Shown here piece after piece: positions 1 to 64,000 of a stretch of 64,000 nucleotides of DNA. A program made the position numbers and the translations under genes. Position 1 is the stretch's first letter, and each line of letters begins with the position of its first letter. The DNA is from a virus. The DNA lies in IMG/VR virus record IMGVR_UViG_3300037294_000405, positions 1-64,000 of that record. The stretch is one strand, 5' to 3'. The notes below the pieces were generated by a model. That model did no database searches and was not told the DNA's origin. It saw nothing but the letters and a program-made list of their open reading frames with translations.

Positions 1-840
1 ATTACCATCACAAATATTGACGATTACATAACAAATTTTCTATTAACAGATAAAGCTTGTTTAGGTAACGCATTTAAAAAAGTTGATGACCGTCATTATC
101 AATTTCACTCAACTGAATTAATTGAATGGTTTAAAATGTTTGGGTTGGATAAACATAACGCTAGGGATAAAGAAATACCTTTAGCGCTATTAAAGATGCC
201 TAAAGATGTTATTAAAGCGTTTTTACAAGGTATGTTCGATGGTGATGGTATGAGTACAATAAAAGATATTAAATATTCAAGCACATCCAAAAAATTAATT
301 CAAACTTTACAAACTTTATTATTTAATTTTGGTATTATATCACATATTAAATATGAAGAACAAAAAACATCTAAATCATCAATACTAAAAAATGAAAAAC
401 ATATTTGTAAAATTTACAACTTAAAAATTTATTCAAATTATGCAATTAAATTTTATAACGAAATTGGTTTCAGATTAGATAGAAAACAAAATAATAAAGA
501 ATTTTTATTAAATAAGAAACAAAACTCAAGATTTGTTAATGTAAGTAATGAAGAAATTTTAGAAGTTTTAAAAGTAAATAATATAGTTAAAAGTAAAGTT
601 AGGTTTTTAGAAAGATTTTGGAAATCAGATTTAAATAGATTAAGTGTCGAATCATTAAACCGTTTATTAACCTTATTACCAAATAACACTTTTTTATTAT
701 CATTAACTGAACAATTAAAAAGACAAGAATTATTTTATATTGATGAAATTATTTTTATAACTGAGTCAGAAGATTATACTTATGATTTACACGTACCAGA
801 AACAAATTCATTTATTTCAAACGGTATTATAAGTCATAAT
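1..840 (+). other. Intein 1 of terminase (LAGLIDADG type), N-terminus outside window
   Basis: In-frame protein-splicing element. The visible part holds a LAGLIDADG homing block (LQGMFDGDG near 223-249) and the C-terminal splicing blocks: block F YDLHVPETNSFISNG (from 781) and block G ISHN, followed by Thr as +1 extein residue at 841. The first splicing residue and first LAGLIDADG motif lie left of the window. The homing domain looks intact, without internal stops. Confidence 0.93.
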
Positions 841-3405
841 ACTGGTGGTAGGGCGACACTTATATCCTGTGTTACTGAAGATACTTTTATCTTTACTGAC
901 ACTGGTTTACAACAAATGAAAGACATTATTAATTATAATGAACCAGATATACCTAATTTAGGTTATTATGTTAAAGAATATAATATTAGAGGAAATAATA
1001 TATCTAGGAAATCAAATTTAATTGTTAATAATGGTTTTCAAGAAACTATAAAATTAACAACTACTAATTCAGAACTTGAGTCAACTGAAACACATAAATT
1101 ATGGTCTTATTCAAATAAAAAAAACAAATATGATTGGTTTACGGTTAGTGAATTAGAAATTGGTGATTATGTTAATGTACAACATTCGTTTAATATTTTT
1201 GGTAATAACGATACTATTGATTTTACCTATGAGTTTTCAAATAGAGAACATAAACCAAAAATAATTTATGATAAAATAAATACTGATTTAGCTTATCTAA
1301 TTGGTTTATATTTATCAGAAGGGTCTTGTTATAAACCAAAAAATACTGATGGGATTATTATTGGTTGTGATATTACGATAACATGTGGTGATGATGTTGG
1401 TACATACATATCTAATGCTGGGTTTAATTATTCATCACACGATAATTTACACTATAAAATTTCATCTAAATATTTAGGTGGTTTATTAGAGTATTTGGGT
1501 TTTGATTTAACCTTAAAAGCCCCAAATAAATTAATACCTAAACGTTTACTTGAAATGGGGTGTGAAAATATTATTGCTATGTTACAAGGTATTATGGATG
1601 GTGATGGTTATTCTGATAATATTAGAGGTAGGATAGGTATAAATTTGTCCTCTAAAAAATTAATTCAACAAATAAGGTTTTTATTTTTAAATCTTGGTAT
1701 ATTAACTGATTATTCAGAAGGAATAACACCACCAACTAAAAAAGTTAAAGTTAGTAGCCAATATTATAGACTTTCATCAACATCTATTGATGCGGATAAA
1801 TATTACGATACCATTGGTTTTAGATTCAATAGGAAACAAATAAAAAGAGACCAAAATAAATTAGTATCATATAATAATAGGTATAGAATAATACCAAACG
1901 GCAAAAATATAATTAGAAATATTATAAACGAACATAAATTAGTTAAAAAATTATCTAACACTGGTTTACTAGTTAATAAAATTAGAATTTCTAATAAAAA
2001 CAAAACAGCTAATTTATCGGTAAATATTTTTAATGAATTTATAGATTATTTTATTAATGTTTTAAATCTTGACTTATCCAGATATTCAATTGATAAAATT
2101 AATTTCAAAGATTCAAAATGGGTTCCAATAACTAAATTAGAAAAACTTAAAAATAAAACATATGATGTTTCATTACCTGAAACTAATGATTTTTGGTGTC
2201 ATTCCGTTATTTATAATGGTATATTAGGTCATCAAACACCTAATGGTATGGATTCATTATACTATAAAACATACGACCAAGCAAAAACCAAAAAGAATAA
2301 CTTCAATATCATTGAAATGAAATGGTACGAGGATTTGCGTTATAATAAAGACTTGAGATGGTTAAAAGATGATTTGATGGAAGTTGAGTATGGATTCACT
2401 TTTGATTCATACCAAAAACGTTTAGATGATTCGTGGAAGCCTACTTCATCGTGGTACGAACAAATGTGTATGGGTATGAACAATGATGTTAAAATGATAG
2501 CCCAAGAGCTTGATGTGTCATTTATTGGTTCTGGTGGTAACGTTATTAGTGAAGAATATATCGAATTCCAAGAAAAAAATAACGTTAAAGAACCAGCAAT
2601 CACTTTTGGTGGTGAAAACGAAATATGGGTTTGGGAAGAACCACAAGAAGGTCATCAATATGTGATGGGTGTCGATGTATCAAGAGGTGATGGAGAAGAC
2701 AGTTCAACAATAGTTATTCTTGATTTTACAACAATGGAACAAGTCATGGAGTATCAAGGTAAAATACAACCAGATTTATTGGCTCAAATTGTGGAAGAAT
2801 ACGGTGAAAGGTATAAAGCATACACCGTTGTCGATGTGACTGGTGGTATGGGTGTATCAACAGTGTTAAAACTCATGGAATTTGATTACAAATTATTACA
2901 CTACGACAACGCAAACGGTAAAATACTTTCAGCTAGACAGAGAGAGTTATCTCAATACGATAAACAAAATAAAATACCAGGTTTTCACGCAACTAGTGTT
3001 CGTTTACCTATGATTTCTAATTTAGAATATAAAATTAGAACTAACGGTGTTAAAATTCGTTCATCTAGAATGGTTTCTGAAATGCAAACATTTATCTATA
3101 AAAATGGTAGACCAGACCATATGGAAGGTTATCACGATGATTTACTTATGTCTATGGGTATGGCTTTGTGGGTTATTGAACACTCGTTTAAAAACTTGGA
3201 GAGACTTGAAAAACAAAACAAAGCTATTTTAAATAGTTGGATAAGTGGTGCTAATAATGCATCCAACCCAACAAAACCAACCATAACAACAGTAGATAAA
3301 GAAACAGGTAAGACTGTCACTAAAATAAACCAACAACACACAGCTTATAGAAACGTACAAGACCCTAGAGGGCAATACTCTTGGTTGTTTGGTGGTATGA
3401 GATAA
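1..3405 (+). CDS. 17: Terminase large subunit (gp17-like), interrupted by two inteins, 5' partial
   Basis: ATPase/nuclease motor that packages DNA through the portal. The frame is open to the left window edge, so the N-terminal Walker A/B part lies outside. Visible in order: the end of intein 1 (to 840), a nine-residue extein bridge TGGRATLIS (841-867), intein 2 (868-2235), then extein from TPNGMDSLYY (coupling motif III) into the RNase H-like nuclease. Its metal-binding acids are seen in GVDVSRGDGED (near 2668), VVDVTGGMG (near 2830) and GYHDDLLMSMG (near 3127). Both inteins must be spliced out for activity. The portal gene follows 57 bp downstream on the same strand, as in T4-type genomes. 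Assignment is firm from the nuclease motifs, the TPNG motif and the gene order. Confidence 0.95.
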   Translation: MTITNIDDYITNFLLTDKACLGNAFKKVDDRHYQFHSTELIEWFKMFGLDKHNARDKEIPLALLKMPKDVIKAFLQGMFDGDGMSTIKDIKYSSTSKKLIQTLQTLLFNFGIISHIKYEEQKTSKSSILKNEKHICKIYNLKIYSNYAIKFYNEIGFRLDRKQNNKEFLLNKKQNSRFVNVSNEEILEVLKVNNIVKSKVRFLERFWKSDLNRLSVESLNRLLTLLPNNTFLLSLTEQLKRQELFYIDEIIFITESEDYTYDLHVPETNSFISNGIISHNTGGRATLISCVTEDTFIFTDTGLQQMKDIINYNEPDIPNLGYYVKEYNIRGNNISRKSNLIVNNGFQETIKLTTTNSELESTETHKLWSYSNKKNKYDWFTVSELEIGDYVNVQHSFNIFGNNDTIDFTYEFSNREHKPKIIYDKINTDLAYLIGLYLSEGSCYKPKNTDGIIIGCDITITCGDDVGTYISNAGFNYSSHDNLHYKISSKYLGGLLEYLGFDLTLKAPNKLIPKRLLEMGCENIIAMLQGIMDGDGYSDNIRGRIGINLSSKKLIQQIRFLFLNLGILTDYSEGITPPTKKVKVSSQYYRLSSTSIDADKYYDTIGFRFNRKQIKRDQNKLVSYNNRYRIIPNGKNIIRNIINEHKLVKKLSNTGLLVNKIRISNKNKTANLSVNIFNEFIDYFINVLNLDLSRYSIDKINFKDSKWVPITKLEKLKNKTYDVSLPETNDFWCHSVIYNGILGHQTPNGMDSLYYKTYDQAKTKKNNFNIIEMKWYEDLRYNKDLRWLKDDLMEVEYGFTFDSYQKRLDDSWKPTSSWYEQMCMGMNNDVKMIAQELDVSFIGSGGNVISEEYIEFQEKNNVKEPAITFGGENEIWVWEEPQEGHQYVMGVDVSRGDGEDSSTIVILDFTTMEQVMEYQGKIQPDLLAQIVEEYGERYKAYTVVDVTGGMGVSTVLKLMEFDYKLLHYDNANGKILSARQRELSQYDKQNKIPGFHATSVRLPMISNLEYKIRTNGVKIRSSRMVSEMQTFIYKNGRPDHMEGYHDDLLMSMGMALWVIEHSFKNLERLEKQNKAILNSWISGANNASNPTKPTITTVDKETGKTVTKINQQHTAYRNVQDPRGQYSWLFGGMR
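868..2235 (+). other. Intein 2 of terminase (LAGLIDADG type, Cys1 to terminal Gln)
   Basis: A 456-residue intein inserted directly before the TPNG coupling motif. Block A starts with Cys (CVTEDTFIFTDTG), block B has STETHKLW, the homing domain has AYLIGLYLSEGS (near 1291) and LQGIMDGDG (near 1585), block F is YDVSLPETNDF and block G ends GILGHQ with +1 Thr. The last residue is Gln rather than the usual Asn. Terminal Gln is known in some functional inteins (the Chilo iridescent virus RIR1 intein is the example I recall). Only 27 bp of extein separate it from intein 1. Confidence 0.93.
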
Positions 3406-3462
3406 AACATTAATGAACTATTTAATTTTTAAAAAAATTCATTATAATTTAATAAAAAACTT

Positions 3463-5499
3463 ATGGCAAATAAAAATTTAACGTTATTTCAAAGATTAGG
3501 TCAAGTACTTAGTCCAGATTCTAACACGCTAACACAAAAACAACCGACTCAACGATATAACTTGGGTAACGGAGAGTTACTTAAAACGAATAACAAAGCT
3601 GAATTTGAAAAAGCTAAATTACAAGCCCAGCAAAACAAATACCTAGGCGGTCTTTGGAAAAAAGTAGAAAGTGGTTTATTTCAACAATCAATAAATTATG
3701 AAACAACACGTATTGGTTCATATTCTGATTTTGAAGCTATGGAGTTTTACCCAACAATTGCAGCTGCCTTAGATGTGATGATGGAAGAATCAACTACAGT
3801 TAATGACCATGGTAGAGTTCTTAACATTTACTCTGATAGTAAACGTGTTAAAGGAATACTTGAAGATTTATTTTTTAATCGTTTAGATTTACACACTTCG
3901 CTTCCAATGTGGACCAGAAACACATGTAAATACGGTGATAATTTTGTATTCTTGAACATAAACGATTCACATGGTATATTAGGTGCTAAACAAATGCCTA
4001 ATTATGAGATGGAACGTAGAGAGGCTGGGTTATTTGACATGATATCTAGTAGAGAAATAGCTGATGGTGAAGAAACTAACGATAAAGTTAAGTTTTATTG
4101 GAGAAGTAATGATGTTGAATTTAATTCTTGGCAAATTGCCCATTTCCGTTTATTAGGTGATGATAGACGTTTACCTTATGGTACTTCTGTGTTAGAGAAG
4201 GCTAGACGTATATGGAAACAACTTATCCTTTCAGAAGACTCAATGCTCGTTTATCGTGTGACAAGAGCGCCAGAAAGACGTGTATATAAGATTTATGTTG
4301 GTAATATTGACGATGCTGATGTTGAGGCGTATGTAAATACAATTGCTGATAGATTTAAACGTATGCCTATTACTGACCCACAAACAGGACAAATAGATTT
4401 ACGTTATAATCAATTAGCTAACGACCAAGATTTCTTTATTCCAGTAAGAACTGAAGACGCACCTAACCCTATTGATACTTTGCCTGGGGCACAAAACTTG
4501 GACCAAATTGCAGATATTGAGTACTTGCAAAGAAACTTATTTACAGCGTTACGTGTCCCAAAACCTTTTTTAGGGTTTGAGGAAGCAACTGGTGAGGGTA
4601 ACAATTTAGCGATACAAGATATTCGTTTTTCTAGAACAATTAACCGTATACAACAATCAATGTTACAAGAACTTAACAAGATTGCCATTATTCACTTATA
4701 TATTCTAGGGTTTGAAGAAGATTTAGATAACTTCACCCTTACATTGAATAACCCTTCTACTCAAGCCGAAATGCTTAAAATCGAACACATGCAACAAAAA
4801 GTTACGTTACTTAAAGATGCTGTATCTGATATTGGTAATGGTTTTGGTACTATGTCATGGACTCGTGCACATAGAGATATTATGGGTTGGTCTGATGATG
4901 AAATAAAATCAGATTTACTTGAACAACGTATGGAAAAAGCAGCGTCTGCTGAACTACAAAATACGGCCAATGTTATCAAACACACAGGAATGTTTGACAC
5001 AGTTGATAGAATCTATGGTGATTTTAAAGCGGCAATGGCTGGTGGTGGCGGTGCTGGTGAAAGTGATGCTGATACCGAAGGTGGTGGCGGTGGTGGCCTA
5101 GGCGGTTCATTCGGTGGTGGGGGAGCTGGTGGTGAAGATTTAGATTTTGGTGATGCTGAAGAAACTGGAGCTGAAGAAGAAGCTGGGGCTGAATTAGAAG
5201 GTGGTGAAGAAGCTTTAGCTGGGGCTGAAGAAACTGCGGCTACCGAACCAGAAACCGTTGCTGAATCTTTAAAAAGAGTTGATAAATTATTAAAAGAAGA
5301 AAAAATTATTTTATCTAAAAAACTTAATGAAAGAACTCAAAAATATCAAAACAAATGGGTCGATGCTTTAGTTGAGTCAGTTAAACCTAGCGAAAAAAAT
5401 AAATCAACTGAAAAAGTTAAAATATACGACAAAACAGTAAAGGTTAATCAAACAGTTAATAGCATGATTAATGATATCAATAAAATGTTGGACGAATAA
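3463..5499 (+). CDS. 20: Portal vertex protein (gp20-like)
   Basis: Dodecameric portal through which terminase pumps DNA and to which the neck attaches. The 678-residue product (T4 gp20 is about 520) carries the portal core to about residue 500. Recognisable stretches are MYNYET-type N-terminal signatures (SINYETTRIGSYSDFEAM), WRSNDVEFNSWQIAHFRL, RAPERRVYKIYVGN, and the conserved RISRTINRIQ-like helix written here as RFSRTINRIQQSML. Beyond about residue 515 there is a Gly-rich then Glu/Ala-rich low-complexity segment (5035-5260) followed by a Lys-rich helix, an extension the T4 protein lacks. It sits between terminase and the head-assembly genes. No clear late motif precedes it, so it may be read with terminase. 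Confidence 0.93.
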   Translation: MANKNLTLFQRLGQVLSPDSNTLTQKQPTQRYNLGNGELLKTNNKAEFEKAKLQAQQNKYLGGLWKKVESGLFQQSINYETTRIGSYSDFEAMEFYPTIAAALDVMMEESTTVNDHGRVLNIYSDSKRVKGILEDLFFNRLDLHTSLPMWTRNTCKYGDNFVFLNINDSHGILGAKQMPNYEMERREAGLFDMISSREIADGEETNDKVKFYWRSNDVEFNSWQIAHFRLLGDDRRLPYGTSVLEKARRIWKQLILSEDSMLVYRVTRAPERRVYKIYVGNIDDADVEAYVNTIADRFKRMPITDPQTGQIDLRYNQLANDQDFFIPVRTEDAPNPIDTLPGAQNLDQIADIEYLQRNLFTALRVPKPFLGFEEATGEGNNLAIQDIRFSRTINRIQQSMLQELNKIAIIHLYILGFEEDLDNFTLTLNNPSTQAEMLKIEHMQQKVTLLKDAVSDIGNGFGTMSWTRAHRDIMGWSDDEIKSDLLEQRMEKAASAELQNTANVIKHTGMFDTVDRIYGDFKAAMAGGGGAGESDADTEGGGGGGLGGSFGGGGAGGEDLDFGDAEETGAEEEAGAELEGGEEALAGAEETAATEPETVAESLKRVDKLLKEEKIILSKKLNERTQKYQNKWVDALVESVKPSEKNKSTEKVKIYDKTVKVNQTVNSMINDINKMLDE

Positions 5500-5520
5500 G
5501 ACTTTTTACTTAAAACTATA

Positions 5521-5537
5521 ATATTTATTATTAAAAA
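5521..5537 (+). promoter_or_regulatory. Late-type promoter motif
   Basis: ATATTTATTATTAAAAA, one substitution from the recurrent motif ATATTTATAATAAAA, lies 8 bp before the ATG of the gene at 5546. This class is assigned to the phage late sigma by recurrence, not by experiment. Confidence 0.6.
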
Positions 5538-5545
5538 CTAAACAT

Positions 5546-6310
5546 ATGCAAAATTTTGGTAAAATCACAAATGCATTCAATGGAATTTTAGTGGAAGGAT
5601 TGTTATCTAACGATACAAAAAATAAACAAACATTCAAAAAATACATTAAAACAATCAAAGAAAATGAGTCTTTAAAGACTCAGTTCATGATTTACAACAA
5701 CATAGAAAATAAAGTAGAAACAAATGAATTTAAAGCTAATTTGTTTTTACAAGAAAACATAGCTCTTTTAAATAAGTTTCCAAAAAACGAATTATTAGAA
5801 GCAAATTTTTTATTGGCTAAACCGATATTAGATGTGGAAGAAGTTAGTTATCCTAACCAGATACTACACGAAAATATCACAACACTTATATTCACCGAAA
5901 AAAATTCTAAAAACATTAATGAGATTGTTGAAGCGACTTCTAACATTATTGATTTTATGAAAAACAATAAAGAAAAAGAACTTAAGGAAAGTATTGATTT
6001 ACCTAATAGTATGCTAACTACAATAATGGTTGATAAATACAACGAAAAATATGTTGACTTGGATGAGACAGAAAAACAATTTATTAAAGTTTTATTTGAA
6101 TCGGATGACGAAAAAAAGAAAGAACTTTATTCAACAACTCTTAGAGAATGTATCGATTTAATCGATGAAAAATTAGTTGAATCAAATTTAGAAGCTAAAG
6201 ATAAATTATTACGTGTAAAAGATAAATTATTAAACGATAAACAAGAAGTAAATGAAGATTTTATTAAAAATATTTCTAAGTTACTTGAGCTAAGAGTTAG
6301 TTTAAAATAA
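5546..6310 (+). CDS. Unknown head-cluster protein, 254 aa
   Basis: Not recognised by sequence. The product is Lys/Glu/Asn-rich and looks mostly helical, with a strongly charged C-terminal half (residues 170-254) of repeated KDKLL-type heptads that could form a coiled coil. It lies between portal and protease, where T4 has the prohead core genes 67 and 68. A core or scaffold role is therefore plausible by position only. A late-type motif lies directly upstream, and the next gene starts 27 bp downstream. Confidence 0.75.
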   Translation: MQNFGKITNAFNGILVEGLLSNDTKNKQTFKKYIKTIKENESLKTQFMIYNNIENKVETNEFKANLFLQENIALLNKFPKNELLEANFLLAKPILDVEEVSYPNQILHENITTLIFTEKNSKNINEIVEATSNIIDFMKNNKEKELKESIDLPNSMLTTIMVDKYNEKYVDLDETEKQFIKVLFESDDEKKKELYSTTLRECIDLIDEKLVESNLEAKDKLLRVKDKLLNDKQEVNEDFIKNISKLLELRVSLK

Positions 6311-6337
6311 AATAATATAGTTTTAAAATATAAATAA

Positions 6338-6568
6338 ATGACAACCGTTCCAAGTGAAAATATATTAAAATTAAGAATTTTATCTGATGAAATTTGTAGC
6401 AGACAAAACAATGATGGATATAAAGAAATAGTTTTAAATTTAAAAAACATTTTAGATAGTGGTAAAAAAGAAATTATCAGTTTAAAAACAATTAAAACTA
6501 AGATGAAATGTTATGAAAATATGTGTGTAAACATCACTAACATTTTAGACAATATTAAAATAAATTAA
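6338..6568 (+). CDS. Unknown small protein, 76 aa
   Basis: Small charged, helical-looking protein with three cysteines (EICSRQ, MKCYENMCVN). No family recognised. It is packed 27 bp after the preceding gene and 4 bp before the next one, so it is probably co-transcribed with the head cluster. The tight spacing, ATG start and lack of a competing frame support it as a real gene. Confidence 0.65.
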   Translation: MTTVPSENILKLRILSDEICSRQNNDGYKEIVLNLKNILDSGKKEIISLKTIKTKMKCYENMCVNITNILDNIKIN

Positions 6569-6572
6569 AAAA

Positions 6573-6911
6573 ATGGCAGAAGAAAAAAATAATTGGGGTG
6601 ATTATAGTAAACTAGTTCTAAAAGAATTAGAACGTTTAAATGACAACCATGAAAGAATGCGTTCGGATTTTGATACAAAACTTAACGAGATGAATCTAAA
6701 GCTCAATGACGTTAAAAACATTGAAAAAAATCTTGAGACTAACTCAATATGGATTGACAAAGTAAATGACGTTTGGTCGCCTTCACAGATGAAAGAAGCT
6801 AAAGATGAAATCTATAAACAAAAAGGGTTACTCACATCAGCTATCGCAATCATTTCTTTTGTTCAAATAGCTGTTGGTATTGCTATAGTTATTTGGGGTA
6901 AATTACATTAA
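6573..6911 (+). CDS. Coiled-coil protein with C-terminal membrane anchor, 112 aa
   Basis: The N-terminal two thirds are a charged heptad-like helix (KLVLKELERLNDNHERM onward). Residues about 88-108 form a clear hydrophobic transmembrane segment (LLTSAIAIISFVQIAVGIAI), leaving a very short tail. A soluble coiled coil plus one C-terminal membrane helix resembles hemolysin/XhlA-like or holin-associated phage proteins, or a membrane anchor for prohead assembly, which in T4 starts on the inner membrane. The function cannot be decided from sequence. It lies in the head cluster immediately after the 76-residue gene. Confidence 0.75.
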   Translation: MAEEKNNWGDYSKLVLKELERLNDNHERMRSDFDTKLNEMNLKLNDVKNIEKNLETNSIWIDKVNDVWSPSQMKEAKDEIYKQKGLLTSAIAIISFVQIAVGIAIVIWGKLH

Positions 6912-6920
6912 TTTTAAAAT

Positions 6921-6951
6921 TTGACTTCCTGGTAAAAAATGTTTATATTTG
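6921..6951 (+). promoter_or_regulatory. Host-type (Bacteroidota sigma) early promoter
   Basis: TTG at 6921-6923, exactly 20 nt, then TATATTTG at 6944-6951, a perfect match to the Bacteroidota -33/-7 form TTG...TAnnTTTG. The ATG of the next gene is 18 nt downstream. Confidence 0.8.
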
Positions 6952-6969
6952 TAAATAAAAAAACAACAT

Positions 6970-7413
6970 ATGAAAACAGGAAAAGAAATTAAAATGAACA
7001 ACTTTAAAAACTATAATGTAGTTTTTGGTAGCGTGAACAATAAAAACCCAAAAGCGATTTATATTAATATTTCAGCATGGGCCGAACCACTTAGTGATGA
7101 GGAAACAAACTACACTAGAGTAATAAGAGATATACATAAAAAAACAAAACAAGTTATTTATGATTATTTTCAGAACCACCCAAACAATAATTTTGTAAAA
7201 CAAAATACAATTGTTGATTTAGATATTAGGGAGTCTGGTGTTAGGTATGGTAAACGTAGTTTTATGAGTTGTGAAATAACTCTATATTTACAAGAAAAGG
7301 TTCCAGCTAATTCAGAACAAATGAAAAAAAACCTAGATGAAATCACACCGATTATAATTAAACATGTTTTCGACAACAACAAAACATTTAATTTTTATAG
7401 AAAAAAAATATAA
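6970..7413 (+). CDS. Unknown protein, 147 aa, with own early promoter
   Basis: No family recognised. The product is a compact mixed alpha/beta protein, basic overall, with a region around RESGVRYGKRSFMSCEITLYLQ that reads as paired beta strands. The ATG at 6970 is used because it follows the predicted transcription start closely; an in-frame ATG at 6994 (MNNFKNYN) is the alternative. It is unusual for its place. It sits among late head genes but has a perfect host-type promoter upstream and a strong terminator downstream, so it is an independent, probably early unit. Host-takeover function is possible but only inferred. Confidence 0.75.
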   Translation: MKTGKEIKMNNFKNYNVVFGSVNNKNPKAIYINISAWAEPLSDEETNYTRVIRDIHKKTKQVIYDYFQNHPNNNFVKQNTIVDLDIRESGVRYGKRSFMSCEITLYLQEKVPANSEQMKKNLDEITPIIIKHVFDNNKTFNFYRKKI

Positions 7414-7417
7414 ACTT

Positions 7418-7450
7418 AAACCCTTAGTAGCTCTACTAAGGGTTTTTTTA
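7418..7450 (+). terminator. Rho-independent terminator
   Basis: Inverted repeat AAACCCTTAGTAG / CTACTAAGGGTTT (7418-7430 with 7433-7445) followed by a T run. It closes the unit holding the 147-residue gene before the protease promoter. Confidence 0.85.
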
Positions 7451-7460
7451 TTTTACTAAC

Positions 7461-7476
7461 ATATTTATATACATAA
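7461..7476 (+). promoter_or_regulatory. Late-type promoter motif
   Basis: ATATTTATATACATAA, a variant of the recurrent late motif, 10 bp upstream of the protease ATG. Confidence 0.5.
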
Positions 7477-7486
7477 CATATAAACT

Positions 7487-8212
7487 ATGGATGTAAATTA
7501 TAAAGACTTTAGAATACTTAAACGTGGTGAAAGCGGTTGGGGTGGGTTAATTGAGCACGATGCTGGATATATCTCCCCAGAAGAACCAAGAAACCAACTT
7601 TTTATCAATGAGATAAAAAAATTAGATACAGGTAGCAAACTAGCTATAATGGAACCACTTATCGTTTATGTGGTTTTACAAAAATTTGGTATTCTTAATC
7701 GTAACGGTAGAATCTATCCAGAAGCAATACTTAAAACCCAAGACAGACTATATCAAGAAGCAATTAGGGAAAGAAGAGCGGTTGGTGAATTAGACCACCC
7801 AGAATCATCTATTATTGCTGGTGATAGAATCTCACATAATATTATTGAAACATGGTGGGAAGGTCATACGCTTATGGGTAAAATGGAAATTTTGATGACA
7901 CCTGGTTTTATTAATTACGGTATCGTATCAACAAAAGGCGATGAAGTCGCTAACTTATTAAGAAATAGAATCAAGATTGGTGTTTCTTCTAGAGGTGTTG
8001 GTTCGTTAGTTGAAGGAAAGAATGGTGAACAAATAGTTCAAGAAGATTTCGAAATTATTTGTTGGGACGTGGTTACAGCCCCTTCTACGCCAGACGCATG
8101 GATTGGTAGAAGTAGAGAAGAAATGAAGCCTTATGTTGAAAACAAAGAAATAAAAAAACCATTAATAAAGGAAAACTTATTAAACGATTTAGATAAATTT
8201 TTATCTGAATAA
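7487..8212 (+). CDS. 21: Prohead core protease (gp21-like)
   Basis: Serine protease that matures the prohead by cleaving scaffold and capsid proteins. The 241-residue product shows the herpes/T4 protease signature: catalytic His in GELDHPESS (His104) and catalytic Ser in KIGVSSRGVG (Ser167 or Ser168). The region NRNGRIYPEAIL before the His is also typical of the family. T4 gp21 is about 212 residues, so the length fits. The gene lies after a terminator with its own late motif and precedes scaffold and capsid genes, the T4 order 21-22-23. Confidence 0.92.
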   Translation: MDVNYKDFRILKRGESGWGGLIEHDAGYISPEEPRNQLFINEIKKLDTGSKLAIMEPLIVYVVLQKFGILNRNGRIYPEAILKTQDRLYQEAIRERRAVGELDHPESSIIAGDRISHNIIETWWEGHTLMGKMEILMTPGFINYGIVSTKGDEVANLLRNRIKIGVSSRGVGSLVEGKNGEQIVQEDFEIICWDVVTAPSTPDAWIGRSREEMKPYVENKEIKKPLIKENLLNDLDKFLSE

Positions 8213-8224
8213 GGGTTTTTTTTT

Positions 8225-8252
8225 AATCATTTTTATTGAAAAAATGATTTTT
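8225..8252 (+). terminator. A/T-rich hairpin after the protease gene, weak terminator candidate
   Basis: Inverted repeat AATCATTTTT / AAAAATGATT followed by TTT, in the gap between protease and scaffold genes. The stem has only two G-C pairs, so it may attenuate or protect the transcript end rather than terminate fully. Confidence 0.4.
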
Positions 8253-8264
8253 AATAAAATAACG

Positions 8265-8280
8265 TATATTTATTAACAAA
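8265..8280 (+). promoter_or_regulatory. Late-type promoter motif
   Basis: TATATTTATTAACAAA upstream of the scaffold gene. It leaves a leader of about 50 nt that contains a small hairpin AATGAG-TTCTAT-CTCATT (8279-8296). Confidence 0.5.
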
Positions 8281-8334
8281 TGAGTTCTATCTCATTGTTT
8301 ATCTATAAAATAAAACTAAAAAAGATAAAAAAAA

Positions 8335-9507
8335 ATGGCAGATAAAAAATCTATAATTGAAGAAGCACTATTGGATATCAAAAATATTCAAAACGCTCTT
8401 AATGCCAACACTAAAGAAATACTTCGTAGCGTTGCTAAAGAAGAAATTAATGGTGTGGTGAAAGAATCTCTAGATGAGGTTTATGAAGAAGAAGAATTGG
8501 AATTGGAACCAGCTGAAATGGGTGGTGAAGAAGAAGAATCGACAGAAGATAGCTTAGGCGACATTGAAGACTCAGAAGAGGAACCAGAAATGGGTTCTGA
8601 ATTAGGAATGGACACAGACGTGTTAGGTGGAGAAGAAATGGACATGACCGCAGCATCGGATGATGAAGTAATCGCAATTTACAAAAAATTAAGTGGCGAA
8701 GACGAAATCGAAATTGTGGGTGATGAAATCCACATGAATATCGTTGAACCAGGTGAATACGTAGTTAAACTTGATGGGGGAAAAGCAGAGGAAGAAGAAT
8801 TAGAATTAGAACCAGCTGAAATGGGTGGTGAAGATTTAGAAGGAACTGACGATGTTGAGTACGAAATTGAAATGGATGATGAGGAAGAATCAGAAATGCC
8901 AGATGACTTAGTGCCAGCTGAAGAAGAAGAAGAAGAAGAAGAAATTGAGGCAATCGAAGAAAAAATTAGCATTGGTACTGGAATGAGTCAAGGTACTCAC
9001 CGTAACAAAACAGGTGCTGGTTCTATTGGAGCCCCAGAAAACCCTAAATCTGTAAACGAATCTACAAAAGCGAAACAATTAGTTTTTGAAACAACAAAAA
9101 AATATAATAGTTTATTAACTGAAGCTACAAAACTTAAAGGGGAGAACGAAGAATTCAGAGCTGCTCTTAAAGAATTTAGAACTAAGTTAGTAGAAACTGT
9201 GGTATTTAATTCTAACCTTACATATGTAACTAAATTGTTCATGGAACATTCAACTACAAAAGGTGAAAAACAAAATATCATAAAAAGATTTGATGAAGAG
9301 GTTTCTAACCTTAAAGAATCAAAAAAACTTTACAGAACAATCGCTAACGAATTGGATACAAGAAAACCAATCAATGAATCGATTGAGAGTAAAATTATTA
9401 AAGAGGCAACTACTAGTACTTCAAAACAATTAAATGAAAGTACTGCTTATGTTGACCCTTCAACGAAAAGAATCATGGATTTGATTAACAGAGTTGAAAA
9501 AAGATAA
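8335..9507 (+). CDS. 22: Prohead scaffold/core protein (gp22-like)
   Basis: Internal scaffold around which the capsid assembles and which the protease later degrades. The 390-residue product is extremely acidic from about residue 45 to 205, rich in Glu and Asp. It contains an exact repeated block EEELELEPAEMGGE (about residues 50 and 157), which points to internal duplication. The C-terminal 150 residues switch to a basic helical region (TKKYNSLLTEATKLKGENEE onward) likely to be a coiled coil. Identity rests on position (protease-scaffold-capsid), composition and helix content; sequence conservation of gp22 proteins is low. It is probably co-transcribed with the capsid gene, which starts 38 bp later without its own late motif. 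Confidence 0.85.
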   Translation: MADKKSIIEEALLDIKNIQNALNANTKEILRSVAKEEINGVVKESLDEVYEEEELELEPAEMGGEEEESTEDSLGDIEDSEEEPEMGSELGMDTDVLGGEEMDMTAASDDEVIAIYKKLSGEDEIEIVGDEIHMNIVEPGEYVVKLDGGKAEEEELELEPAEMGGEDLEGTDDVEYEIEMDDEEESEMPDDLVPAEEEEEEEEIEAIEEKISIGTGMSQGTHRNKTGAGSIGAPENPKSVNESTKAKQLVFETTKKYNSLLTEATKLKGENEEFRAALKEFRTKLVETVVFNSNLTYVTKLFMEHSTTKGEKQNIIKRFDEEVSNLKESKKLYRTIANELDTRKPINESIESKIIKEATTSTSKQLNESTAYVDPSTKRIMDLINRVEKR

Positions 9508-9544
9508 TAACCCTAACAATAAAAAATAAAACAAAAAACAAATT

Positions 9545-11380
9545 ATGTCACATTTATTAACATCTGGACAGGTTGGTAACATCGGATTAAACCACATGAA
9601 GGCTATCCGTAAAGAAACACAATCTAAATGGGATTCATTAGGATTCCTAGACGGTCTAAAAGGACACGTTAAAGAAAATATTGCTCAGTTATATGAAAAC
9701 CAAGCGTCTACATTATTAACTGAAGGTACTACTACACAATCTTCTGGTTCTTTCGAAACAGTTGTATTCCCAATTGTACGTAGAGTATTCTCTAAATTAT
9801 TAGCTAACGACATCGTGTCTGTACAAGCTATGAACATGCCAATCGGTAAATTATTTTACTTCGTACCACAAACTTCATCTCGTGTAGATGCTGCTGGTGT
9901 TGCTGGTGATAATTATGCTGCTAACGGTAGTAATGGTGCTTATGGTACTGCTTTCTCTGCTCATACAGCAATGAACGGTGGTGTTCCATCTTGTATCGAC
10001 CAATCTAACTGTGCAGTTACTCAATTCATCGGAAAAAACTTATACGATGCATTCTATAACGATGGTTTATTTGATAACTCAAAAGGTACTTTAACAATTG
10101 TTGCTGGTGCTAACCAAGTTTACACTATGGGTGTTGACGGTGCTTTCGCTGTGGCTGGTCCTAGTGCTACTTTACCAACTGCAACTGATGGTTCATTAAG
10201 AGGTATCATTGTTGGTATTTCTGGTTTCTCAGCTGGTTTAACAACTAACGGTAGAGAAGTAATGACAGGTGCTGATGGTAACCAAATGGATACTGAATCT
10301 TTCTTAGCTTCATTACACGTATTGTCTACTAACGCTATCTTAGATAGAGACGCAAACACAATTATTGCTGCTGGTAAAGAAGTTCCTTTCCGTCTTGTTA
10401 CTCAACAATATGGTAAAGGTATCGTATCTGGTTCTAACGCATTAACTGATGGAACTGGTGTATGTTACTTAGAATTAGACTTACGTCACCCTGTAGGAAC
10501 AACTGCTGCTGGAACTGCTGCTGCTGCTGGAACTGCAACTTATGATGGTTACGTTGGTGCTTCTGCATCTACTGTATCTGCATTTACTTTCACATCTGCA
10601 TGGGCAAGATACGCAACATTAGAACTTGAAACTGAAATGGGAGAAGTATCTTTCAGATTAGACGAAGTTGTTGTTGCTGTTGAAGAAAGAAAATTACGTG
10701 CTACTTGGTCTCCAGAGCTTGCTCAAGACGTTAGTGCATTCCACAACATTGATGCTGAAGCTGAATTAACAGCTATGTTATCAGAACAAGTTGCTGCTGA
10801 GATTGACCGTGAAATCCTTAGAGATATCCGTAAAGCTGCTGCATGGCAATTACGTTGGGACTACAACGGATGGAGAAGAGCTTCTTCAGCTGCTAGCCCA
10901 TACACACAAAAAGACTGGAACCAAACTTTAATCACTAGATTAAACCAAGTTTCTGCTCAAATCCACAAATCTACTCTTAGAGGTGGTGCTAACTTTATCG
11001 TAGTTTCTTCTGAAATCTCTGCTATCTTTGATGATTTAGAATACTTCCACGTAAGTGATGCTAACCCAGAGCAAGACCAATATAACATGGGTATCGAAAG
11101 AATCGGTTCATTATCTGGACGTTTCCAAGTATACAGAGACCCTTATGCACCAGCTTACTCAGTAATCATTGGTCACAAAGGTAAATCTTTACTTGATACT
11201 GGTTATATCTACGCTCCATACGTACCATTACAATTAACTCCAACGATGTACAACCCGTTCAACTTTGCGCCAGTTAAAGGTATCATGACACGTTACGCTA
11301 AGAAGGTTGTGAACAACCGTTTTTACGGTCACGTAAGAGTTGATGGTGTTCCAACATTTGATGTAAACGAATTAAGATAA
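9545..11380 (+). CDS. 23: Major capsid protein (gp23-like)
   Basis: HK97-fold shell protein, 611 residues (T4 gp23 is 521). The N-terminus has the T4-family pattern: a short delta region with ENIAQLYENQASTLLTE, then SSGSFETVVFPIVRRVFSKL and VQAMNMPIGKLFYF. The prohead protease probably cleaves after Glu60 (LLTE|GTTT), by analogy with T4 gp21 specificity for x-x-Glu sites. A Gly/Ala/Thr-rich stretch around residues 120-350 is longer than in T4 and may be a surface insertion. The C-terminal half ELTAMLSEQVAAEIDREILRD, YNMGIERIGSL and PFNFAPVKGIMTRYAKK is typical of the family. A strong hairpin terminator follows. Confidence 0.96.
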   Translation: MSHLLTSGQVGNIGLNHMKAIRKETQSKWDSLGFLDGLKGHVKENIAQLYENQASTLLTEGTTTQSSGSFETVVFPIVRRVFSKLLANDIVSVQAMNMPIGKLFYFVPQTSSRVDAAGVAGDNYAANGSNGAYGTAFSAHTAMNGGVPSCIDQSNCAVTQFIGKNLYDAFYNDGLFDNSKGTLTIVAGANQVYTMGVDGAFAVAGPSATLPTATDGSLRGIIVGISGFSAGLTTNGREVMTGADGNQMDTESFLASLHVLSTNAILDRDANTIIAAGKEVPFRLVTQQYGKGIVSGSNALTDGTGVCYLELDLRHPVGTTAAGTAAAAGTATYDGYVGASASTVSAFTFTSAWARYATLELETEMGEVSFRLDEVVVAVEERKLRATWSPELAQDVSAFHNIDAEAELTAMLSEQVAAEIDREILRDIRKAAAWQLRWDYNGWRRASSAASPYTQKDWNQTLITRLNQVSAQIHKSTLRGGANFIVVSSEISAIFDDLEYFHVSDANPEQDQYNMGIERIGSLSGRFQVYRDPYAPAYSVIIGHKGKSLLDTGYIYAPYVPLQLTPTMYNPFNFAPVKGIMTRYAKKVVNNRFYGHVRVDGVPTFDVNELR

Positions 11381-11400
11381 TCATAATCTTATATAAACTT

Positions 11401-11432
11401 AAAAGGCTCCATATTTCTATGGAGCCTTTTTT
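11401..11432 (+). terminator. Terminator after the capsid gene (works in both directions)
   Basis: Perfect 13-bp stem AAAAGGCTCCATA / TATGGAGCCTTTT with loop TTTC and flanking A and T runs. The symmetry lets it terminate the capsid gene (+) and the convergent HTH gene (-). Confidence 0.9.
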
Positions 11433-11442
11433 GCTTTATATA

Positions 11443-11676
11443 TTAATCGTTATTTGGTGTGTTGCGTAAAAAATATCTACTATATTTTATAGTATCACCA
11501 AATCTATTAACACCATGTTCTAATACTGATGTAATATCATACCCTTCTTTTTTTAGCGTATGTATAGTAGCAGCTAATCTAGTGTTACCTAGTTCGTTTA
11601 TAGCATACCAAGGTGTTACACCTCTTGGGTTTTTTAACGCAGTTAGAACTCTTTCTTTTTGTGTTGTAGACGACAT
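11443..11676 (-). CDS. Small helix-turn-helix DNA-binding protein, 77 aa
   Basis: Likely transcription regulator. The product has a winged-helix-like HTH core: KERVLTALKNPRGVTPWYAI, then ELGNTRLAATIHTLKKEGYD, the pattern (first helix, turn, recognition helix rich in Arg/Leu/Ala) of phage HTH_39-type domains. The C-terminal basic tail RFGDTIKYSRYFLR could form the wing. The opposite-strand frame at 11459-11689 is rejected. A perfect host-type promoter lies just upstream on the minus strand, so this gene is probably expressed early. Its promoter abuts the late motif of the divergent nuclease gene. Confidence 0.8.
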   Translation of the reverse strand: MSSTTQKERVLTALKNPRGVTPWYAINELGNTRLAATIHTLKKEGYDITSVLEHGVNRFGDTIKYSRYFLRNTPNND

Positions 11677-11697
11677 AATTTATTTTTAGTTATGGAA

Positions 11698-11728
11698 CAA
11701 AGGTACAAATTTTTTTATCGAAAAACAA
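11698..11728 (-). promoter_or_regulatory. Host-type early promoter for the HTH gene
   Basis: On the minus strand: TTG (complement of 11726-11728), exactly 20 nt, TACCTTTG (complement of 11698-11705). It lies 22 nt before the ATG. Confidence 0.8.
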
Positions 11729-11743
11729 ATATTTATAATAAAA
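11729..11743 (+). promoter_or_regulatory. Late promoter motif, consensus copy
   Basis: Exact ATATTTATAATAAAA ending 4 bp before the nuclease ATG, so the transcript would be nearly leaderless. It directly abuts the -33 element of the opposing early promoter. Confidence 0.7.
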
Positions 11744-11747
11744 AGTC

Positions 11748-12392
11748 ATGAAAAAAATTTTATTATTAGCCACAACACTAATTCCTTTAATGTTAGTAGC
11801 ACAAACAATTATAACAGACAATAAATTAACCATCCCACATGGTGATATTACTTTGTATCTAACAAAAGACACATGTGCTTTAGCCTCTAAACATGTAATA
11901 ACTTATTCTGAGTTTTTAAAATTAGATAAAGAACGAGACAATAGATGGTTTCAAGATACCTACAAAGGAAAATACACAAAAGATTCTTATTTAAGAACTG
12001 GTTATGATATTGGACACTTAACACCGTCACATATTACTTCTTATGATAACGACTTAAGCCATAGGTCTTTTAGCTTATTTAATGCAGCGCCACAACTAGC
12101 GGCTTTTAATAGAGGCAAATGGGCCCAAATGGAACGTTCTGTTGAAGATTCTATAGCCAAGTATAAGAAAGACGCAATTATCGTCACAGGAGTCATATAT
12201 GACGGTAAAAAGACTACGTACATGGGTAAATCAAAAATACCAATTCCTATATCATTCTTTAAAGTCGTTTATATTGATGAAAAAGTATTCTGTTGGTTTG
12301 GTTCTAATATAAATGGATTAATAATCAAAACTACCGTAAAAGAATTAAATGAGATATTCAAATTAAATAAAATGACACTTAAAATATATTAA
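11748..12392 (+). CDS. Secreted DNA/RNA non-specific endonuclease (NucA/EndoG family)
   Basis: Metal-dependent nuclease of the beta-beta-alpha-metal (DNA/RNA non-specific endonuclease) family. Residues 1-19 form a classical signal peptide (MKKILLLATTLIPLMLVAQ), so the protein is exported to the periplasm or medium. The active-site motif normally written DRGH appears as YDIGHLTPS: the His is kept but the Arg is replaced by Ile. The metal-binding segment FSLFNAAPQLAAFNRGKWAQ keeps the conserved Asn, Trp and following Glu. At 214 residues it is close to the minimal catalytic domain. Possible roles are degrading released host DNA, excluding competing phage DNA, or scavenging nucleotides; none is shown by the sequence. 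It has its own late promoter and terminator. Confidence 0.88.
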   Translation: MKKILLLATTLIPLMLVAQTIITDNKLTIPHGDITLYLTKDTCALASKHVITYSEFLKLDKERDNRWFQDTYKGKYTKDSYLRTGYDIGHLTPSHITSYDNDLSHRSFSLFNAAPQLAAFNRGKWAQMERSVEDSIAKYKKDAIIVTGVIYDGKKTTYMGKSKIPIPISFFKVVYIDEKVFCWFGSNINGLIIKTTVKELNEIFKLNKMTLKIY

Positions 12393-12394
12393 AT

Positions 12395-12426
12395 AAAAAA
12401 AGCCTAGAATTACCTAGGCTTTTTTT
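12395..12426 (+). terminator. Terminator after the nuclease gene
   Basis: A run followed by AGCCTAG-AATTAC-CTAGGCT and a T run; the A/T flanks extend the stem to 13 bp and allow bidirectional use. It would originally have been shared with the minus-strand gene whose 3' remnant lies at 12451-12492. Confidence 0.88.
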
Positions 12427-12450
12427 ATTACGTTAACTCTTATATTTTAT

Positions 12451-12492
12451 TTAAGCTTTTGTACCACAGCTAGAACAGAACATAAGTCTTTT
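12451..12492 (-). pseudogene. Remnant 3' end of the zinc-ribbon gene (13 codons plus stop)
   Basis: Read on the minus strand this encodes KRLMFCSSCGTKA and a TAA stop. It aligns with KGHKFCSQCAKKV-stop at the end of the intact gene at 13309, keeping the second CxxC knuckle and the stop position. An in-frame stop directly upstream shows it is only a stub. It sits next to the nuclease terminator, the expected original neighbour, and is cut off from its gene by the LAGLIDADG endonuclease. Confidence 0.75.
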
Positions 12493-12505
12493 TTAAAATA
12501 TCATG

Positions 12506-12520
12506 ATATTTATAATAAAA
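12506..12520 (+). promoter_or_regulatory. Late promoter motif, consensus copy
   Basis: Exact ATATTTATAATAAAA 6 bp before the ATG at 12527. It also shows that an upstream in-frame ATG at 12503 is not the start, since it lies before the motif. Confidence 0.7.
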
Positions 12521-12526
12521 CAAAAT

Positions 12527-13312
12527 ATGAAATACCAATATAATTTAACAGCTTTTGAAAAAATAAATGAAGATTCAGCCTATTTCTTAGGTTTACTATA
12601 TGCTGATGGTAATCTAAGTGATAAAGGTCGTATTACGTTAAACCAATCAATTAAAGATATTGATATTGTAGAAAAATTTAAAACATTTTTAGGGACAAAT
12701 AAACCAATTAGAGTAGTTGAAGTAACTAATTCAGTCTCATTTAGTTTTCAAAATAAAATGATAACAAAACAATTAATAAATCTTGGGTTGGAGCCTAGAA
12801 AATCATTAACACTTAAATTTCCAATGTTCATAAAAAAAATTTATTTAAAAGATTTTATTCGAGGATATTTTGATGGTGATGGTTGTGTTTCTTTAACTAA
12901 AAACAAAACAACTTCTAACCTTAGAATACATTTAGTTGGAACTTATGATATGTTATTTAATATAAAAAAATATTTAACAGATGTATTATCAATTAATGAT
13001 AGAAAAATAAATCAAATAACGATTGGTAAAAATACTTTTCAATTAGAAATAACAAAAAAACTTGATGTTCAAAACATTAAAGATTTATTGTATAATAATT
13101 CAAAATATTTTTTATCTCGTAAAAGAAATATTTTTTTTACAAATATTAATAATAACAATGAAGATTGTTCATTAAGTTCGAAATATAAAAATATTTGTTA
13201 TAGAGAAAAAAGAAAAAGATGGAGAGCGACTTATTATCTTAATAATATTAGAAAAGAAAAAAGCTTCAAACATGAAATTGAAGCTTTTAATTTTCTTGAA
13301 TCTTTAGACTAA
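12527..13312 (+). CDS. Free-standing LAGLIDADG homing endonuclease
   Basis: Two LAGLIDADG motifs are visible: AYFLGLLYADGNL (residues about 15-27) and DFIRGYFDGDGCV (about 110-122), each ending in the metal-binding acid, so it is a single-chain, pseudo-dimeric enzyme. The C-terminal 40 residues (YKNICYREKRKRWRATYYLN onward) resemble an AP2-like DNA-binding tail often fused to phage homing enzymes. No splicing blocks are present, so it is not an intein. The start is set by the late motif just upstream. Its stop overlaps the stop of the convergent zinc-ribbon gene by a few bases, and a diverged stub of that gene's 3' end lies on its other side. Confidence 0.9.
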   Translation: MKYQYNLTAFEKINEDSAYFLGLLYADGNLSDKGRITLNQSIKDIDIVEKFKTFLGTNKPIRVVEVTNSVSFSFQNKMITKQLINLGLEPRKSLTLKFPMFIKKIYLKDFIRGYFDGDGCVSLTKNKTTSNLRIHLVGTYDMLFNIKKYLTDVLSINDRKINQITIGKNTFQLEITKKLDVQNIKDLLYNNSKYFLSRKRNIFFTNINNNNEDCSLSSKYKNICYREKRKRWRATYYLNNIRKEKSFKHEIEAFNFLESLD

Positions 13313-14217
13313 ACTTTTTTAGCACACTGACTACAGAATTTATGTCCTTTACCTAATTTGGCACCACAGTTTGTACAGTAAACCTTTACGTTTAAATCTT
13401 CGACTGTGTTTATTTTTTGTGATACTGGAAGAAGTTTATATTCTACCACATGGAAAGCAAAGTATTCAAAATCTTTGTTTACCGTTTTAAATTTTTGGTC
13501 AGAACCAGAACCTTGTTCAACTCTGCCCGTTTCAATTGTTTTTGTTGAACGAGTAATACTAGATAATGTATTTAACTTACTTTTTTTGACAGGTTCAGTT
13601 CTTTGTGTGTAAGTTACATCACCTAGACCTAACGAATCCATCGTGGCAATACTTGAACTATAAAGAGCTGTTGACCCTATAGAATTACTACTTGATGAAG
13701 TAAAAGTATTTGTACAACCAACATTAGTACTTGTAGTGCCGTGAATATAACCACCAGTGTTAGTAATCCATGTTGGCCCACCGAATGAACCGCTTGTAGC
13801 GCTACCTCCTTGTAGTGTTAGTATACCACCATAGTATTGTGGTGCTCTTTCCTTAAAAAATTCTACCTTAACGTCACCATTGTTTTCTATGGCTTTTTTT
13901 ACTTCGCTAGTGTTTGATACTTCGTAAGTATCAAATAAGAATTTTTTACCCACGTCTAAGTAACGGTCTAAGAATATTCTTTCACCAGGATTTAACACCA
14001 ACCCACCTTGAGATAAGGCTTTGTTATTTAATGTGATTTTTGCCAACACAACTTCTTTTGTTGGGTTAAAGATTTCAATTTGGAACTCTTGTCCGCTTTG
14101 AAGATAATAAGATGGCATTTCACCTTTTGTGTTGTAGACTTTTATTCTACTTTTGTTTACAGCAATGTTTGCTGTTGGTACCGTTTGAGACGGACCACTA
14201 ATCATTTGTTTTTTCAT
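13309..14217 (-). CDS. Zinc-ribbon protein of unknown function, 302 aa, probable virion component
   Basis: The N-terminal part has a beta-rich domain with GQEFQIEIFNPT and LNPGERIFLDRYLD, a pattern I associate with conserved structural proteins of large phages but cannot name. A Ser/Thr/Gly-rich central linker (residues about 130-200) follows, then a C-terminal zinc ribbon with CTNCG and, 15 residues on, FCSQC. The last 13 codons are the copy that adjoins the homing endonuclease; the displaced older copy is at 12451-12492. A leader of about 100 nt containing palindromes separates the start from a late-type motif. A structural or decoration role is an inference from domain style and location. 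Confidence 0.75.
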   Translation of the reverse strand: MKKQMISGPSQTVPTANIAVNKSRIKVYNTKGEMPSYYLQSGQEFQIEIFNPTKEVVLAKITLNNKALSQGGLVLNPGERIFLDRYLDVGKKFLFDTYEVSNTSEVKKAIENNGDVKVEFFKERAPQYYGGILTLQGGSATSGSFGGPTWITNTGGYIHGTTSTNVGCTNTFTSSSSNSIGSTALYSSSIATMDSLGLGDVTYTQRTEPVKKSKLNTLSSITRSTKTIETGRVEQGSGSDQKFKTVNKDFEYFAFHVVEYKLLPVSQKINTVEDLNVKVYCTNCGAKLGKGHKFCSQCAKKV

Positions 14218-14260
14218 TTTTTTAACTTTTAATAGTTGTTATTATCGTACCAATTTCTTT

Positions 14261-14293
14261 GTTGCCTTAACAACTCTAAAGTCAAATTTGACT
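14261..14293 (-). promoter_or_regulatory. Structured leader of the zinc-ribbon gene
   Basis: Two inverted repeats lie between promoter motif and start codon: the perfect 14-bp palindrome AGTCAAATTTGACT (14280-14293) and a hairpin GTTG-CCTTAA-CAAC (14261-14274). They could be an operator or an mRNA structure; no other gene in the window has this arrangement. Confidence 0.4.
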
Positions 14294-14316
14294 CGAAACC
14301 GATAACGTGAGTTAAC

Positions 14317-14330
14317 GTAAATATAAATAT
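14317..14330 (-). promoter_or_regulatory. Late-type promoter motif
   Basis: On the minus strand ATATTTATATTTAC, a variant of the late motif, about 100 nt upstream of the zinc-ribbon gene. Confidence 0.45.
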
Positions 14331-14357
14331 ACTAAAATAATTTTTTTTGTCAAGCTT

Positions 14358-15761
14358 TTATTGAGAATTTCTAAGGTCAACTTGATTGACAATCTCAAAT
14401 TTAATATTTTCTTTAATCGTAGTTACTTCTAGGTTGGATGTAACTTTCATATCTAAATAATAAACATTAGGTATAAGACTACTAGTATCTATCAAAAAAT
14501 AATAATTATTAGGTGTCGCTTCAACTGGTTGAAAATCTATTACGGTTAATTCAGCTGAACCTTCTTTAACGTATAATCTATATTCTAAATCACTTATTTT
14601 TTGATTTTGTTCGACAGTATAAGGTATTCTAGCAGAAACCAAAATTTTTCTTATATCACCACGTTTTATTTTTTCATTATGTTTAATACCAGAAACAGTC
14701 AACCCAACTTTTTTGGGTAGATAATCAGTGTTACCAATGTTATAATATCCTAAAGAGTCTTTTACAACAAAATCCAATGAGATATCTGGTCTAGCGACAC
14801 CATCAATATATATATTAGACCAAATATCAGTATACATGGTTTCTATATTTTCAGTAGTGGTTGGTACCAATAAATCTATTGAGTAAACTCCTTTGGTCAC
14901 ATGATTTACTTCATTACCCGAAAAACCAGAAAATAAAACATCATTATCGTATATATCTACTGTTGGATTGAAATCTAAGTTATGTGGGTTACCAGCTAAA
15001 TTTACATATAAAAATAGTTTGTTGTTTTTATCCAAATAAAAATCATTCCTATCATCTTTAATATGATTAGAATAAGTTGTTTCGATAAATGGTTCGTAGA
15101 ACGTTTGAGTATTATTTGTGAAGAAACCAACATATTGTAATTCGGTAGTATTTATTATTTCGTAAGCTCTAGAATATGCTATACCTAACCCATAATTAGT
15201 GTTGCCAGTTAATACTCCGTTAACAAAATCACTTACATCCATTTCAATATTTTCGTTTCCTTTATCAAAATGTTGTGTAGAAACAGTAATACCAGAAGGT
15301 GAACCAGAATAAACCCCAGCCCCATTAGCCCATTCAACACCTGTTCGTGCATTCACCCAGTTTGAAACACCATTGTTAAACGATGTATCACCGTTAGTTA
15401 ATATGGGTATCTCATAATCGTAACCAACACCATTATCCCATGGTTGATTAATTTTGAAAGCGATTAAATCAAAAGATGCTGTTCTATCTTTTGAACCCAT
15501 ATTTTTGTTTAATAATTCTTTATCAAATGAACCAGTGTTGGTCATTCTAAGGGTATGTTTTAATTTTGTTAAATCCGTAAATGTATCACCAGTATACAAT
15601 TCTTTAATTCGAGTTTCATCGAAATATAATAAAAATCTACTATATTGTTGTTGACTACCAGTGCCACCATAGAATAGTTCAGTTACTGGGTTTAACCCAG
15701 TGTTAACATTAGCGTTGCTGACGATAGTGTTGCTCTTATCAAAGTATGTTCGTATTACCAT
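14358..15761 (-). CDS. Probable virion structural protein, 467 aa
   Basis: Not assigned to a named T4 protein. The N-terminal half reads like a DNRLRE-type beta-sandwich (FDKSNTIVSNANVNTG, then SRFLLYFDETRIKEL and later PWDNGVGYDYEIP). The C-terminal half is made of Ig-like beta segments (GLTVSGIKHNEKIKRGDIRK, EYRLYVKEGSAELTV). There is no signal peptide or transmembrane helix. It is the first gene after a late-type motif and lies next to the gp5-like hub gene, so a baseplate or tail-surface role is likely. Confidence 0.75.
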   Translation of the reverse strand: MVIRTYFDKSNTIVSNANVNTGLNPVTELFYGGTGSQQQYSRFLLYFDETRIKELYTGDTFTDLTKLKHTLRMTNTGSFDKELLNKNMGSKDRTASFDLIAFKINQPWDNGVGYDYEIPILTNGDTSFNNGVSNWVNARTGVEWANGAGVYSGSPSGITVSTQHFDKGNENIEMDVSDFVNGVLTGNTNYGLGIAYSRAYEIINTTELQYVGFFTNNTQTFYEPFIETTYSNHIKDDRNDFYLDKNNKLFLYVNLAGNPHNLDFNPTVDIYDNDVLFSGFSGNEVNHVTKGVYSIDLLVPTTTENIETMYTDIWSNIYIDGVARPDISLDFVVKDSLGYYNIGNTDYLPKKVGLTVSGIKHNEKIKRGDIRKILVSARIPYTVEQNQKISDLEYRLYVKEGSAELTVIDFQPVEATPNNYYFLIDTSSLIPNVYYLDMKVTSNLEVTTIKENIKFEIVNQVDLRNSQ

Positions 15762-15767
15762 TTTATC

Positions 15768-15783
15768 TTTTATTAATAAATAT
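15768..15783 (-). promoter_or_regulatory. Late-type promoter motif
   Basis: On the minus strand ATATTTATTAATAAAA, 6 bp before the ATG of the structural gene ending at 14358. Confidence 0.6.
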
Positions 15784-15792
15784 CTAAGAAGA

Positions 15793-16770
15793 TTAATTAA
15801 TGCGAATGTTTTTAGATAACATTGATTTTTCTAAATCTTCAGCCCTAGATTTAAAAGTAGCTAATGCTTGTTTATTACCAGACGCTGTTAAATCGGTTGC
15901 TGGATTTCCATTACCGTTATGAACGTGAGAAAATAAAGCTTCTTTTAATAATTTAAGATATTCAATTAATACATCACCAAAAGGTAACTGGTGTGCTTCT
16001 TCTAAAATTTTAAGCATTTCAGTTTCACTAATTAAATTATTTTGGTCGGTTACGTTAAATCTAGGACTACCACCTTTATGTGTTATTAAATTAATTTTAT
16101 TAGCGACAATATTTGTGATTGTACCCTTTTCACGTGTTTCTTTATTTATCGCAACATCGTTTTTAATTTGAATAAACGCTTGTGTTTTAGTGTTAAATTG
16201 AAACGGAAATGGATTTTTTGCCGATACTGGTGTGTTTTCAAATTTACCAGCCCTAAGAACTATCTCATTTTTTTTCTGGGTTATATCTGTGTTAAACCTA
16301 CCTTGAATGGATATATCTTCTAAATCTGGAAATATACCTTTAAGTTGTGGTATTGTATCGATATTTACTTTTGGACCAATAGGACCAAAACTGAAACCAG
16401 CCAATGCTGTTGTTAACCCGCTATCTCTATTTAATTTATCTAATTGTGAGATTATTGGACCAATATATAATCTATCAACTTGTTGTTTGGTTTTGTCTAA
16501 AACAAAAACCCAAACCGCTTCACCTATTTTTGGATATGTTGATAAAAATTTTGGTAACATAGGTGTAGCGTAAGGTAAATCAGCATTTAACACGCCATCA
16601 TCACCACCAACTGATTGGGAACCTTTTACCCTAACTTTTATTCTACCTAAACCAAATTCATCGGTGATAGAAATAACTTCAGCGTATTTTAGATACTTAA
16701 AACTACTTACATTTTCGTATCCGCTTTTTTCACCTCTATTTAATTTATTAGTACCTTCAATAAAATACAT
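15793..16770 (-). CDS. 5: Baseplate hub/spike protein with gp5-type OB fold
   Basis: Residues about 25-110 match the OB-fold domain of T4 gp5 and VgrG-type hubs: KYAEVISITDEFGLGRIKV, then DLPYATPMLPKFL, GEAVWVFVLD and LYIGPIIS. The later part includes FSHVHNGNGNPATD, a His/Asn/Gly motif common near the C-terminal end of gp5-like hub proteins. No lysozyme domain is visible, so the cell-wall-cutting function of T4 gp5 must be elsewhere or absent. The 325-residue length agrees with a hub lacking the lysozyme. It is followed immediately by a tiny coiled-coil gene in the same minus-strand operon. Confidence 0.82.
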   Translation of the reverse strand: MYFIEGTNKLNRGEKSGYENVSSFKYLKYAEVISITDEFGLGRIKVRVKGSQSVGGDDGVLNADLPYATPMLPKFLSTYPKIGEAVWVFVLDKTKQQVDRLYIGPIISQLDKLNRDSGLTTALAGFSFGPIGPKVNIDTIPQLKGIFPDLEDISIQGRFNTDITQKKNEIVLRAGKFENTPVSAKNPFPFQFNTKTQAFIQIKNDVAINKETREKGTITNIVANKINLITHKGGSPRFNVTDQNNLISETEMLKILEEAHQLPFGDVLIEYLKLLKEALFSHVHNGNGNPATDLTASGNKQALATFKSRAEDLEKSMLSKNIRIN

Positions 16771-16771
16771 A

Positions 16772-16951
16772 TTATTCCCCTTTTAATCTCTTAAGTATTA
16801 GTTTATTTGCAACATCAAATTTTTTTTCTATTTCAACCAATTTATCGTAGTCTTGTAACATTTTTAATTTGATAGCTTCGTGGTCTGCCTCCATTTTTTT
16901 AATCTCAAACAAAATCTCATTGTTTGATTTTTCTTTTAAATCTTCATACAT
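16772..16951 (-). CDS. Small coiled-coil protein, 59 aa
   Basis: An ATG-started frame of 59 codons ending TAA, starting MYEDLKEKSNNEILFEIKKM. It is almost entirely charged heptads (Glu/Lys with Leu/Ile spacing) and ends LILKRLKGE. Its stop is 2 bp from the ATG of the hub gene and its start is 11 bp from the end of the next gene, which fills an otherwise unexplained 190-bp gap in the operon. A chaperone or assembly factor for the hub is conceivable, but no family is recognised. Confidence 0.7.
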   Translation of the reverse strand: MYEDLKEKSNNEILFEIKKMEADHEAIKLKMLQDYDKLVEIEKKFDVANKLILKRLKGE

Positions 16952-16962
16952 ATTTTTATGTT

Positions 16963-17415
16963 TTATCTAATTACACCGTCACCTATACCCATTGTAGTTG
17001 TTGCACCTTGTGAAATAACTGGCGCACCTAAGTTACCAACACCAATAGTAGTAACGGATACGCCTGGTGGGATTACAACCTCTATTTTAGCTTCGGTTAA
17101 AACGGCATTGATTATTTCTTCAATTCGAATAACTTCCATGGCTTCTTCGTTATTAGGGCCATCGGCAAACACATCACCGACTTGTCTCCCAGCTTCTGAT
17201 TGTCTAGAAATTATTCTAGAAGCAACGGCACTTGCTGAAACACCAGGTCTTAATTTAGCACCAACCAATATAAGTGGTGGTGGTAAAGGAGCGATAGGTC
17301 CGTCTGGTATTGAAAAAGCAGATAAAATAATGTTTAAAACACCACTTATACTACCTAGGTTAAAACTAGAATTAATCGATTTTATTTCTTCTTTTTTATC
17401 TATATTAAACGCCAT
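16963..17415 (-). CDS. Unknown protein in the baseplate operon, 150 aa
   Basis: Gly, Pro, Ile and Val-rich product with a proline cluster (PDGPIAPLPPPLILVG) and a C-terminal beta-like stretch (PPGVSVTTIGVGNLG). No membrane helix or known motif. Its start codon overlaps the last base of the preceding gene (17415), which indicates translational coupling. The opposite-strand frame 16958-17440 is taken as a shadow. Function unknown; virion association is inferred from the operon. Confidence 0.7.
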   Translation of the reverse strand: MAFNIDKKEEIKSINSSFNLGSISGVLNIILSAFSIPDGPIAPLPPPLILVGAKLRPGVSASAVASRIISRQSEAGRQVGDVFADGPNNEEAMEVIRIEEIINAVLTEAKIEVVIPPGVSVTTIGVGNLGAPVISQGATTTMGIGDGVIR

Positions 17416-18836
17416 TATCCTAAACCTTTTATTGTTCTAATTGCTTCTTGCGAAACACCCACTAAACTTAGCAGTTGAGTAGTTTTATTTTTTGCTTTAT
17501 CAGTTTGTTTTTCAATTTGTGCCGCAACAACTAACTCCGCTATTCTTTTCAACGCAATTTTCAATAACATTTTGATAATCATTGTTGTTATTCTTTTTAT
17601 TATTTTTTTAACTAAAGCTTTATTTTTTTTAATAAAATCAACACCATCGGTATAAGTTACTGATGGACCATATACTATTTTAAAATTAACTAAAAAAATA
17701 AGAACAACCTTTGGTGATAAAATAACGCTTACAATTCCTTTAATCAAAGTACTAATAATTCCTTGAATAAAGTTTAATTTAACTGATTGTTTATCTTGTG
17801 GGTTTAGCGAATTAATTGTTGTTTTGTCAGCCATTTTATCCAAGTGACTATTTAAAACTTCTTTTTTTTGTTGAGGCGTAATCGCACCGCCCATATCATT
17901 ATTAAAATCAGTTAAATTATTTTCGGGTATTGACGCATCAAATGTTGTTGATGTTTTAATTTTTACAATACCTTTCTTCCTATCATCAACATCATTTTGT
18001 ATTTTAGAAATTTCTTGGTTATCAAAAGTAAAATAATTATCACCAATAGATTGACCTTCGTCTGTGTTGACTATTTTATCGACTACATTATTAATTTTTG
18101 CCTCGGATTCTAATTGTTTTCTACTTTTACCTAAACTAAAGGATATAGAACCAAAAATAATGTCAATTATTTTATTAACTAACCCTTGAGAATTAAATAA
18201 GTTAAGACTATCAACAAAATTATTGTTTAAATCATTAAGCGTTTTTGTATCAAAACTTGGGTTAGCTTTTATAATAAGAGAGTTATTAGGGTTAACACCA
18301 TTAGGGTCTAATGAAACAAATTTAAAATCCATAATGTTTTGCCATGTATGTGTGTTTCCGTCATCTTGTATAACCGCATATAAAAAAGTGTTGAAGTCTG
18401 TTGAGGTCAAACCAGCTGTTGGGTCGTCATACATTAATTTACCAGATACACTAGTTGGGTCAACTTTCATTAAGTTTAAAAAATCAATCTTTTTAACTTC
18501 AATCACTATACCAGTAGTGGTATTTGATTTAATAAAGGCTGGTAAACTAGGGTCTATACCACAACTAACAATACTTTTTAATTCTGTTTTAAGTGCTTTT
18601 TTAATCTCCACTTCTATTTCTTCAATTGAGTAGGTTAGAGTGTCAACAAATGCCTTTATTAACGCAGTATATCCAATCAAAGATTTGATTAGGTCAGTTA
18701 GGAAAGTTATAGTATCCCCATTGTTATTAACTGAAGGAAATGATGAGCTTGATTTTAATTTTGGCATCGATTCTGTCAAAGTCTTATCAGCAGCTATTTT
18801 ACCAAAAATTTTTCTTTTTTTATCTAGTACACTCAT
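17415..18836 (-). CDS. Large structural or baseplate protein, 473 aa, unknown
   Basis: Not recognised. The product is helical, with a long Asn/Asp-rich centre and a hydrophobic, basic C-terminal third: two strongly hydrophobic stretches near residues 360-385 (GIISTLIKGIVSVILSPKVV) and 425-450 (RITTMIIKMLLKIALKRIAE). These may be amphipathic or membrane-active helices, a possible fit for a tail or tape-like element that contacts membranes. It overlaps the downstream gene by one base and lies 5 bp after the 127-residue gene, so the operon is tightly packed. Confidence 0.75.
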   Translation of the reverse strand: MSVLDKKRKIFGKIAADKTLTESMPKLKSSSSFPSVNNNGDTITFLTDLIKSLIGYTALIKAFVDTLTYSIEEIEVEIKKALKTELKSIVSCGIDPSLPAFIKSNTTTGIVIEVKKIDFLNLMKVDPTSVSGKLMYDDPTAGLTSTDFNTFLYAVIQDDGNTHTWQNIMDFKFVSLDPNGVNPNNSLIIKANPSFDTKTLNDLNNNFVDSLNLFNSQGLVNKIIDIIFGSISFSLGKSRKQLESEAKINNVVDKIVNTDEGQSIGDNYFTFDNQEISKIQNDVDDRKKGIVKIKTSTTFDASIPENNLTDFNNDMGGAITPQQKKEVLNSHLDKMADKTTINSLNPQDKQSVKLNFIQGIISTLIKGIVSVILSPKVVLIFLVNFKIVYGPSVTYTDGVDFIKKNKALVKKIIKRITTMIIKMLLKIALKRIAELVVAAQIEKQTDKAKNKTTQLLSLVGVSQEAIRTIKGLG

Positions 18837-18841
18837 TTTGA

Positions 18842-19225
18842 TTAGTTATCGTTATCGTCATTTACATCTTTGTTTTTTAACATTTCACGAATAGTTTTAA
18901 AATCACTAAGAGACGCAGAACCGTTACTTCTTTCAGAAATAGCGCCCTCAGCATCCCCTCTATTTTTAATGATATCGCTTTGTAATTTAGCCAATTCTAA
19001 TTTTATCCTAATAGCTGAATCTTTGATTTTTAATAAACCACCTTTTTCTTTAGCTACTTTAGTTAAATCATCAATATCTACTGGGGTAGCACTAGCTGAC
19101 AATTCATTGATTGTTTTTTGAGCGTCATTTATTTGTAAACATGCATCATTATAAGTTTCTTGCATTAGACCCTCTAGCGATTCATTGTTATTTACTTTAA
19201 CTTCTTGTTTTTTCTTTCTTCCCAT
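18842..19225 (-). CDS. Small coiled-coil protein, 127 aa; small-terminase candidate
   Basis: Basic N-terminus (MGRKKKQEVKV), then a helical region (NDACLQINDAQKTINELSAS and SAIRIKLELAKLQSDIIKNR) and an acidic tail (KDVNDDNDN). Length and coiled-coil character resemble small terminase subunits such as T4 gp16 (164 residues) or a baseplate chaperone. No diagnostic motif decides this, and the place next to gp55 rather than beside gp17 weakens the terminase reading. A late-type motif lies directly upstream. Confidence 0.65.
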   Translation of the reverse strand: MGRKKKQEVKVNNNESLEGLMQETYNDACLQINDAQKTINELSASATPVDIDDLTKVAKEKGGLLKIKDSAIRIKLELAKLQSDIIKNRGDAEGAISERSNGSASLSDFKTIREMLKNKDVNDDNDN

Positions 19226-19233
19226 GGTTTTTG

Positions 19234-19248
19234 TTTTACTATAAATAC
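19234..19248 (-). promoter_or_regulatory. Late-type promoter motif
   Basis: On the minus strand GTATTTATAGTAAAA, two changes from the consensus, 8 bp before the ATG of the 127-residue gene. Confidence 0.55.
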
Positions 19249-19276
19249 CTGTTAGTTTGGTTTTATCTTAATAATT

Positions 19277-20005
19277 CTATAAACCATGGTGTTTTAATAA
19301 CTCATAAAGCTCTTTGTATCTTTTCATAGCCAACCTAATATCTTTTGTTGATAAGTTGGTGTAATTTCTCATGGTTTCTAAAACAGAATTTTTATTATAT
19401 TTAGAACCACCATCCATAGATTCAAACGCTGTTTCCCAGTTTTCTAGAATTTCTATAAGAGCTAACCCTACTTTTCTTTCGTTATCATTTAATTTCTTTT
19501 TTTGTGGTTGATTTTCATCATTCATTTCTTCTTGGATACCGCTAGATAATTTTTTTAAAAAATTATCCATCATAAACCCATCACCATCAATAACATAAGT
19601 CATATCTGACCTTTCCTCTATACTTGACGACATATCTTCATAAGATGATGTCTGTTTCATATATTTTTCATCTTTTATTAATAACCCAAGAATATAATTC
19701 TTGGCTATTGTTCCAAAATATGAATAAGCTTTTTTTCCTCTTCCAGTTTCAAATTTATGTACTTTAGTCATCAGAAAAGAAACGGTGTCACCATGAAGTT
19801 CTTCAAAAGTTTCACCCTTTCTATATAATTTATATCTTCTGATGATTGATTCAACCATTTTATCTAATGGTGCTTTTAACCATTCATTGAAAATAAGATT
19901 TCTTTCTGCTTCACTATCTGATTCTAAAAATTTAACTACCGCTTCTTCTTCCTCTGGACCAAAATACATATCATTTTTCCTTTTACGCCCTCTTTTGGTA
20001 ATCAT
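19277..20005 (-). CDS. 55: Late-transcription sigma factor (gp55-like)
   Basis: Minimal sigma factor that should direct host RNA polymerase to late promoters. The 242-residue product (T4 gp55 is 185) has the sigma region 2 pattern: LDKMVESIIRRYKLYRKGET, LHGDTVSFLMTKVHKFETGR and GKKAYSYFGTIAKNYILGLL, matching the region 2.1-2.3 helices including the aromatic KAYSYF core. A C-terminal helical part ends TKDIRLAMKRYKELYELLKH, similar to the gp55 tail. It is consistent with the recurrent ATATTTATAATAAAA motif upstream of structural genes. The glycosyltransferase gene ends 3 bp upstream. Confidence 0.85.
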   Translation of the reverse strand: MITKRGRKRKNDMYFGPEEEEAVVKFLESDSEAERNLIFNEWLKAPLDKMVESIIRRYKLYRKGETFEELHGDTVSFLMTKVHKFETGRGKKAYSYFGTIAKNYILGLLIKDEKYMKQTSSYEDMSSSIEERSDMTYVIDGDGFMMDNFLKKLSSGIQEEMNDENQPQKKKLNDNERKVGLALIEILENWETAFESMDGGSKYNKNSVLETMRNYTNLSTKDIRLAMKRYKELYELLKHHGL

Positions 20006-20008
20006 TTA

Positions 20009-20812
20009 TTAACTTTGTGAATCGTATGTTATCTGTCTATCTTTTGGGAAATAGTATTCTTTTTTTGCCGTTGATAACCACCACTTAGCCTCAATTGGGT
20101 CTAAGGTTTCTTTGTACTCTGAGAATAAAGAACCTGGTCTTTGATTTACGTGTTTGTAACCAAATCTAGGTACAACCATTACTCTAACATCCTTGAATGT
20201 CATTCGTAATAAAAACTCATAGATAAACGTTAATTTAATACTAGGTTTAAACCCACCGAATTCTTCATAAGTAGATTTTTTTATAACCATCCCATCAATA
20301 TTAAAGTTTTGATAAGTTAATAAAGCGTTATTATCTAAAATACCTAACTCGTCTGAAAAACTATTGGCCCAGACTGCTTCGTTGGTAAAACCAATAAAGT
20401 TTCCTACTGAATCTACATCGATTACAATTGGTAAGAATAAATCAACGTTGGTGTGTGCGTCTCTGTATTCGACAACATTTTTGAACCAAATTTTAGCGTA
20501 TTCATCATCGAATTCTAAAATAGAGAACCATTCTGTTTTGGAAACGGAAACACCATAATTAACTTGCGAGGCAAAATCGGTTGCACCATCATTTTCAGCG
20601 ATGATTACTAATTTTTTATTTTCACCAAAATCAAAAGATTTGATATATTTTGCTGTTTCACTTCCTTTAGGTACAACAATAATTAATTCGTCTGGTTGCA
20701 CTGTTTGGTCTGTAACGCTTTGGATTGCGTTTTGAAACATAGGTTTTGTTACTTCGTTCAACTCATGAACGGGTAAGATAACACTTATCCCATTTAATTC
20801 TTTATTTTTCAT
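20009..20812 (-). CDS. Family 2 glycosyltransferase (GT-A fold)
   Basis: Transfers a sugar from a nucleotide donor; acceptor unknown. It begins with the GT2 signature ISVILPVHELNEVTKPMF, followed by SVTDQTVQPDELIIVVP and the metal-binding DxD-like ILEFDDEYAKIWF. The start is taken at 20812 (MKNKELNG); in-frame ATGs at 20821 and 20851 lie inside an A/T microsatellite and overlap the upstream homing gene by up to 50 bp. A diverged stub of the same 5' end (MTKTNISVILPVN) lies beyond the homing gene at 21579-21623. This suggests that the present first codons came with the mobile element. Confidence 0.85.
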   Translation of the reverse strand: MKNKELNGISVILPVHELNEVTKPMFQNAIQSVTDQTVQPDELIIVVPKGSETAKYIKSFDFGENKKLVIIAENDGATDFASQVNYGVSVSKTEWFSILEFDDEYAKIWFKNVVEYRDAHTNVDLFLPIVIDVDSVGNFIGFTNEAVWANSFSDELGILDNNALLTYQNFNIDGMVIKKSTYEEFGGFKPSIKLTFIYEFLLRMTFKDVRVMVVPRFGYKHVNQRPGSLFSEYKETLDPIEAKWWLSTAKKEYYFPKDRQITYDSQS

Positions 20813-21524
20813 TTTTTTCATTTTTATTATTTTTATTATTTTTACTAGCATTTTTATTATTAAAATAACTACATTTTGGAATATTTATTTTAACCATTAT
20901 TTCACCATTTCTTCTAACCCAAACAAAACCTTTTGCTGTTAAATTTGTTTTATCTAACGTTTGTTGTATTTGTCTATCACTTATTTTAAAATTATTTTTG
21001 ACTTCCACCACAGAGTCCCATATTTTAATCAAATTACCAAATCTATCATATTGTAATATCTGGATAGTTCTTGGGTCATGATATACTTTAACATATTTTT
21101 CATATGACCAAATAAATCCTTTAGAGCTACTTAAAACACCCTTACAAACTTTTAATATTGCTGAATTATCAAAACCTAAAATTCTATTTATTTCAGCTGC
21201 CGTTTCCCATTCTTTTATGAATTTACCTTTTTTATCAAATTGGTAAATTTTGTTGAATTTTGTTTGACCACCAGTACCACCCTCCGATATATTATAACCG
21301 AATGTTGTTGCCAATAATTCGGTTATCCAATACTTCTCACGGTTATTTAACTCTTTCCTAGTAGTACATGTTTCAAGTATTTCTTTTTTAAAATTTTCCC
21401 GACCATTTTTATTTACAGCCAACTTAAGTATTTTACCAGAACCTAAATATTCTGGATTATTCTTTTCATCTTTACCAACATAAATTTTTCCGTTTAATAA
21501 ATTTGTCGTTTTATATATAATCAT
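20802..21524 (-). CDS. GIY-YIG homing endonuclease
   Basis: The N-terminal GIY-YIG nuclease reads MIIYKTTNLLNGKIYVGKDE, with the KIYVG half, followed by NREKYWITELLATTFGYNIS where the catalytic Glu region and Asn are expected. Residues about 95-215 contain repeated NUMOD/IENR-type DNA-binding segments (IYQFDKKGKFIKEWETAAEI and ILQYDRFGNLIKIWDSVVEV). The ATG at 21524 is chosen because the longer frame to 21560 starts at TTG and would include the late motif. Its 3' end overlaps the start of the glycosyltransferase gene in an A/T repeat. Confidence 0.9.
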   Translation of the reverse strand: MIIYKTTNLLNGKIYVGKDEKNNPEYLGSGKILKLAVNKNGRENFKKEILETCTTRKELNNREKYWITELLATTFGYNISEGGTGGQTKFNKIYQFDKKGKFIKEWETAAEINRILGFDNSAILKVCKGVLSSSKGFIWSYEKYVKVYHDPRTIQILQYDRFGNLIKIWDSVVEVKNNFKISDRQIQQTLDKTNLTAKGFVWVRRNGEIMVKINIPKCSYFNNKNASKNNKNNKNEKNEK

Positions 21525-21531
21525 ATAATTC

Positions 21532-21546
21532 TTTTTATATAAATAT
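21532..21546 (-). promoter_or_regulatory. Late-type promoter motif of the GIY-YIG gene
   Basis: On the minus strand ATATTTATATAAAAA, 7 bp before the ATG at 21524 and immediately after the glycosyltransferase 5' stubs. Confidence 0.6.
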
Positions 21547-21548
21547 CT

Positions 21549-21623
21549 AATAACTGGCAAAAAGACTGAAAGCTTGATTTAAATATTAACTGGAAGGATT
21601 ACTGAAATATTTGTTTTTGTCAT
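21549..21623 (-). pseudogene. Remnant 5' end(s) of the GT2 gene
   Basis: Minus-strand frame starting at ATG (21623) reads MTKTNISVILPVNI then TAA; directly behind it in the same frame comes IKLSVFLPVI (21549-21578). Both match the start of the downstream glycosyltransferase (NGISVILPVH). The first is a complete 5' stub with start codon; the second may be a further, older stub. Length is short, so the second match is less secure than the first. Confidence 0.65.
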
Positions 21624-21639
21624 TTGTATATAAATTTAA

Positions 21640-22788
21640 TTAAACGTTAGTTGTTTGTGTTTTAGCGTCTTCTAATTTAGCTAAAGAATTTTGCATCTCT
21701 AAGATTCTGTTATTAGTTAAAGTATCGTATGCTTTAGATAACGCATCTTTTTGTTTTTCTTCCGTGTATAACCCTTGAGAACCTTTAATTCCTTCAATCA
21801 AATCATTCGGTACAGAGTCTTCTAACCAAACTTTTAAATAAGTTGCAATTAATTCTGGGATATTCATAGTTGTGTTCGTCCAAACACCATTGTTATTGAT
21901 AACTAAGTTACCTTCTTCATCTCTAGTTTCCATCCATTCTGGGATAAGATTAGGCATTTTACCAATAACTGTTGTGTTACATTCAATAGCCTCTAAAGGG
22001 AATGTCCCAAAACCAGAAGTATCGTCAACCCATACAGCTAGACAAGATTTAGCTAATTCAGTGGCGAATTGTTGTCTAGGTAAACCCCTTAATTCTTTAA
22101 AAGTAATCCATTTATAAATTGGAAATTGTAAATAAAATGATTTAGCAATTTTAGCCGCATCACCTTGGTTTCTAGTAAGGATTGATACAACTGGAATTTT
22201 AGGTTTATCACTGTCTTTAAAATAAGACGGGATTGATACTGGCACAACTTGTGTGTTAATTGATGGGAATAACGATTTTAAATAATCAGCTTGTTTTTCT
22301 GAAGTTGTTATTACATCATTAAAACCATAATCAGTATTCCATCTTTTACCGATAGGTAATAACTCCAATAAGTAATCATAACTTTGCGAGAAAACTACTT
22401 TTTTACATGGGAACCCTTTTACTTGGTCCATAATGTTTGAAAAAATTTCTGGTATGACAATAATGTCAGCTGGGCTAATATTTAAGTTCTGCCCTTCAAT
22501 TGAGATGTGTGGCAATGAAGCATATTCTTCACCTAACCATTCACTAACACCTTGACCATTTTCATCGGCTTTTAATTTGTAATCGTTTTTTTCATGTAGA
22601 ATAGCGGCTTTATAACCTAATTCATTAAGCATTTTAACGTGCTCATAGATGTTTGCGATACCAGCTGTAGGGTTACCTTTAGTATCTAGGGTAAAGAAAT
22701 AAATATTAAAATCTTTATCTTCTAAATTTTTGATTACTTTGGTAACGTTATCGATTTGTTCTTCCATTTTTTTTGTTTGTTCTTCCAT
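21640..22788 (-). CDS. Glycosyltransferase, GT-B fold (GT4-like), 382 aa
   Basis: Two Rossmann-like halves are apparent: an N-terminal acceptor domain with FNIYFFTLDTKGNPTAGIAN and IVIPEIFSNIMDQVKGFPCK, and a C-terminal donor-binding domain with VSILTRNQGDAAKIAKSF and CLAVWVDDTSGFGTFPLEAI, the last being the typical E-rich EX7E-like region (FGTFPLEAIECN). Residues 1-20 are a charged helical extension. Part of the minus-strand sugar island. Product and acceptor are unknown. The end lies 17 bp from the GT2 5' stub. Confidence 0.8.
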   Translation of the reverse strand: MEEQTKKMEEQIDNVTKVIKNLEDKDFNIYFFTLDTKGNPTAGIANIYEHVKMLNELGYKAAILHEKNDYKLKADENGQGVSEWLGEEYASLPHISIEGQNLNISPADIIVIPEIFSNIMDQVKGFPCKKVVFSQSYDYLLELLPIGKRWNTDYGFNDVITTSEKQADYLKSLFPSINTQVVPVSIPSYFKDSDKPKIPVVSILTRNQGDAAKIAKSFYLQFPIYKWITFKELRGLPRQQFATELAKSCLAVWVDDTSGFGTFPLEAIECNTTVIGKMPNLIPEWMETRDEEGNLVINNNGVWTNTTMNIPELIATYLKVWLEDSVPNDLIEGIKGSQGLYTEEKQKDALSKAYDTLTNNRILEMQNSLAKLEDAKTQTTNV

Positions 22789-22808
22789 TTTTTTTTATTT
22801 TTTGGTTG

Positions 22809-23165
22809 TTATATTTCTTTTAATATGTTATAATTTTTTAGCGTGTTAAACGCTATTCTATACGATACTGGTTTTTTGTTTAAAGCTCTTTCAGTACCTA
22901 ACGAATCGTCTGGTTCTTCATCTACGTCATCCATAAGAACATCAATTAACATTCTTATCGTTTCGTATTTAGTTGAGTCTAAATCAATACCTCGTTCTCT
23001 AAATGTTTCTAATATTTCACTACCAGTGACATCACCTTTTTCGTCAGTATAAGTTTTTACAACTCTTTCAATAATGACATCTTTAGGTTTTTGACCTTTT
23101 ATTTTAATTGCTTCGTTTAAAGCATCTAAATCTAGTTGATAGATTATTCCTCCAAATTCAATCAT
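22809..23165 (-). CDS. Unknown protein, 118 aa
   Basis: Acidic, helical product starting MIEFGGIIYQLDLDALNEAI, with an acidic loop DDVDEEPDDSLGTE. The end YRIAFNTLKNYNILKEI looks like a binding helix. No known motif. It is placed 4 bp after the next upstream gene and 20 bp before the glycosyltransferase, clearly in the same transcript. Confidence 0.65.
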   Translation of the reverse strand: MIEFGGIIYQLDLDALNEAIKIKGQKPKDVIIERVVKTYTDEKGDVTGSEILETFRERGIDLDSTKYETIRMLIDVLMDDVDEEPDDSLGTERALNKKPVSYRIAFNTLKNYNILKEI

Positions 23166-23169
23166 ATTT

Positions 23170-23772
23170 TTAAATTTCTTCGTAAGTTGTTGTTATTGTT
23201 GTTAAAATACTATTTCTAAGTTCTTCATCGTTAATAAAATCCAAAATTGAGTTAATCTGATAATCAGAAGACACTTCTTTATTGTAAGAGGCGTTGACTT
23301 TCACACTTATTTTACCAGAAGGTTTGTTTTCTAAGGCTACTGGGTTAGCAGTAATTAATACATCACAATCACCCCATTCATCAGAGTTTTGTTTAACGAA
23401 TCTAATGTTTCCAATTCGACAACTGGTTTTAGATAAGAAGAAATAGGTGGATGGAATACTTTTATCGATTTCACGACTCACCAATTCAACTTGGTGTTCA
23501 CCGTCATCGACAATATCCATAATAAAATTATTAAAATGGTTAATTAAACCATCAGACATTTGGTCAGCATGACCAAAAATTTCTAGAGGTGCTTCTAAAT
23601 ATAGAAACGAATTAAGTTTGTTAACGTTATCGAATTTAAAATGTTCTATTAAATTAAAATTTGTAACGTCTTCTTCAGTTAAATCAGTTTCACCAACATA
23701 CTTATCATATGTGTAAACTAATTGCCCGATAAAATCTCTTAAAACCTCATTTATACTTATACCTATTTTCAT
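23170..23772 (-). CDS. Unknown protein, 200 aa, possibly a degenerate HAD-like protein
   Basis: The N-terminus KIGISINEVLRDFIGQLVYTYDKY has the strand-then-helix layout of deoxynucleotidase-type HAD proteins, and DVLITANPVALENKPSGK resembles their later DxxITxNP...K region. However, the catalytic DxDx(T/V) aspartates are replaced (SIN), so a phosphatase reaction is not expected. The HAD reading is an inference from pattern only. The gap of 53 bp before the PhoH gene holds no clear promoter of either class. Confidence 0.65.
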   Translation of the reverse strand: MKIGISINEVLRDFIGQLVYTYDKYVGETDLTEEDVTNFNLIEHFKFDNVNKLNSFLYLEAPLEIFGHADQMSDGLINHFNNFIMDIVDDGEHQVELVSREIDKSIPSTYFFLSKTSCRIGNIRFVKQNSDEWGDCDVLITANPVALENKPSGKISVKVNASYNKEVSSDYQINSILDFINDEELRNSILTTITTTYEEI

Positions 23773-23825
23773 GATACCAATTTACGGAATAATTATCAAT
23801 AAGTAAAGTAAATTTTATAAATTAT

Positions 23826-25799
23826 CTATTTTTTTTTAAAAAAGTTTAAAAAACTAAATAAACCAGATTCTTTAATGATTCTATTTGATGGTGGTTTTGG
23901 TACCGTAATTTTTTTGTAGTCTTTATGTTCAAAAATGTTTATAAAATATTTTGTTAACCTATGTCTAACAACTTCATTTTCAGTAAATTCAACTACATTA
24001 ACACCTTCTTCTGGGTGTAATTTAGCCATTCTGACTAACTCACCTAAACAACTAGATTCTGGTTTTTTTAAATCTACTTGATTGCTATCACCTAGAGCTA
24101 TCACTTTGGTGTTTTCAGAGAAACGAGTAAGAAGCGTTTTTCCGTTGTTATCGGTAACGTTTTGAAATTCATCAAATAAAACTATGCAGTTTGATAGTGA
24201 CCTACCACGAATAGAACCAAAAACCTCCATTTTAATGTAACCAGCTTCTAATAATTTATTTGTAAGTTCTTCACCAATTAGTTTATAAAAAGCGTCAAAG
24301 AAAGACATCATAATAAATTTTAATTTATCTCTTTCATCACCAGGTAAAGTACCTAAATCCTCATCTTTAAGTTGAACGATTGATTTAACTAGTTTAATTT
24401 CATAATAAATTTCTGGGTTAGTTTTTAATAAGATTAACGCCTCAGCAACACTTAATAAGGTGTTATGCGTTACAATACAATCATTTGTTAAATATAAATG
24501 GTTTTCGTCATTTACAGAAATACATTGAGCCTTTTTCTTACCTATTAGTTCAACATTTTTAATATACCGAATAGGAAAATATTTAACTCTTTGTTTCATT
24601 AGATTTATTTTCCTATCTAATTTAAATGGTATTACCCCTAGTGGTAAGTTAATATGTAGCGAATAAATAACCTTACATTCTTTTACCTCACCATTTAGTT
24701 TTCTATATTTACCTATTTTTTGTGTTTTTTTAACTATACCACCAAGTGATTGTACTATAAAGGTTACTCCATCTATTAACTTCTCAGAAGTAGAATAGAA
24801 TAACGGTGTACCAGTTTTTGTATCCACGGAACCATCAGTGTCTAATAACCCCCTTAAAATTTCTAATCTAGTGTTAGTATCGTTAATTAGATATTCTTCT
24901 GGAATGAATTTGTATGAAGAAGTTAATCCAAATAAATTAACTTCACGTAAATACTCTGTTATATCATTTTTTTTAACCCCAACCGACTTTATAATATAAT
25001 TTTGACCATATTTTTCTTTTAGAATATGATTTTTTGGTAAAATATTAGAAATCGTTTCAACAATTTGTACATCATTTGTTGTTAAGGATATTGCTGGTGT
25101 GGTAAAACCACCATCACCTAATAAACAACCTAATAAATAAGGGTCAATAGTAACTTCTTTGGTTTTAAATTCAATTTGTTTAACAATTGGAATTGAGTGA
25201 TTGACTTTTTGTGATTTTTTACCAACAACTAACGAATTCATAATATCAATCGTATTTCTAACTGAACCTTTATTTGGATTTTTACCGATATAAATACGTT
25301 TCCCATTATCATCAGTTACTCTTTTACGTTTATTCCTCTCTTCATAGGTTTGAGTAAACCATAAATGTTCACCACAACACTCAGTTTGTGTTCCATCTGA
25401 AAAAGAAATTAAATAAATTTCTTTTTCACCTTGTGGGTAAACACCATCTACTAATATAGGGGTACCATTAACCCCAATAACCTCATCACCTACATTAATA
25501 TCACACATTTTAACATACCCTTTTGGGGTTAAAATTAATGAATCAAGTGGTTGGGCTTTACCAGTACCAGCTGGGCCAGTACAAATAGTTACATCACCAT
25601 TTTTGATTGATTGGGTGAGTTTTTTCTGAACTTCATTCTTATGTTTTAAATCTATTTTTATCTGACTAAGTAAATCTTGTTTTATGTGTGCCGAAGAAAC
25701 AATTTCTTTAGTTTCTGTTTTTTTAGTTCTAGTGGTTCTAGTGGTTCTAGCTGATTTAGCAGCAGTTGTTTTTAATGGTGTTGAAACTTTTCTTGACAT
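23826..25799 (-). CDS. phoH: PhoH-like ATPase interrupted by an intein
   Basis: P-loop ATPase of the PhoH family, common in phages of marine and environmental bacteria; its cellular role is still uncertain (RNA-linked ATPase or helicase-like). The extein has Walker A GPAGTGK, broken after the Lys by the intein and resuming TLLSVAEAL, the PhoH stretch EDLGTLPGDERDKLK, Walker B VLFDEFQN and VIALGDSNQVDL. After splicing the protein would be about 292 residues. An N-terminal Thr/Arg/Lys-rich tail (residues 5-32) is low complexity. ATP binding cannot occur before splicing because the Walker A Lys and Thr are separated by 365 residues. A late-type motif precedes it. Confidence 0.9.
   Translation of the reverse strand: MSRKVSTPLKTTAAKSARTTRTTRTKKTETKEIVSSAHIKQDLLSQIKIDLKHKNEVQKKLTQSIKNGDVTICTGPAGTGKAQPLDSLILTPKGYVKMCDINVGDEVIGVNGTPILVDGVYPQGEKEIYLISFSDGTQTECCGEHLWFTQTYEERNKRKRVTDDNGKRIYIGKNPNKGSVRNTIDIMNSLVVGKKSQKVNHSIPIVKQIEFKTKEVTIDPYLLGCLLGDGGFTTPAISLTTNDVQIVETISNILPKNHILKEKYGQNYIIKSVGVKKNDITEYLREVNLFGLTSSYKFIPEEYLINDTNTRLEILRGLLDTDGSVDTKTGTPLFYSTSEKLIDGVTFIVQSLGGIVKKTQKIGKYRKLNGEVKECKVIYSLHINLPLGVIPFKLDRKINLMKQRVKYFPIRYIKNVELIGKKKAQCISVNDENHLYLTNDCIVTHNTLLSVAEALILLKTNPEIYYEIKLVKSIVQLKDEDLGTLPGDERDKLKFIMMSFFDAFYKLIGEELTNKLLEAGYIKMEVFGSIRGRSLSNCIVLFDEFQNVTDNNGKTLLTRFSENTKVIALGDSNQVDLKKPESSCLGELVRMAKLHPEEGVNVVEFTENEVVRHRLTKYFINIFEHKDYKKITVPKPPSNRIIKESGLFSFLNFFKKK
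24462..25556 (-). other. Intein in PhoH Walker A (Ala1, LAGLIDADG)
   Basis: A 365-residue element between GPAGTGK and TLL. It begins with Ala (AQPLDSLILTPKGYVKM), not Cys or Ser, has block B with CCGEHLWFT, LAGLIDADG motifs PYLLGCLLGDGG and LEILRGLLDTDGS, block F-like LYLTND and block G CIVTHN followed by Thr. Ala1 inteins are known and splice by direct attack of the +1 nucleophile; here that would be Thr, which is less usual. Confidence 0.92.
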
Positions 25800-25806
25800 A
25801 AATTTG

Positions 25807-25822
25807 TTTTATTAATAAATAT
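25807..25822 (-). promoter_or_regulatory. Late-type promoter motif of the PhoH gene
   Basis: On the minus strand ATATTTATTAATAAAA, 7 bp before the PhoH ATG. Confidence 0.6.
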
Positions 25823-25842
25823 AGCTCATATTATCAATTATT

Positions 25843-26781
25843 TTATTTTTTAGTTTTATCAGCATATTTTTTATCGAGTTCTTCCACTCTGTGTCCCTCC
25901 ATTATGTCTTTACCGTTTACTATAGTGTTGGCGATGAACTTAATAACATATGACCCATTAAACTCTATAATTTTATCAAAAGATTCGATTTCGTATTCAA
26001 ATTCTAAAAAATCAGAAACACCTAAAGATTTATACGTTACAAACTCAACAGATTTAAAATTTAACATGTTAGAATGTCGTGGGTTTTCAATAGCTTTTTT
26101 TATAGCATTAATAAATAAACGACTAGTCCTATTATATTCATCTGGATAAATACTAACATAAAACTCCAACATTTTTTTTGTTTTACTTATTTTCCTAACA
26201 ACTAATTTTTTTGTAAAGTTTTCTATCGAAAAACTAGAAGCCTCATTTCTAATTATTTTAATAGGTTTTTCCGATTTGTTTGTTGCAAAGTATTCTAAAC
26301 TATCTATTTCACCATGACTGGCACTAATTATTTCACCATTATCACCATAGTTGATATCAACTTGGTCGTAAACACTCACATATTCATTATCCATAACTTC
26401 ATTACTTCCAGAAGCAATTTCACTATTATCAATAACCATTTCAACAATAAAATTATCTACTTCATCAACTTTAACTTTTTTAAGAGCTTTTTTATTATCT
26501 CGTTTTATTACTTTAGTAATTGGTATACCATCATTATCGTAACCAATAATTTTAGCTGTAACACCTTCACTTGCTTTAAGTATTTTATATGTTCGCCATT
26601 TTAAATTTAAAACTTCTTGCGTTATTTCACCGTTGATTAATGAATCAGCTAATTGTCCTTGGGTTAACCGCCAAGATTGTGAAACATCATTACTTAACCC
26701 TCCACCTATTTGTCCAAGAGCATTTTTTTCAACGTTGCTTAACGCTAACGATAAAATACCCATCCATTTTTTAATACCCAT
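25843..26781 (-). CDS. Unknown protein, 312 aa
   Basis: Begins MGIKKWMGILSLALSNVEKN, a short amphipathic or weakly hydrophobic helix, then a mixed alpha/beta protein with acidic stretches (VMDNEYVSVYDQVDINYGDN). No family recognised. Its start codon overlaps the stop of the epimerase gene by one base, so it is translationally coupled to the sugar operon. A structural role and a sugar-related role are equally possible. Confidence 0.65.
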   Translation of the reverse strand: MGIKKWMGILSLALSNVEKNALGQIGGGLSNDVSQSWRLTQGQLADSLINGEITQEVLNLKWRTYKILKASEGVTAKIIGYDNDGIPITKVIKRDNKKALKKVKVDEVDNFIVEMVIDNSEIASGSNEVMDNEYVSVYDQVDINYGDNGEIISASHGEIDSLEYFATNKSEKPIKIIRNEASSFSIENFTKKLVVRKISKTKKMLEFYVSIYPDEYNRTSRLFINAIKKAIENPRHSNMLNFKSVEFVTYKSLGVSDFLEFEYEIESFDKIIEFNGSYVIKFIANTIVNGKDIMEGHRVEELDKKYADKTKK

Positions 26782-27779
26782 TATAATATTTTTTTAAAAA
26801 TTTCAATTATTTTTTTCGATGAACTACCATTACCGTATGGTGATTCAACATCGATAATATATTCCTTTATTTGAGAATCGAAACTTGGTTTTAAATCACT
26901 AGGTTCAATTACCATATAACTACTTAAACCAATAGATTCTGGTCTTTCAGTAATTTTTCTACATACCAAACATTTTTTATTAAAGAAAGAACATTCTTCT
27001 TGAAGACCCCCACTATCTGTGATTACTATTTTTGTTTTAACCAACAACTCTAATAAATTAGAATGTGTCATTGGTTCGATAACTGTGACGTTCGTTAAAA
27101 TATCTTTGTGTTTTAAAACATTAGGGTTTGGGTGAATTGGCAAAATAAACTCAAGTTCTGGGTTTTCTTTTGCCAATTTATTGATTTCATTAAACCATAA
27201 ATCGATTTGGTCATGGTTTTCACGTCTGTGAAGCGTAACTAAAACTTTATCTGTGTATTCACATTTGTCTTTGTAATGGATTAAATTATCCAACACAGTA
27301 TTTCCAACAACATAGATATCACCTAACGTATGCTCGCTCTCTAGGTTTTTACGGTTTAATTCAGTAGGACATAGATGCACTTTAGCTATCGTAGAAACGA
27401 TTCTTCTGTTGTTCTCTTCTGGATATGGGTTTTCGGTATCATAAGTCCTTAAACCAGCCTCTAAATGGATAACAGGTATTTGTCTGTGTAATGCCGATAA
27501 CGCCAAACCAGTAACGGATGTTGTATCCCCTTGCACCAAAATGTGTGTGATGTCATTTAAAAACTCATCTGGAATGTTCATACAATTTATTATAATATTA
27601 TCCAATCTATTTTTACCATAGTCTAGACCAGTCAAATAATAATCAAATATACCGTTTGAGATTGTTTTATGTTGACCAGTAAATAATATTTTAAATGGAA
27701 TATTTTCTTTTTCCATTTCGTCAATCAAAGGTTTAATTTTGATGAATTCTGGTCGAGTACCGTAAGTTAATAAAATCAT
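26781..27779 (-). CDS. wecB: UDP-N-acetylglucosamine 2-epimerase (WecB-type)
   Basis: Converts UDP-GlcNAc to UDP-ManNAc, a donor precursor for surface or modification glycans. The 332-residue product has the family hallmarks: start LLTYGTRPEFIKIKPLI, VQGDTTSVTGLALSAL, the HLEAGLRTYDTENPYPEE motif, LVTLHRRENHD and TDSGGLQEECSF. All positions expected for the UDP-binding GT-B fold are present, so it is probably active. It overlaps the FkbM methyltransferase by 4 bp, and its presence means the phage can influence the sugar pool used by its own glycosyltransferases. Confidence 0.92.
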   Translation of the reverse strand: MILLTYGTRPEFIKIKPLIDEMEKENIPFKILFTGQHKTISNGIFDYYLTGLDYGKNRLDNIIINCMNIPDEFLNDITHILVQGDTTSVTGLALSALHRQIPVIHLEAGLRTYDTENPYPEENNRRIVSTIAKVHLCPTELNRKNLESEHTLGDIYVVGNTVLDNLIHYKDKCEYTDKVLVTLHRRENHDQIDLWFNEINKLAKENPELEFILPIHPNPNVLKHKDILTNVTVIEPMTHSNLLELLVKTKIVITDSGGLQEECSFFNKKCLVCRKITERPESIGLSSYMVIEPSDLKPSFDSQIKEYIIDVESPYGNGSSSKKIIEIFKKIL

Positions 27780-28384
27780 TTTATTTTATTTTTAAAAAAT
27801 ACTTCATTATTCCAATTAACCTTGTAGGTTAAATCACCATTAACTAATTCGTGCGTAACTTGAATCCAATCAATTAAACTTGTATATTTACCTATACCCA
27901 TTTGATTGTGTAATTCTATCCCAATATAACCTATATTAGACAAATCTTTATTTAATAAAAACTCATATTCTGAATTTTCACAATCAATTTTCATGTAGTC
28001 AATATATTTTTCATTTATTTTACCGAATAATGTGTTGATATCTACAGATTTAACTTTATTCACAACATTATCACCCCAATCACTATTTAATAATTCGCTT
28101 TTAACACCAACAGACCCATGGTCATTGTTACTATGACCAACTAATTCTAACTCAATATCTGAAATTGACCACGCAGCTAAATTAAAACCGTAAATGTTTT
28201 CATCTAACTCAAACCTTGTTATTAGATTATCAAATAATTGTTTTTGAGGCTCAATAAAATATATTTTCTTAAAATGTTTTTTATATTTGTCAGTGAAATC
28301 ACCTAAATTACACCCAACATCTACACACACACCACCAGTAGTCTCATGTGGTACCGTATAATACCCTAAATTAATGTTTCCCAT
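27776..28384 (-). CDS. FkbM-family SAM-dependent methyltransferase
   Basis: Rossmann methyltransferase; FkbM members O-methylate sugars or other small acceptors. The SAM site is seen as CVDVGCNLGDFTDKY (motif I) with the acidic motif II in IYFIEPQKQLFDNL. The family's KIDCENSEYEFLL (DxE/K region) follows at residues about 132-144, and IGIELHNQMG closes the fold. At 202 residues it is a compact FkbM domain. It overlaps the epimerase gene and follows the GT-D gene, so methylation of a phage-specified glycan is the natural reading, though the acceptor is not known. Confidence 0.87.
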   Translation of the reverse strand: MGNINLGYYTVPHETTGGVCVDVGCNLGDFTDKYKKHFKKIYFIEPQKQLFDNLITRFELDENIYGFNLAAWSISDIELELVGHSNNDHGSVGVKSELLNSDWGDNVVNKVKSVDINTLFGKINEKYIDYMKIDCENSEYEFLLNKDLSNIGYIGIELHNQMGIGKYTSLIDWIQVTHELVNGDLTYKVNWNNEVFFKNKIK

Positions 28385-28397
28385 TTTATTTATTTAT

Positions 28398-29102
28398 TTA
28401 TTTATCACCCCAAACACATATTCTATTAGAATATATTGAGTTTTCATTTTTTACGTAGTAATCTCTTTTAAACCCTTCGCTTTGCAACCATGGATTTAGT
28501 GTTGACCCTATATCCAAATAAGTGTTATTTTTATTCGTTTCCCATAATTGATGGGATAACATATTACCAAATGGTCCACACGCAAATAAAAATAATTTAC
28601 CAATAGTATTTTCTTTTTTAATTTCCTCAATTAATTCATAATTTTCCCTCCAAGCAGTATTTTCAACTGGGTAAAATTTTTCAATTTTAAATGGCAAGTT
28701 TTCAATTTTAGCGTTTTTATTCGCAACTAAATAAACAGCCCATTTTTTATATTCATCGATAAAATTTTCACAATAAAAATCATAATTAGCGTTCACAAAA
28801 ATATTCGCAAAAGTTAAGTTGTTATCGTCTTGTCCACTGTAATCAACCATATCTCTATGGTCTGAACCAGTACAACATGGGCAACTTACACCAACGTAAT
28901 AATCGTTATCTTTATATTGAAATGATTCAGTTAATTTTTGACGATAAAATTTATCATCTTTAGTGTAATTAAATTCACCATTATTAACTGGCATATCTCT
29001 CATCATCAACCATTCACCATCTGCAAACTTACTAAAAGAAAACGGTGCCCTATTTTTTAAGCGTTCAAATAAAACCTCTATTTCGTTTTTAAAATTTTTC
29101 AT
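28398..29102 (-). CDS. GT-D-type glycosyltransferase (DUF1792-like)
   Basis: The segment FSFSKFADGEWLMM matches the (R/K)(F/Y)xDGE signature of GT-D glycosyltransferases (DUF1792), whose Asp/Glu coordinate the donor metal. Further on, GVSCPCCTGSDHRD holds a clustered CPCC, and KLFLFACGPFGNMLSHQLWE plus NTYLDIGSTLNPWL fit the Rossmann-like remainder of that fold, where a GP(L/F)(G/A) and DIG pair is usual. The 234-residue length is right for one domain. It lies in the sugar operon between GT2 and FkbM genes. Confidence 0.8.
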   Translation of the reverse strand: MKNFKNEIEVLFERLKNRAPFSFSKFADGEWLMMRDMPVNNGEFNYTKDDKFYRQKLTESFQYKDNDYYVGVSCPCCTGSDHRDMVDYSGQDDNNLTFANIFVNANYDFYCENFIDEYKKWAVYLVANKNAKIENLPFKIEKFYPVENTAWRENYELIEEIKKENTIGKLFLFACGPFGNMLSHQLWETNKNNTYLDIGSTLNPWLQSEGFKRDYYVKNENSIYSNRICVWGDK

Positions 29103-29113
29103 ATATTTTTTTT

Positions 29114-29836
29114 TTACTTTGAATTTATAATATTAAACCCATTATGTACCAAATGTTTGTAATACTCATTCATTTTGTTAATATTTGCTGGCACCAATGA
29201 TAAACCATTTTTTTCGGTTCCCATTTCCCATCCCTTTGTACTACCCCACATTTCTGGGACGTGTGGTGGGTGAGGTGGTACATACGTATTTAAACCTAAG
29301 TATTTTTGTAACATGTATGAAAAGTGCATATCTTCACCTACGAAATCAAAACCATCTGGTGGTAATTCTCTCCAATATGTTGATAACCACTCTCTTTTAA
29401 AAAACCAAGCATGACCAACTATATCAACTCTAATGGGTTTTAAATTAGGATTATCCCAACCGTGTCTAACATTAGGTAAGTAACCGTCTTCGTTATTATA
29501 AACCAAACCAATCGTCCCTAACAACCCTTCATGCGACTCCATTGTGTTTAAACAATTTTCAAACCACATTTTACCTGGTATGGTGTCATCATCAAAAACA
29601 CAAACATATTCTGTTTTAGCGTTAAGGGCAAAAGCAAATCTTGCCCACACACCTAAGTTTTTATTACACGAAGCAGTTGTGATTGAATCTGTTAATTCTG
29701 AATCAAAACCTTCTACGTTGTTTTGCCATAACATAATTTCTTTCGGTTTAACCGTTTGATTATTTATAGTATCAATCTGTTGTTTTAGGAATTGTGGTCT
29801 TTTAAAACCATTCAATATCACCGTAATACCTTCCAT
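29114..29836 (-). CDS. Family 2 glycosyltransferase
   Basis: GT-A enzyme: ITVILNGFKRPQFLKQQIDT at the start, NKNLGVWARFAFALNAKTEY, and the metal-binding DDDT in YVCVFDDDTIPGKMW. Later PPDGFDFVGEDMHFSYMLQK supplies the catalytic ED of GT2 enzymes. Ends at residue 240 without membrane segments, so it is cytosolic. It overlaps the following fusion gene by one base, in agreement with a single sugar operon. Confidence 0.88.
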   Translation of the reverse strand: MEGITVILNGFKRPQFLKQQIDTINNQTVKPKEIMLWQNNVEGFDSELTDSITTASCNKNLGVWARFAFALNAKTEYVCVFDDDTIPGKMWFENCLNTMESHEGLLGTIGLVYNNEDGYLPNVRHGWDNPNLKPIRVDIVGHAWFFKREWLSTYWRELPPDGFDFVGEDMHFSYMLQKYLGLNTYVPPHPPHVPEMWGSTKGWEMGTEKNGLSLVPANINKMNEYYKHLVHNGFNIINSK

Positions 29837-31485
29837 TATTCTAATATTTTTTTGTATTCTTCTATTATTTCTGCCGTAATTGACTTACTATCAAATTTAA
29901 CAATGTCTTCTGGAACAGGGTGTAGTTTTTGACTTAAAACATTTCCACTAGAATCAACATCATAAATCCAACCAGCTTTACCACACATCCAACCTTCAAT
30001 TGTTGTTCTACCTAAAAGAATACCAGCTGTTTCATCACATTGATGAATGAATTTTTCAATATTAGCTGTCGGTTCAAAATAACTAACATGTTCTTGATTG
30101 TTAATCATTTCATCTAAATACTTGTCGTTTTTCTTACCAACAATCCAAAGTTCTTGATTTTCTTCTTTGGTTTTATTTATAAGTTCTTGTATAGTATTTT
30201 TTCTAAGGTAATCAATTGTACCAACAAAAAGGATTCTTTTCTTTTCACGTTTTTCGTTTGAATTAGTGATTTTAAATTTATCACCATCGATAGGATTATG
30301 AATAACACAAACCTTGTCCTCTGGAACACCAAACGAATTTATGATATGGTCTTTTATTTCTTGCCTAATAGCAATATATTGTTTAATAGACTCAGAAATA
30401 ACTGGTTCTTCTAATGATATAACTTCTGAATGAATTGAACAAATAACTGGCGTATTTGGATACAGTCTTAGTAAGTGTTCGGTTACTGGTTTATGGTTTA
30501 AGTGAACAATATCAAAATTAATTTTTGAAATATTATATAGCGTATTTTCTTGTGAAACTACATCACCTTGAGGAGACTTTAATAACCATTTACCATCACC
30601 TAACTTAAAACCAGGAGGTTCTTGTAAACTATACATTTTAATACCAATAGATTTAGCTAAACCAGCCAATGGCATACCAATATTCGAACATACACTAACC
30701 TCACAACCTTTTTTTACTAATTGTTTAGCTAATTCAAAAACATAAAGTTCGGAACCAGTAAAATTGGCAAAACTCAAACAACCAATAAGGACATTTAAGT
30801 TTTCACCCTTTCTTAATACTCTCTTTATGTTAGCTGGCAAATGTCCTTGGTAAGCTTCTGAAAAATCAGTTCTATTTTTATCCCAAGCTTCATTAGTCAT
30901 ACCGATAGATTGATGGTTGATTCTGATAGCTGTGGTAACGCCAATCTTAACACCTTCTAAATAATTTTCGAACGCAAAGGTTACATCGTAAAAATGAAAT
31001 CCTTCTACATTTTCGTTAAATTCTTTTTTAATTCTCGTTTTGTCTAACGCAAACCAAACACCATCACAAACAACCACTTCTTCCAGTATTTGACCTAAGT
31101 CATCGGAATAAGCAGATAACCAAGTTTTACCTTCGTGTGTGTGTGCGACACGACCATACATTTTTTTAGGGTTTTCCCACCACTGACCAGATACTGGCAT
31201 GTTTTTAGACCCAGCAACACCTATAATACCAAATTCTGGGTTTTTTTCAAACATTTTGATTAGTTTTTTACCCCATTGATTGGTTTCAACAGTTAAGTCA
31301 TCATGACAAAACACAACGATATCGTTTTTAGCTTGTTTTAACCCACGATTATATATTTGAGTTAGTGATTTACCATTATTGATTATTTCGATTACCTCGA
31401 TGTGTTTATGGAGTCCAGAAGTCTTAATTAGATGTTCTTTATGTTCTGGTTTACTTTCTCTAGTGCAATATATTACTGTTATCAT
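29836..31485 (-). CDS. Two-domain glycosyltransferase, GT2-like plus GT4
   Basis: Residues 1-235 form a GT-A domain: start MITVIYCTRESKPEHKEHLI, DIVVFCHDDLTVETN with the metal-binding acids, EVVVCDGVWFALDKTRI. Residues about 240-549 form a GT-B (GT4) domain with NVLIGCLSFANFTGSELYVF, HLNHKPVTEHLLRLYP, IHNPIDGDKF, KRILFVGTIDYLRKNT and ILLGRTTIEGWMCGKAGW (the EX7E-type donor site). Two transferase folds in one chain would add two sugars in sequence or couple two acceptors. It overlaps its upstream neighbour, the IMPDH-like gene, by 4 bp. Confidence 0.87.
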   Translation of the reverse strand: MITVIYCTRESKPEHKEHLIKTSGLHKHIEVIEIINNGKSLTQIYNRGLKQAKNDIVVFCHDDLTVETNQWGKKLIKMFEKNPEFGIIGVAGSKNMPVSGQWWENPKKMYGRVAHTHEGKTWLSAYSDDLGQILEEVVVCDGVWFALDKTRIKKEFNENVEGFHFYDVTFAFENYLEGVKIGVTTAIRINHQSIGMTNEAWDKNRTDFSEAYQGHLPANIKRVLRKGENLNVLIGCLSFANFTGSELYVFELAKQLVKKGCEVSVCSNIGMPLAGLAKSIGIKMYSLQEPPGFKLGDGKWLLKSPQGDVVSQENTLYNISKINFDIVHLNHKPVTEHLLRLYPNTPVICSIHSEVISLEEPVISESIKQYIAIRQEIKDHIINSFGVPEDKVCVIHNPIDGDKFKITNSNEKREKKRILFVGTIDYLRKNTIQELINKTKEENQELWIVGKKNDKYLDEMINNQEHVSYFEPTANIEKFIHQCDETAGILLGRTTIEGWMCGKAGWIYDVDSSGNVLSQKLHPVPEDIVKFDSKSITAEIIEEYKKILE

Positions 31486-32477
31486 TTTTTAAATCTGTTA
31501 TAAGCGTTATCAGTTATTTTTATTATTTCTACTTTACCAATAAAGTCCGTCAAATTTTTAGCGTTAGAATAACTCATAGCTGAACGTAAATAATCTTCAA
31601 AATTATTTACCCATTGTTGTAGTGTGTATTCAACTTTTCTATATCGAATAACACCTTCAGACGTAGTTGGAACAGCTTTACCCCATTTCTTTTGAACCTC
31701 TTTAGTGCTCATACCCCTAAATTTTTTATAAACAGGTATTTTTAATTTATAAGCTTTTTCAGCTATATTTTGAGAGACTTTGATGTGTTTCCACAAATAG
31801 TTATCACCACATGATTCTATAGCTTTATTAAATAAGCTACCAACCATGACAAAATCAGCACCTAAAGCTAATGCTTTAACTATATCACTATAATTTTGCA
31901 TACCACCATCAGCCACTATTTTAGCTGGTTTATCTAAGGTACATGAAAGGTCATAACATTCTTGAACCAAGGACCCCATAGGGTAACCAATACCTGTATG
32001 TACTGTTGTACTACAACCACCACCATTACCAATACCAATTCTAATATAGTCAGCACCAGCGTTAGATAACTCAACATAAGTTTCTGGGTTGGCCACATTA
32101 CCAACCATTAATGTCACTTTTGGTAAAATTCTTTTAATCTTTTTAGTAACAGTGATTAATTTTGACATGTGACCATTAGCTATATCAATTAAGTAAAAAC
32201 CATTCGATTTTAAGCGTTTAGTTTTTAATTCTTCTTCTATTTCTTGTAAGGAATAAGATTCAAAACCACTATTGTTTTTTTCACCTCTGGGTAAACAGGT
32301 GATTATTTTTAAATCAGAATAAATCAACTTATTTTCTTCACTTATAACTGTATCCATAGGTGCAGTTATAAGTGGTAAAAAAAATGTTTGTTGTGGGTTT
32401 ATGTCTTGTCTACTACTTATTTTAGAAGTTTTGCTTGGTTTAATTAATATGTCGTTAAAGTCGAATTTTTCGTTCAT
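31482..32477 (-). CDS. IMP dehydrogenase / GMP reductase family enzyme
   Basis: TIM-barrel oxidoreductase of purine metabolism. The catalytic loop is visible as IGIGNGGGCSTTVHTGIGYP with the active Cys at residue 155. Other family parts are LPLITAPMDTV, FYLIDIANGH, VADGGMQNYSDIVKAL, FVMVGSLFNKA and the flap FRGMSTKEV. The regulatory CBS domains of cellular IMP dehydrogenase are absent and the length of 331 is near that of GMP reductase, so sequence alone does not say which reaction runs. It lies between dUTPase and glycosyltransferase genes. The loop residues GGG in place of the common SIC/SVC context are unusual and may alter specificity. Confidence 0.88.
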   Translation of the reverse strand: MNEKFDFNDILIKPSKTSKISSRQDINPQQTFFLPLITAPMDTVISEENKLIYSDLKIITCLPRGEKNNSGFESYSLQEIEEELKTKRLKSNGFYLIDIANGHMSKLITVTKKIKRILPKVTLMVGNVANPETYVELSNAGADYIRIGIGNGGGCSTTVHTGIGYPMGSLVQECYDLSCTLDKPAKIVADGGMQNYSDIVKALALGADFVMVGSLFNKAIESCGDNYLWKHIKVSQNIAEKAYKLKIPVYKKFRGMSTKEVQKKWGKAVPTTSEGVIRYRKVEYTLQQWVNNFEDYLRSAMSYSNAKNLTDFIGKVEIIKITDNAYNRFKK

Positions 32478-32482
32478 TTTGT

Positions 32483-33064
32483 TTAGTTTTTACCAGTTGA
32501 CCCGAAACCACCTTCACCACGTTCTGTGTTTATCGATATTTCGTTAACTTTTGTTAATTTAATAATGTTTTTTGCTGTTACCGATGCCACAACCCCTTGG
32601 GCTATTCTATCACCGTGATTAACTATAAAATCTTCGTAACCTAGATTAATTAATATAATTTTTATTTCACCTCTGTAATCAGCATCTATAGTACCAGGCG
32701 TGTTTAAAACTGTCACTCCATTTTTAGCAGCTAACCCACTACGTGGTCTTATTTGAATCTCAAAATTTTCTGGGATTTCAAAAAATAACCCTGTTGGTAT
32801 GATTTCTCTTTTGCCAGATGGTATCGTTAATGATTCGGTTAAATTAGCTCTTAAATCAAAACCAGATGACCCAGCAGTTTCGTACTGTGGGTCTTCGTTG
32901 GTTGATTTATTTAAAAAGCTTAGTTTTATTTTATAATAATCTTCGTCAACACTAATAGTTGATGGGTTACTAGTAAACTCGTTGTCGAAATCTTCTTGCG
33001 AATAAGGGTTATTTGGGTCTACAACTTCTAAAAGTCTCGCTCTCATTTTTTCAACTATCTCCAT
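32483..33064 (-). CDS. dut: dUTP diphosphatase
   Basis: Hydrolyses dUTP to dUMP, keeping uracil out of phage DNA and feeding dTMP synthesis. All five trimeric dUTPase motifs are present: [45 protein letters not shown], and the C-terminal [10 protein letters not shown] that closes over the active site. An N-terminal extension of about 40 residues precedes motif 1. It overlaps the HD-domain gene by one base and is the second gene of the early nucleotide operon. Confidence 0.95.
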
Positions 33065-33633
33065 TATTTACCAGCTTTGGTTTTTTCATGTTTAATAGCA
33101 AACGTATTACCCGTTTTTAATAAGTCACCTAATGTGGTGTTATGGTATTCAGCCATTTTATCGTCTGTTTTATCAAACATAATAATAGCAGCGTATTCTT
33201 CTTCATTAAAGACAATACCGTGAGATAAAGCGTAATAAAGACTACGTTCACTTACTCGCATAGACACTAAATCTTCATTGAAGTCATACATCTTACCTTG
33301 ATTCTTACGGTGCCATTCAGAGGCACATGGCGTGTATAGGTTGGCCTTACCTATTTGATGTAACAGACAAACCTTAAGCAAAGATGCTTGGTCTACTTGT
33401 TCAGATTCTGGTAAGACTTTGTTTATTAACACAGCATACTGTGCCACTCTTAATGAATGGTCAATAAGACCACCTTCAAAAGCGTTGTGTAATGATTCCA
33501 TGGTAGATGCTGGCGCTTTGATAAAAGCTTCACCTAAGAAGGTCATCAACTCATTGTTCATGAAACCTAATTTTGTTGCAGTATCAAAATATTTTTTTGT
33601 GTTAGCAACGATTTTTTCTTGTTCTAAAGACAT
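33064..33633 (-). CDS. HD-domain-like protein with an altered HD motif
   Basis: Matches the HD phosphohydrolase layout: [17 protein letters not shown] supplies the first His, [16 protein letters not shown] is where the paired His-Asp normally stands, and [10 protein letters not shown] gives a later His. The usual HD dyad reads HQ here, so the metal-binding Asp is missing. The protein is either inactive, repurposed as a binding protein, or uses another ligand. It is the first gene of a minus-strand operon led by a perfect host-type promoter and followed by dUTPase, so a role in nucleotide control soon after infection is suggested by context. Confidence 0.8.
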
Positions 33634-33667
33634 TGTTTTTTTGTTTAAATGTGTTATATATTTTTTA

Positions 33668-33698
33668 CAAATATACGAACAAAAAACCTAAAAAACAA
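33668..33698 (-). promoter_or_regulatory. Host-type early promoter of the HD/dUTPase/IMPDH operon
   Basis: On the minus strand: TTG (complement of 33696-33698), exactly 20 nt, TATATTTG (complement of 33668-33675). A leader of about 30 nt precedes the ATG at 33633. Confidence 0.82.
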
Positions 33699-33709
33699 GT
33701 CTTTTAGTA

Positions 33710-34180
33710 TTATTTTTTAGGTTTTATTTCATATGTAGTTTTAGAAACTGTATCATCAACAATAACTTTTTCAACACCATTTTCAGTGATTACATTAATA
33801 GTACCACCAGAAACAACAATACCTTCTTCATTAAGTTTTTCTGTTTTTAAATCTTCAGAAATTTTTTCTTTAAGTTTTTTAATTTCAGCACCAAATCCTT
33901 TTCGTTGAATAGCTAATTGATTGTTTATGTGTGCTTGGTCGTTTGTTTTAGTTTCAACTCTATCCATTAAGTTTTTAATATAACTAGCATCAGCACCAAT
34001 ATTATCAATCGGTGATTTTAATTTAGTTATTACGTCATCAGATATTTCTGTGTTAAGTTTAGGGTTAAAATCTTCGATTAATAAACCCTTACCTTTTCTT
34101 ACTTCTGTTTGCTCTTCATCGCTAGTTAAGTATTCAGCTATAAAGTCAAATACTAATTTTAAATCGTTTTTTTTACTCAT
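33710..34180 (-). CDS. Unknown protein, 156 aa
   Basis: Charged, largely helical product (SPIDNIGADASYIKNLMDRV, EIKKLKEKISEDLKTEKLNE) with a C-terminal beta-like part VVSGGTINVITENGVEKVIV. No family is recognised. It starts 6 bp after the end of the GT4 gene and ends just before the early promoter of the HD operon. Possibly a virion or internal protein; nothing decides this. Confidence 0.65.
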   Translation of the reverse strand: MSKKNDLKLVFDFIAEYLTSDEEQTEVRKGKGLLIEDFNPKLNTEISDDVITKLKSPIDNIGADASYIKNLMDRVETKTNDQAHINNQLAIQRKGFGAEIKKLKEKISEDLKTEKLNEEGIVVSGGTINVITENGVEKVIVDDTVSKTTYEIKPKK

Positions 34181-34186
34181 GATTTG

Positions 34187-35425
34187 TTATTTTGTTATTT
34201 TGTTATTTAGTAAATTTAAGTATAAAGTTCTTCTTTGTTCGGTAACTTTATCCATAGAGTAGATGTCTTTAATTGTATTGTGAAGATTTTCTTGTAATGC
34301 TGTCACAACTTCTGGGTTTTGAATCAATTTTTTTATCGCTGAATACCAATCCTTATGGTTTTTATTTGAATCGACCAATACACTGTTGGCTGTCATGTCA
34401 AAACCACCACCATATTTGATTGTATTTTTTAAATCAATTTTATACGGCCCAAAGTTTTGCGCTATAATAGCTTTATGGTGAAAACCAGCTTCAATTACTT
34501 TTAATTGACTTTTAACTTTGTTAAATATGTTTTCTTCTAAAGGTGCTAGAGAAATATCAAATAAATTATAGTTTGAAGCATATGTAGAAATTGGTTTAGT
34601 CCAAACACGTCTATACGGTTCATTACTAATATTAGGGTACTCATCTAAAGTAAATTTCATTAAAAAATCTTTATACTCTGGACTAATCGTTTGATAGTTA
34701 TCAGTAAAAATCTGTTCATATTTATACCAAACACTTTCCAACGGTTTAATAGCTCTAGTTTTTTGTTCACCAGTAGTACTATCAATCATTGTATGCGTAC
34801 CTCTAGTGTCAAAACCACATAACACAAATTGTACTTTATCCAATAAACCATCTGCCCTTAAACGACCAACAACATTGTTAAGTATTTCTAAATCTTTTAA
34901 GTGTGAAGAACCACCTAACCAACCAATTCTAATTCTATCAGATTTTTCTAAGTTTGGTGTAAATTGTTTTTCTGTAGGGTCAATGGCGTTAGGTAAAACA
35001 AAAACATTTTTATTAATTTTTTTGATTTCGTCAGCAAATAAACTAGTAGTAGTTGTAATATTTTTAGCAACTTTAAGGTTGTTAAGTATTTTTTTATCGA
35101 TTTCATTATTTTTAATTAAATGATATGCTGGGTGGTGTGTACCTGGAGCCCAATAATCATCTAAATCCATAATAGAAACAATACCCAAGGAATTAAACTT
35201 TTCAATTAAAGATTCCATTTGTTCGTATGGTCCAAGCGTTCTATGATAATGAATGATATCGTATTGTTTTAACCAATCGTCATTGTTTAACTGTGGTTCG
35301 TAATCCACGTCAACATGGAATTCTGATGGGTATTTATTTTCTAATGCAATATGTGGGTTGGTACTTCTAAAATACGAAACACCTGTTCTATCGCTAGGCA
35401 CAACTAGCACTTTTAATTTTTTCAT
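34187..35425 (-). CDS. Glycosyltransferase, GT-B fold (GT4-like), 412 aa
   Basis: The N-terminal Rossmann half reads LKVLVVPSDRTGVSYFRST, a typical phage GT4 start, with DIIHYHRTLGPYEQMESL and SIMDLDDYWAPGTHHP. The C-terminal half has RIRIGWLGGSSHLKDLEIL and LFDISLAPLEENIFNKVKSQ, ending in KVIEAGFHHKAIIAQNFGPY, the donor-binding EX-rich region. No signal peptide. A -7-like element TATATTTG (complement of 35459-35466), lacking a good -33, lies 33 nt upstream, just beyond a terminator, so this gene probably begins a separate transcript. Confidence 0.85.
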   Translation of the reverse strand: MKKLKVLVVPSDRTGVSYFRSTNPHIALENKYPSEFHVDVDYEPQLNNDDWLKQYDIIHYHRTLGPYEQMESLIEKFNSLGIVSIMDLDDYWAPGTHHPAYHLIKNNEIDKKILNNLKVAKNITTTTSLFADEIKKINKNVFVLPNAIDPTEKQFTPNLEKSDRIRIGWLGGSSHLKDLEILNNVVGRLRADGLLDKVQFVLCGFDTRGTHTMIDSTTGEQKTRAIKPLESVWYKYEQIFTDNYQTISPEYKDFLMKFTLDEYPNISNEPYRRVWTKPISTYASNYNLFDISLAPLEENIFNKVKSQLKVIEAGFHHKAIIAQNFGPYKIDLKNTIKYGGGFDMTANSVLVDSNKNHKDWYSAIKKLIQNPEVVTALQENLHNTIKDIYSMDKVTEQRRTLYLNLLNNKITK

Positions 35426-35458
35426 GGATTTTCTTTTTTAAAACTTTTTATGAATACC

Positions 35459-35466
35459 CAAATATA
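35459..35466 (-). promoter_or_regulatory. Possible host-type promoter, -7 element only
   Basis: TATATTTG on the minus strand, upstream of the GT4 gene; the position 20 nt further up reads ATT instead of TTG. Confidence 0.4.
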
Positions 35467-35489
35467 GAACATTAAAAATATTAGTAAAT

Positions 35490-35517
35490 AAAAAAAGGCC
35501 CGTTTGGACCTTTTTTT
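35490..35517 (-). terminator. Terminator between the unknown-protein operon and the GT4 gene
   Basis: Stem AAAAAAAGG-C-CC / GG-A-CCTTTTTTT with one internal mismatch and loop GTTT, flanked by A and T runs. It ends the minus-strand operon starting near 38014. Confidence 0.8.
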
Positions 35518-35523
35518 TTGACA

Positions 35524-36114
35524 TTATTTCTTTTTTGTTGCGATTTTACCTTCTCTGATTAACAAGTTAATTGTTTTTTTGATTGTTTCTTCGGTTATAG
35601 TTTTATCATAAACTTGTTTGAAGAAAGTATTTATACCCTCATTAATCATTTCTTTTAATTCTGTTTTACTAATAGTAACCATTTCAGAATTTTGTTGTGG
35701 TTTTTGAATATTTTCATTAACCATTGGTTTAGGTTGTGTAGGTTTTTTAATTGGAGCACCTGTAATTCTAGAAATATCTTCAGCGGTAAACTTGGATGGT
35801 GGAGCGCTAAGTCTAGGTATTCTATTTTTAAGCATAGCTTCTTTTACGTTAGCTGGTAATTTAGAATTCATAACTTGTTCTTCAGTATAATCTTGAACAT
35901 TTGTTGGGTCGAAACTATTTTGTTGTGTTTCATAGTTTTCATAGATTGGTTCTCTTTCATCTTTTTCATCATAACCAGAGTCATAACTTTCTGCCATAAC
36001 ACTACCTCTTGATTCCTTAACTGGTTTTTCAGTTTCAACCTTGGACATTATTTGCCTAGATTTTGCTAATATCCCACTTAATTCAGATAAATTAACTGGT
36101 ACTGGTGTTTCCAT
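35524..36114 (-). CDS. Unknown protein, 196 aa
   Basis: Disordered-looking N-terminal half rich in Glu, Pro, Gln and Ser (residues 25-140), then a helical C-terminus (SKTELKEMINEGINTFFKQV, TIKKTINLLIREGKIATKKK). The EDISRITGAPI segment is a possible short interaction motif. No family recognised. It is the last gene before the terminator in a run of five small minus-strand genes; position suggests a head- or tail-associated protein. Confidence 0.65.
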   Translation of the reverse strand: METPVPVNLSELSGILAKSRQIMSKVETEKPVKESRGSVMAESYDSGYDEKDEREPIYENYETQQNSFDPTNVQDYTEEQVMNSKLPANVKEAMLKNRIPRLSAPPSKFTAEDISRITGAPIKKPTQPKPMVNENIQKPQQNSEMVTISKTELKEMINEGINTFFKQVYDKTITEETIKKTINLLIREGKIATKKK

Positions 36115-36128
36115 ATTTCTTCTTATTT

Positions 36129-36608
36129 TTATATTTCTTTATTTGTTGGTGCTTGACTAATATCGCTTCTTTGTCTAGTAAATGTATCTGGATTAACTTT
36201 TTTATTAACAACAGACATACTTCTATCACCTGTTTGATTATATGCTGGAATACCTGTATTAATATCGGATACTGGGTTTTGCCATTTCATATTTGTTGGA
36301 TACCAACCTTCAATTCTATCTAATCTAAATATTTTCCAAGCACCACTTTTTGGTGTTGTTTTAGAACCACCAAAAATTTGATAAGCCCTTATACAATCAT
36401 TACCCGCTTTAGTTTTAGCTAAATTGTAAACTTGAATATATCTTTTACTAGGTTCTTGACCTTCATAATCTCTATATAAAATGTTTACGTTATATTTACC
36501 ATCTATAGCAGCATTAACATCATTAACAGCTACACCCTCAGAAATAATCTGACGAGTTTTGTTAATTTCTTCTAATATAACTTCTTTAAATAGATTGTAA
36601 AGTTTCAT
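36129..36608 (-). CDS. WYL-like domain protein, 159 aa
   Basis: Residues about 30-105 resemble a WYL ligand-binding fold: AAIDGKYNVNILYRDYEGQE, KRYIQVYNLAKTKAGNDCIR, AYQIFGGSK and AWKIFRLDRIEGW, the order of strands and the closing (R/K)xFxLDRI being typical. There is no HTH domain in front, unlike bacterial WYL regulators, so it may sense a ligand or bind nucleic acid without being a repressor. The C-terminal 50 residues look disordered. The WYL reading is by pattern, with moderate certainty. Confidence 0.65.
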   Translation of the reverse strand: MKLYNLFKEVILEEINKTRQIISEGVAVNDVNAAIDGKYNVNILYRDYEGQEPSKRYIQVYNLAKTKAGNDCIRAYQIFGGSKTTPKSGAWKIFRLDRIEGWYPTNMKWQNPVSDINTGIPAYNQTGDRSMSVVNKKVNPDTFTRQRSDISQAPTNKEI

Positions 36609-36617
36609 TGTTTTTTT

Positions 36618-37076
36618 TTAAATAATTACTTGTCCTATATTAAGAGAGGTGTTTGGTAATGTGTAATCATCACCAGCAACTTGAGAAGGTCCATAACCCC
36701 AAGTAGCAGCGTTAAGTGTTACTTGTGAGTTTCTACCAGAACCATTAACACCCAAAGTACCATTGATGTCTTCAACGTTACCACCGTTATAGTTTGTTAT
36801 TGCCCCGTAAATACCTTGAGAAATACCGTCACCAGTACCTCTACCATTGTATGGTGATTGTAGGTCAGTGATAGCATTGGTGTTAGTAGCACCATATTTA
36901 TCATTTACGTTACCAGTTATTTGAGGGTTTTTGTAGGGTCCTTGGAAAGCGTATTTTCCAGTACCGATAGCTGATTGGTTGATTATGGCTAATCTACCAG
37001 AACCAGGGTATAATGTATTACCATTAATTGCATAAAATTCTAGCGGGGATTGCCCACCATTGTAAACTTGTGGCAT
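36618..37076 (-). CDS. Gly/Asn-rich protein, 152 aa, probable structural
   Basis: Low-charge product full of Gly, Asn, Tyr and Thr (PLEFYAINGNTLYPGSGRLA, GAITNYNGGNVEDINGTLG) with the look of beta-strand-and-turn surface proteins of virions. No known domain. It lies 9 bp from the WYL-like gene and 3 bp from the next one, within the same operon. A decoration or fibre-associated role is inferred from composition only. Confidence 0.6.
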   Translation of the reverse strand: MPQVYNGGQSPLEFYAINGNTLYPGSGRLAIINQSAIGTGKYAFQGPYKNPQITGNVNDKYGATNTNAITDLQSPYNGRGTGDGISQGIYGAITNYNGGNVEDINGTLGVNGSGRNSQVTLNAATWGYGPSQVAGDDYTLPNTSLNIGQVII

Positions 37077-37079
37077 GTT

Positions 37080-37520
37080 TTATAAGTTTTGTTTTTTGTT
37101 ATTATTCATGTATTCTATTAAATATCTGATTTCAGAAATTTCTTTTGTTATTCCCTCACTTAAAGCTTGAGAGTTATTTAATATTTTATGTTTTTCACCA
37201 CCATCATGGTTACTTTTTCTAGATACACTAGGTATATTAATATCAGTTGGTGATTTTTCATCTTGATACATATTGTTAGGGTTTGTATCTTTTTGAGTTT
37301 TTCTTCTGAACTCATCAGCTTTTTTAGGGACTTCAACAACTGTTTCGATTTCATTAAATCTAGCGTCACCACCTAATGTGTTATATTCAACACAATTTTT
37401 GGTGTTAAGACAAATTTCTTTTGCTGTTTTAAGTCTAGATAATTCCATAGCATATGCTTGGTGTTTTTTACCTTCTTCTTTACCAGTAGTTAAAACTTTG
37501 TCTTTTATATTGCTGTTCAT
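37080..37520 (-). CDS. Unknown charged protein, 146 aa
   Basis: Lys, Glu and Asn-rich protein with two cysteines (EICLNTKNCVEY) and a disordered middle (RRKTQKDTNPNNMYQDEKSP). The C-terminal helix is ITKEISEIRYLIEYMNNN. It overlaps no other gene and starts 2 bp after the 163-residue gene ends. Function not recognised. Confidence 0.6.
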   Translation of the reverse strand: MNSNIKDKVLTTGKEEGKKHQAYAMELSRLKTAKEICLNTKNCVEYNTLGGDARFNEIETVVEVPKKADEFRRKTQKDTNPNNMYQDEKSPTDINIPSVSRKSNHDGGEKHKILNNSQALSEGITKEISEIRYLIEYMNNNKKQNL

Positions 37521-37522
37521 CG

Positions 37523-38014
37523 TTAAATATTTTTTGGTTTGTTTTCATTTTTTTTACCATCCAATGCTTTTTTAATATCTTCAATTTGAGTATCGGTTAA
37601 ATCAATATCATTAATTGTGTCAATTATTTTAGCTAATTTTGGGTTATGGTTTTTATCAGTAACATCAGAATTTTTACTTTTTTTAACCAAATCTTCTATT
37701 TTTTCTTCTACTGTTTTCTTTTTTACAATGGTTTTTACATCATCTTCCCTTAAACCATAATTAACCGCCACACCACCAGTCCTAGAACCGCCAAAACTAT
37801 AAACAGCAAACCATGGAATGTTTTGTCTGTAACGACCAAATACCTTGTCTGTTGTTGTTGCCATACCTTTTTCGTAATCAGAATTATCATTGTATGGTTT
37901 TTCAATTGGTCCAGTTTCTATTTCACTGTCATTAGTGACATTTCTATCACTTCCATCAGAAAAAATATCACCGCCAACTGATTCAGTCAATTGTTTCTTT
38001 TTAAATGTTGCCAT
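37523..38014 (-). CDS. Unknown protein, 163 aa
   Basis: First gene of the minus-strand operon, directly downstream of a consensus late motif. A compact aromatic-rich centre (GRYRQNIPWFAVYSFGGSRT) is flanked by an acidic N-terminal linker and a Lys/Asp-rich C-terminal helix pair (KIIDTINDIDLTDTQIEDIK). No family recognised. Divergent from the fibre gene at 38077, with which it shares a 62-bp promoter region. Confidence 0.65.
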   Translation of the reverse strand: MATFKKKQLTESVGGDIFSDGSDRNVTNDSEIETGPIEKPYNDNSDYEKGMATTTDKVFGRYRQNIPWFAVYSFGGSRTGGVAVNYGLREDDVKTIVKKKTVEEKIEDLVKKSKNSDVTDKNHNPKLAKIIDTINDIDLTDTQIEDIKKALDGKKNENKPKNI

Positions 38015-38023
38015 AAATTATTG

Positions 38024-38038
38024 TTTTATTATAAATAT
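38024..38038 (-). promoter_or_regulatory. Late promoter motif, consensus copy (minus)
   Basis: ATATTTATAATAAAA on the minus strand, 9 bp before the ATG at 38014; paired head-to-head with the plus-strand copy at 38053. Confidence 0.7.
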
Positions 38039-38052
38039 ATTCAAAAAGTAGA

Positions 38053-38067
38053 ATATTTATAATAAAA
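38053..38067 (+). promoter_or_regulatory. Late promoter motif, consensus copy (plus)
   Basis: ATATTTATAATAAAA 9 bp before the ATG at 38077. Confidence 0.7.
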
Positions 38068-38076
38068 CCTATAAAT

Positions 38077-39894
38077 ATGGCATTTAGAACAAAATTAGAT
38101 TTTTCTAACAATAGACAAGTTAAACAAGACATAGAAACAACTACTGTTTTATCTGGTGCGACTAATTTTGGTGTACCGTTTGGTAATCTACCAACAGGTC
38201 CAAACCTTTTAACTAGTGGTGTAACTCAAAATTATTTTGTTTTGAGTGATTTTTCTGGGAATAATACAACAACAAATTTTACGTGGGGTGACCCTATTAT
38301 GGTCTTAGGTGAACCATATTTATCTGCAATAACACCCACTAATTCGGCAACAACTCAAACAATCGACCCCGTTTTTTATTCTGAAACAACAACTGTAATT
38401 GATGGAAATTTAGTAAATTTAACATACACTGGTTTTTCATACGATGTAGATGTTTTAACTATGGATGATTTAGGTGGTGGAAATTATAGTGGTACGGTAC
38501 AAACTAACGACTTATTTTATTTATCAGCTGGGACTTTAGATTTTACTGGAAGAACAATATGGGCTGACGTGTCTGGTATTACAAGAACCGATAGATTAAT
38601 TGTTACAAATAACCCACAAGTAGGTTATGTATTGACATGCATCGACTCTGAAGGCATGGTTGGGTTTTTACCTAGTTCTGGTGGTACTAGTGGGTTAACA
38701 CCAAGTATTTGGGTGGCTGGAACTGGTATTTCTTCAGCAGTATTGAGTGGGTCTGGTGGTTTTGCTAGTGGAGATTATTCTGTTGTTGAGGGTTATTATA
38801 GTTCAGCTTCTGGTTTTAGTAGTCATGCTGAAGGTGCTACTACTGTTGCGTCTGGTGCTTATTCACATAGTGAGGGTAAGGATACATTTGCGACTGGTAA
38901 TAGTAGCCATGCTGAAGGTGATAGTGTAACAGCGATTGGTGTGGGAAGTCATGCTGAAGGTAATGGAACACAAGCTAATGGTGACGCATCACATGCTGAG
39001 GGGGTTGGAACGATAGCTAGTGGTAATGCATCACATGCTGAAGGTAGTGCAACACAGGCTAACGGTATTGCTTCATTTGCTGGTGGTACTAAGACCATAG
39101 CAAATGGTAACACATCTTTTGTTTATGGTTCTGGTTCGACAACTAACGCTGATTATACTATTGTTTTAGGTAACGGTATTACTGGTTCAACAACAAACAC
39201 AACATACGTTGATTATTTAAACATTAAGCGAATACTATCAACAGCATCAGTTAATGATGTTAGAGTTGATGCCAATGGTAATCTTACTACCAATACTTCA
39301 GATGAACGACTTAAAGAAAACATAACACCATTGACTGGTGCGTTGGCTAAAATAAAAGCTCTTCAAGGAGTTACCTATCAATGGAAAGATAGAAAAGCTG
39401 GAACTGATGCTGTCAAATTAGGTTTTATAGCACAACAAGTAGAAATCGTTGAACCTTTATTGGTGTTTACAAATAAAGATGAAGATGGTTATAAAGGATT
39501 ACATATTGATGGTGTGATACCTTTGTTAGTTGAGGCAATTAAAGAGATAACTTCTGGGGTAGCATCTAATCAATTTTTAGAAACACAAACAATATTAGCT
39601 GAAGATAATAATATTGATTTGAATTATAATGGTACAGCGGAAACAGGGGTTGATGGTGGAATCAGAGTTTTACACGCAAAAGGTAGTGATTTATCAGCTG
39701 ATTTAGTTACAGATTCAGAAGGTAACTGGACCACAAATAATGATTTTAAACCTAACACATTAACAATACCACAATACACACCAACTTCATCTAGTGATAT
39801 GTTTGGAACATTAGGTAACATCGCTAGAGATGAGGATTACGTATATGTTAAAACAAGTACTGGGTGGAAACGTGCTAACTTAGAAAGCTTTTAA
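38077..39894 (+). CDS. Trimeric tail fibre/adhesin with YadA-like repeats and S74 chaperone domain
   Basis: Receptor-binding or fibre protein. Residues about 1-215 are a beta-rich N-terminal part. Residues about 225-355 are 14-residue repeats built on SHAEGxxTxAxGxA, the left-handed beta-roll of trimeric autotransporter heads. Residues about 405-490 are a peptidase S74 intramolecular chaperone (TSDERLKENITPL, then KLGFIAQQVE and PLLVEAIKE). In S74 fibres the chaperone usually ends the chain and cuts itself off at the Ser before DERLKEN. Here about 110 further residues follow, ending DEDYVYVKTSTGWKRANLES, a common fibre tip motif, so a cut would release chaperone plus tip together. The next gene starts after 2 bp. 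Confidence 0.88.
   Translation: MAFRTKLDFSNNRQVKQDIETTTVLSGATNFGVPFGNLPTGPNLLTSGVTQNYFVLSDFSGNNTTTNFTWGDPIMVLGEPYLSAITPTNSATTQTIDPVFYSETTTVIDGNLVNLTYTGFSYDVDVLTMDDLGGGNYSGTVQTNDLFYLSAGTLDFTGRTIWADVSGITRTDRLIVTNNPQVGYVLTCIDSEGMVGFLPSSGGTSGLTPSIWVAGTGISSAVLSGSGGFASGDYSVVEGYYSSASGFSSHAEGATTVASGAYSHSEGKDTFATGNSSHAEGDSVTAIGVGSHAEGNGTQANGDASHAEGVGTIASGNASHAEGSATQANGIASFAGGTKTIANGNTSFVYGSGSTTNADYTIVLGNGITGSTTNTTYVDYLNIKRILSTASVNDVRVDANGNLTTNTSDERLKENITPLTGALAKIKALQGVTYQWKDRKAGTDAVKLGFIAQQVEIVEPLLVFTNKDEDGYKGLHIDGVIPLLVEAIKEITSGVASNQFLETQTILAEDNNIDLNYNGTAETGVDGGIRVLHAKGSDLSADLVTDSEGNWTTNNDFKPNTLTIPQYTPTSSSDMFGTLGNIARDEDYVYVKTSTGWKRANLESF
38755..39135 (+). repeat. In-frame 42-bp repeats encoding YadA-like head
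   Basis: About eight units of 14 codons around SHAEG, with GGT-rich turn codons and GCATCACATGCTGAGG-like cores. Such repeats can expand or contract by recombination and change fibre length. Confidence 0.85.
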
Positions 39895-39896
39895 CG

Positions 39897-41630
39897 ATGG
39901 GAAATATTAAAAATTTTAACTTTAACAAACTAGACCTAAAATTGTCCAATAGCGATTATTGGGACTTTTATTTGGCCAATGATTCCCAAGATGAAATAAA
40001 TTATGGTGGTTTAGATTCTAATGGCTGTTTAGCTGTATGGTATGATTTTAATGACCCTTTGATATATCAAAATAGTATTGGTATAGAAACCATTGTTAGT
40101 TTAGCAGCTTGGGATGGAGCGGTTAATAGTGGTTATACTTTCCCCACATTTGGTTTAACTGGTTTAGATAATGGTAAGTTAAGATATGTTAAATCGTTTG
40201 GCGATGAGTCTAATATTGGTTTATTAGATATTTTAAATACAACTAACTTAACAATACCAGCTAATGATTTTAGATTAAAATTAAATTTAGTTAGTGGTTC
40301 AACCAACCAATTTGTTTACCCTATCGAGTTGGTTAATGACACTACCCCTATTGGTACTAGATTAAGACTAAGTGGTGGTTTTTATCAAGGTTTTTATAAA
40401 ATAGATGGTTCAACATATGAAGTATTACCTACTAGGACTAAGAAAGCGTGGGTTGCTGATTTTTGGTTAAATAAAACAGAAATATCGCATACTGGCACTA
40501 CTTTAAATGACTTATACCCTAACAATAAGGGTTTTTTCTTTTACATGGGTACTAGAGCGGAAAATAAATTTTGGAATATTTTTGATGGAAATAATACAGG
40601 CTGCACAATAAATTGCACATCTGATACAGGTTGTACTGATACGATAACAAATTTTTGTACAACAATTAAAGAAACAACTATTGATATTTTAGATGAACCA
40701 TCTAGTATTATGGTGCCTTTAAGTCCCCCACAAATAAAAATTGAAAAAATCACAAACCAATTTTTGATTTATGGTAGAGCTGATGATAATTATAAGTGCA
40801 ACAAATGTGGTTCGGGTAGAGACAACCGACCATTTGGTCGTGAAACAGTTTGTTCTTATAGTGGTGGTGGTATTTTTGTTAGTAGTTTAGAAACAAAAAA
40901 AACAGATTATACTAACCCATTTTTGGTTTATGGTAGAGCAAAAGATAACCAAACATGTACTGGTTGTGGTAATAGAACTAGTGATGGTTATGGTCGTGAA
41001 ACAGTTTGTTCTTATAGTGGTGATAGCGAACCTAAATATGAAGTAGATAAAGATGTAGACATAATTGATAACGCTGTTGGTTTTAGAATTAAAGACGATG
41101 GTAGTATTGGTTATAGAAGCTTAAAATTGACTGGTCAGTGTAGTGACGATATTTATGTTACTGGTGTTACAATAGATGAACATTATTCACCAGCTGGTAT
41201 TGTAAAAGATGATGAATGGAGTAAAATAAGTATACGTTTTGTTGCAAATGAAACGTATACTGAACAAGAATTAATATGTAAAAATAGAAGAAAAGGGCGT
41301 TTAATGATTTATGTTAATTGTAGATTAAAAGTCGTTTTTGATAATTTTGAAGAGTTTATAGCTAAAAGATTAGACGAATATTACGCCAAACAAATTGGCG
41401 TACCGTTTAATCTAAGTATTGGAGGTGGTTCACAAGGATTGCTAGAAAACATGACTTTTGATGGGCAAGATATTAATGATTTAGGTTTAAACATAGAGAG
41501 AAATTTTGCTGGTACTTTTATCGGTGAAATATCAGAGTTTAAGTTTAACATTTGTGATATAACTTTTAACGATATAGATATCAGTTGTAAAGTAGATGGT
41601 GGGAAATATGGTTTACCAAGCAATAGATAG
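39897..41630 (+). CDS. Virion adhesin/fibre-associated protein with Cys-rich repeats; ends at TAG with an open extension
   Basis: Product of 577 residues. The N-terminal half (CLAVWYDFNDPLIYQNSIG, KKAWVADFWLNKTEISHTGT) and the C-terminal part (KGRLMIYVNCRLKVVFDNFE, GTFIGEISEFKFN) look like a split LamG/concanavalin-type beta sandwich. In between, a motif of about 37 residues occurs twice (near 40760 and 40919): FL(I/V)YGRAxDN, CxxCG, then GRETVCSYSG, which could bind metal or form disulfides. The frame stops at TAG (41628-41630), but the same frame continues for 21 sensible codons (LETDLTIFGDGDNQFYIIDK...) to a TAA at 41694, so readthrough or a recent amber mutation is possible. Confidence 0.8.
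   Translation: MGNIKNFNFNKLDLKLSNSDYWDFYLANDSQDEINYGGLDSNGCLAVWYDFNDPLIYQNSIGIETIVSLAAWDGAVNSGYTFPTFGLTGLDNGKLRYVKSFGDESNIGLLDILNTTNLTIPANDFRLKLNLVSGSTNQFVYPIELVNDTTPIGTRLRLSGGFYQGFYKIDGSTYEVLPTRTKKAWVADFWLNKTEISHTGTTLNDLYPNNKGFFFYMGTRAENKFWNIFDGNNTGCTINCTSDTGCTDTITNFCTTIKETTIDILDEPSSIMVPLSPPQIKIEKITNQFLIYGRADDNYKCNKCGSGRDNRPFGRETVCSYSGGGIFVSSLETKKTDYTNPFLVYGRAKDNQTCTGCGNRTSDGYGRETVCSYSGDSEPKYEVDKDVDIIDNAVGFRIKDDGSIGYRSLKLTGQCSDDIYVTGVTIDEHYSPAGIVKDDEWSKISIRFVANETYTEQELICKNRRKGRLMIYVNCRLKVVFDNFEEFIAKRLDEYYAKQIGVPFNLSIGGGSQGLLENMTFDGQDINDLGLNIERNFAGTFIGEISEFKFNICDITFNDIDISCKVDGGKYGLPSNR
40760..41020 (+). repeat. Duplicated Cys-rich segment inside the adhesin gene
   Basis: Two copies, about 40760-40866 and 40919-41020, encode FLxYGRAxDN...CxxCG...GRETVCSYSG. 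The DNA is similar enough (GGTCGTGAAACAGTTTGTTC shared) to show a tandem duplication. Confidence 0.8.
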
Positions 41631-41717
41631 CTTGAAACTGATTTAACAATTTTTGGTGATGGAGACAACCAATTTTATATTATAGATAAAGAATAAAAAA
41701 TTATATTAAAAAAAACT

Positions 41718-42092
41718 ATGGAATTTCACATAAATAAAGACTCAACATTACCAGTATTAAAATTAGAATTAATAAATGATGGTAGAAACGATTTTAAAAA
41801 ATTTAACTATAAAATTCAAAACGCAAATATATTTTTTACCATGACCGATGTTATAACTGGTGTTAAACGTATTGCTAGAAAATTAACGACTATTGAACAA
41901 GTAGAACCTAGAACCGATTGTACAGGTGATGAATTTTATTTAACTTTTAAGTTTAATAAAAAACAAACTAGCCACTCTGGTAGGTATGTGGGCCAATTTG
42001 AAATTGATTTCTTAGATGGCTCTGGTAATTTAATAGTACCTATTAGGGAAGAGTTATTTATCAATATATTAGATGGGAGTATAAAAAAATAA
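41718..42092 (+). CDS. Baseplate/fibre-associated protein, BppU-like N-domain, 124 aa
   Basis: Small beta-rich protein: MEFHINKDSTLPVLKLELIN, IFFTMTDVITGVKRIARKL, SGRYVGQFEIDFLDGSGNL, IVPIREELFINIL. The layout (modification of a polynomial or displacement, then a TxxF-type beta strand and a closing FLDGSG...VPIRE) resembles the N-terminal domain of baseplate upper proteins that attach fibres. It is the last structural gene before the early DNA polymerase unit. The assignment is by pattern and moderate. Confidence 0.65.
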   Translation: MEFHINKDSTLPVLKLELINDGRNDFKKFNYKIQNANIFFTMTDVITGVKRIARKLTTIEQVEPRTDCTGDEFYLTFKFNKKQTSHSGRYVGQFEIDFLDGSGNLIVPIREELFINILDGSIKK

Positions 42093-42100
42093 CTATTTAG

Positions 42101-42131
42101 TTGCAATATTAAGAATAAAATCGTAACTTTG
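42101..42131 (+). promoter_or_regulatory. Host-type early promoter P1 of DNA polymerase
   Basis: TTG 42101-42103, 20 nt, TAACTTTG 42124-42131. Its -7 lies in the left arm of a palindrome (42125-42145). Confidence 0.75.
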
Positions 42132-42145
42132 TAAACTACAAAGTT
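42125..42145 (+). promoter_or_regulatory. Palindrome between the two polymerase promoters, operator or leader hairpin
   Basis: AACTTTGTA-AAC-TACAAAGTT, a perfect 9-bp inverted repeat overlapping the -7 of P1 and lying upstream of P2. A dimeric repressor could bind it, or it could fold as an RNA hairpin at the 5' end of the P1 transcript. Confidence 0.55.
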
Positions 42146-42168
42146 AAAAAAATATTTTGTGTTTTTAC

Positions 42169-42199
42169 TTGTCAGATTCATTTTTGTTTAGTACCTTTG
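42169..42199 (+). promoter_or_regulatory. Host-type early promoter P2 of DNA polymerase
   Basis: TTG 42169-42171, 20 nt, TACCTTTG 42192-42199, with the ATG 15 nt after the -7, giving a very short leader. Confidence 0.8.
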
Positions 42200-42214
42200 T
42201 AAAAAAATATAACA

Positions 42215-45200
42215 ATGAGTCAAACAAAAACAAAGGTAAGTAATGAACTTATCGAGTCTTTCCTTCAAGGTACCGACCCACAACAATACATAGTAGCGAT
42301 AGAAGCTAATTATGATAAACCAATGGTTACGCTTGTAATCAACGACAAAGATGCCACCCCAACCAAAAGGTTAGAGGACCACCCTTATAAACCATTTCTA
42401 TGGTTTAAGGATAGTGTGATTGATAAATTATACGGTGGTAAGCGTATGAAAGTAATAGAAGCATGTAGAAAATACGATATTAAAATTACATTACTTAGAA
42501 CTAATGATGACGAAGGGAATATCCCATTACGTATTGAAAACGGTTACAAGTACATGGCTATATGTAAAAAATCATACAATAACCTAGTAAATTTTTTTAA
42601 AGAAGGTGGTGTTGACGTGTTTAGTAAAGACAAAAATAGAGAATTTGTTATATTTAGTCCTACTGAACAATTTCTTATTCAAACAGGTAAGCGTTTATTT
42701 AAAGGAATGGATGATTATGACGATGTGCATAGATTTCAATTTGACTTAGAGACTGAGGGGTTATACGCTAGCAAAAACGCAATATTTCAAATTGGGGTTA
42801 GAGATAATCGAGGTTTGGAAGAAGTAATGGAAGTTAAAGGAACTAACGGCTACGAAAAACGTGATTCAGAAAGAGAAACTATCCAGAAATTCTTTAGAGT
42901 AATCGATATGGTTAAACCAGATATAATTACTGGTTATAATTCTGAAAATTTTGACTGGCCTTTCTTATTTGAACGTGCTGAACGTTTATCTGTTCCAATC
43001 ACTGAATTAGCTATCACCCTTAATAGGATTTCTAAGATTAAACGTAAACCATCAACACTTAAGTTAGGTGGTGAAACAGAAGCTTACAACCAGACACATA
43101 TGTATGGTTATAATATCATTGATATTTCACATGCTGTACGTAGAGCGATGGCAATTAATACTGAAATTAAATCATGGGGTTTAAAGTACATCACACAATA
43201 TTCCGAAATAGCTAAACCTAATCGTGTTTATGTACCTGGGGATAAAATTAATTCAACTTGGGCTGATAAGTTAAACGATTACGCTTTCAACGATGAAAAT
43301 GGTGATTGGTTTAAAATTACAGACAAGAACCCATTAAAAGAGAATTATATTAAAACTACTGGTCAATTTATTGTACAACGATACTTATGTGATGACCTTT
43401 GGGAAACTGAACAAATCGATAACATATTCAACCAAGCTAGTTTCCTTATTGCAAAGATGTTACCAACAACACTCCAACGTTCATCAACAATGGGTACTGC
43501 TGGTCAATGGAAACTTATCATGGCTGCATGGTCTTATGAAAATGGTTTAGCTATTCCAGAAACACAAACAAAAAGAGAATTTACTGGTGGTCTTTCTCGT
43601 CTACTAGAAGTAGGATACGCTAGAAATGTGGTAAAGCTGGATTATGCAGCTCTTTACCCTAAAACACAGCTTACACACAACATTTTTCCAGACTTAGATA
43701 TTAGTGGTGTAATGGAGGGAATCTTGACCTATGTGGTTGATACACGTGATAAGTTTAAATTCTTAAACGGTAAAGAAAAGAAAATCTACAAAAATTTAGA
43801 AACAAAACTTAAAGAGGAAAAAACTTTATTAGACAAAGAAAAAGAAACACTTAAAAAAGAAATACAAGAACATAAAGCTTTAGCTAACTTGTACGATAAA
43901 AAACAATTACCGCTTAAAATTCTTGGCAACTCATGGTTTGGTTCATACGGTGCACCTCATATTTTTAATTGGGGTGATACTGATTCAGCAGAAGAAACAA
44001 CATGTCGTGGTCGTCAGTATTTACGTTTGATGGTTCGACACTTTACTGAAACACATGGGTTTCGTGCACTAGTTGGTGATACCGATGGATTTAACTTTTC
44101 ATTTCCAGACAACGTTAATGACATAAAATATATAGCCAAGGGTAGCCATTGGAAAACAACGGAGGATGCTGGAAAAGAATTATCTGGGCTAGATGCTGTG
44201 TTGGCTGAGTTTAACGAAAATTATATGGAAGGTCGTATGGGGTTAGATATTGACGATATTTGTAATTCTACAATTAATTTTGCTCGTAAAAACTACGCTA
44301 ACGATATTGGTGGAAAGATTAAACTAGTAGGTAACTCGGTAAAATCTAAAAGAATGTCTGTTTACATAGAAGATTTCTTGGGTAAATCTATTCGTATGTT
44401 GTTAGACGGTGATGGTCATTCATTCATTAATTATTATTATGAATATGTCGATAGAATTTATAATTACCAAATACCTTTGGTTAAAATAGCTTCTAAAGCT
44501 AAAGTTAAGTTATCAATGACTGATTACAAGAAAAAAGCTACGATGAAAAATAAAGCTGGTAACCCATTACCTAAACAAGCACACATGGAACTAGCCATGA
44601 GAGAAGCTTTAGATATTACTTTAGGTGATGTTTTATATTACATAAATATTGGTACCTCTAAATCACAAGGTGACTTAAAAACAGTTGAGATTAATAAAAT
44701 GACTAAGAAACAAGCTGATGCTTGGAAATTGGAAAATCCAGATATGTCATTACCAGTTGTTAGGAAAGAGGTTCAATTAAACAGTAAATTAATAGACCCA
44801 GAGACTGTTGAGCGTGATTTTGAACTGATTAAAGAACTCGAAATGTTGAAAAAAGCAGTTGCTGCTTTGGAAGAAGGTGATGGGAATATTGAAGCACTAA
44901 AACTTAGAATGGAAAGCATTGATTCTCAACTATTCACCGATGAGTATAATGTTGCTCGTTACTTAGACGCATTTAATAAAAAAGTTAAACCATTATTAGT
45001 TTGTTTTGACCCAGAAATACGTGATAACATTCTTTTAGATATTGTTAAGATAAAAGATAAAGAAACTAAAAAAGTAACTGAAAAGTTAAAAGAAAGACAA
45101 ATATTCACTAGAAATGAATGTGAGTTGGTTTCTGGTATGCCTTTTAAGGAAGCTGACCAAGATTCTTACCAAGACCTAATGCGAATGGAAGATAAAGAAA

Positions 45201-46024
45201 TAAAGTTTTGGGATAAAGTTGATAAGTTACCAAATAACATGGAAGAAACTGAATGGGAAAAACTTAGAGTTGATTACCACGAACGTATGCGTATCGCTAA
45301 AATAGAAGGTCTTATTCGTGAAAAAGAAACGATAGAAGATATAATTAAACATTTAGAACTTAACGATTTAAAAAAAGCAATGCAAGGTGTGTTGCCTGTA
45401 GATATATTAGTTTTTTGCGATATTTCAGATGATGATTCGTTTTCACTTATTTCTAGAAAATGGCATGAACCATTATGTTATTTTAACGATATATTTAAGT
45501 ATGAAAAACAAGCAGTAGAACGAGATAACTACTACAAAATAGTTGGTAAAGAAAATGAGGATAATCGGTATGAAGAATGGTTAGATTATTTAGCCGAGTG
45601 TAAAGTAATGACTGGGGAAACAATAAGTTACGAATTTGAAACCATTGTTGACACTAAAAATATGAGTTTTGTGCTTGATAAGGTAAAAGAAAATTCATCC
45701 AACGTGGTTGTTGAACAAATAGTAGAGGTTAAAAAAAAGCGTGTTATGTCTGAAGGTGATGATGAAGATGATGAAATTGAAGAGGATGAAGATGGTAATT
45801 TAGTTAGAAATGATGAAGATTTAAAATTAGATGATGAATTTGATGACACGTATGGTGAGGTACCAGAAGGGTATGTAGTCGATGATACACCGTACTATGT
45901 TGATGCTGACGAACTGGCTAGTGTAAACGGAATGGATGAAGAAGCTGAATTACAACAACCAGAACCACCTAAACCAGTGGTAGAGTTTAAAAAAGAAGAA
46001 CCAGAAGATGATTGGGGTTTCTAG
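42215..46024 (+). CDS. 43: DNA polymerase, family B (gp43-like)
   Basis: Replicative polymerase with proofreading. Exonuclease motif I is RFQFDLETEGLY (Asp177, Glu179) and motif II ITGYNSENFDWPFL. Polymerase motif A is KLDYAALYPKTQ (about residue 476), motif B LKILGNSWFGSYGAP (about 568) and motif C LVGDTDGFNFSF (about 620), with the two metal Asp in DTD. At 1269 residues it is far longer than T4 gp43 (898): about 250 helical residues follow the thumb (from MTKKQADAWKLENPDMSL), and the tail from about residue 1185 is extremely acidic (EGDDEDDEIEEDEDGN), ending EEPEDDWGF, which looks like a sliding-clamp contact. It ends at TAG and is followed by a terminator. Confidence 0.96.
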   Translation: MSQTKTKVSNELIESFLQGTDPQQYIVAIEANYDKPMVTLVINDKDATPTKRLEDHPYKPFLWFKDSVIDKLYGGKRMKVIEACRKYDIKITLLRTNDDEGNIPLRIENGYKYMAICKKSYNNLVNFFKEGGVDVFSKDKNREFVIFSPTEQFLIQTGKRLFKGMDDYDDVHRFQFDLETEGLYASKNAIFQIGVRDNRGLEEVMEVKGTNGYEKRDSERETIQKFFRVIDMVKPDIITGYNSENFDWPFLFERAERLSVPITELAITLNRISKIKRKPSTLKLGGETEAYNQTHMYGYNIIDISHAVRRAMAINTEIKSWGLKYITQYSEIAKPNRVYVPGDKINSTWADKLNDYAFNDENGDWFKITDKNPLKENYIKTTGQFIVQRYLCDDLWETEQIDNIFNQASFLIAKMLPTTLQRSSTMGTAGQWKLIMAAWSYENGLAIPETQTKREFTGGLSRLLEVGYARNVVKLDYAALYPKTQLTHNIFPDLDISGVMEGILTYVVDTRDKFKFLNGKEKKIYKNLETKLKEEKTLLDKEKETLKKEIQEHKALANLYDKKQLPLKILGNSWFGSYGAPHIFNWGDTDSAEETTCRGRQYLRLMVRHFTETHGFRALVGDTDGFNFSFPDNVNDIKYIAKGSHWKTTEDAGKELSGLDAVLAEFNENYMEGRMGLDIDDICNSTINFARKNYANDIGGKIKLVGNSVKSKRMSVYIEDFLGKSIRMLLDGDGHSFINYYYEYVDRIYNYQIPLVKIASKAKVKLSMTDYKKKATMKNKAGNPLPKQAHMELAMREALDITLGDVLYYINIGTSKSQGDLKTVEINKMTKKQADAWKLENPDMSLPVVRKEVQLNSKLIDPETVERDFELIKELEMLKKAVAALEEGDGNIEALKLRMESIDSQLFTDEYNVARYLDAFNKKVKPLLVCFDPEIRDNILLDIVKIKDKETKKVTEKLKERQIFTRNECELVSGMPFKEADQDSYQDLMRMEDKEIKFWDKVDKLPNNMEETEWEKLRVDYHERMRIAKIEGLIREKETIEDIIKHLELNDLKKAMQGVLPVDILVFCDISDDDSFSLISRKWHEPLCYFNDIFKYEKQAVERDNYYKIVGKENEDNRYEEWLDYLAECKVMTGETISYEFETIVDTKNMSFVLDKVKENSSNVVVEQIVEVKKKRVMSEGDDEDDEIEEDEDGNLVRNDEDLKLDDEFDDTYGEVPEGYVVDDTPYYVDADELASVNGMDEEAELQQPEPPKPVVEFKKEEPEDDWGF

Positions 46025-46031
46025 AAATAAT

Positions 46032-46056
46032 AAAGGGGCTTACGCCCCTTTTTTTA
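46032..46056 (+). terminator. Terminator after DNA polymerase (bidirectional)
   Basis: AAAGGGGC-TTAC-GCCCCTTT followed by a T run. It ends 3 bp before the stop codon of the displaced neck-gene 3' stub, so it was once the shared terminator of the two convergent genes. Confidence 0.9.
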
Positions 46057-46058
46057 TT

Positions 46059-46136
46059 TTAATAAACCCAGAACCCTAGTGGTCTGTATTTCATCGATGT
46101 ATTTAAGTCTGTTGCTTCTTTAGCACCTCTTTCTAA
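46059..46136 (-). pseudogene. Remnant 3' end of the neck-protein gene (25 codons plus stop)
   Basis: Minus-strand frame reads LERGAKEATDLNTSMKYRPL then GFWVY and TAA. The intact gene at 47077 ends LERGALEAGYLNTSMKYRPL then GFWVY and TAA, so 21 of 25 residues agree. A 28-nt stretch (46081-46108) is identical to 47099-47126. Upstream of LERG the frame runs into an A/T tract and has no further similarity. It is cut from its gene by the endonuclease gene between them. Confidence 0.9.
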
Positions 46137-46165
46137 TTTTTTTTTTATCTTTTTAAATTTATCAC

Positions 46166-46181
46166 ATATTTATTATTAAAA
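46166..46181 (+). promoter_or_regulatory. Late-type promoter motif
   Basis: ATATTTATTATTAAAA, 4 bp before the ATG of the endonuclease. Confidence 0.6.
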
Positions 46182-46185
46182 AGAT

Positions 46186-47097
46186 ATGTGTATTAAAAGA
46201 ACAAACAGTAAAGGGACAACAGAGGGTTTTATAATTAAATCTAAAAACATTCACGGAGATAAATTTGATTATTCTAGAGTTATTTATATTAAAAGTAAAG
46301 AAAAAGTGAAAATTATTTGTTTATATCATGGGGAGTTTGAACAAACACCAGATAACCATATAAATAATAAGCAAGGTTGTCCACTATGTGCTAATAATGT
46401 TAAACTTTCCACTAAAGAATTTATAAAAAAATGTAACCAAATACATAATTTTAGATACGAATATTTAGTTACAATATATATAAATGATAAGACTAAAGTG
46501 TTAATAACTTGTAACTTACACGGTGTATTTGAACAAAAGGCTGGTAATCATTTTAGGGGGGATGGTTGTCCAAAATGTAGTGGTAATTATATGGATACAA
46601 ATTATTTTATTAACAAGGTTAAATTAATTCATGGGGGTAAGTATGATTATTCGTTAACTAATTATATATCACAACAAAAAAAAATAAAAATAATTTGTCC
46701 AAAACACGGTATGTTTAAACAAAACCCAAATAATCATATTAATGGTAATGGTTGCCCTATTTGTAAAGAATCTAAGGGTGAGCGTTTTATTAGTGAATTT
46801 CTAATAAATAATAATATTAATTTTATCCCACAATATAGGTTTAGTGATTGTAGGGATATATTACCATTACCTTTTGACTTTTATTTACCAGATTATAATA
46901 CATGTATCGAATTTAATGGGAGACAACATTATATACCAATAAAAATTTGGGGTGGGGATAATACTTTAAAAGAAATTAAGAAAAGAGATAAGATAAAAAT
47001 GGAATATTGTACCACTAACAATATTCCATTAATAAGTATTAAATATAATCAAAACATATTATCTAAATTGAATTATTTAATAAACCCAAAAACCTAA
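46186..47097 (+). CDS. Free-standing homing endonuclease with zinc-finger repeats and Vsr-like (EDxHD) nuclease domain
   Basis: Residues 1-195 hold three related repeats, each a helix followed by VKIICLYHGEFEQTPDNH-like strands and a CPLC/CPKC/CPIC knuckle with upstream Cys/His, a zinc-binding array for DNA recognition. Residues about 200-303 hold the nuclease: GERFISEFLINNNINF, PFDFYLPDYNTCIEFNGRQH and the downstream KRDKIKMEYC, the Vsr-like/EDxHD arrangement known from homing enzymes such as I-Bth0305I. The stop codon lies 21 bp inside the 3' end of the convergent neck gene, so the last six codons are the complement of that gene's end. A second copy of that gene end lies on its upstream side. 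Confidence 0.88.
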   Translation: MCIKRTNSKGTTEGFIIKSKNIHGDKFDYSRVIYIKSKEKVKIICLYHGEFEQTPDNHINNKQGCPLCANNVKLSTKEFIKKCNQIHNFRYEYLVTIYINDKTKVLITCNLHGVFEQKAGNHFRGDGCPKCSGNYMDTNYFINKVKLIHGGKYDYSLTNYISQQKKIKIICPKHGMFKQNPNNHINGNGCPICKESKGERFISEFLINNNINFIPQYRFSDCRDILPLPFDFYLPDYNTCIEFNGRQHYIPIKIWGGDNTLKEIKKRDKIKMEYCTTNNIPLISIKYNQNILSKLNYLINPKT

Positions 47098-48216
47098 AGG
47101 TCTGTATTTCATCGATGTATTTAAGTATCCAGCCTCAAGAGCTCCACGTTCTAGTTGTGTTGTGGATGAAAGTCTAAGTAGTCTAGCCTCCAATCTTTCT
47201 AACACAGCTTTTTTCTCTTCATTACCTTCGGAGATAAGTGTTTCATAATCCATAGTTCTTTCTGCTTCTGGAGGTCCAACAACCCCACCAAACTTACCTC
47301 TAGTTCTACCTAAAGCTCTTTTAGCTTCTGCAATAAATAATTGACGAATAAGTGTTTTTGTTGGTTCGTTAAATTCAGCGTAATCTAATCTGGCTAAAGG
47401 GACTTGGTTTGGCATTTTAATTATATCTGGGTTATCCTCTTTACATTTATCTAAATTTTCTGGAGTCGTGTCATAATAATGATACCAAACTTGGCAACCT
47501 GTCATATTTATTGAGCTACCTACCCCACCCATTCCTTGTCCAAATGATAATTTAGAGCCAGGAGTACTCATTAAATGCAATAATTTAGTACCATTTGGAC
47601 CAGCAGTAACTTTGTGAACTAATTCACTTCTAACGATACGATTTTTTAAGTTCATATCGGCAGCCGTTAAAAGAATATCAAAAGCTGGTGCGATATAATA
47701 ACCTTGTCTACCGTTAGGACCACCTGTACCAACGCCACCACCTGTTTGTGCAAACCCACCACCAAAACCGTAATCAATACCACCATAGTTAGCCAATAAT
47801 GCTTGACTAGTTGGAGGAGGGGTAACCCATAATACTTCATTTATTTCACGACCAGCTGGAATAACATAAACTTGTCTACCAGCCTCAATTTCAACGTAGT
47901 CTTTTTTTAACTCCCACGGACCATTAGACTGCAAACCAACTTGTTTTGAGTACGCATAAGTATATTGTGTCATGAAATCAAAATTTCTAACACTCAAAGC
48001 AAATGCCATGTCTGTCGTATCTAAATTTTGCCCTAATAAAGATTGCCATTGGTGTTCAACTAACCATTCTTGGACATATTGAGCATAGTCCTCTATTGAA
48101 ATTTCTAATAGGGTACAAAGTTGCTCATCTTCCAATTCAATTTTACGCACTGGTGCGCCCAATGAATGTCTGAATTGTCGAAATAATTTTTCTTTTTCTT
48201 CTATAGTTACTGACAT
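47077..48216 (-). CDS. Neck/head-completion protein (gp13-like)
   Basis: The N-terminus MSVTIEEKEKLFRQFRHSLG and APVRKIELEDEQLCTLLEIS with EDYAQYVQEWLVEHQWQSLL match the helical start of T4-family neck proteins (gp13), which close the filled head and form the tail docking site. The middle is Gly/Pro-rich with an insert (DYGFGGGFAQTGGGVGTGGP), and the C-terminal half carries KRALGRTRGKFGGVVGPPEA and the SMKYRPLGFWVY end. That end is present twice in the genome region; the copy used here adjoins the homing gene. A consensus late motif precedes the start. The gp13 assignment is by pattern and position near sheath-side genes. Confidence 0.72.
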   Translation of the reverse strand: MSVTIEEKEKLFRQFRHSLGAPVRKIELEDEQLCTLLEISIEDYAQYVQEWLVEHQWQSLLGQNLDTTDMAFALSVRNFDFMTQYTYAYSKQVGLQSNGPWELKKDYVEIEAGRQVYVIPAGREINEVLWVTPPPTSQALLANYGGIDYGFGGGFAQTGGGVGTGGPNGRQGYYIAPAFDILLTAADMNLKNRIVRSELVHKVTAGPNGTKLLHLMSTPGSKLSFGQGMGGVGSSINMTGCQVWYHYYDTTPENLDKCKEDNPDIIKMPNQVPLARLDYAEFNEPTKTLIRQLFIAEAKRALGRTRGKFGGVVGPPEAERTMDYETLISEGNEEKKAVLERLEARLLRLSSTTQLERGALEAGYLNTSMKYRPLGFWVY

Positions 48217-48226
48217 AATAATTTTG

Positions 48227-48241
48227 TTTTATTATAAATAT
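48227..48241 (-). promoter_or_regulatory. Late promoter motif, consensus copy
   Basis: ATATTTATAATAAAA on the minus strand, 10 bp before the neck-protein ATG. Confidence 0.7.
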
Positions 48242-48255
48242 CAATAAGTTTTAAT

Positions 48256-48510
48256 TTAAGCTAAAAACTTCTTAGTTATCTCAACAGCTTCACTAATTGA
48301 TTGGAAGGAGACATTAGGTACCAATAATTGTCTATCTATTTTTATTACTGGGACTTCTTCAGCTTTTGAGACTTTAGAAATTTCATCCCATTCTTTAATA
48401 TTTTCTTCTAAGTTTATGTTTACGTCACGATATTTAATCCCTTGTGAATCGTAAATCTCTTTTAATTCCTTACAATAAGGGCATTCTGGGAAACTATAAA
48501 TTGTTATCAT
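48256..48510 (-). CDS. Glutaredoxin-like protein, 84 aa
   Basis: Thiol-disulfide oxidoreductase: MITIYSFPECPYCKELKEIY has the CPYC active site at residues 10-13 (CPYC is the glutaredoxin form), and VPVIKIDRQLLVPN has the cis-Pro loop of the thioredoxin fold. In T4-like phages such proteins reduce phage ribonucleotide reductase. The start is 1 bp from the stop of the helicase 3' remnant, so it was probably translated with the helicase. Confidence 0.9.
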   Translation of the reverse strand: MITIYSFPECPYCKELKEIYDSQGIKYRDVNINLEENIKEWDEISKVSKAEEVPVIKIDRQLLVPNVSFQSISEAVEITKKFLA

Positions 48511-48511
48511 A

Positions 48512-48721
48512 TTACATTGTTATTAAGTCATCTACCAATAAAGCAGTTATTTCATCTTCTGTTAATTTTTTATCACCCATAATTATATTGATGATGTCTT
48601 TTTTACTATTTAACATAGACCACATTCTACTCGAAATAGTATCGTCAAATAATTGATAGTAAACATTGACATCATTTTTTTGACCAATACGGAATGCTCT
48701 ATCTTCTGCTTGTTCATTGTT
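48512..48721 (-). pseudogene. Remnant 3' end of the SNF2 helicase gene (70 codons incl. stop)
   Basis: Minus-strand frame reads NNEQAEDRAFRIGQKNDVNV and continues to LLVDDLITM. The intact helicase ends with NNEQAEDRAYRIGQKNDVNV and a matching tail, so the final 70 or so codons exist twice in tandem. The similarity starts abruptly at NNEQ, 5 bp from the end of the intact gene. An ATG at 48739 lies in the overlap but is not a plausible independent gene start, since the fragment is only helicase motif VI and the tail. Confidence 0.88.
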
Positions 48722-48725
48722 CCAA

Positions 48726-50573
48726 TTATAAATCACCATTCAATATTTTTTGGATTAATAAATCTGTTTCATTTTCTTTGGTTATATTTTCAACACCTAA
48801 TATTATGTTAATTATTTCTTGTTTTTGTTTTAAAGTTTCCCACATCCTTATTGATATAGTGTCGTCAAATAATTGATAATAAACATTAACATCATTCTTT
48901 TGTCCAATTCTATACGCTCTATCTTCAGCTTGTTCGTTATTACCAGTAACCCAATCAAATGAGTTAAAAATAACCACAGTTGCTTCAGTAAGTGTGATAC
49001 CAACACCAGCAGATTTTATATTACCAACAAAAACTTTTACTTTATCATTGTTCTGAAACACATCAACTGATTTTTGTTTTTGTAATGTTGTCATTGGGCC
49101 ATTGTGTTTAACCGCCAATTTACCAAAGTGATTAGATATCATTTCTAATTCATCAGTGAAATTAGTGAATACTATCACTTTACGACCCATTTCAATAGCG
49201 TTTTCTACCATTTCAATAGTATAAGGGATAGCTTCTTGTGCGATAAATTGTCTAAGTAGGATAAGTTCAACTAAATCTTTTTGTAGGTTATCTGTTTTCT
49301 TACCCTCTAATTTTCTTTTTTGTAAGTATTCTTCCCAAAGTAATTCATATTGTTTAAGACCTTTTTTATCTAATATATGGTGCATAGGTGTCACTACTTT
49401 ATCTGGCATATCCAATACTTCAGTTTTTAAACGTCTAATAATAGTGTTTTTGGTTTTATTGGCTAATTCTTCTAAATTACTAGCACCATCAGTAAGCCAT
49501 ATTTGTTTTCTTTGACCATTCTTAAGGGTTCTAAAGAACTTTCTACCGTCACAATACCTTACAGCATAATGTTTCCAATTATCTGCGATAGGGGACTTAA
49601 TAATCTTTAAAAGATTAAAGAAATCCATAGGTCTATTTGCGACAGGTGTACCAGTTAACAACCAAACTCTCTCTATTTTTTCTTTAGCACAAAGTTCCAC
49701 CATTATTTTACCTCTAATACTTTCATTATTTTTTAAATAATGAGCCTCATCAATAATACATAAATCATAATTAGCGTTTATCAATTCTCTATTTAAAATT
49801 TCTTCTGGTTCACCTTCTTTTGGTTTTTTACCAGAAGATAAAGTATGGAAATTTTTAAGGATATCAAAATTAATTATCGTAAATTTAGCGTCACTCCATT
49901 TTTTACCGTCAATAATTGTTGTGTCATCACAAAAAACATTAATTTCACGCTCCCAATTAATTTTTGTTGATGATGGGCAAACAACTAATATTTTTTTAGC
50001 ACCGCTTTCTAAAGCGGCAACAATTGACTGAATAGATTTACCTAAACCCATGTCATCTGCTAGTATACAACCTTTCCTAGATAACAAAAACTTTATACCA
50101 TCTTCTTGATGTTGGTAAAGTTTTTTGTTATCTAAAGATAAAACTTCATTGTATTTTGAAAAATCAACGTTTACATTTATCGATTCAAAATATGGGTCAT
50201 CAGTTAGTTGTGTTTTAGGCAACCAATACATTTTAGACTCTTTTTGGTTTTGTTTTAGTTTACCGTATATATGAAATGTTTTATCTGTATCAGCAAGGAT
50301 GAATTCAATTAAAACTTTTTCTGGTGTAAAAGATAACTCATCTATTTTTTTTAGTTCTTCACCTAGATAAGGTGTTATACCAACAACCCTATTAATGAAG
50401 AGAGGTTCCCTTTCATGGTTTTCAGTAATGTATTTTGATTGGTTTTCAGTTAAAGCCAATTTATTATTTTTCAAAAAAGCTATTTTTAGTTTTTTGATGT
50501 ATGGATTTATCCCTTCATATGCCTCAAGCAATGAAATAGCTGAATGTCCTCGTATATCGTCTAAATTTATCAA
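48726..50573 (-). CDS. SNF2-family DNA helicase/translocase
   Basis: Superfamily 2 ATPase, likely remodelling forks or recombination intermediates in the role T4 gives to UvsW. Motif I is GCILADDMGLGKSIQSIVAA, motif II LCIIDEAHYLKNNESI, motif III WLLTGTPVANRPMDF, motif V AGVGITLTEATVVIF and motif VI EQAEDRAYRIGQ. The N-terminal 150 residues resemble the HARP-like region of small SNF2 proteins. No ATG fits: an in-frame stop lies four codons upstream, so the start is TTG at 50573 after AAAAACAAAAAG. A near-consensus host-type promoter lies upstream. The last 70 codons are duplicated downstream. Confidence 0.92.
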   Translation of the reverse strand: MINLDDIRGHSAISLLEAYEGINPYIKKLKIAFLKNNKLALTENQSKYITENHEREPLFINRVVGITPYLGEELKKIDELSFTPEKVLIEFILADTDKTFHIYGKLKQNQKESKMYWLPKTQLTDDPYFESINVNVDFSKYNEVLSLDNKKLYQHQEDGIKFLLSRKGCILADDMGLGKSIQSIVAALESGAKKILVVCPSSTKINWEREINVFCDDTTIIDGKKWSDAKFTIINFDILKNFHTLSSGKKPKEGEPEEILNRELINANYDLCIIDEAHYLKNNESIRGKIMVELCAKEKIERVWLLTGTPVANRPMDFFNLLKIIKSPIADNWKHYAVRYCDGRKFFRTLKNGQRKQIWLTDGASNLEELANKTKNTIIRRLKTEVLDMPDKVVTPMHHILDKKGLKQYELLWEEYLQKRKLEGKKTDNLQKDLVELILLRQFIAQEAIPYTIEMVENAIEMGRKVIVFTNFTDELEMISNHFGKLAVKHNGPMTTLQKQKSVDVFQNNDKVKVFVGNIKSAGVGITLTEATVVIFNSFDWVTGNNEQAEDRAYRIGQKNDVNVYYQLFDDTISIRMWETLKQKQEIINIILGVENITKENETDLLIQKILNGDL

Positions 50574-50607
50574 ATCTTTTTGTTTTTAGTCTTGGTGTAA
50601 TTATATA

Positions 50608-50638
50608 TAAAGATAATAAAAATATAAATAAAAATCAA
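50608..50638 (-). promoter_or_regulatory. Near-consensus host-type promoter of the helicase
   Basis: On the minus strand TTG (complement of 50636-50638), exactly 20 nt, TATCTTTA (complement of 50608-50615); only the last base of the -7 differs from TAnnTTTG. Confidence 0.55.
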
Positions 50639-50666
50639 TAGTTTGTGGTTATTAATAAAAAGATAA

Positions 50667-50682
50667 ATATTTATAATTAAAA
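50667..50682 (+). promoter_or_regulatory. Late-type promoter motif
   Basis: ATATTTATAATTAAAA, 2 bp before the ATG at 50685, so the transcript would be leaderless or nearly so. Confidence 0.6.
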
Positions 50683-50684
50683 CC

Positions 50685-51206
50685 ATGGACAATAAAAAAA
50701 TCACACCTATAACACGTATCAACAAGTTCTTTTCCGAAGAGGATTTTAACTTAGAGATTTCTATGGGTAGAGAGGCGATTGAAGGTGATGGAAATTTTAC
50801 TATTATATTGTATAGAGTTAATAGAGATATTAGCGAATATGATAATCTTTATGGTGAAGCATCTAAAGATGGTATTAGATTTTTTCCACCAGTAGAATTA
50901 AAAGTAATTCCTATTATGGCAACACCAGAAAACAAAGCATACAATAAAAATGGTGGGTTAAGGTATTTGCAAGATGGAAATTTAACATTTGGGATTTATG
51001 ATTCACAATTGTCAGAATTAGATACTATACTTAGCTACGGTGATTACATAGGTTACCCAGTTACTGAAACTGAAATTAGATATTTTAGTGTTGTTAATGA
51101 TGGGGTTAAGAATTACGATAACAAACATACTATTATGGGTTACAAAGGTGCTTTTAGAACTGTTGAATGTGCAGCAGTTGACGCTAATGAATTCAGAGGT
51201 TTATAA
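50685..51206 (+). CDS. Structural protein near the neck/tail junction, 173 aa
   Basis: Beta-rich product: NFTIILYRVNRDISEYDNLY, GIRFFPPVELKVIPIMATPE, LTFGIYDSQLSELDTILSYG and ETEIRYFSVVNDG. Similar proteins are common in T4-like phages of marine bacteria, where the YRVNRD...YGEA...PPVEL pattern recurs, but I cannot give a T4 gene number. It heads a late operon with the gp15-like gene 14 bp downstream, so a neck or tail-completion role fits. Confidence 0.72.
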   Translation: MDNKKITPITRINKFFSEEDFNLEISMGREAIEGDGNFTIILYRVNRDISEYDNLYGEASKDGIRFFPPVELKVIPIMATPENKAYNKNGGLRYLQDGNLTFGIYDSQLSELDTILSYGDYIGYPVTETEIRYFSVVNDGVKNYDNKHTIMGYKGAFRTVECAAVDANEFRGL

Positions 51207-51220
51207 ATAAAATATAAGAT

Positions 51221-52279
51221 ATGGCAATGCCTAAAGGATATATAACCGACATAAATATAAAAAGTCAAAAAATTGGCCCAGAAAGAAGACAGGAAATTCT
51301 AGATGGTATTGCTGATAAAGGTACATTTTTACCTAAAGGTGTGTTGGAAGAAGATATGGACCAAAGTTTTATCGATTTTATGAATAACGATAAAGGGTTT
51401 TCGATTAGCGTTGGTGAAGATAAAATACCAGTAATTTTTTTAACCATACAACGATGGACTGAATTTACTAAAACATGGCAATTTACTGATAAATATAAAA
51501 ACATTGAAATGCCTTTTATAACTGTTGTCAGAAAACCAGATATTCAACAAGGCCAAAATCAAGCTGGTCTATGGAATATCCCAGGAAACAGAACCTATAC
51601 TTATATGAAAGTACCAACATGGGATGGTGTAAGACGTGGTGTTGATTTATATAAAGTTCCACAACCAACATCGGTAGATTTAACTTATGAAGTAAGAATT
51701 TTTACTAACAAAATGAAGGACTTAAATAAGTTCAATAGAAAAATTCAAAGAGCTTTTCAATCTAAACAATGCTATTTGAATGTAAACGGACATCCTATGC
51801 CTTTGCATTTAGAATCAATTGGTGATGAAAGTAATATAGATGATTTTGAAAATAGAAGGTTTTATGTTCAATTGTTTGAAATGAAATTGTTAGGTTATAT
51901 ACTAGATGAAGATGACTACGAAGTTATACCAACAATGAATAGAAATATATTAACTGTTGAGTCTGAAGACCCTAAAGTTTATGACAATAATATCATTAAA
52001 GAAACTAAAAAAGGTAATACAGTAACTTACGCTTTTGTTTTTAAACCAAGAGCTGAAACACAATTTTCTTTTATCGCACAATATTCTGTTAATTTTACAA
52101 ATATTATTGAGGTTGAAGATATAAGTAGAATAACAATAAAAATTAACGACATAGTTGTTTTTGACGGTTTAAACTTGAACACGCCCTTAATCGTTAATAG
52201 TAACGATACGGTTTTTGTTAGGGTTTATAAACCACTAGCAATTATAGGTTCGTTTAAATTAATAGGTAGTACAATATAA
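51221..52279 (+). CDS. Tail-terminator/sheath-stabiliser candidate (gp15-like)
   Basis: The middle part resembles T4 gp15, which caps the sheath and binds the neck: FITVVRKPDIQQGQNQAGLW, PTSVDLTYEVRIFTNKMKDL, NRKIQRAFQSKQCYLNVNGH and the closing DDFENRRFYVQLFEMKLLGYI, the same order of beta strands and amphipathic helix as in gp15. The product is 352 residues, with about 120 extra C-terminal residues (beta-type) compared with T4 gp15 (272). It overlaps the next gene by one base. The match is by pattern and gene context. Confidence 0.65.
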   Translation: MAMPKGYITDINIKSQKIGPERRQEILDGIADKGTFLPKGVLEEDMDQSFIDFMNNDKGFSISVGEDKIPVIFLTIQRWTEFTKTWQFTDKYKNIEMPFITVVRKPDIQQGQNQAGLWNIPGNRTYTYMKVPTWDGVRRGVDLYKVPQPTSVDLTYEVRIFTNKMKDLNKFNRKIQRAFQSKQCYLNVNGHPMPLHLESIGDESNIDDFENRRFYVQLFEMKLLGYILDEDDYEVIPTMNRNILTVESEDPKVYDNNIIKETKKGNTVTYAFVFKPRAETQFSFIAQYSVNFTNIIEVEDISRITIKINDIVVFDGLNLNTPLIVNSNDTVFVRVYKPLAIIGSFKLIGSTI

Positions 52280-52677
52280 TGAGTTATTTTTTCAACACAT
52301 CGGACATTAACCAAACATTTATTCTAGAACCTTTAGAAACAACTGGAGATACCACTACTTTATCTGCTTGTACAGCTATTTACACTAATAGATTGGTTGG
52401 TTGTGATGATAATGGAACAACAATAATTTTAAGCAATAATATAGAAGTAAGTAAAAGCATAATACCACTTATTGATGGGATGAATGATTTAGGGATACCA
52501 AGTCTTAGGTTTAGAAATATAAACACAATTAGTGGAGTATCTTCTGTTTGGACATCAACACAAAAAATAAACACACCAGAAATAGATTTAGGTTTAGACT
52601 CTATAGGTGAAAATAGAATAATCACAGCAGATAATTCAATTATACAAGAAGATAACTTAAATGGTGGCGAATACTAA
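52279..52677 (+). CDS. Small fibre-like protein, 132 aa
   Basis: Thr, Ile and Asn-rich beta protein starting MSYFFNTSDINQTFILEPLE. It contains GMNDLGIPSLRFRNINTISG, the type of repetitive strand found in fibre shafts of this phage group, and ends with an acidic tail. Coupled to the gp15-like gene by a one-base overlap. It may be a fibre connector; no defined family. Confidence 0.6.
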   Translation: MSYFFNTSDINQTFILEPLETTGDTTTLSACTAIYTNRLVGCDDNGTTIILSNNIEVSKSIIPLIDGMNDLGIPSLRFRNINTISGVSSVWTSTQKINTPEIDLGLDSIGENRIITADNSIIQEDNLNGGEY

Positions 52678-52685
52678 AAAACCAC

Positions 52686-52700
52686 ATATTTATAATAAAA
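52686..52700 (+). promoter_or_regulatory. Late promoter motif, consensus copy
   Basis: ATATTTATAATAAAA, 30 bp before the ATG of the fibre gene at 52731. Confidence 0.65.
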
Positions 52701-52730
52701 CAATAAAACAATAAAAAAAAATAATTAATT

Positions 52731-54461
52731 ATGGCAAATAGAATAACAACACACATATTAAAGAATAGTAATATTGTTAATCGACCATTACCAACATCTT
52801 TATTGGCTGGTGAACCAATAGTAAATACAGCAGATGGTATTGTTTACTTTTCTGGTGTGACAAGCTCTACAAATAACTGGGTTCCAGCTGGTGTTGGTTC
52901 AGCAGCAAACTTTTTTGAAGCTGGTTCTAATCTTTACGATTTACAATTAAGAAATAGAATTACTAAATATGAAGGCGTTTCTGGTGCTGGTTTAGTTGGT
53001 AAATTCTTATCTGGTACAACTAATGGGTTTGTCTTGGCAGACATTTCTAGTATTGGCGGTATTGACACATATGTAACTGGGTTTACATACTCAAATAACG
53101 TTGCTACAATTAAAAGAAATCAAGGTCAAGCTGATTTATCAATATTGATAAACACAATGACTGGTTTAACTGTCAACGGTACGTTAGCAGCTACAACTGG
53201 AAATATAACTACAATTAATACTGGTACTTTAAACGCAACAGGTGGTACTATCACAACGTTGGGTTCGACAACTGCTAATTTAGGGACTGCTAATATTACA
53301 ACAGCAAATGTTAATGCGTTAAACGCTACAGGTATAACTGTAACAAATAACGTAACAGCTACAACTTTCATAGGTAACCTTACTGGTTTGGCTTCATTGG
53401 CTACATCAGCAACCACTGCTTTGAATGCTACTAATGCAACATCTGCATTAAACACTACTAATGTTGGAATAACAAATAATACTACAACTAACGCAACATA
53501 TTATCCTACGTTTGTATCAGCAACATCTGGTAATTTACCATTACAAGTTGATTCAGCTGCGTTAACATTTAACCCTAGTACAAATACATTAACTGTTGCT
53601 AATTTAACTGGATTAGCAAGTTTAGCGACTAGTGCTACTACCGCTTTAAACGCTACTAATGCAGTAAATGCTCAAATTGCTAATAACGCACCTGTTAGTG
53701 GTACTTATAATGCTGGGACAATAACATTAACTAACCTAACTGGTGGTACGTTTAACATTACTGGTTTAAGTGGTACAGATACTTTTGTAACTGGATTTAC
53801 ATATTCACCAACAACAAATACTATTACTTTAGCTCAAAATCAAGGACAACCAAATAAAACTGTTTCTATAAACACGGTTTCTGGTTTAACTGTTTCTGAT
53901 TTAACAGCTAACAGACTTGTTTATACAACAACTGCTGGTAAATTAATTACAGGTACAGCAACATTTGATGGAACTAACATGGCGTTGCCAACAGCTGGTT
54001 CATTATCAGTTGGTACTGGTGGATTAATTGTTGGTAGTGGTGGTTCGGCTGGTATACCTGGTACTGGTGATGTAGTTATTAATGGTTCATTAACAGTATT
54101 TGGTGCTGGCGTTTCTGCATTTACTTCTCAATTATACGTAGAAGATAACAACATTACCCTTAATTTTAATCCAACAGGAAACACTACTGCAACGTCAATT
54201 GGTGCTGGTTGGACAATACAAGACGGTAACGGTGTTAGTGCTGGTAATGTTAATTTAGATATTAGAGCGATGAATACCTTTACAGGTTTAACATCAACTC
54301 AAATCCCTTCAATTGCGGAATATGGTGGTTCAACTGGTTATGCGAATAGAGCTTGGGTTACACAATTAAATGACGTTGTAATCAGAAGCACTAACGTAAC
54401 TACACCAAATGGTGTTAGAGTGTTGGCTGAGTTCGACATTTTAGATGGGGGTATTTACTAA
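52731..54461 (+). CDS. Tail fibre protein, repetitive, 576 aa
   Basis: N-terminal anchor similar to the fibre at 55463 (NSNIVNRPLPTSLLAGEPIV vs NVAGNIPTAGQIQLGELALN). Next comes a Thr/Ala/Asn-rich shaft of short beta repeats (residues about 130-320) in which TGLASLATSATTALNATNA occurs twice. The C-terminal domain has SQLYVEDNNITLNFNPTGNT and ends VRVLAEFDILDGGIY. No S74 chaperone is present, unlike its neighbour. A GIY-YIG homing gene separates it from the paralogous fibre gene. Confidence 0.85.
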   Translation: MANRITTHILKNSNIVNRPLPTSLLAGEPIVNTADGIVYFSGVTSSTNNWVPAGVGSAANFFEAGSNLYDLQLRNRITKYEGVSGAGLVGKFLSGTTNGFVLADISSIGGIDTYVTGFTYSNNVATIKRNQGQADLSILINTMTGLTVNGTLAATTGNITTINTGTLNATGGTITTLGSTTANLGTANITTANVNALNATGITVTNNVTATTFIGNLTGLASLATSATTALNATNATSALNTTNVGITNNTTTNATYYPTFVSATSGNLPLQVDSAALTFNPSTNTLTVANLTGLASLATSATTALNATNAVNAQIANNAPVSGTYNAGTITLTNLTGGTFNITGLSGTDTFVTGFTYSPTTNTITLAQNQGQPNKTVSINTVSGLTVSDLTANRLVYTTTAGKLITGTATFDGTNMALPTAGSLSVGTGGLIVGSGGSAGIPGTGDVVINGSLTVFGAGVSAFTSQLYVEDNNITLNFNPTGNTTATSIGAGWTIQDGNGVSAGNVNLDIRAMNTFTGLTSTQIPSIAEYGGSTGYANRAWVTQLNDVVIRSTNVTTPNGVRVLAEFDILDGGIY

Positions 54462-54470
54462 GACATTGAT

Positions 54471-54492
54471 TATTAATTAGTTATAATTAATA
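54471..54492 (+). terminator. A/T-rich hairpin, possible terminator of the fibre gene
   Basis: TATTAATTA-GTTA-TAATTAATA, a perfect 9-bp stem followed by TTTTATTT. It is weak because it has no G-C pairs. Confidence 0.4.
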
Positions 54493-54560
54493 TTTTATTT
54501 AGACCGAGGAAACTATTGACTTTTAAAATACTTTTATTATATTAAAAATAAAAAATCGTC

Positions 54561-55337
54561 ATGAAAGGTATTTACAAAATTACAAATTTATCAAATAATA
54601 AAGTTTATATTGGTCAAACAGATAGACTTAATGAAAGAGAAAGAGAACATTTTTATCGTCTTGGTCGAAATGAACACCATAATGACCATTTACAAAAATC
54701 ATATAATAAACATGGTAAAAGTAATTTTAAATTTGAAATTATTGAGCAATCCGAAGATTTAGATAGTAGAGAAGTTTATTGGATTAATAAATATGGCGGT
54801 ATTAATTCTAAACTAAATTATAATTTAAAAGACCCATTAACAATGAAATGGTCAGACTATACTAGGGTTAAACAAAGTAAATCTATGATTGGTGATAAGA
54901 ATCCTAATTATGGTAATACATGGTCTCAAGAACAGAAAGATGTAGCATCTAAAAAAAGAAAAGGTGTTACTTTAGAAAATAGAATTGGTAAGGGTAAAGC
55001 TGATTTAACTAAACAAAAAATGAGCGAATCACAAATTGGAAGAAAACACCCAGAAGAAGTTAAAGAAAAAATACGACAAGCTAATGTTGGTGATAAGAAT
55101 CCAGCATATGGTAAAGGTGATAGACAAATTGGTGATAAAAACCCAATGTGGGGTAAAGCTAATAAAAATAGGAAGCCAGTTCAACAATATACTAAAGATG
55201 GTATTTTTGTTAAAGAATATGAATATCTGACACAAGTATTAGATGGCGGTTTTAACGTTGGTAATGTTGGTAATGTTTGTAATGGAAAAGCTAAATCAGC
55301 TGGTGGTTTTATTTGGAAATTTAAAAATAAAATATAA
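54561..55337 (+). CDS. GIY-YIG homing endonuclease (SegA/Mob-like)
   Basis: Residues 1-90 hold the nuclease: MKGIYKITNLSNNKVYIGQT has GIY and YIG, NERERE carries the Arg region, and DSREVYWINKYGGINSKLNY holds the catalytic Glu and Asn. Residues about 100-215 contain repeated NUMOD3-type DNA-binding units (MIGDKNPNYGNTW, VGDKNPAYGKGD, IGDKNPMWGKAN). The C-terminus (PVQQYTKDGIFVKEYEYLTQ) is a NUMOD/IENR segment. It lies between two paralogous fibre genes in the same direction. No duplicated gene end is visible next to it. No good promoter of either class is seen upstream. Confidence 0.92.
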   Translation: MKGIYKITNLSNNKVYIGQTDRLNEREREHFYRLGRNEHHNDHLQKSYNKHGKSNFKFEIIEQSEDLDSREVYWINKYGGINSKLNYNLKDPLTMKWSDYTRVKQSKSMIGDKNPNYGNTWSQEQKDVASKKRKGVTLENRIGKGKADLTKQKMSESQIGRKHPEEVKEKIRQANVGDKNPAYGKGDRQIGDKNPMWGKANKNRKPVQQYTKDGIFVKEYEYLTQVLDGGFNVGNVGNVCNGKAKSAGGFIWKFKNKI

Positions 55338-55387
55338 CAAAAAGGGGCTTCGGTACATTTTTTTATTAACTAAACTTTATTTACAAC

Positions 55388-55402
55388 ATATTTATAATAT
55401 AA
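55388..55402 (+). promoter_or_regulatory. Late-type promoter motif
   Basis: ATATTTATAATATAA, about 60 bp before the fibre gene at 55463. The leader contains a hairpin CTTCTA-CA-TAGAAG (near 55430-55444) and the palindrome GGTTATATAACC. Confidence 0.6.
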
Positions 55403-55462
55403 TGGTTATATAACCAAAAAATTATAACACTTCTACATAGAAGTTTCATTAATACCATAGAT

Positions 55463-58039
55463 ATGGCAACTAGAAAAAATACATTTTTACTTAAACGTTC
55501 TAATGTCGCTGGAAATATACCAACAGCTGGACAAATACAATTAGGTGAATTAGCGTTAAACACTTCTGATGTTAAATTATACGCATCTGGAACGACAACC
55601 AATTCTATTCTACAAATAGGTTGGGATAGGGTATCACGAACAGGTGATACTATGACGGGAACTCTTTACGCACCAACTTTTACGGGTAACCTTAATGGTT
55701 TAGCTTCATTAGCTACATCAGCAACAACCGCTTTGAACTCAACACAACTGAACGGGCAATTAGCTTCGTTCTATTACCCAGCTAGTAACCCTAACGGATA
55801 TACAACGAATACAGGTACAGTAACTGCTGTTAATAACGGTAATGGTATGAACTTTAGTAATTTTACTACATCTGGTACGATTACTTTGGGTACACCATCA
55901 TCATTGACCCTAAGTAGTACGAATAGTGTTACAACAAATAGTCATACACATGCTTTTGCTCCTGGTGGGACAACTGGTCAATACATAACTGGTGCTGGAA
56001 CATTGGTAACGTTCCCAACAATACCTACTGTTAATGACGGTACGTTGAGTATGGCGACAAGTGGTATAGCTACGGGGTCTGCTTCGTTTACGGCTAACCA
56101 AGCTGGGGGTAGCACTTTTACTGTAAACGTACCAGCAACTAATTTAAGTATTGGTTCTAATACCTCAACAGTTGTTAGAGTTGATTCATCAACTGGTACT
56201 AATACTACATTACCTGTGGCCACAGTATCATTGGCTGGTGTGCTTACATCGACTGATTGGTCGACATTTAATGGTAAACAAACTCAAATTAATGGGACTG
56301 GTTTTGTTAAAGCAGTTGGTACAACGATAAGTTATGATAATAGCACTTATTATTTAGCTAGTAATCCTAACGGATATACAACAAATGTTGGTACGGTAAC
56401 TGCTGTTAATAGTGGTAATGGTATTAATTTCACCAACTTTAGCACATCTGGTACAATTACTTTGGGTACACCTTCTAGTACCACACTTGCTTCAACCAAC
56501 GCAACGACAACAAATAGTCATACGCATGCGTTTGCTCCTGGTGGAACAACAGCACAATATATAACTGGTGCTGGAACTTTGGTTACATTTCCAACAATAC
56601 CAACGGTGAATGATGGTGCTCTTACCCTAGCAACTAGTGGTATAGCTACTGGTAGTGCTTCGTTTACAGCAAACCAAGCTGGTGCAAGTACCTTTACGGT
56701 GAATGTACCAGCAACTAATTTAAGTATTGGTGTTAGTAGTGGAACACAAGTTAGGGTCGACTCCTCAACTGGTGCTGATGTTGACTTACCTGTTGCTAGT
56801 GCAACTTTAGCTGGAATTGTAACAACAGGTGCTCAAACATTTGCTGGGACAAAAACATTTAGTAGTACAATAAACGGTAGTGTTACTGGTAGTGCTGGTA
56901 GTGCAACAAATACTAATTTTGTTTATTTAAACGATACGAATACCAACGCTAATTTTTATATTTCTTTTGGCGATGTAACTAACAATTATTCTCGTTTGTT
57001 TACTGATGCTGCAAGTCTTTATTATAACCCTAGTATTGATACGCTTTACTCTAGTTATTTTGTGGGATTGGCATCAAACGCAACTGATTCGGTAAATTCC
57101 GCATTTGTTGGTATTAATAATACACCATCTACAAACGCAACATATTATTTAACATTTACCTCAAGTATTTCTGGGAATCAACAATTAAGAGTTGATTCAA
57201 GTACTTTAACATTTAACCCAAGTACTGATACGCTTACGGTTGCTAATTTAGCTGGTAACGCATCTACAGCAACTAATTCTGCAAATATCGCAGTTACTAA
57301 CACCACAACCACTAGTGGTACTTATTATTTAACATTTACATCTGGTGTTTCTGGTAACCAAGTTTTAAGAACTGATTCAAGTACTTTAACATATAACCCA
57401 AATACTAATGCGTTAGCTACTGGTATTTTAAGTGCAAGCGATTATGTTGAATGTGTTGGTTATGGTCAATTTAGGAGTGGTGTTTCTGGGGATAGAGTTT
57501 TTATTGGTGACCCATTTGGTAATGGCCCTGTTGGTGTTTGGGATGCATCATCCCAAAAAGATATAGCAGTTTTTAGGGTTAGTAATGGGATATTCTACTA
57601 CGCTAATCAAAAAATACAAAGTAGTATTAGCACAGGTTATGTTTCTATTGGTGGTAGCCCTACTGGTAATGGTAGATTTGAAGTAATTGGTGATAACGGT
57701 GCTGGTGTATCTATCTACGCTAGTGATGATATAGTAGCTTTCTCTGATGTATCAGTTAAAGAAAATATTAGACCAATTGTTGATGTTATTGGTAGAGTTC
57801 TAAACTCTAGAGGTATTATTTATGATAGAATTGATAGTAAAACTAAAAATAATATTGGTTTTATTGCACAAGAATTAGAGGAACAATTTCCAGAGTTAGT
57901 TGTGACCAATGAAGACGGTACAAAAGCAGTTAAATATCAAAACGCTGTGGCTGTTCTATTTGAAGCAGTTAAAGAGCAACAGAAACAACTTGATGGGATG
58001 CAAGAACAAATAAATAACATATTAAGTAAATTAAAATAA
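55463..58039 (+). CDS. Long tail fibre with repeats and C-terminal S74 chaperone domain, 858 aa
   Basis: N-terminal attachment domain (residues 1-60), then a Gly/Thr/Ser-rich shaft. A block of 192 residues occurs twice in tandem (starting near 55781 and 56357), with NPNGYTTNxGTVTAVNxGNG, THAFAPGGTT and LPVA(T/S)V/A marking each copy. Residues about 750-858 are a peptidase S74 domain: SVKENIRPI, IIYDRIDSKTKNNIGFIAQE and NAVAVLFEAVKEQQKQ, ending in a short coiled coil. S74 domains trimerise the fibre and then cut themselves off. The Ser before VKEN (DVSVKEN) fits the cleavage position. Confidence 0.9.
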   Translation: MATRKNTFLLKRSNVAGNIPTAGQIQLGELALNTSDVKLYASGTTTNSILQIGWDRVSRTGDTMTGTLYAPTFTGNLNGLASLATSATTALNSTQLNGQLASFYYPASNPNGYTTNTGTVTAVNNGNGMNFSNFTTSGTITLGTPSSLTLSSTNSVTTNSHTHAFAPGGTTGQYITGAGTLVTFPTIPTVNDGTLSMATSGIATGSASFTANQAGGSTFTVNVPATNLSIGSNTSTVVRVDSSTGTNTTLPVATVSLAGVLTSTDWSTFNGKQTQINGTGFVKAVGTTISYDNSTYYLASNPNGYTTNVGTVTAVNSGNGINFTNFSTSGTITLGTPSSTTLASTNATTTNSHTHAFAPGGTTAQYITGAGTLVTFPTIPTVNDGALTLATSGIATGSASFTANQAGASTFTVNVPATNLSIGVSSGTQVRVDSSTGADVDLPVASATLAGIVTTGAQTFAGTKTFSSTINGSVTGSAGSATNTNFVYLNDTNTNANFYISFGDVTNNYSRLFTDAASLYYNPSIDTLYSSYFVGLASNATDSVNSAFVGINNTPSTNATYYLTFTSSISGNQQLRVDSSTLTFNPSTDTLTVANLAGNASTATNSANIAVTNTTTTSGTYYLTFTSGVSGNQVLRTDSSTLTYNPNTNALATGILSASDYVECVGYGQFRSGVSGDRVFIGDPFGNGPVGVWDASSQKDIAVFRVSNGIFYYANQKIQSSISTGYVSIGGSPTGNGRFEVIGDNGAGVSIYASDDIVAFSDVSVKENIRPIVDVIGRVLNSRGIIYDRIDSKTKNNIGFIAQELEEQFPELVVTNEDGTKAVKYQNAVAVLFEAVKEQQKQLDGMQEQINNILSKLK
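55781..56930 (+). repeat. Tandem 576-bp in-frame repeat in the fibre gene
   Basis: Two copies offset by exactly 576 bp (192 codons), seen from GCTAGTAA-CC at 55781 and 56357 onward. The DNA is diverged at third positions, so the duplication is not recent. Confidence 0.8.
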
Positions 58040-58042
58040 CAC

Positions 58043-58687
58043 ATGGCTTTACCGTTAAATGGTCAAATAAGTATCGGGATGATTAGAACTGAATTAGGTA
58101 TACCTAATCAAAGCCCATTTTCGTTAAATACATCTGTTCTACAAAACTATGTAACTTTAAACCAATTCAGCCCATATCTACCATCTGAAGCTAGATTATC
58201 TTCTTGGCGTGGATATGACCACACATCTGGAGGGGGTGGGTTACCTAGTGGTAGTTATGAACTATACTTAGCTTGGGGTGAAACTAAAGCTTCAAGTTGT
58301 ATAGGGTTAGTATATACATATTATACAGATGGGGTTACTTTAGATGAATCCACAGTTTTATATACTGTATATGGTCAAACGGACCCTTCATATTTAGCAC
58401 AAGCTGGGTGGTATTCAGACGGGTTATTTTCAATATATTGGGATGGTTCTGGTTTTGTTGGGGTTCTTTCACTTTGTCGTAGACCATCATTTGTATTATA
58501 TGATAATTGCTTTTTCGGACAAAAATTAGGTAGTTTTTATTTAGAAAACGATGATTTTTCAACATCTAATTATATATACACAGATGATGAGTTAAGAAAA
58601 GTATATAATTATCAAGGTATTGTTTCAGATAACACTTACTATAGAAACTACGATTCGAAAGGTTTAGGTGAATTAAATAATTGTTAA
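58043..58687 (+). CDS. Fibre tip/receptor-binding protein candidate, 214 aa
   Basis: N-terminus NGQISIGMIRTELGIPNQSP and FSLNTSVLQNYVTLNQFSPY, then a short Gly linker (TSGGGGLPSGSY). The first part is a motif used by many phage fibre tips (ISxxxIRTELG...SLN). The C-terminal 145 residues (YELYLAWGETKASSCIGLVY onward) are Tyr/Asp/Ser-rich and look like a variable globular head. It starts 3 bp after the S74 fibre gene and 6 bp before the next, in one operon. A receptor-recognition role is inferred. Confidence 0.75.
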   Translation: MALPLNGQISIGMIRTELGIPNQSPFSLNTSVLQNYVTLNQFSPYLPSEARLSSWRGYDHTSGGGGLPSGSYELYLAWGETKASSCIGLVYTYYTDGVTLDESTVLYTVYGQTDPSYLAQAGWYSDGLFSIYWDGSGFVGVLSLCRRPSFVLYDNCFFGQKLGSFYLENDDFSTSNYIYTDDELRKVYNYQGIVSDNTYYRNYDSKGLGELNNC

Positions 58688-58693
58688 TAATTT

Positions 58694-59326
58694 ATGAAAA
58701 ACACATCGGTTTACGGAAAAACGTTCTTTTATCAAAAAGGACCAATAGTTACAACACTACCATGGTCTAGACCAGACCATTTAAAAATGAGAGCTTTTTT
58801 TGAAGACATTAGAGATAACACGTCTATAATGGAAAGATATGATTTATATATCTTAGGAGGCGTTCTTTGGGATTATAAAAACACTTGGGATTTGGATATA
58901 AACATTACAGGACCGATTGAAAACTACATTAAGCTAGAAGAAGATTTTTCTAAGTTATATGACTTAGCTTTAAATAAACACAAAATACTTATAGATGTAT
59001 CTTGGGTGAGTGAAAGACCTTTAGATAGAAATTATGAAGAATTAGAAAATTCTAACTTTATGGGAGAAGACATAGATTCAATAAGATTTTCTTACACAAA
59101 AAAACAGATAGGTGATGTATTAAACGAAATAGATTTATCTATATTAGCAAAAGAAGAAGATAGAATAACTAACAATTTGGTAAAAAACAATTGGTCAAAC
59201 TGGAAAATAAAAAAAGGGCTTGTTGATAAGTTAAAGAATATAAGTCCTAAGAAAGCAATTATAACCTACCCAGTAGAAACTTTTTTAAATAATAACGATG
59301 AACACTATTATTTAAACATAAATTAA
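58694..59326 (+). CDS. Nucleotidyltransferase-fold protein candidate, 210 aa
   Basis: The stretch LYILGGVLWDYKNTWDLDIN fits the DNA polymerase beta superfamily pattern hG(G/S)-x9-13-DhDh: GG, nine residues, then DLD with the two metal-binding Asp. Residue IDVSWVSERP lies where the third acid or its strand is expected. The remainder is helical with many Lys and Asn. What it modifies is unknown; a minimal NTase in the fibre operon could act on a host RNA or protein, or be structural. No signal or membrane segment. Confidence 0.65.
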   Translation: MKNTSVYGKTFFYQKGPIVTTLPWSRPDHLKMRAFFEDIRDNTSIMERYDLYILGGVLWDYKNTWDLDINITGPIENYIKLEEDFSKLYDLALNKHKILIDVSWVSERPLDRNYEELENSNFMGEDIDSIRFSYTKKQIGDVLNEIDLSILAKEEDRITNNLVKNNWSNWKIKKGLVDKLKNISPKKAIITYPVETFLNNNDEHYYLNIN

Positions 59327-59357
59327 AAACCATGTGGTAGATAAACGAATAATTATT

Positions 59358-59507
59358 TTATTCATCATATAAATCTTTTTTAGGTGTACATTTTTCCCTA
59401 ATTAATTTTTCAACGAAAGCAAACATTTTTAACCCGTTATCATCACAATACTTTTTTAAAAGTTCGTGAGTGGTTGGTGTTATTTTTAAGTTTTTATCCC
59501 TTTTCAT
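59358..59507 (-). CDS. Ribbon-helix-helix regulator, 49 aa
   Basis: Small DNA-binding protein with one RHH (Arc/MetJ/CopG type) domain: KNLKITPTTHELLKKYCDDN gives the beta strand and first helix, GLKMFAFVEKLIREKC the second helix. The ATG at 59507 is used; the frame to 59564 would cover the iterated operator. Three 11-bp repeats at 59520-59550 lie just upstream, suggesting autoregulation, as RHH proteins bind tandem direct repeats. It is the only minus-strand gene between the fibre operon and sheath gene and may regulate the divergent sheath transcription. Confidence 0.8.
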   Translation of the reverse strand: MKRDKNLKITPTTHELLKKYCDDNGLKMFAFVEKLIREKCTPKKDLYDE

Positions 59508-59519
59508 AATGTTTTTTGA

Positions 59520-59550
59520 TATAAGTATTTCAAAAGTATGACAAAAGTAT
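59520..59550 (-). promoter_or_regulatory. Three 11-bp direct repeats, RHH operator candidate
   Basis: On the minus strand ATACTTTTG, ATACTTTTG, ATACTTATA begin every 11 bp (plus-strand starts 59520, 59531, 59542). The repeats also contain the -7-like TACTTTTG, so binding would block the gene's own promoter. Confidence 0.6.
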
Positions 59551-59612
59551 GAAAAAAAACACACTAAAACGAATTTATCTTTTTAATCATCCCTACTTTT
59601 GAGAAAAACTTA

Positions 59613-59626
59613 ATATTTATAATAAA
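59613..59626 (+). promoter_or_regulatory. Late promoter motif of the sheath gene
   Basis: ATATTTATAATAAA, 45 bp before the sheath ATG. Confidence 0.65.
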
Positions 59627-59671
59627 GAAAACTATAAAGTAAATAATAACAAAAAATAAAATCTTAAAAAA

Positions 59672-62530
59672 ATGGCAACAAAAGTATTCGTAAGTCCTGG
59701 TGTTTATACTTCAGAAAAAGACTTAAGTTTTATTACACGTCAAGTAGGTGTTACAACATTGGGGTTAGTTGGAGAAACAACAATAGGACCAGCTTTTCAA
59801 CCAATCTTTGTTAGCAACTATGGTGAATTTCAATCTTTCTTTGGTGGTACAAACCCAGCAAAAATAAAAGACAACGGAGCACCAAAATATGAACTTCCAT
59901 ACATTGCAAAATCATATTTAACACAATCTAACCAATTATTCGTAACTAGAGTATTAGGTTTTTCTGGTTTCTATGCTGGTTTATCGTGGGGTATTACACT
60001 TCAAGGTGCATTAGACCCAGCTACAGTTGTAGCAAGTGCTACCAATACTTATACTGGTGGTACCTCTGATTCATTAATTTCATTTACCGCAACATCTGCT
60101 GGTACTATTGTTACTCTTGTTTCCGCTGAACCAATTATTCAAGACCTTATCGATAACGGAATATTAGATAGTACATTATCTGTATTACCTTTTTCAAATA
60201 TAGGATACGCTTCTCAAATTGGCGCTAACTATATTAAAAACGGTGCTAATTTTAGTGGGGCCGAATTTAGTGTTTATTTAGACGCTAAAGGTCAAGACCC
60301 ATCTGGTGCTTTTATTACAGGTACAACTAGTGGTGTTACTACATTATATAATGGTACTGCTTATGTTGATGTTGAAAATAAATTAGTAGCGTTATTACGC
60401 TCTAGAGGTGGAATTAACTCAGATACACAGTACCCAGCATTCGAAGTTACTGGCGTAACAAACGCTGTTGTGTTTGACCCAAATGTTGTTGGTGCAATAA
60501 CTAATCCATTAGGTGATTTTGCTTTAACTGGTGTTTCTAATACCCAAGGTTTATTTAACAACTTAATGTCTTTGGATAAAACTAAAAAGAACTATTTACC
60601 TAGAGTATTAGGTAGAACAGTTCCAGATGGTAATACACCATTGTTCCTTGAAGAATTTTATGACAAAATGTTTGAAACTCTTAATGACAACGATAAAATA
60701 TACGGTATTAACTATGATGTTGTTGAATATAATGATGAATTTTCTGATTATCAACAACAATTCCAACCAGCTGTAACACCTTATGTTGTATCTGAGTTAC
60801 GTGGTAATAAATTATTAAGATTATTCAGATTCTGGACTATATCTGATGGTAACGCTGCTAATGAACAATTTAAAATATCTATTAGAAATATTAAATTGGA
60901 CACTAAAGAATTTGATGTTGTAGTTAGAGCTTTCTTCGATACTGATGCTCAACCAACAGTATTGGAAGCTTTTGGCCGTTGTACAATGGACCCAACTTCT
61001 AACAACTATATTGGTAGAAGAATAGGTACACTTGATGGTTTTTATCCTTCTAAATCTTCTTATGTGTTGTGTGAATTAGATGAATCATCTAACACTAGCG
61101 ATGCGTTCCCAGCTGGTTTCGTGGGTTACCCAATACGTGATTACCAATTAAATTCTAACACTACGGTTGTTGACCCTAAGTTAACTTACAAAACTGAATA
61201 TGGTGCATTTGAAAACAAACGTAAATATTATTTAGGTATTTCTGAAACTATGGGTATTGACGCTGATTTCTTTGATTACAAAGGTAAACCACAAACAATA
61301 TCTCCAGATATGTGGACAGGTATGACAAATGGTTTCCACATGGATATAGATGCATCTGCTTCTACAATCGATAACGTAACTATGGTTATTAATAGCACGG
61401 GTGGTACTTATAGTCCAATCTTCTTGTTCGACACAGGTGACTGGCAATTTAGAACTGATAGTGGGTTGGTTAATGGACCATACGAAAAAATTTACGCTCG
61501 TAAATTTACATTTGCACCATATGGTGGATATGATGGATGGGATATTTATAGAACTAGAAGAAGTAATTTAGATAGTTTTATTATCAACGGTACTAACGGT
61601 GCTAAAGGTAAAGATTCACAAGCATTTAAAATTAAAACACTTACAAATGGTGACATTGGTATTAACTCTGATTACTATGCTTATTTAGAAGCTATCTGGA
61701 CATTCAAAAACCCAGAAGCTGTTAATGTTAGTGTATTTGCTACGCCTGGTATTGATAATTTTGACAACACTAATTTAATTGAAGCAACTATTGATATGAT
61801 TGAAACCGATAGAGCTGACTCATTATACATTATGACAACTCCAGACACTGACGGTGGTGATGTGATGGGTGTAGAAGACGTAACTGATTTCTTAGATGGA
61901 ATGTACGATAGTAACTACTCATGTACTTACTGGCCTTGGATTCAAGTAAACGATACAGAAAACAACGTTTATATTTTCATGCCACCAACAAGAGATGTAG
62001 TAAGAAACATTGCTTTAACTGACAACATTTCATTCCCATGGTTCGCAGTTGCTGGTATTCAAAGAGGTGATGTTGATGCTGTACAAGCTCGTAAAAAATT
62101 GACTCTTGCTGAAAGAGATGAGCTTTATGATAACAGAATTAACCCAATTGCTACTTTCACATCTGACGGTATTAAAATTTGGGGTAATAAAACGTTACAA
62201 GTTAAAGAGTCTGCTCTTAACAGAATTAACGTTAGAAGATTGTTATTACAAGCTAGAAAACTTATTTCTGCCGTATCTATCAGATTGTTGTTTGAACAAA
62301 ACGATAGTGTTGTTAGAAACCAATTCTTAGCACTTGTAAACCCAATCTTGGATAACATTAGAAGTGAGAGAGGTTTAACCGACTTCCGTGTGGTTCTTTC
62401 AAACGACCCAGAGGACATCGATAGAAACCAATTGACTGGTCAAATCTTCTTGAAACCGACTAGAGCTTTAGAGTTCATTCAATTAGAATTCGTAATTATG
62501 AATACAGGTGCGTCTTTCGACAATATCTAA
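59672..62530 (+). CDS. 18: Tail sheath protein (gp18-like)
   Basis: Contractile tail sheath. The N-terminus MATKVFVSPGVYTSEKDLSF with FITRQVGVTTLGLVGETTIG and VSNYGEFQSFFGG is typical (T4 gp18: SPGV...TVQ...T...G). The C-terminal domain has LTLAERDELYDNRINPIATF, IKIWGNKTLQ, ALNRINVRRLLLQARKLISA and the conserved inner-domain end GQIFLKPTRALEFIQLEFVI. At 952 residues it is nearly 300 longer than T4 gp18 (659); the extra mass lies in the surface-exposed middle (residues about 130-600), as is common for sheaths of large phages. Followed by a terminator. Confidence 0.96.
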   Translation: MATKVFVSPGVYTSEKDLSFITRQVGVTTLGLVGETTIGPAFQPIFVSNYGEFQSFFGGTNPAKIKDNGAPKYELPYIAKSYLTQSNQLFVTRVLGFSGFYAGLSWGITLQGALDPATVVASATNTYTGGTSDSLISFTATSAGTIVTLVSAEPIIQDLIDNGILDSTLSVLPFSNIGYASQIGANYIKNGANFSGAEFSVYLDAKGQDPSGAFITGTTSGVTTLYNGTAYVDVENKLVALLRSRGGINSDTQYPAFEVTGVTNAVVFDPNVVGAITNPLGDFALTGVSNTQGLFNNLMSLDKTKKNYLPRVLGRTVPDGNTPLFLEEFYDKMFETLNDNDKIYGINYDVVEYNDEFSDYQQQFQPAVTPYVVSELRGNKLLRLFRFWTISDGNAANEQFKISIRNIKLDTKEFDVVVRAFFDTDAQPTVLEAFGRCTMDPTSNNYIGRRIGTLDGFYPSKSSYVLCELDESSNTSDAFPAGFVGYPIRDYQLNSNTTVVDPKLTYKTEYGAFENKRKYYLGISETMGIDADFFDYKGKPQTISPDMWTGMTNGFHMDIDASASTIDNVTMVINSTGGTYSPIFLFDTGDWQFRTDSGLVNGPYEKIYARKFTFAPYGGYDGWDIYRTRRSNLDSFIINGTNGAKGKDSQAFKIKTLTNGDIGINSDYYAYLEAIWTFKNPEAVNVSVFATPGIDNFDNTNLIEATIDMIETDRADSLYIMTTPDTDGGDVMGVEDVTDFLDGMYDSNYSCTYWPWIQVNDTENNVYIFMPPTRDVVRNIALTDNISFPWFAVAGIQRGDVDAVQARKKLTLAERDELYDNRINPIATFTSDGIKIWGNKTLQVKESALNRINVRRLLLQARKLISAVSIRLLFEQNDSVVRNQFLALVNPILDNIRSERGLTDFRVVLSNDPEDIDRNQLTGQIFLKPTRALEFIQLEFVIMNTGASFDNI

Positions 62531-62553
62531 TCATAAAAACATATTTAAACATC

Positions 62554-62580
62554 AAAGCTTCCATAACGGAAGCTTTTTTG
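62554..62580 (+). terminator. Terminator after the sheath gene
   Basis: AAAGCTTCC-ATAAC-GGAAGCTTT followed by T run (62554-62562 with 62568-62576). Confidence 0.88.
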
Positions 62581-62589
62581 TTTTATAAG

Positions 62590-62604
62590 ATATTTATAAT
62601 AAAA
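62590..62604 (+). promoter_or_regulatory. Late promoter motif, consensus copy
   Basis: ATATTTATAATAAAA, 7 bp before the ATG at 62612. Confidence 0.7.
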
Positions 62605-62611
62605 TAATATT

Positions 62612-63001
62612 ATGGCTAGGCTAAAAATTACACAAGAACAATATAACAAAATTATTTTACATGAACAAGCTTCACGTTCATCGTTGTTAGTTGAAACGAC
62701 AAATGAAGTTGTTTTAGGTGTTGCAAAGTTAGCTGGGTTAAAACTATCTGGTCAAAACGAAATAATCGCTAACAAAGCTTTAAATGACGCTAAAACTATG
62801 GGTTTAATCAAATCTACGTTAGAGGACGAAAATAAAGTTAAAGAATTGGTTGGTAAAATGGAAGAAAAAGGTATGAAGGACGTTGAAAGTTTTTTATCTA
62901 AGAATGTTGATTCGTTAGTTAAAAAATATAACCAATACGCAAAATCTGAAAAATTAGATTTTATATCAAAAACAAACCTTTTAGATTTAGGTAGTAAGTA
63001 A
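62612..63001 (+). CDS. Unknown helical protein, 129 aa
   Basis: Starts MARLKITQEQYNKIILHEQA, an N-terminal pattern seen in many small virion-associated proteins of these phages (a KIxxEQYxxIILHE-type peptide that often marks proteins packaged in or processed with the head). The rest is charged and helical. It lies between sheath and tube genes with its own late motif. Function unknown. Its last 15 bp overlap the 3' end of the frameshifted minus-strand gene. Confidence 0.7.
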   Translation: MARLKITQEQYNKIILHEQASRSSLLVETTNEVVLGVAKLAGLKLSGQNEIIANKALNDAKTMGLIKSTLEDENKVKELVGKMEEKGMKDVESFLSKNVDSLVKKYNQYAKSEKLDFISKTNLLDLGSK

Positions 63002-63285
63002 TTCACATAATAAGTCATAAACAACATCTATAACTTGTTTAGTATTTAAAGTAGTTGAATCTTCATTCGTTAACAATTTTTCATTATATTTTAATAAATA
63101 TAACTCATGAAATTCTTCAATTGGTAATGGGTTATCGATATCATTTTTAGATAAAATACCATAAACAAAACCACAAACTTTTTACTATCAATATAAGTAA
63201 CCCAATCACAAATATCTAAATATTCGTCTATACTTTTATCATATTGTTCAAATAATTCTTTTTTAGTGATTTTGATTTCTTTCAT
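62987..63285 (-). pseudogene. Frameshifted small gene (about 99 aa if restored)
   Basis: From ATG at 63285 the frame reads MKEIKITKKELFEQYDKSID to about YIDSKK. Then the sensible reading moves to another frame (VCGFVYGILSKNDIDNPLPI, EEFHELYLLKYNEKL) and continues to a TAA at 62987-62989. The shift lies at a run of five A (minus strand; 63179-63183 on the plus strand), and adding one A restores a 100-codon frame. It could be a real mutation, a sequencing homopolymer error or frameshifting. The KEIKITKKELFEQYD start resembles the neighbour's peptide style. A lone host-type -7 (TACCTTTG, complement of 63304-63311) lies upstream. Confidence 0.6.
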
Positions 63286-63412
63286 GATATTTATATTAAA
63301 GGACAAAGGTACGATTTTTTTTTTGACATTTACTAGTATATTTTTAAAAATGATTATATTTATAGGTAAGAAGAAAAATCTAAGAAAAAATTCTTAAAAA
63401 ATAACTCTTATG

Positions 63413-63427
63413 ATATTTATTATTAAA
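63413..63427 (+). promoter_or_regulatory. Late-type promoter motif of the tube gene
   Basis: ATATTTATTATTAAA, 31 bp before the tube ATG. Confidence 0.6.
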
Positions 63428-63458
63428 TAAGAACAACTAAAATTAAAAACACAAAGAC

Positions 63459-63947
63459 ATGCCTGATTTATTGATGAAAATGCCCTTACCATACGAACCT
63501 AAGAAAAAGAATCGTTGGTTAATTACATTCCCAGCAGATTTGGGTATCCAACAATGGTGGTTAGCATCTGCTTCTAGACCTTCAATTACACAAAATGAAG
63601 TTGAAATCCCGTTTCTTAACACATCTACTTGGGTAATCGGTAGATTTACTTGGGAAGCAATTGATGTAACATTCCGTGACCCAATCGGTCCTTCTGCTAC
63701 ACAAGCAATTATGGAGTGGGTACGTCTTCACTCTGAATCAATCACAGGTCGTCAAGGTTACGCTGCTGGTTACAAACGTCCAGTTGAACTTGAAATGCTT
63801 GACCCAACGGGTGTTGTTATCGAAAAATGGTTACTTGATGGAACAATGTTAACTAACGTTGGATTTGGTGACTTATCAATGGATGATGATGGTATTGCTG
63901 AAATTACAGCAACCCTTAGATTTGATAGAGCAATTTTATTATTCTAA
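63459..63947 (+). CDS. 19: Tail tube protein (gp19-like)
   Basis: Forms the inner tube of the contractile tail. The 162-residue product (T4 gp19 is 163) shows the family pattern: KKNRWLITFPADLGIQQWWL, ASASRPSITQNEVEIPFLN, FTWEAIDVTFRDPIGPSATQ, AIMEWVRLHSES and the closing VELEMLDPTGVVIEKW with DDDGIAEITATLRFDRAIL. The order sheath, small protein, tube matches T4 genes 18 and 19. The final 53 bp of the window after it hold no gene that can be judged. Confidence 0.95.
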   Translation: MPDLLMKMPLPYEPKKKNRWLITFPADLGIQQWWLASASRPSITQNEVEIPFLNTSTWVIGRFTWEAIDVTFRDPIGPSATQAIMEWVRLHSESITGRQGYAAGYKRPVELEMLDPTGVVIEKWLLDGTMLTNVGFGDLSMDDDGIAEITATLRFDRAILLF

Positions 63948-64000
63948 TTATTATTTCTAAGGCTAAAAAGATGGTAAACCTAAACCTAAAGCTAATAGAG

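Follow-up and report, generated by a model that had tools for sequence, protein, structure and literature searches.

Our analysis shows that the 3' end now used by a phage neck gene is foreign and was carried in by an element, rather than being a duplicate of the gene's old end. This element, ~1.02 kb long, very likely consists of a homing-endonuclease-like gene (HEG) plus a replacement gene end, which we term the patch; it is found in two genetic backgrounds, and the recipient's displaced gene end remains beyond it as an orphan fragment, the stub. The locus lies in a 64,000-nt stretch of viral DNA (hereafter the window; positions 1 to 64,000 of IMG/VR record IMGVR_UViG_3300037294_000405) from a 155-kb source genome. 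We consider it very likely (probability ~0.87) that positions 46059-47160 are a terminus-replacing homing element, in which cutting, immunity and the repair route are inferred.

Two neck gene ends flank a homing-endonuclease-like gene

The locus and related features are arranged as follows, in window coordinates unless stated.

42215-46024, plus strand: family B DNA polymerase (PF03104, PF00136), convergent neighbor of the neck gene
46025-46058, no strand: terminator, from the polymerase stop to the original neck stop; the ancestral convergent junction, the same in relative L019
46059-46138, minus strand: stub, the displaced original neck 3' end, defined by alignment to L019
46139-46185, plus strand: AT-rich 5' flank of the HEG; an A-tract (neck sense) at its end joins the stub, and L035 has it too
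46186-47097, plus strand: HEG, 303 aa, with treble-clef zinc-finger repeats and a Vsr-like nuclease domain
47077-47160, minus strand: patch, the foreign, element-borne neck 3' end; junction with the neck body from the L019 alignment
47077-48216, minus strand: neck (head-tail adaptor-like) gene, chimeric as it now stands (phrog_211 match, E=4e-7)
48512-48722, minus strand: orphan helicase 3' stub, scar of a second element whose HNH/RHH cargo was deleted; the intact element is in L019
48726-50573, minus strand: SNF2-type helicase, whose 3' end from motif NEQAEDR onward is a patch as well
G000:C1 117431-120050, outside the window: doubly patched RuvC-like resolvase region with GIY-YIG and HNH genes and orphan stubs of both original ends

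The two neck 3' ends form a direct repeat, 1,018 bp apart and 79% identical over 86 nt, that includes an identical 28-nt block (46081-46108 and 47099-47126). The stub is an orphan 26-codon neck end with an intact reading frame, and its stop codon (46059-46061) abuts the polymerase terminator. Its peptide, KLERGAKEATDLNTSMKYRPLGFWVY followed by a stop, agrees with the intact neck end, QLERGALEAGYLNTSMKYRPLGFWVY followed by a stop, at 22/26 residues (84.6%). This similarity is far above chance (ungapped score 119, versus a shuffle maximum of 27) and is recovered by tblastn across the whole 155-kb genome with E = 1e-10. The HEG ends 21 bp within the neck 3' end, its last 21 nt being antisense to the patch. 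The neck locus is thereby a case of a nuclease gene sitting between a full-length target gene and a fragment of that same target's end.

A first-pass annotation made from the sequence alone had proposed two neck 3' ends flanking a homing gene, an identical 28-nt block, a HEG stop 21 bp inside the new 3' end on the opposite strand, and a stub stop at the polymerase terminator that marks the ancestral junction. All four claims held; its count of 21 of 25 identical residues was a slight undercount, and it missed the foreign origin of the in-use end. We rejected a group I intron or intein, since the neck ORF runs uninterrupted to its own stop and the HEG lies outside it on the other strand. An assembly artifact was likewise rejected, since many contigs from separate samples share the architecture.

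The in-use neck end is foreign and the stub is native

We compared the locus with 80 relatives of the neck gene from IMG/VR. The neck-polymerase junction is empty in 62 of the 80, with the polymerase end ≤130 nt from the neck end and a short terminator region between; the gap is longer in 13, four stop short of the polymerase, and L035 alone carries a HEG there. A shorter, HEG-less allele, named beforehand by the first-pass annotation as a test, thus exists in these 62 relatives. No cultured relative of the neck gene or of the resolvase gene was detected in the phage collection by tblastn. As a separate observation, the polymerase is interrupted near residues 620-640 in L043, L046, L052, L053 and L071.

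The neck body of the window is closest to L019 (85.5% nucleotide identity). Its stub is also closest to L019, an empty allele, at 95.8% over 75 nt, and the terminator matches L019 too. In contrast, the last 75 nt of the in-use end are 93.1% identical to L045 versus 80.6% to L019, and the neck body of L045 is only 79.3% identical to that of the window. L045 carries a patch-type neck end without a HEG; we do not distinguish a donor lineage from a post-loss state. Aligned to empty L019, the foreign end spans 47077 to ~47160; placed on the L019 allele, the body end and the stub start lie 4 nt from each other.

The L035 locus represents a parallel insertion. Its HEG is 65% identical to that of the window, has the same stop overlap, and has also left a neck-end stub. 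The L035 neck is 96.0% identical to empty L048 in its body and 98.6% in its stub, against 68% in its in-use end. Both insertions fall at the same codon boundary, native ST[SA]Q/LERG. Because body and stub match an empty relative better than the in-use end does in both the window and L035, at one shared codon boundary, we conclude that HEG and patch together form the element. These comparisons show that the window neck gene is a chimera of a recipient body and a foreign end, and that the stub descends from the recipient's previous neck end, at 95.8% and 98.6% to empty relatives in the window and L035, respectively.

The neck element encodes a putative zinc-finger nuclease with a Vsr-like predicted fold

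The families matched by the window HEG are phage "HNH endonuclease / homing endonuclease" (phrog_559, E=2e-81), along with models of treble-clef zinc fingers; the protein is free-standing and has three repeats of this finger. Conservation across the family extends over the C-terminal domain, with E199, D231, E242, Q247, H248 and D268 invariant in 13 members. The predicted fold of this domain (pLDDT 82.6) has E. coli Vsr (1vsr) as its top Foldseek match, with probability 1.00, but E=0.03 and a target TM of 0.47. Searches by sequence against the PDB matched no solved structure, and Pfam and PHROGs revealed no intein or LAGLIDADG domain, only zinc-finger and phage endonuclease models.

The point of resemblance to EDxHD homing endonucleases such as I-Bth0305I, a family named in PMC6083498, is the Vsr-like nuclease domain predicted for the window HEG. 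The window HEG differs in being free-standing, in its three treble-clef zinc-finger repeats and in matching no solved structure by sequence. The first-pass annotation had labeled the gene EDxHD/zinc-finger: the zinc fingers were matched, and the EDxHD assignment is plausible given the predicted Vsr-like fold.

Other genes carry replaced 3' ends

SNF2 helicase elements lie adjacent to the neck gene in L003, L018, L019, L058/59/61 and L087. Beyond the helicase 3' end come a convergent HNH gene with an overlapping stop, a ribbon-helix-helix (RHH)-like ORF and then a helicase stub that begins at motif NEQAEDR, 66-68 codons before the stop; most other relatives have a single helicase end. In L040/L042 the helicase HNH gene is present and no stub was detectable. 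The window helicase has two tandem 3' ends (48512-48932), a patch and a stub, with no nuclease. Compared with L019, the cargo was deleted between two copies of ATTTATAAT, with 9-nt microhomology at the join. Two further observations concern this gene: the L019 element has a TnpB-like ORF (388 aa) beside the HNH gene, at -3971 to -2805 from the neck start, and in L047, L052, L055, L064 and L034 the helicase ORF is enlarged in frame by long insertions (950-1334 aa where listed), which are probably inteins.

A glutaredoxin gene has a convergent HEG of the window's family in L059/L061, L057 and L009. In these loci the glutaredoxin ends in atypical codons, and the usual final codons are found on the far side of the HEG. 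From the glutaredoxin breakpoint to the neck start, covering stub and flank, L059 is identical to empty L068. These stubs are short, and our first stub scan missed them because patch and stub were too diverged; they were found via empty relatives. A gene encoding a 315-aa protein is a further 3' target in L085/L086, with empty relatives L127, L128 and L130; here patch and stub are difficult to distinguish (91.7 versus 94.7%). In L097, a GNAT-like gene is another 3' target, with a stub resembling L132-L136 and a patch resembling L137.

Replaced 5' ends and a doubly patched resolvase

A second member of the window HEG family lies in the same genome at 129791-130699 (locus L002), preceded by an orphan gene start, MKIKFRYIMLFLALSVAGCAAYFSV followed by a stop, and followed by a 386-aa gene that begins MNFKYIMLITAIIIAITSAGFSI. 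Sixteen HEG-less relatives have the orphan-type start fused to this gene. The same 5'-end arrangement is found at a phosphoesterase gene in L092, L095, L107 and L160. L095 forms a near-isogenic pair with L157, to which it is 100% identical in the stub over 139 nt and 98.1% in the body, against 60.3% in the patch. The adjacent upstream gene of L095 has a changed 3' end, TYKT/RYHLREWKKY-stop instead of TYKT/KFSDRAWKLIN-stop, followed by a GIY-YIG gene co-oriented with the target and then by the displaced tail.

A scan of the 155-kb genome for gene ends duplicated within 6 kb recovered the neck and helicase loci and revealed a RuvC-like resolvase gene (~118437-119093) patched at both ends. On its 5' side lie a 5' stub, an RHH ORF, a GIY-YIG gene and the patched start; on its 3' side, the patched end, a convergent HNH gene and a 3' stub. 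Native versions of both ends are present in many relatives. The remaining hits of the scan look like ordinary paralogy and were set aside. This one genome thus holds five replacement events: neck, helicase scar, both resolvase ends and the 386-aa gene.

Across the phage group, the architecture recurs at nine target genes, at 3' and 5' ends, with EDxHD/Vsr-like, HNH and GIY-YIG nucleases. The HEG stop overlaps the patch in most cases, and the stub start and patch/body junction coincide within ~4-12 nt. Stubs at loci other than neck are 8 to 66 codons long and follow the breakpoint, not a domain. Terminus replacement is one lifestyle of these nucleases and not their only one, because most of the cultured-phage loci sampled (n=16) have no stub and Streptococcus phage P7154 has a HEG with neither patch nor stub, its TerL 5' end aligning with HEG-less phages from codon 2. 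In L121 (Lactococcus phage WRP3, 2925-4400), a translated direct repeat (score 88) flanks a zinc-finger HEG beside ribonucleotide reductase and is not clearly a coding end. L121 and L123 were dropped as further cultured examples, as their repeats are not shown to be gene ends.

Gain and loss are both represented among sampled loci

In the sister phage L243/L244, the resolvase 3' end is identical to the patch up to TATGCTTGTG and to the stub from CTATAGG on, and runs into the downstream gene. This hybrid is the product expected if patch and stub recombined and removed the HNH gene, and we infer from its sequence that it is likely an excision product. The first-pass annotation had proposed such excision by repeat recombination at the neck; it was not seen there, and the expected product was seen at this resolvase. 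The GIY-YIG gene of L243/L244 is reduced to a C-terminal fragment with microhomology at the join, and in L161, L225 and L163 nothing but a C-terminal HEG fragment precedes a retained patch-type start. Because of the L243/L244 hybrid and the HEG remnants in L161, L225 and L163, invasion, decay and patch retention are all represented among the sampled loci. The L095/L157 pair shows gain and the L243 hybrid, an apparent excision, shows loss.

A model for terminus replacement

Sequence comparison shows the structure, the foreign patch, the insertion point, the parallel insertions and the loss products. Cutting at the breakpoint, immunity of the patched allele via sequence divergence, and repair with body and stub as arms are inferred by analogy with yeast WHO elements and mitochondrial elements; for WHO elements, cutting, allele-specific resistance and gene conversion have been demonstrated (PMC7282813).

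In this model, the zinc-finger/Vsr-like nuclease would act on a co-infecting phage that has not been invaded, cutting its conserved neck coding sequence at a predicted site on the codon boundary ST[AS]Q/LERG, ~80 bp 5' of the stop; on an L019-type empty neck end, the inferred cut would fall near CATCCACA/TCGC/AATTAG. The invaded genome would serve as the repair template, its homology arms being the neck body on one side and the donor's own stub plus downstream DNA on the other. Repair would copy in patch and HEG, and the diverged patch would complete the recipient gene, leaving it whole and no longer cut, with the recipient's old 3' end as an orphan stub beyond the HEG. The nuclease may later be lost, either by microhomology deletion, in which patch and stub stay, or by patch-stub recombination, which would yield a hybrid end.

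Alternative explanations

A simple tandem duplication of the neck 3' end within the lineage, with the HEG landing between the copies later, would account for two directly oriented copies that share an identical 28-nt block. The copies are not sisters, however, with the stub nearest to L019 and the in-use end nearest to L045, and L095 matches the empty allele at 100% in the stub against 60% in the patch. Independent duplications also do not predict recurrence at nine genes with three nuclease families, and we consider this explanation very unlikely. We also hold little confidence in the HEG as a passenger, with ordinary phage mosaicism (homologous recombination between relatives) making the chimeras and nuclease genes merely accumulating at the junctions. 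HEGs are known at boundaries of inter-phage exchange (PMC10448857), and some, as in P7154, have no patch. Yet the stub start and the patch/body junction coincide to within ~4-12 nt, and a nuclease gene flanked by both ends is not what ordinary recombination would leave. In most cases, moreover, the HEG runs into the patch at its stop, and related HEGs occur with the same patch type at the same codon in two backgrounds.

The stub could instead be a functional alternative 3' end, with recombination switching between neck C-termini. The intact stub reading frame at the neck locus and the patch-stub recombination at another locus in L243 favor this idea. Against it, the stub lacks both a start codon and a neck body and sits beyond the HEG, recombination would delete the HEG irreversibly, the C-termini differ at few positions (4/26), and the other stubs track the breakpoint rather than a domain. 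We regard switching as all but excluded, and retain terminus replacement by a homing element as the preferred reading.

Relationship to known systems

The closest parallels are the WHO elements of Torulaspora and Lachancea yeasts (Coughlan et al, 2020; PMC7282813). There, a free-standing endonuclease gene lies beside its target, in some cases in the opposite orientation; homing swaps the target's 3' end for an element-borne, cleavage-resistant version, and the displaced 3' end survives as a downstream fragment, proposed to act as a second homology arm (PMC7282813). WHO elements are nuclear, use one intein-like/zinc-finger nuclease family, and replace 3' ends only, mainly of one target (FBA1), whereas the phage elements involve three unrelated nuclease families, nine targets and both 3' and 5' ends, with the nuclease stop usually overlapping the patch. 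Cleavage has been shown for WHO6 and is inferred for the phage elements. The window HEG is not of the WHO family by descent: it has a Vsr-like fold and lacks an intein-like (LAGLIDADG) domain fused to its zinc finger.

Mobile ORFs of fungal mitochondria, in Allomyces atp6 and in Glomus atp6, atp9, cox2 and nad3, likewise pair an endonuclease ORF with a foreign C-terminus (Beaudet et al, 2013; PMC3630166) and leave behind a native C-terminus that is nearer to relatives than the inserted one (PMC3630166). They differ in having LAGLIDADG or GIY-YIG nucleases, in affecting 3' ends only, and in an ORF that is sometimes in frame with the host gene. The free-standing HEGs of T4-like phages (Seg, Mob; reviewed in PMC2988022) resemble the elements described here in being phage nucleases located next to conserved genes and propagated through double-strand-break repair, but that review describes neither replaced gene ends nor orphan stubs; the immunity of these HEGs has been attributed to co-conversion of the nearby target (PMC12724721). 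We found no phage precedent, and no 5'-end precedent, in the open-access literature searched; subscription papers were mostly outside the search, so novelty is unproven.

Introns and inteins let homing genes occupy conserved sequence by splicing out; free-standing ones are generally regarded as sheltering in intergenic space. The phage loci point to a third solution, bringing a spare gene end, that is known for 3' ends in yeast WHO elements and fungal mitochondria; that phages use it at either end of a gene and with three unrelated nucleases suggests that one general strategy evolved repeatedly. A bolder reading, which we think likely, is that terminus-replacing homing elements are a general, nuclease-independent phage class: EDxHD/Vsr-like, HNH and GIY-YIG genes would each have acquired patches for either gene end, conserved essential sequence would be cut harmlessly without an intron or intein, and core gene ends would be repeatedly rewritten (one gene at both), with patches outlasting the nuclease. 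Terminus replacement accounts for orphan pieces of gene ends next to phage nucleases and for sharp mosaic breakpoints within core genes, and the phage loci supply ready-made pairs of empty and patched alleles.

A further candidate target and recurring neighbors

In L088 (4004-4918) and L091 (3998-4933), HEGs face an AAA ATPase gene in convergent orientation, and a short sequence that may be a stub (MGFKVN-stop) precedes a terminator. On this arrangement alone, the gene is likely a tenth target. Small ribbon-helix-helix-like ORFs lie repeatedly beside nuclease genes, in the helicase elements of L003, L018, L019 and L059, at G000 117526-117702, and in the 5' flanks of L088 and L091, and may possibly encode regulators. 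Finally, the motif TTATATTTATAA, likely a phage promoter, recurs shortly 5' of the start codons of many ORFs, including the neck start in L004, L068 and most relatives, and a copy of it supplied the microhomology of the helicase deletion.
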